Program-made: the position numbers and the translations under genes
Origin: Acidobacteriota bacterium
Lineage (GTDB): Bacteria; Acidobacteriota; Terriglobia; Acidiferrales; UBA7541
Length of the DNA: 39,803 nt
Reading direction: 5' to 3'
NCBI GenBank assembly: GCA_003223295.1
Contig: QHYM01000322.1
Span: 1 to 39,803, forward strand
Shown here: positions 1 to 39,803 of the stretch, one piece after another
How positions within the stretch are numbered: the stretch's first letter is position 1
How the letters are laid out: the number at the start of each line of letters is the position of its first letter
The notes under the pieces: generated by a model
The model's input: only the letters and a program-made list of their open reading frames with translations
Database searches by the model: none
Told to the model about the DNA's origin: nothing

Positions 1-891
1 GATTGGGCCGTCTTCATGAGCCGCCATTTTGGAGCGGAGAAGGTTAGGGATGGAAATCGCCAACAGCAACAGGGATGCGCATCCGGCAGCTGCCAACGTG
101 AGTACCCAGCGCCGCCAACTCCAGCTGCGCGCGCGCAACAATCTGCCGGAACGCACAGTCGCAAGCGGAAAATGAGTTTTTGTAGCCGAAGAGACAATGT
201 TTTCCTCGAGCGAGGGCGGGGCATTGGGCTGGATTGCAGCGTTTGTCGTGTGTGATACCGACGGCTCCAGCAGGTCGCGGAGGGCGGTGCGGGCGCGGAA
301 GAGGCGCGACCTCACGGTGTTCAGCGGGAGCTGCAAGAGGTCAGCGATTTCGGCGTAGCTCAGTTGCTCGAATTCGCGGAGCATGACGATTTCGCGATCG
401 AGCGGGTCGAGCCTTTCAACGGCGCGGCGAACCCACAGCCCGGATTCCGTAGCGTCCTGCTTCGCAGGGTCAGGAACCGAGTTGCCATGGCCCAGGAAGG
501 CCGCCCGAAAGGCAGCCTTGCGGCGATGGGCGCGGAGAATCTTGAAGCCGATAGCATAGAGATAGGTGCGGAACAGGGCGCGAGGTTCATAGCGGGCGGC
601 AGCGCGGAGCAAGGCGAAAAATGTCTCCTGGGTGAGTTCTTCGGCATTGACAGGATCGGCGAGTCGCCGGCAGAAGAAGCCGTAAACAGGCTGCTTGTAA
701 CGGTGAAACAGTTCCGTGAAAGCCTCCGAAGAACCTTGCGAAAAGGCAAGCATGAGGCGCTCGTCGCTCAGGCCGGGCTGTTGATGCTCAGGCGCTGCGG
801 GATCATTTGTCGGGCTGGCGGGCGCTTCGCTCATGGGTTTTCGCGCGAGAGTCTCTGAGTTTAGAACGAACGCCGGCAATGCGTCTTGCAT
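1..891 (-). CDS. ECF-type RNA polymerase sigma factor with C-terminal membrane segment (partial, runs off left edge)
   Basis: The open minus-strand frame continues to base 1, so the C-terminus is missing. Numbered from an internal ATG at 834, sigma region 2 lies at about residues 35-105 (AEELTQETFF, FRTYLYAIGFKILRAHRR). Region 4.2 is at about 140-190 (LDREIVMLREFEQLSYAEIA, then LNTVRSRLFRARTALRDLL). Both are typical of ECF sigma factors. A roughly 45-residue linker follows, then a hydrophobic segment at about 243-262 that leads into IPNLLRSKMAAHE. That motif recalls the N-terminal helix of acidobacterial pilin-like proteins, which is a family resemblance from memory. I chose the upstream ATG at 891 because AAGGCGG sits six bases before it; the ATG at 834 has no clear ribosome site. 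The small membrane gene at 913-1158 lies 21 bases upstream on the same strand, so the two are probably co-transcribed. The membrane tail suggests membrane tethering or a fused sensory part, which is inference. Confidence 0.85.
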   Translation of the reverse strand, partial: MQDALPAFVLNSETLARKPMSEAPASPTNDPAAPEHQQPGLSDERLMLAFSQGSSEAFTELFHRYKQPVYGFFCRRLADPVNAEELTQETFFALLRAAARYEPRALFRTYLYAIGFKILRAHRRKAAFRAAFLGHGNSVPDPAKQDATESGLWVRRAVERLDPLDREIVMLREFEQLSYAEIADLLQLPLNTVRSRLFRARTALRDLLEPSVSHTTNAAIQPNAPPSLEENIVSSATKTHFPLATVRSGRLLRARSWSWRRWVLTLAAAGCASLLLLAISIPNLLRSKMAAHEDGPI

Positions 892-912
892 CGTGAGCCG
901 CCTTGGTCCTCA

Positions 913-1158
913 CTAACGGTAATGTCGCGAGAAGGCAAAAAGTTCCCAGCAAAAGAAGGAAATCAGGAAAAGACAACGCAGAGATAGAGGTGCAGCAGTT
1001 CGCAGAGATCCCGCGATCAGGTGGTGCTGGGTGAAGCTAAGGGCTGGGCGCTTGTAACGGCGCCAAAGCGTCCGAGAAGGCCAGTAGAGAATTCCGAGCC
1101 AAATAGTCAGCCCGAGTCCATAGCGAAGGAGAAAACTGAGGACAGCGCCGAGAGACAT
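913..1158 (-). CDS. Small hydrophobic membrane protein, unknown function
   Basis: An 81-residue frame with two hydrophobic stretches, roughly residues 3-25 (LGAVLSFLLRYGLGLTIWLG) and 58-75 (LRCLFLISFFCWELFAF). They are separated by a basic segment (RTLWRRYKRP) that would face the cytoplasm. The ATG at 1158 has GAGG about eight bases upstream; an in-frame GTG lies two codons earlier. It ends 21 bases before the sigma-factor start, which suggests an operon and a possible role as a partner or regulator of that sigma factor. I recognise no family. The evidence that it is a gene is its position, ribosome site and codon pattern, so it could still be a chance open frame. Confidence 0.45.
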   Translation of the reverse strand: MSLGAVLSFLLRYGLGLTIWLGILYWPSRTLWRRYKRPALSFTQHHLIAGSLRTAAPLSLRCLFLISFFCWELFAFSRHYR

Positions 1159-1259
1159 GATCACACCCTCGACGCCTTCGATAAGAGAGTTCCGAATATA
1201 AATTTCTCCCTGAGCGGAAATGGATTCTCCGCACGAACGTAGATCACAAATACAGTTAA

Positions 1260-1287
1260 ATAGAAACCGATCCGAGAGAAAGGTTCC
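1260..1287 (-). promoter_or_regulatory. Candidate ECF-type promoter for the small membrane gene and sigma factor
   Basis: On the minus strand GGAACCT (1281-1287) is followed after 15 bases by TTCTAT (1260-1265). This resembles the ECF pattern GGAACTT-N15/16-GTCTAA. It lies about 100 bases upstream of the ATG at 1158 and just after the end of glmM, where an autoregulated ECF promoter would be expected. The match is partial and was made by eye. Confidence 0.3.
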
Positions 1288-1328
1288 CGGCTGGATAGCA
1301 CAAGACCAAGGGCAAGAGTGCTCTATTT

Positions 1329-2672
1329 TCAGGCGCCGATGGAGGAGCGCAGGGCGTTGGCGAGGGACTGGGTGAAGCGCTGGACATCGGCTTCGTGTTC
1401 GGCTTCGACCATGACGCGGGCGAGCTGCTCGGTGCCGGAGTAGCGGAGCACGATGCGGCCGTTTTCACCGAGCGCGGATTGGGCTTCGGCGAGGGCGCGC
1501 GAAACTTCGGGGAGAGAATCGAGCGGGGGCTTCGAGCGCACCTTCACGTTGACGATTTGTTGCGGGTAATCCTTGAACCCTTCGACGAGTGACTCGATTT
1601 TTCCGTGCATGGAAACGAGTGAAGCGATCTTCACCGCGGTGAGCAGGCCGTCGCCCGCCGGGCTGTCATCGAGAAAGATGATGTGGCCGGACTGCTCGCC
1701 GCCGAGAACGTTGCCGCTGCGCAGCATCTCTTCGAGGACGTACCGGTCGCCGACGGCGGCGCGCGCCAACGTGATTTTTTCCTGGGCGAGGATTCGCTCG
1801 AGTCCAAGGTTGGACATGGATGTAGCGACCACGCGATTGCCCTTGAGCTTGTTTTGCGATTTCAGGAAGCGCGCGGCGGCGAGAAGCACGCCGTCCCCAT
1901 TGACGACTTTTCCGCTTTCGCAGACGAAAAGCGCGCGGTCGGCATCGCCGTCGAAGGCCACTCCGAGCCGCGCTTTTTCCGCCACTACGCGCTTCTGCAG
2001 CCCCTCCAAATGAAGAGAACCACAGCCCGCGTTGATGTTGCGGCCGTCCGGTGAAACGCCGATCGCCACGACATCCGCTCCGAGCGAACGAAACAACTCT
2101 GGGCTCAGTCTGTAGGCTGCGCCGTTCGCGCAGTCGAGAACGATGCGAAAGCCGCGCAGCTTGGCCCCGGGAATCAACTTTTTCCGGAGGAATTCCAAGT
2201 ATTCAGCATCGAGGGATTCATCAGCAGTGAGGTGGGGTGCGTTTTTCGGGGCTGATTCGCCGCGGTGCCCGAAAATGTCAGCCTCTAGTTCTTCCTCGAT
2301 ATCGTCAGGGAATTTCATGCCCGCGTGCGAAAAAAGCTTCACGCCATTGTCTTGAAACGGATTGTGCGAAGCGGAAATCACGACGCCGGCCTGAAAGTCG
2401 TTCTGGCGCACCAGGCAAGCGACGCCGGGGGTAGTAATGACTCCCGCGAAGGCCACCGTTGCGCCGGCTTGCGTGAGCCCTGCGGCGAGAAGAGAAGCGA
2501 TGTGCGGGCCGGACTCGCGCGTGTCCATGCCGATCAGAACATGCGCTGCGCCATGCTTGCGCTTCAAGTAGCCGCCGAGGGAGCGCCCCGTGGCATAGAG
2601 TGTGGCGTCATCGAGCGGCGGCGTGCCGGGGGTACCGCGAATGCCGTCGGTTCCGAAGAGCTCTTTGGCCAT
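1329..2672 (-). CDS. glmM: Phosphoglucosamine mutase
   Basis: Cytoplasmic enzyme that converts glucosamine-6-phosphate to glucosamine-1-phosphate on the way to UDP-GlcNAc for peptidoglycan and lipid A. The 447-residue length matches the family. GTDGIRG lies at residues 7-13. The phosphoserine loop SASHNP is at 100-105, with the catalytic serine at 102 as in E. coli GlmM. The metal loop DGDADR is at 241-246 and the sugar loop GGEQSGH at 324-330. The phosphate-binding loop is at 410-421. It reads RYSGTEQLARVM, where the usual sequence has SGTEP, a small substitution that should not abolish function. The distance from the ATG to GTDGIRG is normal, which supports this start, although no strong ribosome site precedes it. 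The gene stands alone between a divergent permease and the downstream sigma-factor unit. Confidence 0.96.
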   Translation of the reverse strand: MAKELFGTDGIRGTPGTPPLDDATLYATGRSLGGYLKRKHGAAHVLIGMDTRESGPHIASLLAAGLTQAGATVAFAGVITTPGVACLVRQNDFQAGVVISASHNPFQDNGVKLFSHAGMKFPDDIEEELEADIFGHRGESAPKNAPHLTADESLDAEYLEFLRKKLIPGAKLRGFRIVLDCANGAAYRLSPELFRSLGADVVAIGVSPDGRNINAGCGSLHLEGLQKRVVAEKARLGVAFDGDADRALFVCESGKVVNGDGVLLAAARFLKSQNKLKGNRVVATSMSNLGLERILAQEKITLARAAVGDRYVLEEMLRSGNVLGGEQSGHIIFLDDSPAGDGLLTAVKIASLVSMHGKIESLVEGFKDYPQQIVNVKVRSKPPLDSLPEVSRALAEAQSALGENGRIVLRYSGTEQLARVMVEAEHEADVQRFTQSLANALRSSIGA

Positions 2673-2800
2673 GCAAGAGAGACCGGTTCTTCAAGGGCCG
2701 CAGCAGCGAAAAGGGTAGCAGCAGCGGCTTTCATCCGTGAGGACAACTTCGAAAGTTTAACACAGGGAAAGCGACCGTTTGAATCCGCGGCGGCACGTGT

Positions 2801-2816
2801 CTCTTTCATGAAAGAG
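2801..2816. promoter_or_regulatory. Perfect 16-bp palindrome between glmM and the permease gene
   Basis: CTCTTTCATGAAAGAG reads identically on both strands. It lies in the 255-bp divergent gap between glmM (minus) and the AI-2E-family gene (plus), about 130 bp from glmM and 110 bp from the permease. A dimeric regulator site is plausible, but no regulator gene is adjacent and no second copy was noticed. The rest of the gap holds no recognisable gene. Confidence 0.35.
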
Positions 2817-2927
2817 CGCGCGGTCTGGATTTGTAGACGGTACGAAGAACGCGGCATCGAAAGAATTAAGTACCCCACCCCAATAGGGTTTGCGGGAATG
2901 TGCTAACTTGTACGGCCGGAGCCGCTC

Positions 2928-3986
2928 GTGTCCGCCACCCAGACGCCACCATCGATCGTCCGATTTACCAGCTCCAGCTTCAGCATGCGGGTGATTGCCG
3001 CTGCGATCATCTTGCTGTTCTTCTATTACGCCGCTGGTGTGGTGATTACGCTGCTGTTTTCCATTCTTCTGGCGTACTTTCTCGATCCCGCTGTGGAGTT
3101 TCTGGAAAAATTCAGGCTCCCGCGAACCCTGGGCGCTATGGTGATGGTGCTGCTCGTCATCGCTGTTATGGCGGCGGTCGGTTACGGCCTTTGGACGCGA
3201 GTTGCGGATTTTGCCGACGACTGGCCTAAGTACAGGGCTCTTTTGCAGCACGTGGTGACAGCCGTGCAGAGCAGAATACAGGGAATCGACGGTAACGTTT
3301 CACAAATGGCGCCAACTGCAGGAGCCCCCTCCGCCTCGCCTGCCCCTGTGGATCCGAGCGTCGTGCGCACGCTGATCGGCTCCCTGTCTGCGCTGCTCCT
3401 GGAAGTCACGTTCATGCCCTTCCTGGTCTTCTTCATGCTTGCGGAAAAGAGACAGGTCTGGCACGGCACGCTCCAGCTTTTTCCGGCTTCGAGACGCACC
3501 CAGGTCAAGGAGACGCTGGAAGATGTTCGCGATGTGCTGCGGGACTACCTTGCAGGCATGACGGTGGTGACCCTGCTGGTCATGGCGGCGAGCAGCCTGT
3601 TTTTCTGGTCGTTAGGGATGGAGTTTCCGGTTTTGACGGGCATTGTCTCGGGCTTGCTCAACATGGTGCCTTACATGGGGGCAGTGCTGGCGTGGCTTCC
3701 GGCCTTCATGATTGCGCTGGCCAAATGGACCACCGTTGGCCAGTTTGCGTTGATCGCGACCGTGCTCGTCACGATCCACGTGCTGGCGTTGAATCTGGTG
3801 GCGCCAAAATTGGTAGGGCGGCGGGTACGGCTGAACGCCGTTGCGATTACCATTTCGCTGCTTTTCTGGGGCTGGGTGTGGGGAGGAATGGGCCTGGTTC
3901 TGGCAATTCCTATCACGGCAACCCTGCGGGTGATTTGCGACCACACGGAATCGTGGAAGCCAATCGGGCGGTGGTTGAGCGACTGA
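2928..3986 (+). CDS. AI-2E family transporter (putative permease)
   Basis: A 352-residue integral membrane protein of the AI-2E/PerM-type exporter family. Hydrophobic segments lie at about residues 21-52, 66-88, 150-172, 210-230, 233-265, 270-292 and 305-332. The long soluble stretch between segments three and four (about 90-150) is normal for the family. It contains an Ala/Pro-rich insert near 128-142 (APTAGAPSASPAPVDP). The family signature NMVPYMGAVL is at 245-254, followed by VAPKLVGRRVRLNAV at 291-305. The start is a GTG with CGGAG seven bases upstream. Members have been linked to autoinducer export, Na+/H+ exchange or simply unknown substrates, so the substrate here cannot be named. The S1/P1 nuclease gene follows after 57 bases. 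Confidence 0.9.
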   Translation: MSATQTPPSIVRFTSSSFSMRVIAAAIILLFFYYAAGVVITLLFSILLAYFLDPAVEFLEKFRLPRTLGAMVMVLLVIAVMAAVGYGLWTRVADFADDWPKYRALLQHVVTAVQSRIQGIDGNVSQMAPTAGAPSASPAPVDPSVVRTLIGSLSALLLEVTFMPFLVFFMLAEKRQVWHGTLQLFPASRRTQVKETLEDVRDVLRDYLAGMTVVTLLVMAASSLFFWSLGMEFPVLTGIVSGLLNMVPYMGAVLAWLPAFMIALAKWTTVGQFALIATVLVTIHVLALNLVAPKLVGRRVRLNAVAITISLLFWGWVWGGMGLVLAIPITATLRVICDHTESWKPIGRWLSD

Positions 3987-4043
3987 AACCGTTGCGGCAG
4001 TTTTCTGCGTCTCAGTCTCAGTTCTCCGACAAAGGCCGGAATA

Positions 4044-5015
4044 ATGAACCGAAGACTCTCAATGCTTGTTGCTGTGCTCGCTGCTATTTTTTGTACCCCG
4101 CCTTTCGCACGTGCCTGGGGCTGCAAGGGGCATCAAACGGTGGCGCTCATCGCGGAGAAACATCTGACTCCGGAAGCGCGGCAATTCGTGGAGAAGTTGC
4201 TCGGCGAGAATCCGATTGACCCGAAGCTGAAGCGCTGGTGCGGCAATGCGACTCCGGACGTCATGGTGGATGCTTCCACTTGGCCGGACGACGTGCGCAA
4301 CGAGCGCCGCAATGGGCCGTGGCATTACATCGACATTCCGCGGGGAAAACACAAAGGCTCCCTGGAGGAATACTGCGGCGCGGATGGATGCGTGACGCGG
4401 GCCATCGAAGAACAACGCATCATCTTGAAAGATAAATCCGCGGATCCTTTGAAACGGGCCGAAGCGATTCGCTACTTAATCCATTTTGTCGGCGACATGC
4501 ACCAGCCGCTGCATGCCATCAACAACGGCGACAACGGGGGAAACTGCGTTCCTGTGAAATACCTCCATCACGAACCACTGCCCAATCCGCAGCACCCGGA
4601 GCGCGAAGATTACTCGCCCAATCTTCATCAGATTTGGGACACGGAGATTGTCGAGCGCGACATGGAAGTCTCCAATCCCCATCGCTATGCGGATGAACTG
4701 GATGAGAAATTCCGCGCGCAAAGCGCCTCTTGGGTGGCCGCCGACATTCATGTGGAGAACTGGGCTTGGGAAGTGCACGAGCTCGCCGAAGCGGAGGTCT
4801 ACGACGCGTTTTCGGCGAGAATCCCAGTGGAACCCGATGTTAAGCCGAAGGGCTGTTCGGACAACAATCACATCGGGAAACGCATGTTTGAAAAACACCT
4901 GGTTGCCGACGAAGCCTACCAGACTAGAGCTGCGAAGGCTGCGGAAACGGGCCTTGCCAAAGCGGGCGTGCGCCTGGCGATGATCCTCAACGACGCGGCA
5001 AAAACGCACCCTTAG
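4044..5015 (+). CDS. Secreted S1/P1-type nuclease
   Basis: A tri-zinc endonuclease of the S1/P1 family that degrades single-stranded DNA and RNA outside the cytoplasm. The 323-residue precursor has a signal peptide with predicted cleavage after Ala24, leaving Trp25 as the new N-terminus. That matters because the N-terminal Trp is a zinc ligand in this family. Other ligand motifs are present in order: H30, WPDD 80-83, HYID 94-97, HFVGDMHQPLH 147-157 and NLHQIWD 193-199. Several cysteines (27, 66, 111, 116, 168) could form disulphides, as known for P1. Length and motif spacing are normal, so it should be active. Its last 29 bases overlap the end of the cytochrome gene on the other strand. A role in scavenging nucleotides or phosphate is inference. 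Confidence 0.94.
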   Translation: MNRRLSMLVAVLAAIFCTPPFARAWGCKGHQTVALIAEKHLTPEARQFVEKLLGENPIDPKLKRWCGNATPDVMVDASTWPDDVRNERRNGPWHYIDIPRGKHKGSLEEYCGADGCVTRAIEEQRIILKDKSADPLKRAEAIRYLIHFVGDMHQPLHAINNGDNGGNCVPVKYLHHEPLPNPQHPEREDYSPNLHQIWDTEIVERDMEVSNPHRYADELDEKFRAQSASWVAADIHVENWAWEVHELAEAEVYDAFSARIPVEPDVKPKGCSDNNHIGKRMFEKHLVADEAYQTRAAKAAETGLAKAGVRLAMILNDAAKTHP

Positions 5016-5496
5016 CCGCGGGCGGCTGTGCGGAGCTGGTGGGAGACGTTTCTGGCTTTGGCGGCGCCGCTCCGAGCGACTGGATGAAGCTGACGAGCTG
5101 CCAGCGTTGCGGCTCGGGTAATTTCGACCACACTGGCATTCCCTTTCGAACCACGCCATTCGTCAAGACCCAGAAAATCGCTCCTGGTTCAGCGGTTTGA
5201 ATTTCGGCGGCGCGCAAACTTGGTCCTTTTTTACCGCCTTCGGCCCTATCGCCGTGACATTCCGCGCAACGCTGCTCAAAGAGAATCTGGCCCGCGGCCA
5301 CAGCGTCGGGATCTTTTTCCAGTGGATTGTGTTGGGCACGAGCTTTTTCCGGCGCCTTGCCGATTTCGGAATACACAGACTCCTTGGCCTTTTGTTTAGA
5401 TGTGGAACTGCCCGTTTGTTGGGCTTCTCTTGCTGAAGGAAAGCATGTGCAAATCAGAAGGGTTGCCAAGCAGAGGCCAACGGCACGAATCTTCAT
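4987..5496 (-). CDS. Exported mono-haem c-type cytochrome
   Basis: A 169-residue precursor with an N-terminal hydrophobic signal (about residues 5-22) and one haem-binding motif, CAECH, at 77-81. A methionine at 120 (RKGMPVW) is the likely distal haem ligand, giving a class I cytochrome c domain over about 65-143. The region before the domain is charged and low in complexity. The tail is rich in Pro, Ser and Ala, which suggests a flexible tether. The ATG overlaps the stop codon of the upstream membrane protein gene by four bases (ATGA), so the two are translationally coupled. A periplasmic electron-carrier role is expected from the family; no oxidase or dehydrogenase partner is encoded beside it. 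The molybdoenzyme cluster at 13-20 kb could be a user of such a carrier, but that is speculative. Confidence 0.92.
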   Translation of the reverse strand: MKIRAVGLCLATLLICTCFPSAREAQQTGSSTSKQKAKESVYSEIGKAPEKARAQHNPLEKDPDAVAAGQILFEQRCAECHGDRAEGGKKGPSLRAAEIQTAEPGAIFWVLTNGVVRKGMPVWSKLPEPQRWQLVSFIQSLGAAPPKPETSPTSSAQPPAAKGAFLPRR

Positions 5497-6380
5497 GGGC
5501 GGCCTCGGAAAAGCCGGCCGACCATCGAGCCAAAGCTGCTGATCTCGCGCGACACTCCCCAGCGGAGCAGAAACTGGTGGCTATTGTCATTTAGGCCGAA
5601 GCCGGGGGAGATCCGCAGCGTCCAGCCGGATGGCAAATTCCAACCGAGAACGGGCGCAAGATAATGCGACGTGTCGCGCAAACCGAAATGGTAACGGTCA
5701 CCGAGTCCGCCATACATTTCGACGCCGGCGACGAAATTCTGCGGACAAAGCGTGCAGCGCTTCGCCGAAGCCTTCAGGGCCAGCGGGCGGCTGGCGCCTA
5801 GCGCATAGCCAAATTCCCAAGGTGAGTTGGACAGATCCTTCGCCGCCAGTGTGTTCTCCGTGAAATTCCATCCCTTGAAGGTGCTGGAGAGAATGAGCTT
5901 CAACTCCATCTCGTTGATGATGTCCCGGCGGGCTCGTGCATTGGGGGTTAGAAAGTCAGCCTCAACGTCGTGCCCTTCGCCTTCTTTCAAGATTTTGTCG
6001 GCCCCGCTTTTGTGTTCGTATTCGACGTACAGCATGGGATTAATGAAGTGTTCCCGCTTGAGCGGCCGGAAGCGATTCTCCCAGCGGATGCCAGTGAAGA
6101 TGGTGCTGTCGCCAAAGGTAGTCTGGCCATCGAGATACAATTCGGTGGTCCACCAAGCCGTGACGCCGTATTCAAACTCCGTCCAAAAGGAGTGGAAGTC
6201 GTTGCCGTCACGCTGTGTGCCGAACGTTGAGAAATATTCAATCTCGAGGTTCCCCGGTTCTTCGAGATAGTGATCATAGGCGACGAAGTAGGGATTCTCC
6301 TGAGCTGAGGTGGTGCACGGGAAGCAAATAGTGGCTAGCAAGAAGACAGAAACAAGGATCAAACCCTTAGGAATGAACAC
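5493..6380 (-). CDS. Putative outer-membrane protein, unknown function
   Basis: A 295-residue protein with an N-terminal signal peptide (hydrophobic core near residues 7-20, cleavage after TTSAQ). The body is rich in aromatic residues and alternates polar and hydrophobic positions (IEYFSTFGTQ, WWTTELYLDGQTTF, NPMLYVEYEHKSG, LAPVLGWNLPSGWTLRISPG), as expected for a beta-barrel. A pair of cysteines (RCTLCPQN) is near residue 210. I know no named family for it. The start is GTG at 6380: AAGGAGA lies nine bases upstream, whereas the longer frame from TTG at 6401 would place that ribosome site inside the coding region. It is the first gene of an operon with the cytochrome c gene, so it may be an outer-membrane partner in electron transfer or a general porin-like protein. 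That role is inference. Confidence 0.8.
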   Translation of the reverse strand: MFIPKGLILVSVFLLATICFPCTTSAQENPYFVAYDHYLEEPGNLEIEYFSTFGTQRDGNDFHSFWTEFEYGVTAWWTTELYLDGQTTFGDSTIFTGIRWENRFRPLKREHFINPMLYVEYEHKSGADKILKEGEGHDVEADFLTPNARARRDIINEMELKLILSSTFKGWNFTENTLAAKDLSNSPWEFGYALGASRPLALKASAKRCTLCPQNFVAGVEMYGGLGDRYHFGLRDTSHYLAPVLGWNLPSGWTLRISPGFGLNDNSHQFLLRWGVSREISSFGSMVGRLFRGRP

Positions 6381-6706
6381 AAGCCGGAATCTCCTTTGCA
6401 AATTATTTGCAACTGGATATAAGACTAATCTAGTCCGCTTTTGTTTGCAAGGATTAGATTGGAGGCCATGCAGAACGTCTTTCAGAAGTACACCGATCGT
6501 GCCCTCCCCTCTGCCCCAGGTTACTTCTTGGTAGCTGCCTTCAGGCTTAGCGCTTCCCTGGCATTCCTGACTTGGTAAACTTCTCGCTGGTTAGGATGCG
6601 AAGACCGTCGCATCAACAAGCTCGCCTGCGGGCCCGATGCTCTCGCCAGCAGGAATTGCCGTTCCCCACGAACGCCTTCCCCGTTCAGAAAGACGCATGT
6701 AATTTG
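6381..6706. other. 326-bp divergent intergenic region
   Basis: This region separates the minus-strand outer-membrane/cytochrome operon from the plus-strand diguanylate cyclase gene. It contains three TTGCAA half-sites (6396-6401, 6407-6412, 6445-6450); the first two form a perfect palindrome. A small inverted repeat, GACTA-3-TAGTC, lies at 6423-6435. A perfect 7-bp hairpin GATGCGA/TCGCATC lies at 6595-6614 with a six-base loop. The open frame at 6572-6706 in front of the cyclase is an in-frame extension without protein-like character. No RNA family was recognised. Confidence 0.5.
6396..6412. promoter_or_regulatory. Perfect 17-bp palindrome, candidate operator
   Basis: The arms TTGCAAAT and ATTTGCAA flank a single central base. 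The site begins 15 bases upstream of the chosen GTG at 6380 and overlaps the ribosome-binding region, and a third half-site (TTTGCAA) lies at 6444-6450. The spacing suggests a repressor site that would block transcription or initiation of the outer-membrane/cytochrome operon. The regulator is not identifiable from the window. Confidence 0.45.
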
Positions 6707-7945
6707 ATGGCTCATCGACCGGCACATGAGCATCTACTGGCAGCTCTTCTCGAGTCCTCTGAGGACGCGGTGCTTACCGTCTCGCCCGATGGAACGATTG
6801 AAACGTGGAGCGCAGGCGCAGAACGCCTGTACGGATACACGGCCAGGGAGATAGTAGGGCAATCGGTTAGGCGTCTTCTGCCGCTCTATGAATTGCCGCA
6901 ATGGGGGGGGTTGCACGCAACAAACGGTGGAAATGGCGGGGGCGGATCAAGATCTATCCAAGTTGGAGAGCGGCTCCACAAGAACGGCTCGAGGATTCTT
7001 CTGGCTATACGGCGCAGCATTATTCGCGGTGACAATCGCGAAGCGGAAGGAATTCTCGAGATGGCCCAGGCGCTCGACCCCCACAAAGCGCTCTGGTTGC
7101 CCGAGGAGACCACCGTCCGCCTGCTGATGGATCAAGTGCCTGGCCTCCATTGGACGACCGACCGGAATCTTCGAATTTTGACGCATTGGGGCAGCGCCCT
7201 GCCCGCCGCCAAGATTCGCCCCGGTTCCCTTGCAGGGCGGGACATCCGCAAGTTCCTGGAAGCCGCCGATGCTCATGCCACCCCCATTGCCGAGCATTAC
7301 GCGGCCCTGCGCGGCGCCGTTTCGCGTTGCGAATACACGTGGAAAGGCCACATGTTGGAGATCCGCACGGGGCCGCTGCTCTCGGCATCCGGCGAAATCA
7401 GCGGATGCCTGGGCGCCGCCGTGGATATCACTGACCGCAAGAAATCTGAGGAACAGGCGCTCTATCAGGCGCGCCACGACGGCTTGACGGGGCTCGCGAA
7501 TTACCGCGAATTCATGGACCGCCTCGAGAGCGAAGTGCGCCGCGCCGACCGCAGCCGTCATTCTTTCACACTGCTTCTTCTCGATCTTGACGAGCTCAAA
7601 CGCATCAACGACCTTCATGGCCACTTGGCGGGAAATCGCGCGCTTCGCCGGCTCGCGGCGGTCATGAATGAACATTGCCGCTCGACAGACGTAGCTGCGC
7701 GCTATGGCGGCGACGAATTTGCCGTGCTGCTCATCGATTCCGACCGCGGCATGGCGGAACATGTCGCACAGCGCATTGAACAGCGCCTGCGCTCCGATCA
7801 GGAGAAACCGCAGCTTAGTGTGAGTATCGGAGTCGGCATTTACCCGGATGACGGCAGAACTGCCGCCGAAATTATCGACGCCGCCGACCAGCGTCTGTAC
7901 CGCCGTAAAAAAAGTTCCACGCAGCGCAGCGTCTCCGCTCCCTGA
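6707..7945 (+). CDS. PAS-PAS-GGDEF diguanylate cyclase
   Basis: Makes the second messenger cyclic di-GMP from two GTP. From the ATG at 6707 the protein has 412 residues. PAS domain 1 is at about 10-120, PAS domain 2 at about 135-247 (ending in the usual DITDRKKSEEQ linker) and GGDEF at about 250-405. The active-site GGDEF is at 334-338. An RxxD inhibitory site (RSTD, 325-328) sits exactly five residues before it, so product feedback is expected. In the GTP-binding helix region, GHLAGNRAL replaces the more usual GHxxGDxxL. No membrane segment is present, so it is a cytoplasmic sensor; the PAS ligand is unknown. A run of eight Gs at 6903-6910 encodes a glycine-rich loop inside PAS 1. The start is not backed by a strong ribosome site, but it begins just ahead of the first PAS domain. 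Confidence 0.92.
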   Translation: MAHRPAHEHLLAALLESSEDAVLTVSPDGTIETWSAGAERLYGYTAREIVGQSVRRLLPLYELPQWGGLHATNGGNGGGGSRSIQVGERLHKNGSRILLAIRRSIIRGDNREAEGILEMAQALDPHKALWLPEETTVRLLMDQVPGLHWTTDRNLRILTHWGSALPAAKIRPGSLAGRDIRKFLEAADAHATPIAEHYAALRGAVSRCEYTWKGHMLEIRTGPLLSASGEISGCLGAAVDITDRKKSEEQALYQARHDGLTGLANYREFMDRLESEVRRADRSRHSFTLLLLDLDELKRINDLHGHLAGNRALRRLAAVMNEHCRSTDVAARYGGDEFAVLLIDSDRGMAEHVAQRIEQRLRSDQEKPQLSVSIGVGIYPDDGRTAAEIIDAADQRLYRRKKSSTQRSVSAP

Positions 7946-8002
7946 GAGCTTGGCCAAGTCAGGCGCTTCGAGTGAATTCTTCGCTCTAATTTGAAGATGG
8001 TT

Positions 8003-8581
8003 CTACTTGATGACCACGTCCGCTCGCGTCGTGAAGACCAAACGGGTTTCGGCAGGAAACTCGATATCTTTCTTGCCGGTTGCCGCGGCTCCCGCAGTTC
8101 CCGCCCCGGCGCCCGCCGCCGCTCCGATGGCCGCTCCCTTGCCGCCGCCTGCCAATGCGCCGATCGCCGCGCCTCCGGCTGCTCCCCCGCCGATAAATCC
8201 GGCATCGCGCTTGCCCTTGCCTTTCTCGGTTCTGCCAGCAGAGTTGGTCGCTACCGTGTACGTCTTGCCTTTCACCGTCACCACGCGCAGCCGCAGGTAG
8301 AGCTTTGCAGGCGTCGAAAGCCGCCCCGAAGCCTGCACGCTGCTAACCGACAGCTTAACCTCGGCACCTTTCGGAATGACCACCTTGCCTCCCACAATCA
8401 CATCTTTGGCAACTGAGCCCGAGATAGTCTGCCCCATTTTCGCATCCTTCGAGTTGACCGCCTGATCCGTTAACACCGGAATGTGCATGCCTACAGGAAT
8501 TGTCCCGCCGGCCCACGATAGGGCGGGCACAAGAAACACAACAATAAGAAAACTGGCCACTGCGCGAAAACGTGAATTCAT
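8003..8581 (-). CDS. Exported protein with glycine-zipper-like segment, unknown function
   Basis: A 192-residue precursor with a signal peptide (hydrophobic core about 8-22, cleavage after LSWA). The middle holds a beta-rich domain with DVIVGGKVVIPKGAEVKLSV. A Gly/Ala-rich stretch follows at about 130-168 (GGGAAGGAAIGALAGGGKGA), which resembles a glycine zipper able to pack in or across a membrane. The C-terminus returns to a short beta-like segment ending at Lys192. ATG 8581 was chosen because GGAGGTGA lies five bases upstream; the GTG three codons earlier overlaps that site. It lies 86 bases after panC on the same strand but is unlikely to share its function. An envelope role is likely from export and the glycine zipper; nothing more specific is supported. 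Confidence 0.8.
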   Translation of the reverse strand: MNSRFRAVASFLIVVFLVPALSWAGGTIPVGMHIPVLTDQAVNSKDAKMGQTISGSVAKDVIVGGKVVIPKGAEVKLSVSSVQASGRLSTPAKLYLRLRVVTVKGKTYTVATNSAGRTEKGKGKRDAGFIGGGAAGGAAIGALAGGGKGAAIGAAAGAGAGTAGAAATGKKDIEFPAETRLVFTTRADVVIK

Positions 8582-8667
8582 CTCCGTCACCTCCGTCTGG
8601 AATTGGGGCTGTAAGAGAAGTCTAGCAAAAGAGATGACCGCTGAATGAATGCACTATGCGCGCGGCG

Positions 8668-9549
8668 CTAAAGATGAAACATGAACTCATCAGATTCCGG
8701 TGCCTTGGGTTCCAGGTACAAATTGTCAATCAGGCGCGTCTTTCCGATGAACACGGCGAGGAGCACGTAACAGGCGCGGCTGACCCGGACGACTGGCTCA
8801 AAGGTCTCCGCGTCCACGACCTCCGCGTAGTCAACGGCTGCAAGTGGCTCGGAATCCAGTTTGCGGCGCAAACTCGTTTGTAGATGCAGCGCGTCCCGGC
8901 CTCCGGCCTCAAGTTCCTTTTTCGCGGCTTCGAGCGCGCGGTACAAAATTGTGGCGGCTTTGCGCTGCTCCGGATTCAAATAAACGTTTCGCGAAGAAAG
9001 GGCCAGCCTATCCGGCTCGCGCACGATGGGGCAAACCACAATTTCTGAGTCGAGATTCAGGTCGCGCGCCATTTGCGTAATAAGGCGCGCCTGCTGCGCG
9101 TCTTTTCTCCCGAAATACGCTCGATGCGGCTGCACGATTTGCAACAGTTTCATCACCACGGTCGTGACGCCGCGAAAATGCCCGGGCCGCGACCGACCTT
9201 CCAGTCTTTCGCTGAGCCCCTCGACGTGGACGTAGGTCGAAAAATCCTTCGGATAGATTTCCGCAGCCTCGGGCGCAAACAGCGTATCCACGCCGGCTTG
9301 CCTCAGCTTTTCACTGTCACTCTCGAACGTCCGCGGATATTTCGCAAAATCTTCATCCGGGCCGAACTGTTTTGGGTTCACGAAAATTGAAGCGATGAGC
9401 GGCGAGCATTCCCGTTTTGCTCTGGCGATCAGCGAGGCGTGGCCCTCGTGCAGCGCTCCCATCGTCGGGACCAAGCCGATAATGCGGCTCTCCGCGCGCG
9501 CCTGTCGCGCCATCTCTTTCATCCACGCGATCGTTCGGATGGTTTCCAC
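8668..9549 (-). CDS. panC: Pantothenate synthetase
   Basis: Cytoplasmic ligase that joins pantoate and beta-alanine with ATP to give pantothenate, the precursor of coenzyme A. The 293 residues cover the full family length. The ATP-binding PTMGALHEGH lies at 28-37, with NPKQFGPDEDF at 58-68, GRSRPGHFRGV at 118-128 and FGRKDAQQ at 146-153. The KMSKS-like loop LSSRN is at 184-188. Just before that loop the usual DGLA reads DRLA (residues 180-183), a substitution beside the active site. The start is GTG; the distance to PTMG matches E. coli PanC, although no good ribosome site is visible. It is the last of three genes (panB, DinB-family, panC), with 17 bases between the DinB stop and this start, so it is probably read in an operon with panB. 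Confidence 0.96.
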   Translation of the reverse strand: METIRTIAWMKEMARQARAESRIIGLVPTMGALHEGHASLIARAKRECSPLIASIFVNPKQFGPDEDFAKYPRTFESDSEKLRQAGVDTLFAPEAAEIYPKDFSTYVHVEGLSERLEGRSRPGHFRGVTTVVMKLLQIVQPHRAYFGRKDAQQARLITQMARDLNLDSEIVVCPIVREPDRLALSSRNVYLNPEQRKAATILYRALEAAKKELEAGGRDALHLQTSLRRKLDSEPLAAVDYAEVVDAETFEPVVRVSRACYVLLAVFIGKTRLIDNLYLEPKAPESDEFMFHL

Positions 9550-9566
9550 GAAGAGGAACGAAAAAA

Positions 9567-10076
9567 CTACGAGCCCGCGGCCACGGAGCGCTCCCTATAA
9601 AAGTGCATCAGGTCGGTCAGAATCGGCTCCGCGCCAAGCTGCCGCAAAAGCGTGGTCACCTGCCCGCGATGGTACGTTCCGTGATTCACCAGGTGCTGCA
9701 TCGATTGCCACAGCGGATTCTTGTACACACCGAATTTCAATGTCTTGTATTCCATCACGCGGTCCAGGTCCGCTTGCGTCAGTCCGCGCACAAAATTCAA
9801 CAGCCTGGGCTCGAATTCGGTCCAGCGCTCTTGCAAGGTGGCGACATTCTGGAATTGCGTTGTGTCCGGCAGAGACGACGGCGAACGGCCCTGAAAGCGT
9901 TCCAGCCATAGCCACTCCGCTCCATAAATGTGCGCCAGAGTGTCGCGAACGGAGCCGAAGCTCGAGCCCAACGGCTTTGCGAATTGTTCCGCCGGGAGTT
10001 TGGAAGCGGCCTGCAACTGCCGATGGTTGGCCCAGGCATTGTAGTCGTAGAGCGTACGCATCTCTTCCGGTGTCAT
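9567..10076 (-). CDS. DinB-family putative metal-dependent enzyme
   Basis: A 169-residue four-helix-bundle protein of the DinB/YfiT superfamily. The conserved N-terminal helix YDYNAWANHR is at 10-19. The presumed metal triad is complete: His49 (LAHIYGAEWLW) and His132/His136 (VNHGTYHRGQ). Family members include thiol-dependent isomerases and transferases and damage-inducible proteins of unknown function. ATG 10076 was chosen because AAGGAG sits a few bases upstream; the longer TTG start at 10094 would swallow that site. It lies between panB and panC on the same strand, 90 bases after panB and 17 before panC. A role tied to coenzyme A or thiol chemistry would fit that position but is only inference. 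Confidence 0.9.
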   Translation of the reverse strand: MTPEEMRTLYDYNAWANHRQLQAASKLPAEQFAKPLGSSFGSVRDTLAHIYGAEWLWLERFQGRSPSSLPDTTQFQNVATLQERWTEFEPRLLNFVRGLTQADLDRVMEYKTLKFGVYKNPLWQSMQHLVNHGTYHRGQVTTLLRQLGAEPILTDLMHFYRERSVAAGS

Positions 10077-10166
10077 GACCTGCTCCTTAAGCAAAACGGA
10101 AGTGTCGCGTCATTCAGCTGGCGATCGGCATTGTTTTGCGAAGCAAGGAAGCCGTTTGCTCGCCTT

Positions 10167-11069
10167 CTACCAATCGCCGTCAGTATTGACGGGCGCCTCT
10201 TTTTCTTCCCTCGCCATCTGCTGCACGTGGTAAGACTCGGCATCAGAAGGAAATCTGCCGCTGCGCACGTCTTCGCAATAGGCATGCACCGCGCTCGAAA
10301 TGACCCTTCCGACGTTGGCGTATTGCCGTGCAAACTTGGGCGTCTGGTTGAAAGTCAGCCCTAAGATGTCGTGTAGCACTAGAATCTGACCGTCGCAGTC
10401 TGGCCCTGCGCCGATGCCGATGGTAGGAATGCGCAAGTCGCGCGTAATGCGCGCAGCCAGTTCTCGCGGCACCGCTTCCAGCACCACGGCAAAGGCGCCC
10501 GAAGCTTCCACGGCACGCGCATCGCGAATCAATTGTTCCGCTGCGTCCGGGGTTTTTCCCTGCACGCGATAACCGCCCAATGCATTCACCGACTGCGGCG
10601 TCAAACCGACGTGCCCCATTACCGGGATCTCCGCATCGGTCAGGCGGGCGATCAGCTCCAAGCGCCGCTCGCCACCTTCCACTTTCACCGCTTCCGCACC
10701 GGCTTCTTTCACGAAGCGCACGGCGTTGCGCAGCGACTCCGCCGTGTCCGAGTGGTAGCTGCCAAAAGGCATGTCAGCCACGAGCAGGGCGCGCCGCGTG
10801 CCGCGTCGCACGGCTCGCGTGTGATGCAGCATGTCTTCGAGCGTCACGGGCAGCGTACTTTCGTGGCCTAACACCACCATGCCCAGGGAGTCGCCGACAA
10901 GAATCACGTCTATGCCGGCTTCATCGAGCAAGCGCGCGGTCGGATAGTCGTACGCCGTAAGGCAGGTGATCTTTTCCGGCTTGGAGTAGGAGCCCGCAGC
11001 CAGGCGCTTGCGCTCGAGGAGGTTGGGAACAGTGATTTTGGCGTTCCCGGGATTAGGAACAACGCTCAT
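10167..11069 (-). CDS. panB: 3-methyl-2-oxobutanoate hydroxymethyltransferase (ketopantoate hydroxymethyltransferase)
   Basis: Adds a hydroxymethyl group from 5,10-methylene-tetrahydrofolate to 2-oxoisovalerate, giving ketopantoate, the first committed step of pantothenate synthesis. The 300 residues form a TIM barrel. Seen motifs are LTAYDYPTARLLDEAG at 37-52, VGDSLG with the metal ligand Asp60 at 58-63, ADMPFGSY with Asp99 at 98-105, VKVEGG at 128-133 and GHVGLTPQS at 152-160. The catalytic Glu198 lies in VLEAVP and GIGAG is at 218-222. The N-terminus is about 20 residues longer than the E. coli form. The ATG has GGAGG six bases upstream, so the start is secure. It is the first gene of the panB/DinB/panC run. 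The reductase panE and aspartate decarboxylase panD are not in the window. Confidence 0.97.
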   Translation of the reverse strand: MSVVPNPGNAKITVPNLLERKRLAAGSYSKPEKITCLTAYDYPTARLLDEAGIDVILVGDSLGMVVLGHESTLPVTLEDMLHHTRAVRRGTRRALLVADMPFGSYHSDTAESLRNAVRFVKEAGAEAVKVEGGERRLELIARLTDAEIPVMGHVGLTPQSVNALGGYRVQGKTPDAAEQLIRDARAVEASGAFAVVLEAVPRELAARITRDLRIPTIGIGAGPDCDGQILVLHDILGLTFNQTPKFARQYANVGRVISSAVHAYCEDVRSGRFPSDAESYHVQQMAREEKEAPVNTDGDW

Positions 11070-11268
11070 ATTGGCCTCCGGTGCCGCTCCCTGCCTCTCT
11101 GGAAGGTGGCCGCTCGAGCGGCCAACGGGATGCAGCCCTGTACCTTGTGATTTTGCAAGAATAACAAAGTTTGATGCGAAGCTCCAGAGACTTCGATGCC
11201 GCGGAGCAGTGTTTGGGCATACCTGGGCGCGAAGTTTTCAACGGAGCGCTGGCCTCAAACAACTGCTC

Positions 11269-11302
11269 TTGACAACGCCGTGTACTTTGCCATATAAAGT
11301 AC
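11269..11302 (+). promoter_or_regulatory. Sigma-70-type promoter with overlapping inverted-repeat operator
   Basis: TTGACA (11269-11274) and TATAAA (11293-11298) are separated by 18 bases, a near-consensus housekeeping promoter. The inverted repeat GTACTTT (11282-11288) / AAAGTAC (11296-11302), with a seven-base spacer, covers the -10 box, so a bound dimer would block RNA polymerase. Transcription should begin about 11305, just ahead of the ribosome site GGAGG (11308-11312) for the ATG at 11318, giving a very short leader. Confidence 0.75.
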
Positions 11303-11317
11303 TCTATGGAGGCTATC

Positions 11318-11719
11318 ATGGAACACCCCGCAAGCCCGTCGAAACTCTTTGCCCTGGCCCTCTCGGAATGGCTACTCGTTTTGCCCGCTACCCTGTTGCT
11401 CGGAACCGCAGTGCTGCGCCAGTTGCAGCCTCGACAGTTTGAGCCCGCCCGAACAAGTTGGATGATTTTCGAGTGGACAACCACGAACATCTCGCATGCC
11501 GGCGCCGCCCTGCTGTTCCTCGGCTTGCCGGGCGTCGCCGTTGTCGCAGGCTGTGCTGCGCTCTTGCTGCTTTGGCGCGGAAGCGAAACTTTGCGCCAGG
11601 ACGTAAGGGCGGCAGTGGCAAGTCTTCGGCGGCATCTCGCTGTCGCAATTCTGGGAACGGGCACGCTGCTTGCGGGCGCCATTCTTGCCGCGGTCCTTGT
11701 TCACATCCTCACAGACTGA
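11318..11719 (+). CDS. Small three-helix membrane protein, unknown function
   Basis: A 133-residue protein with hydrophobic stretches at about residues 10-32 (LFALALSEWLLVLPATLLLG), 62-86 and 107-130. The loop between the first two is polar and contains the sequence around WMIFEWTTTN. The loop between the last two is basic (WRGSETLRQDVRAA). The ATG at 11318 is preferred over 11306 because GGAGG lies five bases before it and the inferred transcription start is near 11305. It is a single-gene unit behind a strong promoter with an overlapping palindrome, so it appears to be tightly switched. I recognise no family. Confidence 0.75.
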   Translation: MEHPASPSKLFALALSEWLLVLPATLLLGTAVLRQLQPRQFEPARTSWMIFEWTTTNISHAGAALLFLGLPGVAVVAGCAALLLLWRGSETLRQDVRAAVASLRRHLAVAILGTGTLLAGAILAAVLVHILTD

Positions 11720-11773
11720 AAGCAGCCGAAGAAATGCACATGTAGCGCTCTCGCGTGCAATGAGTTGGCCCGC

Positions 11774-12928
11774 TCAGGTTTTCAGTGGTGCCTGCGCGCG
11801 GCCCTTCCACTGCCCGCCGCGGCCGAGCCAGTAGCGCACCGCGGAGACACACGTTGCGTAACCGTAGAACAGCGCAGCGAGTGGAAGCGTAAGAGCCCAG
11901 GGCCAGGATAAGCTGTAAAACCGCACAGTTACGGCAAACGAAGCAGCCATCAAGGCGACCGTCGTGTCCACGAGCAGCCAAGCCTCTCCCGGATAAGCAA
12001 AAAAGAGCACCCCGGGGAGCAAGCAGGTTACGAAGAGGCCGGACAGCGCACTAAGCAGCAAGAGGGGAGAATAACGAAGCTGCGTGAACGCCGTGCGCGC
12101 AATCATGTCGCGAATTTCCACGAAGCTACCGTAACCGCGCAGGCTTATGCTGTCGCGCGTCACCCCTAGCCAGGTTTTTCCACTACTTTTTTTCACAGCG
12201 CGGGCGAGAGCGCAATCTTCAATGAGTTCGCCCCGAACTGCGGCCATTCCGCCAATGCGCTCCAAAGCCTCGCGCCGCAACAAAATGCATCCGCCTGCGG
12301 CGGCTGCGGTGCGTGCCTTGGGATCGGCCACCCAGCTCAGGGGATAAAGCATCATGAAAAAGTACAGAAATGGTGGGATCAGCAGCCGTTCTGGAAATGT
12401 TCTTGTTTGCAGGAGCACCATGAGGGAAGCGAGGTCGAGCGAATCATTTTCCGCGCGAAAGACCAAGCGTCGCAGAGTGTCCGGTGCATGCGAGATGTCT
12501 GCGTCCGTGAACCAGAAATAATCCGGCGCATTTCCTGCTGCCGCCGTAACGCCTTCGTTGGTTGCCCAAACTTTGCCGGTCCAGCCCGGAGGAAGTTCCG
12601 CCGCGGGACGGACTGCGATTCGTCCTGCCGCGGGAGAATCTTGTGCGGTTTTCCGTGCAAGATCAGCAGTGACATCACGGCTGTGATCATCCACGATGAT
12701 GACAGAATATTCCCCAGGATAGTCCTGTCTTGCTAGTGAATCGACAGTGCGCGCGATGGTTTCCGCTTCGTTGCGCGCCGGAACAATGGCAACGACACGC
12801 GGCCAGCGTTCCAGACGTTGCGGGTCGATCGCGTCTTCGTGGACTTGCCAGAAATTCCCACGGACAAAAAAAAGATACAGCCAGATGGCCAGCGGAATCG
12901 CGGCGAAAAGAGTTGGCGTCAGGAGCAC
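11774..12928 (-). CDS. hpnB: Hopene-associated glycosyltransferase HpnB-like, membrane-bound
   Basis: A family-2 glycosyltransferase of 384 residues. An N-terminal membrane anchor lies at about 6-23 and a GT-A domain at about 43-260. Hydrophobic C-terminal segments lie at about 280-310 and 315-365. Catalytic-domain motifs are VPARNE (49-54), VDDHS (79-83), PPGWTGK (113-119), TDADI (141-145) and the acceptor-side LIEDCALA. The RTAAAAGGCILLRREAL and PPGWTGK signatures match the hopanoid-associated HpnB group rather than general GT2 enzymes; this is recognition from memory. HpnB is usually encoded with squalene-hopene cyclase, but no other hopanoid gene is in this window, so its acceptor is uncertain. 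The start is GTG without a clear ribosome site. It converges with the small membrane gene at 11318-11719. Confidence 0.82.
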   Translation of the reverse strand: MLLTPTLFAAIPLAIWLYLFFVRGNFWQVHEDAIDPQRLERWPRVVAIVPARNEAETIARTVDSLARQDYPGEYSVIIVDDHSRDVTADLARKTAQDSPAAGRIAVRPAAELPPGWTGKVWATNEGVTAAAGNAPDYFWFTDADISHAPDTLRRLVFRAENDSLDLASLMVLLQTRTFPERLLIPPFLYFFMMLYPLSWVADPKARTAAAAGGCILLRREALERIGGMAAVRGELIEDCALARAVKKSSGKTWLGVTRDSISLRGYGSFVEIRDMIARTAFTQLRYSPLLLLSALSGLFVTCLLPGVLFFAYPGEAWLLVDTTVALMAASFAVTVRFYSLSWPWALTLPLAALFYGYATCVSAVRYWLGRGGQWKGRAQAPLKT

Positions 12929-12975
12929 GCGCTATTGTGCAACAGATTCAGTTCTCAAATTTATGACCTGCAACT

Positions 12976-15016
12976 TTAGGCCAAATCTTCCTTGCGAATG
13001 GGAAGCCGGCGAATCGGTTTTCCGGTGGCGGCAAAAATGGCGTTGCACACCGCGGGCGCGACCGGCGGCGTACTGGGCTCTCCACAGCCGCCGGGAGTTT
13101 CGTTGCTCGGCAGGATGTGAACTTCGACCTTGGGCATTTCGTTAAGGCGCAGCATTTCGTAGTCGTTGAAATTGCGCTGTTCGACGCGTCCCTTGTCGAT
13201 GGTGATCTGTCCCTTCAAGGCAGCGGTGAGGCCGTAGACAATTCCGCTTTCCATCTGCGCCGCGACGATGTCGGGATTGACGCACGGCGATGCCGCGTGT
13301 TTGTCCTGCCGGTAGCGGCTTTCCCCAGCCCACCTTTTCGGCGGCCAATTCCAGAACGCCGCGATGACGCGGCGCGTTGGCGAGCAACCTGCGCCGGAAT
13401 TCGAATGAGTCTTTTCCGGCGGCCCTGGCGAGTTCCTCGATGAAACACTCCGTGATATAGCCGTTCTGTGAGTTTCCCACAGAGCGCCAGAAACCTACAG
13501 GCACTCCGGTTTCGGTTAAGACATAATCGCAGAAGAAATTCGGAATGGCGTACTTGCTCTCGACAATGCCTTCGACCGAACTGCCATCGAGGCCATTCTT
13601 TACCGACCCGGGAAAGAAACGCGACATGATGGATGGGCCGACCACGCGGCATTTCCACGCTACGGGCACGCCATCAGCGTCGAGCCCACCCGTCAATTTC
13701 GTATAAGTCGCGGGGCGGTAAAAGTCGTGCTGCATGTCGTCTTCGCGCGACCAGGTGATCTGCACAGGGGCGTTCACGGCCTTCGATAGCTCGACAGCCT
13801 CGGCGACAAAGTCCTGCTCCGCGCGGCGGCCGAATCCACCTCCGAGATACGTCGTGTGGATGCGCACTTGCTCGGGCTTGAAGCCGGTGAGCTTCGCCCC
13901 GGTATTTTGATTGAAGGTCTGGAATTGCGTGGGCGCGTAGATGTCGCAGCCATCGGCGCGAACGTCCGCCGCGCAATTCATGGGTTCCATCGTGGCGTGC
14001 GCCAGGAAGGGAACTTCGTAAACGGCTTCGACCTTTTTCGCGGCACCGGCAAGGGCGGCCTCCGCGTCGCCGTCCTTGCGCGCGATGGCGCCGGTTTTCT
14101 CGGCGTTTTCCAGATAGAGCTTGCGAATCGAATCCGAGGAAACGGCGGTGTTGGGGCCTTCGTCCCATTCGATTTGCAGCGCGCGGCGGCCTTCCATGGC
14201 GGACCAGGTATTGTCGGCAAGCACGGCGACGCCGGAAGGGATTTGCAGAACTTGCTTTACACCGCGGACGGCTTTGGCCTTGGTAGCGTCGAAGCTTTTG
14301 ACTTGGCCGCCAAAAACGGGGCAGCGCGCGACAACGGCGTGCTGCATCTTGGGAAGGCGCACATCGATACCGAACTCGGCTTTCCCATTGATCTTCACAG
14401 CCGTATCGAGACGCTTGATGGGTTTGCCGATGTATTTGTAGTTTTTTGGATCTTTTAGCGCGGGATTGGCCGGAACAGGGAGCTTCGCGGCTTCCTCTGC
14501 TAAGGCGCCATAGGTTAGCCGCTTGCCGGAGCCGTTGTGCACGACGGCACCATTGTCCACATGGCAGGCCGACGGTTCCACGTACCACTTTTTGGCCGCG
14601 GCGGCAACCAGCATTTCTCGCGCGGCCGCGCCCGCTTTTGTCAAAGGTTCCCAGGACGCACGCACGCTGGTGCTTCCGCCCGTTCCCTGCAAGCCAAAGA
14701 TGGGATTGAAATACTGCGTCGCGGCTGGGGCAAACTCAAACTTCACTTTTTTCCAATCGAACTCGAGTTCTTCCGCAAGCAGCATGGGAAGAGAAGTGGT
14801 GACGCCCGTGCCCATCTCGGATTTGTCGATGATGAGCGTGACGGTGTTATCGGGAGCGATGCGCACCCAGGCGTTGAGCGCAGCGGGTCCCGCCGGCGGG
14901 CTGGTCGCGAGCGCTTCAAACTTTCCGGGCAGATAAAACCCGATCACGAGAGCCCCGCCTCCGGTGGCACTCTTCTTGAGAAAATCGCGACGATGCAGCA
15001 TTGCTACAGGGGACAC
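12976..15016 (-). pseudogene. Broken molybdopterin-binding subunit, isoquinoline 1-oxidoreductase beta/aldehyde oxidase type
   Basis: Third paralogue in transcription order. The N-terminal part (15016 to about 13283) has a Tat-like signal (HRRDFLKKSATGG), the usual early motif DKSEMGTGV, the molybdopterin loop GGGFGRR and WSREDDMQHDFYRP. Near 13283-13287 the reading frame changes. The first frame then reads unrelated residues to a stop at 13142. The homologous C-terminus ([20 protein letters not shown] with the presumed catalytic Glu, [11 protein letters not shown]) continues in the next frame down to 12976. Measured against the two neighbouring paralogues, 104-110 nt are missing at the junction, which removes about 35 residues including the conserved AxVAEV and VDCG segments. 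The GTG at 15016 has GGAGG five bases upstream; an ATG at 15028 is in frame. It is either a decaying copy or an assembly error. Confidence 0.88.
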
Positions 15017-15093
15017 ACACGCCTCCATGTCGATACTGGCGGAATTGTCCGTCAGTGCGATTCAGGAATCAAACAATCTGGTGATCAAAGTGG

Positions 15094-17310
15094 TCAAGCC
15101 AGGTCTTCGTTACGAATCGGCAGACGGCGAACACGTTTTCCCGTGGCGGCGAAAATCGCGTTGCACATGGCCGGGGCGACGACCGGCAAGCCGGGCTCGC
15201 CGATGCCGGTGGGATCTTCTTTGCTCATCACTACGTGGACTTCCGTTTTCGGAGTCTCGCTGATGCGCGGCATCTGGTAATCGTGGAAGTTTGATTGCTC
15301 GACGCGCCCATCTTTGATGGTGATGGCATCGTGCAGGGCGGCGGAAAGGCCGTAGATCGCGGCGCTTTCGACTTGCGCGCGGATGCCGTCCGGATTAATG
15401 GGGCGGCCGCAATCGACCGCGTAAACGAGACGATGCAGCTTCACGGCGCCATCTTTCACGCTGGCCTCTGCGACGGCTGCCGTGTAGGAATTGAAAGAAA
15501 AAAATGTGGCGATACCTCGGCCCACACCTTTGGGCAAAGGCTTTCCCCAGCCGGCCTTTTCCGCGGCCAGTTGCAAAACTCCCTTGAGCCGCGCGGTGTC
15601 GAGTGGCGTTGCTTTCTCTTCACCGAACCGCGGAATCTTGCGGTCCCCGCCGATGAGTTTCAGGCGAAAGGCCAGCGGATCCTGGCCGGCAGCAGCCGCA
15701 AGTTCATCAATGAAGCTTTCCACGACGAAGCCGCTGCTGGAGTGTTCAACGGAGCGCCACCACGCGCGCGGCACGCTCGATTCAGCCAAAGCGTACTCGA
15801 GGCGGAGGTTCGGCGTTATGTAAGGAATTGTGGCTCCGGTGCCGAACTCGCCCAGCCCCGGATCATCCTGGCCTTTCTCGCTCCACTTGGCGGCGATGGA
15901 GGTCGAGGATTGAAAATGTTTCCAGGCTGCGAGATTTCCGCTGGCGTCGAGAGCGCCCTGCATTTTGTGATAGGACGCCGGGCGGTAAAAACCGTGCTGC
16001 ATGTCGTCTTCCCGGGTCCACAGAACCATGACCGGCTTGCCCGCGATCTTTGCGGCTACCTGCGCCGCTTCCATCACGAAATCCGCCTGATAGCGTCGGC
16101 CGAAGCCGCCGCCCATCAGCGTAGTGTGTACGATTACTTTTTCCGGGGGCAGCTTGGAAGCTTCCGCAATAACGCCCTGTGCCCACTGCGGTGCTTGCGT
16201 GGGCACCCAGGCTTCTGCTCCATCGGGCCGAATTTGCACGGTGCAATTCATCGGCTCCATGCAAGCGTGCGGCGCAAAAGGAAGCTCGTAGACGGCTTCG
16301 ATTTTCTTCGGACTGGAGCTGAAAGCGGAGTCCGCATCGCCCTCGTTCCGCAAAACTCTTCCGGGCTTAGCGGCGTTCGCGAGAAACTGCTTTTGCAGCT
16401 CGGCTGTCGATTCCTTTGCCGCCGGGCCTTCCTCCCATTTCACTTCGAGCGCATTGCGGCCCTGGATGGCGGCCCAGGAATTGTCGGCAAGCACGGCGAC
16501 TCCACCTGTGGTCGAAGCGCCGCGACCACTGGTTTCAAATGGAATGACATCGCGAACGCCCGGAACGGCTTTCGCTTTGGTGGCATCAAACGAGGCGAGC
16601 TTTCCGCCAAAAACCGGGCAGCGCGCAACGACGGCAAAAAGCATGCCGGGAACTCGGGAATCGATTCCGAACTTGGCGCCACCGGTAGCTTTGTCGCGGC
16701 CTTCAAAACGCCGCGTATCGTGGCCAACGACGGTGAAATCGTCAGAGTTCTTGAGCGGCACGGTGTTGAGATTAGGGATGGGAAGCTTGGAAGCGGCCTC
16801 GACCAGTTGACCGTACGACAGAGAGCGCTGGGGATGACCGTGAATTACTCGGCCGTCCTGGGCTTTGCACGTGTCGGGACTGACTTCCCACTGCTTGGCC
16901 GCTGCAGCGACCAGCATTTCGCGCGCGGCTGCGCCTGCGCGGCGCAACGGCAGCCAGGAGCCGGCCACGCTGCCGCTCCCTCCGGTGCCGAGGTCATAAA
17001 CCTTTGGATTGGTAGGCGCTTGCTGGACCTTCACCTGCTTCCAGTCCACGCACAGTTCATCCGCGAGGATCATGGGAAGCGCCGTCATGATCCCCTGGCC
17101 CATTTCCGATTTGCCAAGAATCAGCGTGACGCGATTATCGGGCGTGATGCGCACCCACGCCTCAAAAGGGTTAGGGGTCTTCTCCTCCTGATCCTTAGCC
17201 TGATCGCCGAACGCGCTGGAAGTCAGGTGAAAACCAATCACAAGCGCGGCGCCACCCGCTGCGCCCTTCTTCAAAAAATCACGGCGGTTTACAACGGAAA
17301 CAGTTGCCAT
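15094..17310 (-). CDS. Molybdopterin-binding subunit, isoquinoline 1-oxidoreductase beta/aldehyde oxidase type (intact)
   Basis: Large catalytic subunit of a xanthine-oxidase-family molybdoenzyme that would hydroxylate an N-heterocycle or aldehyde; the substrate is unknown. The 738 residues begin with a twin-arginine signal ([19 protein letters not shown], 8-26), so the folded cofactor-bearing protein is exported. Conserved points are GKSEMGQG (66-73), HACMEPMN (348-355), the molybdopterin loop MGGGFGRR (399-406), [14 protein letters not shown] (431-444), the VDCG segment and GEPG (704-707) with the presumed catalytic Glu705. Its first 22 bases overlap the end of the [2Fe-2S] gene, so the two are translationally coupled and probably form the complex. 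It shares its overall layout with the copies on both sides, which points to tandem duplication followed by divergence. Confidence 0.93.
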
Positions 17311-17747
17311 GGGTGAATAGCTTTACGGATGCGCTGATAAGTGCCGCAGCGGCAGATGTTGCCGCTCATGGCATCGTCGATGTCGGCGTCAGTGGGGTTG
17401 GGTTTCTTTGACAGCAGAGCCACGGCGGACATGATCTGTCCCGACTGGCAGTAGCCGCACTGCGGAACGTCTTCCTCCATCCAAGCCTGCTGCACGGGAT
17501 GGCTGCCATCGGCAGAAAGGCCTTCGATGGTGGTGACTTTTTTCCCGGCCACGCTGGAGATAGGCGTGATACAAGAGCGCGTGGCTTCGCCGTTGATATG
17601 TACCGTACAGGCTCCGCAAAGCGCCATGCCGCAACCGAACTTCGTGCCGGTCATGTTCAGGGTGTCGCGAAGCACCCAGAGCAGAGGCATGTCCGGGCTG
17701 ACATCGACGGACTGGGACTTGCCGTTCAACGTGAAACTGATAGCCAT
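17289..17747 (-). CDS. [2Fe-2S] subunit, isoquinoline 1-oxidoreductase alpha/aldehyde oxidase small subunit type
   Basis: A 152-residue electron-transfer subunit carrying two [2Fe-2S] clusters. The plant-ferredoxin-like N-terminal domain has Cys39, Cys44, Cys47 and Cys59 ([14 protein letters not shown]). The C-terminal helical domain has Cys97, Cys100, Cys132 and Cys134 (CGYCQSG and ICRCGTY). All eight ligands are present. There is no signal peptide; in this family the small subunit rides across the membrane with the Tat-tagged large subunit. ATG 17747 has AGGAGG about four bases upstream, one of the best ribosome sites in the window. It is the only such subunit for three large-subunit genes, so it may serve more than one of them. 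Electrons would pass to an exported acceptor such as a cytochrome c; which one is not shown. Confidence 0.95.
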
Positions 17748-17816
17748 GGGGACCTCCTAGAGCAGGCACATATCCTACACCAACTCCCCGCAAGTATGAA
17801 AATCCGCAGAATTCCG

Positions 17817-20060
17817 TCAGCCTGAGAGCAAATCGGCCGCGCGGATGGGCAGCCGGCGGATGCGCTTTCCGGTGGCTGCAAAAGTGGCATTGGCAACCGC
17901 GGGAGCGGCGGCGGGTACGCCGACTTCGCCACAACCGCCAGGCCTTTCGCTGCTGGGCACGATGTGGACTTCGATCACCGGCGGGGCGTCGCTCAGACGG
18001 AGGACTTCGTAATCGTTGAAATTGCTCTGCTCCACGCGTCCGGCGGAGATGGTGACGGCGCTTTTGAGAGCTTGCGCCAGCCCGAAATTGATGGCGCCTT
18101 CCATCTGCGCTTGCACGCCGAGGGGATTGATGGCCGTGCCGCAATCCACGGCGCAGACCACACGATCGATGCGAAGATTACCATTCTTCGCATCCCAGGT
18201 GACTTCCGCTACTTGAGCGACGTAACTGCCCCAGCCAAACGCAACGGCGATGCCGCGGCCACGGCCCGCCGTCAATGATTTGTGCCAAGCTGACTTTTCC
18301 GCCGCCAATTCGACAACCTTGCGGCGGCGGCCGACATCGAGGGTCTCCCCATTTCCGACAGGAATCTTGCGCGCAGGACCAAACGCGGCGAGCAGAAACT
18401 CGACAGCGTCGCGCCCGGCGGCCTGCGCCGCTTCATCAAAAAAACTCGAGAGGACAAACTGGTTGCCTGAGGCATCGACTGAGCGCCAGTAGCCGAGGGG
18501 CATCCCGCATTCGGCGACGCTGAATTCCAGGCGGAAATTCGGAATGAAAAGCGCCGGAAAGTCCAAGGAGTCGACTTGAGCCGCGGCGCCGGGGGAGATG
18601 CCGGTGCCGTTATAAAAAGTTTCGATGGAGGGCGAAGACCCACGGTGACGCCAGGAGCTCAACCGGCCTTGCTCGTCCAGGCCGGCTTGCAATATATGGC
18701 AGGCGGCTGGCCGGTAGAAATCGTGGCGGAGGTCATCTTCGCGAGACCAGACAACCTGCACGGGCGCGCCGGCACTGCGCGAGATAAGCGCAGCTTCGAC
18801 CGCGTAGTCTTGAATCAGGCGGCGGCCAAAGCCACCGCCGATGAACGTGACGTGGACTTTGACACGTTCGCGCGGAATGCCTAGTGCGCTGGCCACGGAT
18901 TCCGCGGCCGCTCCGGGAATCTGCGTGGGCGCCCAAAGTTCGCAGGAGCCGTCGTGGAAGTGCGCGGTGCAATTGCCGGGTTCCATGGTGGCGTGAGCGA
19001 GAAAGGGCAGCTCATAAACGGCTTCGATTTTTTTGGCGGCGGCTGCATAGGCTTTGTCAAAATCGCCGTCGCTGCGGATGACGGACCCAGGTTCGGAGGC
19101 GTTGTGGTGCATTCTTTCACGGATGATGAGGGTGGACTCGGAGGCGGAAGGAGGCTCGTTCCATTCAACCTTGAGAAGCTTGCGGGCTTGCACGGCGGCC
19201 CACGTGGAATCGGCGACGACGGCAACGCCAGCGCACGAGTAATTGCGGCTGCCGGGGCCCGACGTTTCACCGAACTGATGGGTGAGATGCGCGGACTCTA
19301 GCTCGAACACGTCCCGAACATGTGGTGCGGACTTCACTTCGTGGGCGTTGAAGCCGAGCGGCGTCCCGCCGTAAACCGGGCTGCGTTCGACCGAAGCGAT
19401 GAGCATTCCGGGGAGGCGGGTGTCCAAACCGAATTTAGCGGCGCCGGTGATTTTCAGTTTTGTGTCGGTGCGCCGCGTGGGTTTTCCGACGAGAACAAAT
19501 TCCGAAGGAATCTTCAATCCCGGATTCGCTTGAGGCTGAAGGGCGGAAGCGGCATCGAGAAGCTGTTCGTAAGTGAGCTTGCGCTGAGTCGCCGTGTGGA
19601 CGATAAAGCCATTTTCGGCGTGGCACTCGGAACGTGCCACGTTCCATCGTACAGACGCGGCGCCGAGGAGCAACTCACGAGCGGCAGCGCCAGCTTTGCG
19701 GAGACTGTCGTAGGAAGTGCGAACGCTGCCGCTGCCTCCGGTGAGTTGATCGCCAAATTTTTCGTCGAGGTCGGCTTGCACGACCTGAACACGGCGCCAA
19801 TCACAGGAAAGTTCTTCCGCAACGATCATCGGAAGGGCCGTGAAAACGCCTTGGCCCATCTCGGACTTGCCACACCAGATCTTTACATCGCCCGTGGTGG
19901 AAAGCTCGAGCCAGGCGCTTGGCGAGAAAGAGTTGGAGGCAGAGGATCCACAGGTAGCGTGAGCGAACCGCTTGGCTGAAAGATGGAAGGGCAGCACCAA
20001 GCCAGCGCCAGCTGCCGCGGAGGTCTTCAGAAAATTCCGGCGTGTGACGTTTGAGGACAA
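17817..20060 (-). CDS. Molybdopterin-binding subunit, isoquinoline 1-oxidoreductase beta/aldehyde oxidase type (second intact copy)
   Basis: About 747 residues with a twin-arginine signal immediately after the start (TRRNFLKTSAAAGAGLVLPF). Conserved segments match the neighbouring copies: [15 protein letters not shown], the molybdopterin loop GGGFGRR, WSREDDLRHDFYRP, VAQVAEV with VDCG, and GGCGEVGVP with the presumed catalytic Glu. Proline after that Glu is replaced by Val, unlike the other two copies. There is no ATG near the signal. TTG at 20060 is the best start (GGGG about 12 bases upstream) and TTG 20078 is an alternative. The open frame extends to 20603, but that part overlaps the polysaccharide gene in another frame and is not protein-like in context. 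The [2Fe-2S] gene follows after 69 bases, so the four genes probably form one transcript. Confidence 0.9.
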   Translation of the reverse strand: MSSNVTRRNFLKTSAAAGAGLVLPFHLSAKRFAHATCGSSASNSFSPSAWLELSTTGDVKIWCGKSEMGQGVFTALPMIVAEELSCDWRRVQVVQADLDEKFGDQLTGGSGSVRTSYDSLRKAGAAARELLLGAASVRWNVARSECHAENGFIVHTATQRKLTYEQLLDAASALQPQANPGLKIPSEFVLVGKPTRRTDTKLKITGAAKFGLDTRLPGMLIASVERSPVYGGTPLGFNAHEVKSAPHVRDVFELESAHLTHQFGETSGPGSRNYSCAGVAVVADSTWAAVQARKLLKVEWNEPPSASESTLIIRERMHHNASEPGSVIRSDGDFDKAYAAAAKKIEAVYELPFLAHATMEPGNCTAHFHDGSCELWAPTQIPGAAAESVASALGIPRERVKVHVTFIGGGFGRRLIQDYAVEAALISRSAGAPVQVVWSREDDLRHDFYRPAACHILQAGLDEQGRLSSWRHRGSSPSIETFYNGTGISPGAAAQVDSLDFPALFIPNFRLEFSVAECGMPLGYWRSVDASGNQFVLSSFFDEAAQAAGRDAVEFLLAAFGPARKIPVGNGETLDVGRRRKVVELAAEKSAWHKSLTAGRGRGIAVAFGWGSYVAQVAEVTWDAKNGNLRIDRVVCAVDCGTAINPLGVQAQMEGAINFGLAQALKSAVTISAGRVEQSNFNDYEVLRLSDAPPVIEVHIVPSSERPGGCGEVGVPAAAPAVANATFAATGKRIRRLPIRAADLLSG

Positions 20061-20119
20061 AGAAACGAGCCCCAGCAAATAAGACGTCCAGCGTTTCGGG
20101 GCGTGAGCAAGTGTTAGGC

Positions 20120-23100
20120 TTAATTTCCGGCGACCGCCGCGGGTTTGGGCGGAGCTTTTGGAGCTTGCGGGGACGGCGGTGCTTCGGGCTCGACGCCTCG
20201 CCACCCAACGGGGCGGCCGCGCACAGCTTCCTTCACCGAGCGGAAAAGCACCACGTACATCAATTGGCGGTAATAGAAGCGCTGCAGGAGGACGGGAACG
20301 AGCAAAGTCCAGTCTTCTTTGCGCTCCAGGGCGAAAGCCAGAACACACGTGAATATGTCGATAAGCAGGAAGCCGATGAAGAAGAACATCGAGCGCAACA
20401 AGTCTCCCGTGCTGGCGTGAATAGTGGGCAGCCAGGAGAGTTGCAGCTTTTCGAGGGCCCAGAGCCCAACGGACCACAGGAACAACAAATCGATCAGCGG
20501 GGAGATGAGTGGGAGCACCAGTTGAAACACAAAAATGTTCGGCAGGGCAATCCAACCGAGCGTGCCGTACTTCAGCCGGAACAACGTGCTGCTGTGCTTC
20601 CAAAAGGATTGCAGGGTGCCGAAGGTCCAGCGGAACCGCTGGCGAATGAGCTGGCCCGGCGTTTCCGGCGCCTCCGTCCAGGCGAAGGCCTCCTCGTCGT
20701 AACTGATGCGCCAGCCCAGCCGGCGAATCGCAATGGTGAGGTCGGCGTCCTCCGCGACGGTATCTGCGGTGATTCCGCCGGCGGCTTCAATCGCTTGCTT
20801 GCGCCAGGCGCCGAGAGCGCCGGGGACGACGGTAATGCAGTTCAGAAGGTCGAAGGCACGCTTTTCCATGTTCTGGCTGGTGATGTACTCGAGCGCCTGC
20901 CAGCGCGTCAGCCAGCGCGACCGGTTGCCGACTTTGACGTTGCCCGCCACTGCGCCCACGGTGGGGTCCACGAAATGGCGGACCAACTTGCGGATGGCAT
21001 CGGGCTCGATTTCCGTGTCCGCGTCGATGGTCACCACAATTTCGGTCTCCGCCTGTGACATTGCCACATTCAGCGCCGCTGCTTTCCCGCGGTTCACTTG
21101 GTGAATGATGCGCACCCGCGGTTCACGCGAAAAATGAGCGTCCAGCAGCTCGCCGGTTTTGTCCGTGGAGCCGTCGTTCACGATGATGATGTGCAGATCG
21201 GGATAATCCGACTCGAGGACCGAATTCATCGTTTGGACGATGACGCTTTCCTCGTTGTGCGCGGGAATCAGCACGGTCACGCCGGGAAGCGACCCGCGAA
21301 TCTCCGGACGGTCCGGGCGCAGCTTCTCGATGAGGGCCAGAACGCCAATGATGAGAGTGCGGCCGCTGACGAGAATAATGCCCAAAATAAATGTGGTCGT
21401 GATCAGCACCCAGAACCAGTGGTAAATCCCGAAAATGAAGCCGTTGGCGCGAGCTTCAAATTGTTCCTCCGGGGAAAGCGGCAACATCACCTGAGCGCGC
21501 GTTCTGCCAAGCAGGTCGGGCACGGAGACAAATTCGTACCTCTCCGCGCGAAGCGCGTCGATAAGCTGCGGGAGCGCGGCGACCGTTTGGCTGCGATCAC
21601 CGCCGCCATCGTGGAGGAGAATGATGTTGCCCTTGGGCGCTTCGTGCAAGACATTCTCGACAATTTTTGCGGCCGGCAGCGGGACACCAGGGCCAAGCTG
21701 GCTCCAATCGTCTGGATCCACTTTCTGGCCGATGATGATGTAGCCCATATCCTGGGCGATAGGCAGGTGCGCTACTTCTTCGGCAAAATCAGGCTGATGG
21801 TCGATGCCGTACGGCGGGCGGAAGAGCAAAGACTTCACGCCGAGAACACTCTCGATGAGCCGCTCGGTTAAGTTGAGTTCCCAGCGGATTTGCGTCGGGG
21901 AGAGGTTCGGATTTTCCCAATCCGGATGAGAATAGGTGTGGTTGCCGATTTCATGACCTTCCGCATATTCCTGGCGGAGAAGTTGTGGCCACCTGTTGGC
22001 ATCCCACCCGATGACGAAGAAGGTCGCAGGCACATTTTTCTGTTTGAGAATGTCCAGAACCTTGGGAGTCCAGGTCGGATCAGGGCCATCGTCGAAAGTA
22101 AGCGCGAGCTTCCGGTTGGCGGCGCCGATCTGGTCGATATGGTACGACAGAGGATAGGCGTCGTATTTTTCGGAGGTAATGAGGTCCGCAGAGGAATCAT
22201 AAGTAAAGGTACGGTGACCGCGCTTCGGAGTATCGAGGAAGTGCCATATATCTCCATCCCCTTCCAGGATCAAGTCCGGCCCTGGCGGTAGGTCCTCCAA
22301 TTTCTGGCGCACGCTGTCATCCGGGCGGGTTGCGTCCCAGATCGGCCAAATGGAAGTATCGGAGGAACCGAGGCGCCAAAGGGCCGTGCCCTGCACTCCC
22401 ATGCGCTCGCTCGCGCGCAGTTCGTTGTAGGTGGTTACGGCATCGAGCATCCACACCTGATGCACATGATCGTGCTCGTCGTAATAGGAATAATGCGGAT
22501 TCAGAGAAGCAGAGTCGAATTCCACTTGAGTCTCGGACTCAAAGGCGTGAAGAAGAGCTTCCTGGATCGTGAATGACTGCGGCAGTTCGTGTGATTTCTT
22601 CGGATCTTCCGACCAGTCGTAGGCATAGCTGGCAACGGCGACGATGAGTTTCCGCGGAGGCACGTCTTTCATCACTTCGCGGAGGTTGTCAACGTACCAA
22701 TCCTGAGAGGCAATGGGGCCGGGCGTCGAAGTCAGCCAGTGCTCGTCGTAGTTCATCAGCAGGATGGCGTCGCACTGATTGCCGAAGAATTCATAATCGT
22801 AGGCGTCGTCGTGCGCGGGGAGCGAGATCATCAGCTTCAGGCCCGCGGAATGCAGAGCAGGCCCCAGCTCCGAAGCAAACTGCCGGAAGTGCACTTGGCT
22901 CGTGTCGGGAACGTCTACGAAGTCCACCACGATGCCGGCCTCGTGAGATTCCCTGGCGAACTCGACGACGTTACGCACCAGGTTCTGGCGCGCCGCGGCG
23001 TCGGCCAGCATTCTTACCATTTCTTCGACGCGCCACCGAAGGCCATCGTAATTGTTCAACAAGCCCATCATGGGGAGTTCGACGGGAGGATTTAGGGTCT

Positions 23101-23593
23101 TGATCCATTGATGCAGCTTGTCTTTCTTAAGCAGGGCCAAGCCTTCGGCCGGAGTGGCGCTGACGCTTGTCTGGCCGTGCTCGTAGTCTACGAAGGTCAA
23201 ACCGCCTTCGGGCGTAACTGCGTGCAATTGCTCCGGGATGAGGAGGTCGATCTCGCGATAGTGTTTTTTCAGAGAGGCCAGGCTGTTGGGGTCCCAACTG
23301 ACATAAAACGCCGCGCGCAACGGATCGTAGCTTGCAGGCACGGTTCCGAGGTTGGCTATACGCTGGCGCCGCCCTTCCCGCGGAGGAAGAGGCTTCTTTT
23401 TTGGCTTAAACGCGTGATAACCCGGTTTTGTATCCGGGAGCAGCCCCGCGGGCAAATCGACGCTGACGGCGATAGTCACAAAAAAATATGCCAGCAACGC
23501 GGTGAGAAGTGCTCCGGTGAGCTCCAGCACATGGCGCGTGTGGCGCCAGCGGACGCGCTCCGCGTCGTAGAATATCGGCCTTCGTTCTTTCAT
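20120..23593 (-). CDS. Three-domain polysaccharide enzyme: GH18-like, polysaccharide deacetylase (CE4) and GT2 glycosyltransferase
   Basis: A 1157-residue membrane protein. A membrane anchor lies at about 22-46. A GH18-like barrel spans about 90-430. A NodB-type deacetylase spans about 494-700: TFDDGPD 499-505, with metal ligands Asp502, His552 and His556 in HTYSH, then RPPYG 592-596 and LLHDGG 659-664. A membrane segment follows at about 716-752. The GT2 domain spans about 770-1000: PAHNEE 777-782, VNDGSTDKT 805-813, DAD 857-859, EDAD 948-951 and the QRFRW motif 985-989 of processive synthases. Further membrane helices lead to a Pro/Ala-rich tail. The GT2 part resembles chitin/PNAG-type synthases, so it may both polymerise and deacetylate a GlcNAc polymer; the product is inference. 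The GH18 motif reads GIVVDFVDVPD, where a catalytic Glu is expected at 226 (see findings). The divergent GT-C gene starts 99 bp away. Confidence 0.92.
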   Translation of the reverse strand: MKERRPIFYDAERVRWRHTRHVLELTGALLTALLAYFFVTIAVSVDLPAGLLPDTKPGYHAFKPKKKPLPPREGRRQRIANLGTVPASYDPLRAAFYVSWDPNSLASLKKHYREIDLLIPEQLHAVTPEGGLTFVDYEHGQTSVSATPAEGLALLKKDKLHQWIKTLNPPVELPMMGLLNNYDGLRWRVEEMVRMLADAAARQNLVRNVVEFARESHEAGIVVDFVDVPDTSQVHFRQFASELGPALHSAGLKLMISLPAHDDAYDYEFFGNQCDAILLMNYDEHWLTSTPGPIASQDWYVDNLREVMKDVPPRKLIVAVASYAYDWSEDPKKSHELPQSFTIQEALLHAFESETQVEFDSASLNPHYSYYDEHDHVHQVWMLDAVTTYNELRASERMGVQGTALWRLGSSDTSIWPIWDATRPDDSVRQKLEDLPPGPDLILEGDGDIWHFLDTPKRGHRTFTYDSSADLITSEKYDAYPLSYHIDQIGAANRKLALTFDDGPDPTWTPKVLDILKQKNVPATFFVIGWDANRWPQLLRQEYAEGHEIGNHTYSHPDWENPNLSPTQIRWELNLTERLIESVLGVKSLLFRPPYGIDHQPDFAEEVAHLPIAQDMGYIIIGQKVDPDDWSQLGPGVPLPAAKIVENVLHEAPKGNIILLHDGGGDRSQTVAALPQLIDALRAERYEFVSVPDLLGRTRAQVMLPLSPEEQFEARANGFIFGIYHWFWVLITTTFILGIILVSGRTLIIGVLALIEKLRPDRPEIRGSLPGVTVLIPAHNEESVIVQTMNSVLESDYPDLHIIIVNDGSTDKTGELLDAHFSREPRVRIIHQVNRGKAAALNVAMSQAETEIVVTIDADTEIEPDAIRKLVRHFVDPTVGAVAGNVKVGNRSRWLTRWQALEYITSQNMEKRAFDLLNCITVVPGALGAWRKQAIEAAGGITADTVAEDADLTIAIRRLGWRISYDEEAFAWTEAPETPGQLIRQRFRWTFGTLQSFWKHSSTLFRLKYGTLGWIALPNIFVFQLVLPLISPLIDLLFLWSVGLWALEKLQLSWLPTIHASTGDLLRSMFFFIGFLLIDIFTCVLAFALERKEDWTLLVPVLLQRFYYRQLMYVVLFRSVKEAVRGRPVGWRGVEPEAPPSPQAPKAPPKPAAVAGN

Positions 23594-23692
23594 GGATCCG
23601 TTTGACCCGCCGGGATGGCAGCAAGCGACTCCAGGCTGGTCGGAGTCCTTCCGCGCGATTCCGTCTGCTCTATTGTAAGATGCGTCAAGCCG

Positions 23693-25159
23693 ATGAAGCG
23701 AATTTTCTCAAGCCCAGTTTTCGCCTTGGCAGTGGGGTTCTGCCTGCGCTTGTTTTTTGTGTTGAAATTTCCCGCGGATTCCGGCGACACGGCACTTTAC
23801 GAACAGCTCGCTACGAACTGGCTGAAGCACCACGTTTTTGGCATCGACTTGAATGGGGCCATCACGCCTGTCGATGTGCGTATGCCCGGCTACCCGGCTT
23901 TTCTCGCGCTGGTCTACGCGCTGACGGGTCGCACGGGAGAATCCGCTCGGTTTTGGGTGATGCTCGGGCAGATTGGTGTCGATTTAGCTGCCTGTCTGGT
24001 GACCGCGTGTTTGGCGGTGATCCTGTTCCTCATGGCCGACGAACATGCACAGCCGAAACGGGTCTTTGCCGTTGCATTGTGGTTGTCGGCATTGTGCCCC
24101 TTCACCGCGAATTACCCAGCGGTTCCGCTCACCGAGGTATTCGCCGTCTTCTTAACTGCGGTCTCGCTGGTTTGCTTCGCAATGCTGATTGCGTGGTCGC
24201 GCGAGGGTGGATTCCGCGTGGTCAAAAAAGATTGGGTGTTGGGCAATGACTATTGGGTGTGGGCCGGTTTGGGCGGCTTCACCGTGGGTATGGGCACGTT
24301 ATTTCGTCCGGAAGCACCGCTTCTTCTTGTTGCTGCCGGCATCGTTCTGCCCGTCCTTCTACTCCTCCAACATGAAATCTCTCGCCTCGCCAAGACAATT
24401 CTGCTTTTGGGAGTTTTGTGTTTGATACCGCTGGGTCCCTGGGCCATGCGAAACGCGATGACATTGCACGAAGTGCAGTTTCTTACGCCAAAATACTCGA
24501 CGCTTCCCGGCGAAATCGTGCCCTACGGATTTATGGCCTGGGAAAAAACTTGGCTTTACCGTTTGCGGGATTGCTACCTGGTTCCTTGGAAACTCAATGA
24601 AGAGCCGATCAATGTGGATGAGATTCCGGCGCGCGCTTTTGATTCGCCAGAAGAAAAACACCGTGTCGCTGCGATTCTCGAGAAATACAATGAGGACTTG
24701 ACACTGACGAAGGAAGTGGATGACGCCTTCGGCCAGATCGCCAGAGAACGCTCCGCCAGCCATCCCTTGCGCACTTTGCTGTGGATCCCCGCGGCACGCG
24801 CCATCACCATCTGGTTTACACCGCGCATCGAGTTGCTGCCGATTTCCGGAAATGTCTTCCCGCTCGCTCAAATGCGCGATCGGGATCCCGAAGATCAGGA
24901 ATTCACCGTCCTGCTTTTCGTTTTGAATATCATTTACGTGGGATTGGGTGCATGGGGTGCTGTAAGGCTTTGGCATTCGAGCGCTTCCCCCCGTCCGGTC
25001 GTCGCCTTTCTGATTCTCTTCATACTCCTGCGCACCGTGTTTCTCACCACGCTGGAAACGCCCGAGCCTCGTTACGTGTTGGCCTGCTTTCCGATTCTCA
25101 TCGCGCTGGGCGCGCAACTGTTTGCAAGGAGAGCGGCTCAGCCGCAAGCCTCCTCTTAG
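23693..25159 (+). CDS. GT-C fold membrane glycosyltransferase (ArnT/PMT-like)
   Basis: A 488-residue polytopic protein with about ten hydrophobic segments starting at residue 7. The first outer loop is acidic (FPADSGDTALYEQLATNWLK, 27-46), the usual place of the catalytic acidic residues in GT-C enzymes using polyprenyl-phosphate sugars. It is followed by PVDVRMPGYPAFLAL, a typical GT39/ArnT-like pattern. A soluble stretch at about 265-370 precedes the last helices. ATG 23693 was chosen because it begins the first membrane helix; the frame is open further upstream to 23615 but that part is not protein-like. It is divergent from the three-domain polysaccharide gene across a 99-bp gap, so the two may act on related envelope glycans. 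The acceptor is unknown. Confidence 0.85.
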   Translation: MKRIFSSPVFALAVGFCLRLFFVLKFPADSGDTALYEQLATNWLKHHVFGIDLNGAITPVDVRMPGYPAFLALVYALTGRTGESARFWVMLGQIGVDLAACLVTACLAVILFLMADEHAQPKRVFAVALWLSALCPFTANYPAVPLTEVFAVFLTAVSLVCFAMLIAWSREGGFRVVKKDWVLGNDYWVWAGLGGFTVGMGTLFRPEAPLLLVAAGIVLPVLLLLQHEISRLAKTILLLGVLCLIPLGPWAMRNAMTLHEVQFLTPKYSTLPGEIVPYGFMAWEKTWLYRLRDCYLVPWKLNEEPINVDEIPARAFDSPEEKHRVAAILEKYNEDLTLTKEVDDAFGQIARERSASHPLRTLLWIPAARAITIWFTPRIELLPISGNVFPLAQMRDRDPEDQEFTVLLFVLNIIYVGLGAWGAVRLWHSSASPRPVVAFLILFILLRTVFLTTLETPEPRYVLACFPILIALGAQLFARRAAQPQASS

Positions 25160-25204
25160 CTTTTGGCATATCACCGGTGCTCAACCGCGCAAGCCCAACC
25201 GCCT

Positions 25205-26626
25205 TTACTTTTCACTCGACGGCTCGGGGTGAATCGTGACGCGATAGATTTGTTGAAACTTTTCTTTCACGCGGTCTTCCAGTGCGGCGGTTACATCATG
25301 AACTTGCGTGATGGGCAGTTCGCTCTTCATGGTGCAATGACAGGAGACCAGGATGTGGTGCTCCACTTTTCTCACCAGGACGTCGTGGCAATTCACCAAT
25401 TCATCGAACTCCGCCGGCAGTCGGTTCAGGAAGTTCTCGATGGCCTTGGCAAGCTGGTTCATTTCCCCGATGCCCGCGTCGGGCGTAGCGATGTGCCGCC
25501 CCAGCGGCTCAATGTGAATGTTCACGTCAACCGCTCCGTCGCGCAGTTCGCGGATGTTGTCTTCCAAGTCGCTGGCCTGGCGATGGGCCTCGCGCAGGCT
25601 CAAATTCTCATCCACTTCCAGATGCAGTTCGATGAACAGACGGCCATTCTGTTGCGACGCGTGCAAATCGTGAATCGCCAGCCCCATGCGCTGCGCCGCT
25701 GCGCGAATCGCTTCAAAGAGATGCTCGCCAGCGGGCGCGCGCGGTTCCACGTGCACCATCACGTCGGAAGGAACAATTTCGCCGATGCGCTTCTCGATGG
25801 CATCGGTCAGCGTGTGCACCTGCTCGAGGCTCGCGGTGCGCGCCACGCTGACGGTCGCATCCACGAAATGACGGTTGCCCGCGCGCCGGACTCGCACCCG
25901 CTCCACGTCCAACACGCCATCCATGCGTTCGAGCGTCCGAGCGATTTCCCTTTGCAATCCCTGCGGGGCCGCGTCGAGGAGCGCGTCCAGCGTGCGGCGG
26001 CCAAGTTGCGAGCCAACCCACAAAATCACGGCTGCCACGGCCAGGCCCGCGAGCGCGTCCGCGTAGACCAGCCAAGGCAGTTTCCAGGTCTCGCCGGCCC
26101 ACACGAGCCCAATTCCGGCAATGACCACGATCGTGCTCCACACGTCGGTCGAAAAATGCAGCGCGTCAGCCTCCAGCGCTTCGCTGGAGTATTTCCTGGC
26201 TGCATGTCCGAGAGTCCGCGCGCGTGTCAGGTCGATGGTGAGCGCGCAGAGAAGCACGAAGATCGCCGTCACGCTCGGTTGGATATGCACGCTGTGGAAA
26301 AACAGCCGGTCGAACGCCTCATAAATGATGTAAAGGGCGGTCAGCGCGAGCAAACCGGTTTCCACGAAGGCGGAAAAATTCTCGAACTTTCCGTGACCGT
26401 ACGGGTGGCGCTCGTCGGCCGGTTGATCCGACACTCGAACTGAGAGAAAGGTGATGATGGCGGCAATTAAATCCAGGCCGGAGTGTAAGGCTTCGGAAAG
26501 CACGCCCAAGCTTCCCGTTCTTACGACCAGAAAACCCTTCAGGGAAACCAGGAGCAAAGCCGAGCCTACACTCAAAAGCGCAGCGCGCTTCTTCTCCCGC
26601 ACTTCGATTGGGGCGACCATTTCCAT
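25205..26626 (-). CDS. Cation diffusion facilitator (CDF) metal exporter with extended cytoplasmic tail
   Basis: Proton-driven exporter of Zn2+ or similar divalent metals in the inner membrane. Six membrane segments cover about residues 14-205. The transport-site residues are His48 and Asp52 (ALHSGLD) in helix 2 and His157 and Asp161 (LHFSTD) in helix 5. The helix 2 pair is His-Asp rather than Asp-Asp, which is common in zinc- and cadmium-type members. HPYGHGK (74-80) is the conserved loop after helix 2. The cytoplasmic dimerisation domain is at about 210-300. It is followed by roughly 170 further residues that look like repeated dimerisation-type folds, including the His-rich NCHDVLVRKVEHHILVSCHC near 420-440. 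That makes 473 residues against about 300 for the basic family. The start has no strong ribosome site. Confidence 0.93.
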   Translation of the reverse strand: MEMVAPIEVREKKRAALLSVGSALLLVSLKGFLVVRTGSLGVLSEALHSGLDLIAAIITFLSVRVSDQPADERHPYGHGKFENFSAFVETGLLALTALYIIYEAFDRLFFHSVHIQPSVTAIFVLLCALTIDLTRARTLGHAARKYSSEALEADALHFSTDVWSTIVVIAGIGLVWAGETWKLPWLVYADALAGLAVAAVILWVGSQLGRRTLDALLDAAPQGLQREIARTLERMDGVLDVERVRVRRAGNRHFVDATVSVARTASLEQVHTLTDAIEKRIGEIVPSDVMVHVEPRAPAGEHLFEAIRAAAQRMGLAIHDLHASQQNGRLFIELHLEVDENLSLREAHRQASDLEDNIRELRDGAVDVNIHIEPLGRHIATPDAGIGEMNQLAKAIENFLNRLPAEFDELVNCHDVLVRKVEHHILVSCHCTMKSELPITQVHDVTAALEDRVKEKFQQIYRVTIHPEPSSEK

Positions 26627-26696
26627 CGCGGGACTAGACTACCTCAGATGTTGCGTTTTTCCCGGATTACAAGGGAAGCTTGCCAAATGGAAACAG

Positions 26697-28541
26697 TTAT
26701 TTGGATGCAGTCATCGGTGGTGGTGGCAAGAGCGGGAGCCGCTTGGCCTCCGCCCGTTCGCCGCGCACTTCCACCTCTTCGAAGAAGAGCGAAGGCGCCA
26801 CGACCGAGGCAGGCAAGCCCACTTGTGCCGATCCAAAAGCGCTAAGCGCTGTGCCTGCGAAGCCGTTCGCCTGGCTTTGCATATAGTTGTAAACAAAATT
26901 GTCTCTGCCGATCCCGGCGATGTTCCGCAAGGCGCGCGTGTTCAGGCCGATGATACGCGCTCCCCGAATCACTTCCTCGCGCCCGCTATCGGGATAAATG
27001 CGATAGACCACCAGCGGCAACCGGTCCCCGGTGCCGGCGCCGCCGCCGAAACTTCCCAGCAGTTCCGAAAAATCGTCCTGGTGGAGCAGGCTCAGCGCAG
27101 GATTGTCCATCTCTCGCACGACCAGGCAATACTCGCGTTCGGACTTCTTTTCCGCGCGGCAGGCGTCCAGAAATTTCTTCTTCAAATCCGCGGGAGAAAG
27201 AGTTTCGCTGGAAGAAAAGACCAGGTTGCTCATCGTGGGCTTGGCATCGTTCAGGAACGCGGCGCGGCCGTGACCGTTAGACTGCTCGAAATCCGGCCCC
27301 GGGCGGCGGGACATCAGTTCGCCCTTCATGGCGCCGTTTTCCACGAGCGTGACTTTCTGCCCTCGAACGCCTTCGTCGTCCACGCTGTATCCGCCGACGA
27401 GCGGCGTGCCCTTGAACTCTTTGGCTCCCGGGTCATCCACCAGCGTCACGGTTGATGGCAAAACGCGCGCACCCAACCGCCCGACCCAGTCACTCTTTCC
27501 TCCCAGTCCCGTCAGCATCTGTTCCAGCACTGGGCTGAAGGAAATCGGCGGCCGCGCACCGTTGACCGCCGGGCTCAGCACCTGCGCGAGGAGCGGCGCA
27601 GCCGCCCGCGCTTCAAAAAGCACGGGGCCGGTGTAATCCTGGGCAGGCGGAGCCGAGCGCAGCGCCATTAATTCCGTGCAAGCGACGTTCAGACCCTTGC
27701 GCACCATCTCAACGTTCGGCAAGTCCGCCGGGCGCACCGCGTAGGTTGCGTAATAATGATTCACCGGGACGCCATCGTCGGCCACCGCATTCATGCCCGC
27801 TTCGATGGCAGCAAAACGCCGGTTCTGGCGGATTTCCGTCCCTTCGCTAGTCAGCAGATACTCCGTTGCATAGACCAGGTAATAGCTCACGCGCGATTCG
27901 TGAATCTGAGAAAACGCACGCATCACTGCGGAAGTGTCGCGTGCTTCTTGTTCCCAATTGCGGCCCGTCCAATCGGGCGTTTCCAGCGGCTCGATGAGCT
28001 GCGCCGGCTCCGCCTTCGAAAAATCATCGATATCCGATTGCCGCGCTAGGCTGCTCAGGTAACCCTTCTTCCTCGAGTAAGTGTCCACCGCTTCCTTGAA
28101 CGCTTGGTCCGTGGCGATCCACAGGTCCTGGCGCAGCGAATCGTAATCGCGGTCGATGCCCACGGAGCCGGTCGGGCCGATAAAGCCGCGGAAGGCATCG
28201 TCGCTCACGAAATTGGAGCTATCCAGCTTGTAGCTCCCTACGCGCGCTGCAACGTTCATGAAGCGGTTTCGCGTGTGTATGCTGGAGAGCAGCGTGCCGA
28301 ATTCCGTCACAATTTCACGCACGTCTAGGTCGAGCAACCTGTACTCAACGTAAAACGGGCGAACGGGTTGATCCGTATTGGGAATTTTCAATTCCAGCCG
28401 CGACTTCGACCGCGCCATCTCATCGCGCATCGCTTGCAGAGTGTGGTCGTTATCCTGTTGAGCCAGGGCAACGTCCGCCTTCGCCCAGCTCAACGCTGCC
28501 AAAAGAAACGCCACCGCCGCAATTCTTCCCCCGCCCCTCAC
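26697..28541 (-). CDS. Exported TldE/PmbA-like protein lacking the zinc site
   Basis: A 614-residue protein of the TldD/PmbA (modulator of DNA gyrase) family with an N-terminal signal peptide (hydrophobic core about 8-20, cleavage after DVALA). It resembles its neighbour over the whole length. However, where the neighbour has the zinc-binding HEVFGH, this protein reads LFEARAAAPLLAQVL and has no HExxxH, as known for TldE relative to TldD in E. coli. It ends in a proline-rich tail (LPLLPPPP). The GTG start overlaps the neighbour's stop by four bases (GTGA) and has GGAGG seven bases upstream. A heterodimer with the product of 28538-30301 is the natural expectation. The signal peptide would place the complex outside the cytoplasm, unlike classical TldD/TldE. 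Confidence 0.88.
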   Translation of the reverse strand: MRGGGRIAAVAFLLAALSWAKADVALAQQDNDHTLQAMRDEMARSKSRLELKIPNTDQPVRPFYVEYRLLDLDVREIVTEFGTLLSSIHTRNRFMNVAARVGSYKLDSSNFVSDDAFRGFIGPTGSVGIDRDYDSLRQDLWIATDQAFKEAVDTYSRKKGYLSSLARQSDIDDFSKAEPAQLIEPLETPDWTGRNWEQEARDTSAVMRAFSQIHESRVSYYLVYATEYLLTSEGTEIRQNRRFAAIEAGMNAVADDGVPVNHYYATYAVRPADLPNVEMVRKGLNVACTELMALRSAPPAQDYTGPVLFEARAAAPLLAQVLSPAVNGARPPISFSPVLEQMLTGLGGKSDWVGRLGARVLPSTVTLVDDPGAKEFKGTPLVGGYSVDDEGVRGQKVTLVENGAMKGELMSRRPGPDFEQSNGHGRAAFLNDAKPTMSNLVFSSSETLSPADLKKKFLDACRAEKKSEREYCLVVREMDNPALSLLHQDDFSELLGSFGGGAGTGDRLPLVVYRIYPDSGREEVIRGARIIGLNTRALRNIAGIGRDNFVYNYMQSQANGFAGTALSAFGSAQVGLPASVVAPSLFFEEVEVRGERAEAKRLPLLPPPPMTASK

Positions 28542-30301
28542 TGCCGGCCTCCCGTCTTGACCACATCGTGAGCAGGCGGCGGCAGAATCGGCGGCCGGTC
28601 CGTCGAACTCTCTTTCTTTTGCACTTCCAACTCCGAGGTGAGGATCGCGGGCGAAGCGGCTGCCACCGGGACAGATCCGGATTCCGCGCCGCAGTACCCG
28701 TTGAACACTTCCGGCGTGTCGCCGGTCGCAACAATCTTGGTCAGAGCTGCCAGCGGCGTGCCGACGATATCCACTCCGCGCACCAGTTCGTCAGGCCTGC
28801 CGTCGGCGTAGACTCTGTAAACCACGAGCGGCTGTACTTGAAAGGCCTGCGGTTGTCCCCGCCCGGTGAAGGTAAATCCGCCGGCGATATCGTCAATCAG
28901 CAGGCCATACAGCTTGCCTTGAGCCTTGATCAGTTCGATCAATTTCGCGCGAAGCTGCGCGTTGGTCATCGTTTTACTGCTTTGCACGATCAAGTTTCCT
29001 TGCCGAGAAACAGGTGTGGCGCCAAGCTGCCTTCGGCCGTGTCCATTCGAATGCGGAAAGCCCACCAGCGGCGACCGCGACATCTCGAAATTCTTCAGCA
29101 CGCCATGATCTACCAGCGCAACGCGCTGCGCGGGCACGCCCTCATCATCGAACTGGTAGTAGCCCAGCAAATCCTGCACTCCCAGCTTCTTCATCGTGGT
29201 GTCGTCGGTGATGCTCAGAAAATCGGGCAGGATCTGCTCCCCCACTTTCTTCGAAAACGTCTGGCCTTCGGTCACATCTTTCTGCCGGTGCCCTTCCGCG
29301 CGATGGCCGAACACTTCGTGGAAAAAGACCGCCGCCGCCCGCCCGGTCAGAAGCGCCGGGCCCACCGCCGGATCGTTGATTGGTGCCTTGACCAGGCCTT
29401 CCAGCTCCTTGCGCATGGTCGCTTCCGCGGCATACACCGCCTTGTCGTCGGGCGTCTCCTTCGGATCCACCCAGTCGAAGTTGTAATAACGGTCGATGTC
29501 CATCCCATCCGGTGCTTTGCCCTGAATAAAAAGCTCCAACCGGTACCGAATCTGCCCGAATTGTAGCTGCGTGCCTTCGCTGTTCACTTGAAACACGTTT
29601 TGCGCCTGCGCGCTGAACGTCACGATGGAATTGATGATCGCCGCCGATTCGCGAAAAGCTTTCGTATAGGCGCGTACTCTCGCTTCCCAGGGCGTGCGAT
29701 CCACGGCGATGGAAGCCTGCTGCCCAATGTACGTGTGCGGCTGTTCGCGCGAAAAGTCCGGCGCGTTGCCCTCCGCTGTTTCTACCTTCACTTCTTTCCC
29801 CGTCTTGATCTTGATCAGCGCCTGTTCGGCAGCGCGGTATTGCTTGTCCGTTTCGAGCCAGATGGCGCGCCTCAACACTTCAGCGTCGTCGTCTAAAGGT
29901 ACGGACACTCCCGGACTCGCGCTCTGCATTTGCCGTTCGCCCACTTTGTGCGTGTCGTCCAGCGTATAGGATCCCGTGCGAACCGAGACTTCCAGCCAGC
30001 GGTTCCGCGATTCACTGCTGTTCAGCAATGCGCCGTTCGAGCCGGACACATCCGCTCTCTGCGTGTCAGTGATCGTATAGCCCAGAAAATACGCCGGCGT
30101 TTCTTGGGAGTTCAATGCTTTCATCGAGCGCTCCAACTCCGCTTGCAACGCCGCGAGTAACGGAGAGCGCTTGGCCTGCGCATCGGGAGGAGCGCCGTAC
30201 GCTTTCGGCGCAAGAATGAGGGCCAAGCCTGGAAGCAAAACAAGCGCAAAAAGGAGGGGAATCAACCTACCGCGATTCGAATTGATCAAAGGATGCCTCA
30301 C
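28538..30301 (-). CDS. Exported TldD-like zinc metallopeptidase
   Basis: A 587-residue TldD-family protein with a signal peptide (hydrophobic core about 13-31, cleavage near APKAYGA). The zinc motif HEVFGH is at 328-333, in the family context GRAAAVFFHEVFGHRAEGHR. Downstream conserved parts include YYQFDDEGVPAQ, MSRSPLVGFPHSNGHGR and the C-terminal GVDIVGTPLAAL. The tail is proline-rich (RPPILPPPAHD). Known TldD/TldE pairs form a cytoplasmic heterodimeric protease that trims unfolded peptides such as microcin B17 precursor; here the substrate is unknown. The GTG at 30301 precedes the signal peptide. An in-frame TTG at 30289, with GAGG six bases upstream, is a possible alternative. It is the first gene of the pair, translationally coupled to the TldE-like gene. 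Confidence 0.9.
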   Translation of the reverse strand: MRHPLINSNRGRLIPLLFALVLLPGLALILAPKAYGAPPDAQAKRSPLLAALQAELERSMKALNSQETPAYFLGYTITDTQRADVSGSNGALLNSSESRNRWLEVSVRTGSYTLDDTHKVGERQMQSASPGVSVPLDDDAEVLRRAIWLETDKQYRAAEQALIKIKTGKEVKVETAEGNAPDFSREQPHTYIGQQASIAVDRTPWEARVRAYTKAFRESAAIINSIVTFSAQAQNVFQVNSEGTQLQFGQIRYRLELFIQGKAPDGMDIDRYYNFDWVDPKETPDDKAVYAAEATMRKELEGLVKAPINDPAVGPALLTGRAAAVFFHEVFGHRAEGHRQKDVTEGQTFSKKVGEQILPDFLSITDDTTMKKLGVQDLLGYYQFDDEGVPAQRVALVDHGVLKNFEMSRSPLVGFPHSNGHGRRQLGATPVSRQGNLIVQSSKTMTNAQLRAKLIELIKAQGKLYGLLIDDIAGGFTFTGRGQPQAFQVQPLVVYRVYADGRPDELVRGVDIVGTPLAALTKIVATGDTPEVFNGYCGAESGSVPVAAASPAILTSELEVQKKESSTDRPPILPPPAHDVVKTGGRQ

Positions 30302-30525
30302 TCACTGTTAGACGGGACCGCGAAACATTCAGTGTACGCCATCGTGTGCAGGCGCACCAAGCGCGGAACACGCAAGCCATCGCCGTTCATGCAACACTTC
30401 TTCGACGGCTCATACTTGTTTTGAGTTGCATGCTTCCTTGGGAACTGCGGAAGCTTTGAAAATTGGCCCCGGCTGCATCGAGGTGCCCAGGCACAAGGAA
30501 CACTGATTCCGCCTAAAATCTTCGC

Positions 30526-31335
30526 TTATCCGCAAGCCTTGAGGTTGTTCGGATTGCAACCTCGCTGGATCTGCGTTCCTCCACCGCGAGTCAATCCGAT
30601 ACCCAGCCCGGCTCCCACGGCTCCAACGACGATTCCCAGGGTGCCCCACACGCCAAGGTGGGCCCCCGCTCCTGCCGCGGCCGCTCCCGACCCTGCTCCT
30701 GCGTTGGTATCGTTGGTTGAAGCCATCAAAAGGTCGAGCGTAGCCTGCTGCGGCGGCAAGGGTTCGGAGTTGTCTCCGTTGCGGACGCTGGTCATCTGCC
30801 CCGCTTTTGCCAGCACGCAGGCGCCAGCCAGGTTGCAGACCTTCACCAGTCCTTCAAACACGATCACATTCATCGTGTCGTTGGCGTATGCCACAAAAAA
30901 ATCTGTGCCCACGACGCCTGCGACTCCCGCCGGCGTGCGTACTTCGAATTTCCCGTCGGGCTTGGCGATTTTCTGCGCCTGCGTCCGCAGTTTTCCGTAA
31001 GTAAGTTCCAGCTCCGTTTGCTGCGCGCCCGCGTCGTGCCTGAGCACCTTGATCGAGGAATCCGACCCCACGTTGAGCACCGAACCGTCGTCCAGCGCGA
31101 TTCGCGCCCGGGCGTTCACCTGGGTGTTCACCAGGTCTAGCCAATTCACCACCGTCTTCGCCGCGGCGGAAATGGTTTTGGCGCTGCGCGCAATGTTCAC
31201 CGCCGGAATGATGCGCGAAACTTCGCCGGCGCGCTGTCCCGCCGCCTGCGGGGCCGCCCAGCTTTCGGAAGGAATGGTGATTAAACAGGAAAGCAGCACC
31301 GCCACGCCCAGGGCACACGGAGACTTCTTCGTCAT
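30526..31335 (-). CDS. Exported FecR-domain protein
   Basis: A 269-residue precursor with a signal peptide (core about 8-21, cleavage near SWA). The FecR-type domain spans about 50-185: LDDGSVLNVGSDSSIKV, LTYGKLRTQAQ, EVRTPAGVAGVVGTDFFVAY, NVIVFEGLVKVCN and VLAKAGQMTSV. A Gly/Ala-rich hydrophobic stretch follows at about 212-250, then a short tail with two cysteines. This is the exported FecR fold without the anti-sigma helix, a form often seen in secreted proteins; I infer a structural or ligand-binding envelope role rather than iron regulation. ATG 31335 was chosen because GAGGAG lies nine bases upstream; the GTG at 31356 lies ahead of that site. A promoter with TTGACA is visible at 31371-31399. 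Confidence 0.88.
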   Translation of the reverse strand: MTKKSPCALGVAVLLSCLITIPSESWAAPQAAGQRAGEVSRIIPAVNIARSAKTISAAAKTVVNWLDLVNTQVNARARIALDDGSVLNVGSDSSIKVLRHDAGAQQTELELTYGKLRTQAQKIAKPDGKFEVRTPAGVAGVVGTDFFVAYANDTMNVIVFEGLVKVCNLAGACVLAKAGQMTSVRNGDNSEPLPPQQATLDLLMASTNDTNAGAGSGAAAAGAGAHLGVWGTLGIVVGAVGAGLGIGLTRGGGTQIQRGCNPNNLKACG

Positions 31336-31370
31336 TTTGGATTCTCCTCGGAGCACTACCCTATCTATCG

Positions 31371-31399
31371 TTGTTAACGGAGGGGCGGAGAAGTGTCAA
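31371..31399 (-). promoter_or_regulatory. Candidate promoter for the FecR-domain gene
   Basis: On the minus strand TTGACA (31394-31399) is followed after 17 bases by TAACAA (31371-31376), about 36 bases before the ATG at 31335. The -35 box is perfect and the -10 box is weak. Confidence 0.4.
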
Positions 31400-31477
31400 T
31401 TGCTTACGAAAGACCGTTGTCCACTCTCTACATGACCGCGAGGACACAAGGCAAGGATGTTCTTTTTAAAACACGCC

Positions 31478-31500
31478 CACCACGTCGCTCTTGCGTGGTG
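31478..31500. other. Hairpin upstream of a small membrane-anchored gene
   Basis: The seven-base arms CACCACG (31478-31484) and CGTGGTG (31494-31500) flank a nine-base loop, 25 bases before the ATG at 31526. It could be a regulator site or a leader hairpin. No poly-T run follows on the plus strand, so it is not a standard terminator. Confidence 0.3.
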
Positions 31501-31525
31501 ATGCATCAGGACCGACAATCCTCGT

Positions 31526-31915
31526 ATGAAAGGCTTGGCCATCATTCTTGTGTCCGTCGGCATTCTCTATGGCGCTTTCCACTACTATTTCCAGAAGATG
31601 CCCACCACCGATGAGGGCACCGCTCCGACGCAGGCCATCACCCTGACCGGCGTCCGCGGCGATTTGCTGCAAATCGCTCAGGCGGAACTCGCCTATATCG
31701 CCTTGAACAGCCGTTGTGTTTCGTTGGACGAGCTGGTTACCTCGAATTCCCTCTCTTTGCCAAGCACCGGGCGCGATGGATACTTTTACTCGATCGAGTG
31801 CTCCGGCGTGGAGTTCAAGGCGACAGCGCGGCATGCGCCTGCGCCAGCGGATTCTCCCATCCGGTATCCCCATCTCGCCATCGACACGAACCTGCAGATC
31901 ACGGAAATTCCTTAG
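31526..31915 (+). CDS. Membrane-anchored small protein, pilin-like overall shape, unknown function
   Basis: 129 residues: an N-terminal hydrophobic helix (LAIILVSVGILYGAFHYYF, 4-22) followed by a soluble domain. That domain contains LLQIAQAELAYIALNSRCVSLDELVTS and GRDGYFYSIECSGVEFKATA. The two cysteines (about 64 and 92) could pair. The helix-then-helical-repeat-then-beta layout, and the phrase about a residue-rich loop before GYFY, recall acidobacterial pilin-like secreted proteins, but there is no prepilin peptidase motif, so this is only a resemblance. No strong ribosome site is visible. It precedes the TonB-dependent receptor on the same strand with a gap of about 190 bases and is divergent from the FecR-domain gene. 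Confidence 0.7.
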   Translation: MKGLAIILVSVGILYGAFHYYFQKMPTTDEGTAPTQAITLTGVRGDLLQIAQAELAYIALNSRCVSLDELVTSNSLSLPSTGRDGYFYSIECSGVEFKATARHAPAPADSPIRYPHLAIDTNLQITEIP

Positions 31916-32102
31916 CCTCTTACGCAAGCCGTGCTCTTGCGGCAAAATGCCGGCATGCACACGCCACGAAAGTGACCCTTAATGTGATTTGACCAGCTTG
32001 AATCCGCATATTTCCGCCCTTCGCCTATTCGAATTGAGTCGAATTGACATAACGATGCGAACCGTATTGAATTATTCAGCGCGAAACGGTTGGCCCAAAT
32101 CT

Positions 32103-35100
32103 ATGAGACGACACCACACGTATTTCCAAACTCTAGGTTCAACACCCGCGCTGCTGGTACTTCTCTTTGTGATTTTCGCCCTCGCTCCACTGGCTCGCGC
32201 CCAAGCATCCTCCAGCATCACGGGGATCGTGTCCGACCCCTCTGGCACACCCGTGGCATCGGCCAGCGTATCCGCAAAGAATCTCGAAACGGGAGCCGTT
32301 CGTAGCGTTTCCACCAGCGACGCAGGGGATTACGAGATTTTATCGCTGCCCGTTGGGCGGTACGAAGTCAGGGCGGCCAAACCCGGCTTCGAGGACTCCG
32401 TTCGAACGGGGATTGAACTTGCTCTTGGCCAGGAAGCGAGCATCGATTTCCATCTGCAGGTCGGCACGGTCAGTTCGGAAATCACCGTGACCGGCGATGC
32501 TCCGATGGTAAGCACCACAACCAAAGACATCTCAGGTCTCGTCGCAGAGCAGCAGGTGAAGGAACTCCCGCTCAACGGCCGCAGCTTTGACCTGCTTCTC
32601 CCCTTGAATCCGGGCGTCGTGAATTTCACTTCGCAAAAAACCGGCGGCACGGGGATCTCCAACTCCACTACGGCAAACAATTTTGCCGTCTCCGGCAACC
32701 GCCCGCAGCAGAACCTGTTCCTGCTCAACGGAGTGGAATTCACCGGCGCGGCCGAAAACAACATGCAGCCTGGAGGGACGAGCGGCATGCTGCTGGGCGT
32801 GGATGCCGTGCGCGAGTTCAACGTGCAACGCGATTCGTACAGCGCGGAATTTGGCAAGCACCCCGGCGCCCAGGTGCTCATCGCGACTCGCTCCGGCACG
32901 AACCGTTGGCATAGCACGGCCTTCGAATTCTTGCGGAACAATGCCCTCGATGCTCCGAATTTCTTCGACCAGGGCGCTGCTCCGCCATTTCAACGCAATC
33001 AATTTGGCGCGTCTCTCGGCGGGCCGCTCCGCACCGATAACACTTTTCTCTTCACCAACTACGAGGGCTTTCGCCAGGATCTTCACCAGACTTCTGTGGC
33101 TTTTGTTCCCAGCGCGGCGTCGCGGGCCGCGGCTATCTCCAGCGTCCAGCCGCTCCTGAATCTTTGGCCCACACCGGCGTCCGGCGCGCAGGATTTCAAC
33201 GGAATTTCACAAGTGTTTAGCAGCCCGCTGCAAACGGTTCGCGAAGATTTCGGGACCTCCCGGCTTGATCGCATTTTTTCGCAGAAGGATTCTCTGGCGG
33301 CCATCTACACCGCAGATGACGGTGACGACTTTACGGCCACACCTCTTGATCCGTTCAGCGCGGACATCGTCACCCTGCGCGAACAGGTTCTGAGCTTGGA
33401 AGAAACCCACATCTTCTCTCCGGCGTTGCTCAATACCGCTCGCGTTGGCTTTTCGCGCGCCGGTTATTTTTTCACCGGCGAGCCGGCGCCGGGGACTCCC
33501 GCTGCCTCCGTTCCCGGCTTTCTGCTGGGGAAGCAAGTCGGAGCCGTGGTTGTCGGCGGCAGCGCGGCATCGAATCCGCAAGCTTCGCTTGGCTTGGCGG
33601 GCAGCAACAATGGCAGCAACCTGAGGATCCATCGCAACCTCTACACTTTTGAAGACCGTGTGACGATGACGCGCAGGCGCCATCAGCTCAGCTTTGGCGC
33701 GTGGTTCCAGCGTTTTCAGTCGAATGAAGCCATCGCGCTCAGTCAATTCGGCCAGGCCACCTTCTCAAGCCTGCAAAATTTCTTGAATGGCGACATCTCC
33801 ACTTTCCTCTTCGACCCGGCGCCCACGGAAATGAATTGGCGTTCGTTGTTTGGCGCGTTTTATGCCGAGGATGTCGTTCGAATCAGCCCACGCTTGACCC
33901 TCACCCTCGGATTTCGCGATGAATTGTCCACAGGTTGGAATGAAGCGCACGGCCGCGCTGCCAACTACAATTTCACGAATGGCGTGATCAACTCCACGCC
34001 AAACATCGGAAACTCTTTCTTCACCGTGAACAACGCCAAGTTTTTGCCGCAGCCGCGTGTTGGCTTAGCCTGGAGCCCGCTCGGCCCGAAAACCGTCATC
34101 CGCGCCGGATTTGGAATGTACACCGATTTGCAGGATGCGCTCGGCTACCGCGCCGATCAAAACGCGCCCTTCAATCCCGTCTACAGCTTGTCCCTGCCCG
34201 TCTCGAGTCTTCCCATCGATCCTGCGACGCCCGTTCCGTCCGGGGCAAGGCTCGTTCCGGGCGGGGTTCAACCGGATATGAAAACTCCCACGCTCGTCTC
34301 TTGGTCACTTCGAATCGAGCGCGAACTCTCACCGAATACCGCGCTCACGATTGGCTATGTCGGTTCCCACGGCTATCACGAATTGATTGGCGCCGACGCC
34401 AACGAACCCACGCCGGTGATCTGCCCCGCTTCACCATGCCCTGCCGTCTATCCGACTTTCGATCCCAGCCGGCCCATCGTTCCCTTTGATTCCGCGGATC
34501 CGACAGAACCAACGAATGATCCCACCGTGGGTTTTCCTGTCGGCTCACCGCTGGCAGGCGCGCCTGTTCCTGCAGGTTCGTATTACATCCCGCCGAAAAC
34601 GCCGCGCGCGAATCCTGCCCTCGCCAATACATGGACTTGGTTCTCGCGTGGTGATAGCTCCTACCATTCGCTGCAGGCGGAACTACGACGACGTTTTAGC
34701 CAAGGACTCTCACTTCGCTGTGTTTATACGTTTTCAAGAACTCTGGATGACGGCGACTCCCTGAATCAGACAACCGCGGGAAACGCTCCCGGGCTCGTTT
34801 CCAATCCGTTTAACCTGTCCGCCGACAATGGCTTGGCAACGTTTCACGTGAAACATTCCGCGGTCGTGAATGCGTTTTACTCCTTGCCTTTTGGACGTGG
34901 AGAGAAGTTCGCGGCTGGATTCCCGGGCTGGGCCAATCGAATAGTGGGCGGTTGGTCTGTGGCGGGCATCCTTGCTGTGCAGTCCGGATTCCCATTCACT
35001 CCGCAATTGAGTTATAACCCCTCGAATACTGGCGACACCCGTAATCCCGTGAGGCCTTTCTTGAATCCTAGTTTCAGTGGCCCCGTGGTCCTCGGCAAAC

Positions 35101-35417
35101 CCAGCCAGTGGTTCAACCCGAATGCATTCGTCGGGCCGCCGACGGCCAGCGGATTTTATGGGAACGCTGGCAGAAACACGTACATCGGTCCCGGTCTCGC
35201 CACCTGGGATTTTTCGGTTTTGAAGGACATCCCCTTCCGGGAAAGGCGGGGCCTGCAATTCCGCGCGGAAATCTTCAACCTCTTGAACCGCGCGAATTTC
35301 AATACGCCCAATCTGATCGTTTTCACGCCATCGGGCGTACCCGGCACGGCGGGAGCCATCAACAGCACTTCCACCACTTCACGACAAGTTCAGTTCGGGT
35401 TGAAATTCCACTGGTAG
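32103..35417 (+). CDS. Oar-like TonB-dependent receptor with carboxypeptidase-regulatory-like domain
   Basis: An outer-membrane receptor of about 1104 residues. The signal peptide (core about 15-30) is cleaved near LARAQ. It is followed by a beta-sandwich of the carboxypeptidase-regulatory-like type at about 36-125 (SITGIVSDPSGTPVASASVS, GDYEILSLPVGRYEVRAAKPG). The plug region runs to about 260 (VKELPLNGRSFDLLLPLNPG, FAVSGNRPQQNLFLLNGVEF). A long barrel follows and ends in FGLKFHW, an aromatic C-terminal residue as expected for BAM insertion. This architecture is very numerous in Acidobacteriota and is thought to import or bind large ligands such as glycans or peptides; the ligand cannot be named. 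ATG 32103 gives the best signal peptide; ATG 32055 and TTG 31989 are in-frame alternatives. TTGACA at 32044-32049 may be a -35 box, without a good -10. Confidence 0.93.
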   Translation: MRRHHTYFQTLGSTPALLVLLFVIFALAPLARAQASSSITGIVSDPSGTPVASASVSAKNLETGAVRSVSTSDAGDYEILSLPVGRYEVRAAKPGFEDSVRTGIELALGQEASIDFHLQVGTVSSEITVTGDAPMVSTTTKDISGLVAEQQVKELPLNGRSFDLLLPLNPGVVNFTSQKTGGTGISNSTTANNFAVSGNRPQQNLFLLNGVEFTGAAENNMQPGGTSGMLLGVDAVREFNVQRDSYSAEFGKHPGAQVLIATRSGTNRWHSTAFEFLRNNALDAPNFFDQGAAPPFQRNQFGASLGGPLRTDNTFLFTNYEGFRQDLHQTSVAFVPSAASRAAAISSVQPLLNLWPTPASGAQDFNGISQVFSSPLQTVREDFGTSRLDRIFSQKDSLAAIYTADDGDDFTATPLDPFSADIVTLREQVLSLEETHIFSPALLNTARVGFSRAGYFFTGEPAPGTPAASVPGFLLGKQVGAVVVGGSAASNPQASLGLAGSNNGSNLRIHRNLYTFEDRVTMTRRRHQLSFGAWFQRFQSNEAIALSQFGQATFSSLQNFLNGDISTFLFDPAPTEMNWRSLFGAFYAEDVVRISPRLTLTLGFRDELSTGWNEAHGRAANYNFTNGVINSTPNIGNSFFTVNNAKFLPQPRVGLAWSPLGPKTVIRAGFGMYTDLQDALGYRADQNAPFNPVYSLSLPVSSLPIDPATPVPSGARLVPGGVQPDMKTPTLVSWSLRIERELSPNTALTIGYVGSHGYHELIGADANEPTPVICPASPCPAVYPTFDPSRPIVPFDSADPTEPTNDPTVGFPVGSPLAGAPVPAGSYYIPPKTPRANPALANTWTWFSRGDSSYHSLQAELRRRFSQGLSLRCVYTFSRTLDDGDSLNQTTAGNAPGLVSNPFNLSADNGLATFHVKHSAVVNAFYSLPFGRGEKFAAGFPGWANRIVGGWSVAGILAVQSGFPFTPQLSYNPSNTGDTRNPVRPFLNPSFSGPVVLGKPSQWFNPNAFVGPPTASGFYGNAGRNTYIGPGLATWDFSVLKDIPFRERRGLQFRAEIFNLLNRANFNTPNLIVFTPSGVPGTAGAINSTSTTSRQVQFGLKFHW

Positions 35418-35457
35418 GAGGAGGCAGACCTTAACCAGCCAACCGCATCCTAATCCG

Positions 35458-35835
35458 CTAGGCCGTGGCCGTTTTAGGTAGCGACCGGCGCAACGGCTTG
35501 GCCCCTGCCGCCGGAAAAGTCATCTTCCAGAAATCTTCGGGAGGTGTAACAAATTCGAATGCAACAATCGTTTTCCCATTGCCCCCTGGCCGAAGTGACA
35601 CCACCCTGCATTCCGCCTTTTGCTTGCTGTTGTCGTTGATGACGAACAGCGTCTGCCCCACGGAGACCGTTACGTCCAGCACCGTCAGCCCTCCATGGCC
35701 GCTGACGGAAAGAGAGCGAGTCTGGACCTTGAATTTCTCGTTCTGTTCGTTGACGCCGTGGACGGTCAAATCAGCGAAGACGGATATCCGAGCGGTTCGG
35801 CGGCGTTCGACGCGGCGAAAATGAAGCGTGGACAT
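35458..35835 (-). CDS. PilZ-domain protein, putative c-di-GMP effector
   Basis: A 125-residue single-domain cytoplasmic protein. The c-di-GMP-binding RxxxR is present as RRTAR (12-16). The second motif, normally D/NxSxxG, reads SVSGHG (43-48) after the beta strand KVQTRSL, so its first residue is Ser instead of Asp or Asn. The remaining pattern (VGQTLFVIN, KAECRVVSLRPGGNGKTIVAFEF) is a typical PilZ barrel. It may sense c-di-GMP, possibly made by the PAS-PAS-GGDEF enzyme at 6.7 kb, but no direct link is shown. It faces the TonB receptor tail to tail with a 40-base gap. A hairpin ACTCGTC-4-GACGAGT lies 45 bases upstream of its start. Confidence 0.75.
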   Translation of the reverse strand: MSTLHFRRVERRRTARISVFADLTVHGVNEQNEKFKVQTRSLSVSGHGGLTVLDVTVSVGQTLFVINDNSKQKAECRVVSLRPGGNGKTIVAFEFVTPPEDFWKMTFPAAGAKPLRRSLPKTATA

Positions 35836-36274
35836 AGTCGACGGGGTCCTCTGCTTTCTACGAACTCGAGGGTCTTACTACTCGTCCAGTGACGAGTGCC
35901 AGATTCAAGCGCAGGTCGCCTTCCTAACGATTGGCCGACACTGCCAGCGCTGGTTCGAATGAGGATAGTTTCTGATTGCTTCAGGGGGGAATAGCTTGTC
36001 TGTACCAAACTGGAGATGGCTCCAGCCAGTACTTTCGGCCCAGCATTTTCTGGGAGCTCCTCCAAGACCATTGTTCCCTGGGATTGGAAACCCCGCGGAA
36101 TCCATGCTCCGTCCTGAGTTTTGGCTCTCGAAAGTGGTTCCGCCCTCGTTTTCACATACCCTCACCTATAAATTCCCGGAACTTTTCGAATTGCGCCTCC
36201 GTACCTTCTAGTGCAGGCGGTTCCCACAGCACGCGCCCCCGAGGCGCATCCATAGAAGGAAAAAGGAGCAGAGT
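35836..36274. other. 439-bp intergenic region without a supportable gene
   Basis: This is the divergent gap between the PilZ gene (minus) and a small membrane gene (plus). It holds a perfect hairpin ACTCGTC/GACGAGT with a four-base loop at 35880-35897 and the ribosome site AAGGAG just before 36275. Open frames on the minus strand (for example 35905-36165) have no recognisable protein character. No RNA gene was recognised. Confidence 0.5.
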
Positions 36275-36631
36275 ATGGGCGGAGAATTGATTGGATTGGT
36301 GGCAGTGATTTTGGGGATGGGAGTCCCCCTTGGTGCCCTGTACACGTATTACCGCGTTCGAAAGCTGCGCAGCGAAGAGCGCCTCGCGGCCATCGCGCGC
36401 GGTGCCGAAATTCCCGTGGAGCCGGAGCTGAATCAGGCGGCGCGTTCCCGCCGGGCAGGCATTCTGCTGGTCAGCGGGGCCATCGGCTACATCGTCACTT
36501 TCGGATTGATTGCGCAAATCCAGGCGGATCGCGATTTTTGGACCGCTGCAGTGCTTGGCATAATTCCTTTGGCGGTAGGCATTGGCTTTTTCGTCGATTG
36601 GAAACTGATTCATCGCGACGCACGCGCGTAA
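36275..36631 (+). CDS. Small membrane protein, DUF6249-like
   Basis: 118 residues with three hydrophobic segments: about 4-25 (LIGLVAVILGMGVPLGALYT), 62-82 and 88-108. Between the first two lies a charged cytoplasmic helix (YYRVRKLRSEERLAAIARGA) typical of a widespread small membrane family listed as DUF6249; the assignment is from memory of the pattern. AAGGAG lies six bases upstream of the ATG, so the start is secure. Its function is unknown. It stands alone, converging with the tautomerase gene. Confidence 0.82.
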   Translation: MGGELIGLVAVILGMGVPLGALYTYYRVRKLRSEERLAAIARGAEIPVEPELNQAARSRRAGILLVSGAIGYIVTFGLIAQIQADRDFWTAAVLGIIPLAVGIGFFVDWKLIHRDARA

Positions 36632-36721
36632 GCGCTGGTCGCGCGGCAAGCGTTTCCGGGCGAGTATGCTTTTTCAATCGTTCGAAAGAGCTGCTCGCCC
36701 TTTCCATGCCGCTGCTAGCCT

Positions 36722-36919
36722 TCACGGCGTCCGCTTCTGGTCCACCACCAGGATTCCCGCTTCCGCGTAATTCGTCGCCGGCACGTCGTGAAACGACACG
36801 TGAATGTTCTCGCGCTTGGCTTGGCCATCCTCGATGAGCACGGCCGTGACACGCTCGGCAATCTTTCGCTTTTGTTCCGCGGTACGTCCCTCGACCCAGG
36901 TAATTTGCACGTGCGGCAT
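36722..36919 (-). CDS. 4-oxalocrotonate tautomerase family protein
   Basis: A 65-residue protein of the tautomerase superfamily, whose members work as small oligomers with an N-terminal proline as catalytic base. The start is set by this: ATG 36919 gives MPHVQITWVEGRTAEQKRKI, so removal of Met exposes Pro. The longer GTG frame at 36925 would bury it. AGGAG lies five bases before the ATG. The helix AEQKRKIAERVTAVLIED and the second strand NIHVSFHDV match the family. Its physiological substrate is unknown. It is divergent from the zinc-ribbon gene across about 130 bases and not in an obvious pathway cluster. Confidence 0.9.
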   Translation of the reverse strand: MPHVQITWVEGRTAEQKRKIAERVTAVLIEDGQAKRENIHVSFHDVPATNYAEAGILVVDQKRTP

Positions 36920-37050
36920 ACGCACTCCTCCTCCGAACTAGCGGCTCTCGATTCCTTTTAGGCAAGCCTTCTGCATTCTATCCGCATTGCATTCAATTTG
37001 ATTATTGCTCGGCAAGGGCCGGCACGGCTCTGTGATAGAATGAGCGTTCC

Positions 37051-37824
37051 ATGCATCCGGCAATTCCCCATCTGATTGAACTGCAACGGGTTGACCACCA
37101 GATTGCCCTTCTTCGCGCCGATCTGGAATCCTTCCCGAAACGTCTCCGTGAAGCAGATACCAGGCTGACGGGAGCGCGCGGCGAAGTCGCTGCCGCAAAG
37201 GACGTGCTTGCCAAGAGCAACGCCGAGCGCAAGAAATTTGAGTTCGAAGCCCAGGAATGGAAAGACCGCGCGCGAAAATACCGCGACCAAAGCGGCGCGG
37301 TGAAAACCAACGAGGCGTACCGCGCGCTCCAGCATGAAATTGCCAATGCCGAAGCCGAGGTCGCCAAAGCCGAAGACCGCCAATTGGAAGTGATGATGAA
37401 AGCCGAAGAGGTGGAACGCCGCGTGAAACTTGCGGAATCGCGGCTGAAAGAAGCGGAGCAGAGCTTGGCAGCAGAGAAAAAAACGATCGAAGCGCAAGCG
37501 GCGGAAACCAAGAAACAGCTCGAAGCCGCAACCGCCGAGCACGAAAAAACCATCGCGCCCGTGCCGGAAGATTTGCGCGACCTCTATGCGCGCATCGCCA
37601 AGCGCCACAATGGCACGGCCATGGCCTTGGTCCGCGACGATCAGTGCCGCGGATGTGGCCTGCGCGTCCTGCCGCACATCGTGCAAGAGTTGCGTTCCGA
37701 AACGAGCGAAGAAGTTTATCGCTGCGAAAGCTGCGGACTGATTCTTTACACGCTGGAGCCGATTCCTTACGCCAAAACCGCGGACGGCTCCGCGAATGCT
37801 GCTTCACCAGCTTCCACCACCTGA
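37051..37824 (+). CDS. Coiled-coil zinc-ribbon protein (CT398/zf-RING_7 type)
   Basis: 257 residues. A long charged coiled coil runs from about 8 to 170 (heptad-rich, Lys/Glu/Ala). A C4 zinc ribbon follows with Cys199 and Cys202 (CRGCG) and Cys225 and Cys228 (CESCG). The segment NGTAMALVRDDQCRGCGLRV is characteristic of the family. Members are encoded beside RNase HI and Nif3 genes in many bacteria (for instance Rv2229c next to Rv2228c in Mycobacterium), and the same order occurs here, since the RNase HI start overlaps this stop. Its molecular role is unsettled; a nucleic-acid or chaperone-like function is proposed from the zinc ribbon. The ribosome site is weak. Confidence 0.9.
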   Translation: MHPAIPHLIELQRVDHQIALLRADLESFPKRLREADTRLTGARGEVAAAKDVLAKSNAERKKFEFEAQEWKDRARKYRDQSGAVKTNEAYRALQHEIANAEAEVAKAEDRQLEVMMKAEEVERRVKLAESRLKEAEQSLAAEKKTIEAQAAETKKQLEAATAEHEKTIAPVPEDLRDLYARIAKRHNGTAMALVRDDQCRGCGLRVLPHIVQELRSETSEEVYRCESCGLILYTLEPIPYAKTADGSANAASPASTT

Positions 37825-38477
37825 TGCCGCGCCGCCCTTCCATTGCTCGCGGAAAAAGCCTCTTCGGCGATGCCGCTCCCGAGACCAAGCCCGCCGCAGC
37901 GGCCTTTCGAATCAACATTGACGGCGGCTCGCGCGGCAATCCCGGCCCGGCAGCTTACGGCGTGGTGATCCGCGACGCGCGCGGCGAAATCGTCGCCAAG
38001 CTCAAAAAGTACATCGGCCGGTTTACCAACAACGTCGCGGAATACTATGGCCTGATCGCGGCGATGGACTATGCGCAGTCGCACGGCGTTCGCGCGATTC
38101 GCATCGAGAGCGACTCCGAGCTTCTCGTGAAACAGATGCGCGGCCAATACAGAGTGAAGAGCGCCGATCTCCAACCGCTCTTCGAACGCGCCAAAAAAAT
38201 GTCGCAAGCGTTCGATTCGTTCCGCATTGAGCACGTCTTCCGCGAACAGAATCGCGAAGCCGACGCGCTCGCCAACGAAGCGCTGGACGAAACGGAAGGA
38301 AAGCCGACAAAGCCGGCCGTCCCAGAGGCTGCGCCAAAACCAAGTCCCGCGGACAAAGCCGGCCCGCGCCGGATTCCTGCGCGTTTTCGCGGCGGGGTGC
38401 TTTACCTTCTCGAAGACGTTGGATTGCCGGACGGTACGGTCGTCGAAGTTTCGATTTTCCCTCTGCAAAAACCCTAA
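37824..38477 (+). CDS. RNase HI-family protein with AF2212-like C-terminal tail
   Basis: Hydrolyses the RNA strand of RNA-DNA hybrids. The RNase H fold lies at about 27-155, with the four acidic residues present: Asp33 (NIDGGSRGNPGPAAYG), Glu73 (NNVAEYYGLI), Asp97 (IESDSELLVKQM) and Asp147 (REQNREADALAN). It is the short Rv2228c/YpdQ-like form rather than the E. coli RnhA form. After an Ala/Pro-rich linker (155-182) comes ARFRGGVLYLLEDVGLPDGT and VVEVSIF (186-212), which matches the pattern of the small AF2212-like/VapB-type antitoxin domain. The ATG overlaps the stop of the zinc-ribbon gene (TGATG), so the two are translationally coupled. The tail might bind nucleic acid or aid oligomerisation; this is inference. 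Confidence 0.9.
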   Translation: MPRRPSIARGKSLFGDAAPETKPAAAAFRINIDGGSRGNPGPAAYGVVIRDARGEIVAKLKKYIGRFTNNVAEYYGLIAAMDYAQSHGVRAIRIESDSELLVKQMRGQYRVKSADLQPLFERAKKMSQAFDSFRIEHVFREQNREADALANEALDETEGKPTKPAVPEAAPKPSPADKAGPRRIPARFRGGVLYLLEDVGLPDGTVVEVSIFPLQKP

Positions 38478-38506
38478 CCGTTTGTTGAAAAACTCGGCCC
38501 GTCCCC

Positions 38507-38592
38507 ATCATTCCGAGGAACGAAGCGACGAGGAATCTCTTTGCCTTGACGTTCGCCAGCAAGAGAGATTCTTCGCTGCGCTCAGAATGACA
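38507..38592. repeat. Dispersed palindromic repeat (REP/MITE-like)
   Basis: The imperfect inverted arms TCATTCCGAGGAACGAAGCG... (38508-38540) and ...GCTGCGCTCAGAATGA (38562-38590) flank about 20 bases. The motif of a CATTC(C/T)GAG end with GAGGAATCTCT inside is one I recognise from memory as a repeat found many times in bacterial genomes and metagenomes. It sits between the convergent RNase HI and mqnC genes and could fold into a long hairpin that stops both transcripts. No transposase is nearby. Confidence 0.7.
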
Positions 38593-38631
38593 GCGAAAGA
38601 AATCTCGTCAATAGACTCCCCTAAACTAAAC

Positions 38632-39666
38632 CTATTTCAGCGCGTAGGAGCGATAGAGCGTGTCGCGCTGGGCGGGGATGAACCCGGCGTCGGAAATGAT
38701 GCGGCGCAGCTCGCCTTCGTTGGTGCGGTTTTTTACACCTGCGGCGAAGACAACATTTTCTTCGATCAGGATGCTGCCGACGTCGTCCGCGCCGAATTGC
38801 AAGCCGACTTGGCAGACTTTAATCCCGGGCGTGAGCCAGCTCGACTGGATGTGATCGATGTTGTCGAGATAGAGCCGGCTGACGGCCAGAGTTTTCAGGT
38901 AATCGACTGCCGTGGTCTCCTGCACTTTCTTGCCGAGCGCGGTGTTGTCCGCGGCAAACATCCAGGGGATAAACGCGGTGAACCCGCCAGTATCTTCCTG
39001 AATGCGGCGGATGCGCTCGAAATGGTTGACGCGGTGGCGAAGCTCTTCGCCGCAGCCGAACATCATCGTAGCGGTGGTGCGCAGCCCGAGCGAGTGCGCG
39101 ATGCGGTGGACTTCCTCCCACTCCTCGCTGGTGCACTTGAGGCGGGCGATTCTCGCGCGCACTTCGTCGTCGAGAATTTCCGCGCCGCCGCCGGGAATGG
39201 ATTGCAGCCCCGCGTCCATCAGGCGCTGGATGGTTTCGCGAATGCTGATTTCGGAAACTTCCGCGATGCATAGAATTTCCGGCGCAGAAAAACAATGCAA
39301 ATGCACTTGCGGATAGCGGGACTTCAACGATCGCAAAAGATTTTCGTAGTAGCCTATTTGCAGATCCGGATGCAGGCCGCCCTGCAGCAGGATTCCGGTG
39401 CCGCCAAGCTCGAGCATCTCGTCGATTTTCTTGTAAATCTCCTCGAAGGACAGGATGTAGCCGTCTTTCGCGCCCAGCGGGCGATAGAAGGCGCAGAACG
39501 AGCAATACTCGGTGCAAAAATTCGTGTAATTGATGTTGCGGTCGATCTGGTAGGTGACGAGGCGGGGATCGTTTTTCTTCAGGCGAAATTGATGAGCGGC
39601 TATGCCCATGCCGATGAGATCGTCGGATTCGAGCATTTCGAGAGCTTGTTGTTTCGTCAGTGCCAC
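38632..39666 (-). CDS. mqnC: Cyclic dehypoxanthine futalosine synthase (radical SAM), menaquinone synthesis
   Basis: Radical SAM enzyme of the futalosine route to menaquinone, cyclising dehypoxanthine futalosine. The 344 residues match the family. The [4Fe-4S] cluster cysteines are in CTEYCSFC (CxxxCxxC), within the signature NINYTNFCTEYCSFCAFYR at about 44-62. Further family segments are GILLQGGLHPDLQIGYYENL, SAPEI, GLQSIPGGGAEIL, TATMMFGCGE and FTAFIPWMF, the last typical of MqnC rather than MqnE. The start is GTG with AAGGAA about seven bases upstream. Other mqn genes are not in the window. The presence of this pathway supports an Acidobacteriota-like origin with menaquinone as the main quinone. 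Confidence 0.9.
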   Translation of the reverse strand: MALTKQQALEMLESDDLIGMGIAAHQFRLKKNDPRLVTYQIDRNINYTNFCTEYCSFCAFYRPLGAKDGYILSFEEIYKKIDEMLELGGTGILLQGGLHPDLQIGYYENLLRSLKSRYPQVHLHCFSAPEILCIAEVSEISIRETIQRLMDAGLQSIPGGGAEILDDEVRARIARLKCTSEEWEEVHRIAHSLGLRTTATMMFGCGEELRHRVNHFERIRRIQEDTGGFTAFIPWMFAADNTALGKKVQETTAVDYLKTLAVSRLYLDNIDHIQSSWLTPGIKVCQVGLQFGADDVGSILIEENVVFAAGVKNRTNEGELRRIISDAGFIPAQRDTLYRSYALK

Positions 39667-39704
39667 TTTTAGTTTCCTTAACGTTTGTGAGCTTCCACTG
39701 CAAG

Positions 39705-39775
39705 AGGGCGCAGCAGTGCTGCGTCCCTACAATCTTCACAGACACCGCAGGGGACGCGCTGAAACGCACCCCTAC
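39705..39775. repeat. Two palindromic repeats upstream of mqnC
   Basis: The first (39705-39728) pairs AGGGCGCAGCA with TGCTGCGTCCCT around one central base with one bulge. The second (39748-39775) pairs a CAGGGGACGCG arm with an ACGCACCCCT arm. Such GGGACGCAGCA...TGCTGCGTCCC elements are frequent in environmental bacterial genomes, which is recall rather than a search. They lie about 40-110 bases before mqnC and continue to near the right edge. Confidence 0.6.
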
Positions 39776-39803
39776 AACTTAACTGCTTCGGACTTCCGAG
39801 CGG

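Follow-up and report, generated by a model that had tools for sequence, protein, structure and literature searches.

Background

TldD/TldE is a cytoplasmic two-subunit peptidase, for which angiotensin II has served as a substrate. According to PMC10885120, the E. coli proteins belong to MEROPS family M103, and a derivation of TldE from TldD through active-site loss has been suggested. PMC5810440 describes TldD/E as a hollow heterodimer by which unfolded N-termini are trimmed; the metal ligands of TldD are His262, His267 and Cys454, and Glu263 is the acid-base catalyst. An exported TldD/E clade has no apparent description in the titles and abstract openings covered, a scope outside which most subscription journals and a 2022 review of the family fall.

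The window is the whole stretch of DNA analysed, 39,803 nucleotides of an Acidobacteriota bacterium (GCA_003223295.1, contig QHYM01000322.1), and corresponds to contig C44 of a 6.03 Mb assembly of 481 contigs. It carries a gene pair, D and E, that probably represents an exported lineage of the TldD fold in its own right: after duplication of a TldD-like ancestor, the metal site would have disappeared from one of the copies, independently of the same event in the cytoplasmic TldD/TldE. The outcome would be a periplasmic 'pencil sharpener', carried by nearly all members of one acidobacterial family.

The D-E locus

D is located upstream of E and the two genes have bases 28538-28541 in common, a four-base overlap. 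The features of the locus are as follows.

28538-30301, minus strand: D, predicted to be an exported metallopeptidase subunit of the TldD type, 587 aa, GTG start, with PF19289 and TldD matches
30194-30301, minus strand: signal-peptide-like segment at the N-terminus of D, residues 1-36, candidate cleavage after AYG, crude hydropathy score 2.76
29303-29320, minus strand: HEVFGH metal motif, D residues 328-333, equivalent of TldD His262/Glu263/His267
28691-28693, minus strand: D Cys537, predicted third metal ligand (equivalent of TldD Cys454) according to alignment A1
28574-28597, minus strand: proline-rich tail of D, RPPILPPP, with a similar motif in related D
26697-28541, minus strand: E, predicted to be an exported and catalytically dead paralogue of D, 614 aa, GTG start, with PF19289 and no metal ligands
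28461-28541, minus strand: signal-peptide-like segment at the N-terminus of E, approximately residues 1-27 by eye, crude hydropathy score 2.59
26715-26738, minus strand: proline-rich tail of E, LPLLPPPP, with a similar motif in related E
25205-26626, minus strand: CDF cation efflux gene (PF01545 and PF16916), 70 bases downstream of E, listed as a neighbour and not counted among the components of the system

Both proteins belong to the PmbA/TldD superfamily as judged by the third TldD domain, PF19289, which scores 102.2 bits in D and 69.5 bits in E (Pfam, cut-off 22). The first TldD domain, PF01523, gave no Pfam match in either protein at E 0.001, and the scores of D against the NCBIfam TldD equivalog models fall below their cut-offs (51.4 of 513 bits for NF008006 and 70 of 635 bits for NF040952). 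At the sequence level, residues 312-559 of D align with E. coli TldD (PDB 5nj5) with an E-value of 1.1e-13, and E matches TldD weakly (best E-value 0.0046). The search with E at a threshold of 0.1 also lists 6j6a, a Thermococcus chain titled TldE (0.025), and two unrelated xanthine dehydrogenases; the PmbA chains 1vl4, 3qtd, 3tv9 and 1vpb are absent from its matches at that threshold.

Alignment A1 comprises 38 D rows. H328, E329 and H333 are invariant in all 38, and the Cys537 column contains Cys in 37, the remaining row being masked (X). The exported D proteins included in the phylogenetic tree retain the equivalents of His262, Glu263 and His267 in 20 of 20 cases and the Cys in 19, with one masked. 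Neither His is kept in any of the 17 E proteins, and the Cys is found in none of the 13 that are readable at that column. D therefore carries the combination that marks an active TldD subunit, HExxxH together with the third-ligand Cys, and E shows the absence of metal ligands that marks TldE/PmbA. In the C-terminal 45 residues, a PILPPP-like motif is present in 46 of 50 related D proteins and in 38 of 44 related E, and is missing in the three Bacteroidota loci; its alike position in the D and E tails suggests that the motif predates the split between them. The initial annotation had described two genes sharing four bases, proline-rich tails on both products and a zinc motif on one side only, and all of this was recovered on re-reading, E having no HExxxH.

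Predicted structures of D and E

The AlphaFold2 models have mean pLDDT values of 85.5 for D and 84.7 for E, with low confidence at both N-termini and in the proline-rich tails. Alignment by VIA-align, in which the Z scores are tilted towards TldD because the TldD chains are longer, gives the D model a Z score of 37.5 over 446 residues with TldD and 25.4-29.6 with TldE-type chains; the E model aligns with TldD with a Z score of 32.0 over 437 residues and with TldE-type chains with Z scores of 22.9-27.1 over 409-423 residues. Foldseek does not separate the two for E, placing 1vl4 first (2.4e-25) and TldD second (3.8e-25); the target-normalised TM score is highest for P. aeruginosa PmbA (0.76), with TldD at 0.73. 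Both single-subunit predicted models adopt the whole-chain TldD/TldE fold, including the N-terminal domain despite the lack of a PF01523 match. The TldD/TldE-like fold originally proposed for both proteins thus extends along nearly the whole length of each single-chain model.

Signal-like N-termini

The signal score used here is a crude one, a 12-residue mean hydropathy of at least 1.8 near the N-terminus, and is not SignalP; the best start was chosen for each protein, which favoured a signal in all groups, exported and canonical alike. Among proteins of at least 540 aa, this crude score was passed by all 50 related D and by 43 of 44 related E, compared with 4 of 24 canonical relatives on the TldD side and 0 of 18 on the TldE side, counts that are not independent because close relatives make up much of the exported set and overlapping loci may have caused a few canonical genes to be counted twice. 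The sole E below the cut-off (L065, score 1.50) belongs to the window genome's own pair on contig C209. All nine D and seven E proteins of the distant loci L053-L061 pass the same crude score. L104, a D relative from genome G127 that lies outside the scored sets, has no signal-like start. The signal peptides that the initial annotation had assigned to D and E are thereby matched, on a hydropathy basis, by signal-like N-termini in their relatives, and both proteins have Sec-like N-termini. For the E segment, the first cleavage site proposed by the script was SWA, at residue 20.

Distribution and pairing

The relatives collected by D, 53 loci, are mostly from acidobacterial metagenome-assembled genomes (gp2, Candidatus Acidiferrales). 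The window genome itself contains PF19289 genes on contigs C44, C265, C209 and C407, the last being the only one that also has PF01523. Its exported pairs are designated type I (C44), type II (C265) and type III (C209, where D is cut by the contig start).

The A1 profile has matches in 93 of 95 genomes of the order, those in the six genomes outside the window's family being weak (best E-value 3.1e-13). Within the family (89 genomes), type I was assigned by score among the matches listed, and on that basis D is found in 81 genomes and E in 82; G067, in which a broken D lies near a partial E, was counted on neither side. E is D's direct neighbour, on the same strand, in 77 of the 81 genomes with type-I D, again among the matches listed. 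Contig breaks could account for the four non-adjacent cases: G014 has a truncated D, the E piece starts at base 1 of another contig in G011 and G043, and the contig number and coordinates in G039 are those of L038, whose E piece runs off the contig end. The completeness of the two family genomes that gave no match at all is 59% and 55%. The pair occurs, among the matches listed, in all 13 genera of the family.

Elsewhere matches are few. Of 60 genomes drawn from the phylum, seven have matches above 250 bits and the other 53 none above 74.8 bits; 31 of the 60 encode PF01523 proteins, and the exported pair is present without PF01523 in G118 and G144. A survey of 59 genomes from the order of a Bacteroidota relative returned one strong match, that relative itself. 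The pair is thus near-universal in one family and patchy elsewhere. Fourteen hand-chosen genomes comprise 10 with both D and E (on different contigs in G145), three with D alone (two Nitrospinota genomes, G160 and G161, and one from the window's phylum, G127) and one with neither; the occurrence of D without E suggests that D may act as a homodimer in some lineages.

The start codon is situated at the four-base overlap in 38 of 49 loci; the other 11 include all three Bacteroidota loci, and four of the 11 overlap by one base. Adjacency in the family, together with PF19289 scores well above the cut-off in both proteins, argues that the D-E pair is not a chance arrangement. The co-occurrence by which the initial annotation had proposed to judge the pair is therefore present in the family and in most of the hand-chosen genomes.

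Descent of the inactive subunit

A first tree was calculated from 63 proteins and 496 columns. The exported D and E proteins group together, apart from the canonical proteins, with support of 100/100; support for the individual groups is 100/95 for exported D, 98/88 for E and 100/99 for canonical TldE. Constraining E to group with TldE lowers the log-likelihood by 156 units (AU p 4.5e-7). A second tree was restricted to the C-terminal domain, without the catalytic and clamp columns and excluding rows L068, L071, L119, L094, L066, L051 and L104. Exported D and E are again together at 100/100 and the grouping of E with TldE is again rejected (AU p 3.8e-15), with weak support for E as a single group (80/38). 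A clamp segment of at least 8 residues is found in 14 of 14 readable E (three more are cut) and in one of seven readable TldE (four more are cut). Odd D C-termini occur in L052 (a frame change) and L051 (masked X).

E thus appears to stem from a D-like ancestor and not from TldE. Since E stands apart from TldE in the trees, the pairing of an active with an inactive subunit appears to have arisen at least two times in this fold. The simplest reading is that the metal site was lost on two or more separate occasions, with long branches and early gene conversion as possible complications. The initial annotation had regarded the inactive member as TldE-like; this holds for the fold and for the absent metal site, but not for descent, where both AU tests and the VIA-align preference for TldD go against it and Foldseek does not separate TldD from TldE.

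The alternative is that E is a true TldE whose position in the trees is an artefact of long branches or of early conversion between D and E. A long branch (1.91) leads to the exported clade, the tree program issued a long-branch warning, E is poorly held together in the second tree, Foldseek ranks a TldE-type chain first and PmbA has the highest TM score, and gene conversion is compatible with these tests. However, both trees reject E with TldE while holding exported D and E together, the clamp segment distinguishes the readable E from nearly all readable TldE, and VIA-align places TldD over TldE for E, so that this alternative is improbable.

Genomic neighbourhood

Flanking genes were clustered for the 53 loci and three stretches of the window's own genome, on crude gene calls of ORFs of at least 60 aa that include false opposite-strand ORFs. 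The commonest neighbours among 57 stretches, the window included, are CDF (31), FecR (18) and a 514-aa protein without a Pfam match (17); in many relatives a FecR-domain gene precedes the type-I pair and a CDF cation transporter follows it. None of these three neighbours was found in the distant loci L053-L061. The CDF protein was considered as a metal supplier of D and rejected, as the linkage was not seen in those loci. Genes for M1 or M16 peptidases or for MsrB (SelR) adjoin some of the pairs; these neighbours are lineage-limited and may reflect mere synteny.

The type II pair follows the order aroC-def-fmt-D-E in all nine loci examined from the window's genus, its own included, with a PASTA gene after the pair in seven of the nine; in L154, ~2 kb separates fmt and D. 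Neither aroC, def nor fmt was matched at four loci outside the genus taken as type II (L158 and L159, assigned by score; L163 and L164, assigned by tree) or at five loci taken as type III (L148-L152). No shared precursor was found among 28 Pfam-scanned flanking proteins and the five window neighbours. The small exported precursors for which the initial annotation had proposed a search did not appear either: in the flanks examined, at ORFs of at least 60 aa, none tracks the pair across lineages.

Proposed function

The fold predicted for each subunit, the metal-site residues, the pairing and the descent of E from a D-like ancestor are supported by the computed results. Export, dimer formation, activity and substrate we infer as follows. 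On balance, the best reading is a Sec-exported D-E shell peptidase, with a zinc or iron D and a dead E, that clears or scavenges periplasmic peptides. D and E would be co-translated, exported by Sec and assembled outside the cytoplasm into a hollow heterodimer on the plan of E. coli TldD/E. D would bind zinc or iron through two His and one Cys, with metal loading assumed to take place outside the cytoplasm, and its cleavage would follow the thermolysin-like mechanism that has been proposed for TldD. E, as a dead copy of D, would shut the shell and make room for the peptide. Unfolded peptides would enter N-terminus first and be trimmed in short steps. A role in peptide clearing or scavenging in the periplasm seems likelier than the maturation of one precursor, given that no shared linked substrate was found, that there are several pairs per genome and that M1, M16 or MsrB genes adjoin some loci.

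It is unlikely that the pair matures a single dedicated peptide, an exported precursor of RiPP-like or signalling type whose gene lies elsewhere in the genome. This view draws on the statement of PMC10885120 that E. coli TldD/E trims modified precursors whose clusters do not encode TldD/E, and the several paralogous pairs per genome could mean several substrates. Nonetheless, among ORFs of at least 60 aa in the flanks examined, no small exported gene was seen to track the pair, and the occurrence of the pair in every genus of the family is more like that of a housekeeping function.

There is a small chance that the exported pairs remove signal-peptide remnants or other N-terminal fragments left by protein synthesis and export, a role to which the conserved type II gene order with def and fmt, and the PASTA gene behind it, would be suited. 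Def and Fmt, however, act in the cytoplasm, their genes and aroC are unmatched at the four loci outside the genus and at the five taken as type III, the type I neighbours differ, the spacing between fmt and D in L154 is wide, and synteny within a genus may reflect inheritance. That D is not a peptidase but a deacylase or binding protein with the same metal site is very doubtful, for although the title of a review (Vobruba 2022) names N-deacetylases in this family, D keeps all of the peptidase metal ligands and the catalytic Glu.

If the proposed exported pair is real, a closed-shell peptidase would operate outside the cytoplasm and belong to the near-core genes of soil bacteria that have been little studied. 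A second, separate case would turn the combination of a live with a dead subunit into a repeated outcome of the TldD fold, and the need for the dead half could then be put to the test.

Comparison with TldD/TldE and PmbA

D and E resemble E. coli TldD/TldE (5nj5 and others) in the predicted fold of both subunits and in the confinement of HExxxH and the remote Cys to one partner. They differ from it in their signal-like N-termini and proline-rich C-terminal extension, in an N-terminal domain that PF01523 does not recognize, and in that the inactive E groups with the exported active D and not with TldE. E shares its overall fold and the absent metal site with TldE/PmbA-type structures (1vl4, 3qtd, 3tv9, 1vpb and 6j6a), whereas its clamp-like segment is absent in six of seven readable TldE, and it aligns better to TldD by VIA-align, though not by Foldseek. 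Tat-signal-like TldD proteins of the canonical clade, also from Acidobacteriota, likewise look exported; these, however, have RRxF-type starts, are of the PF01523 type and, at the loci examined (L111, L112 and L113), are adjoined by a TldE without a signal.

Other putatively exported pairs, and D-like proteins with no E partner found

The type II pair, predicted to be exported, follows aroC, def and fmt in that order at nine loci (L064, on contig C265 of the window's own genome, L153-L157 and L160-L162), and a PASTA gene lies 3' of the pair in seven of them. The third such pair (L065, contig C209) is followed by a gene for a Fic-domain protein (2621-3682). Among D-like proteins, those of L059 and L060 (Nitrospinota) and of L104 (G127, a genome of the window's phylum) are the basal branches of the D group in the tree, and no E partner was found in their genomes.

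Other genes of the window

20120-23593: single 1157-aa protein with GH18, polysaccharide deacetylase and GT2 domain matches
25205-26626: 473-aa CDF transporter in which the ZT_dimer domain is matched three times, longer than its matching NCBIfam CDF models (282-319 positions)
31526-31915: small 129-aa ORF that begins with a hydrophobic segment and has no match in the Pfam scan

Canonical TldD/TldE proteins

The canonical TldD of the window's genome (L066, contig C407, about 2370-3660) appears to be broken into a 252-aa and a 279-aa part in different frames, through a frameshift, decay or an assembly error. Tat-like RRxF N-termini occur on TldD-side proteins of the PF01523 type in Acidobacteriota (L067, L075, L078, L079, L085, L087, L110 and L112), and the adjoining TldE proteins that were inspected (L111, L112 and L113) start without a signal. 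This combination suggests that a folded TldD/TldE dimer may be exported by hitch-hiking.
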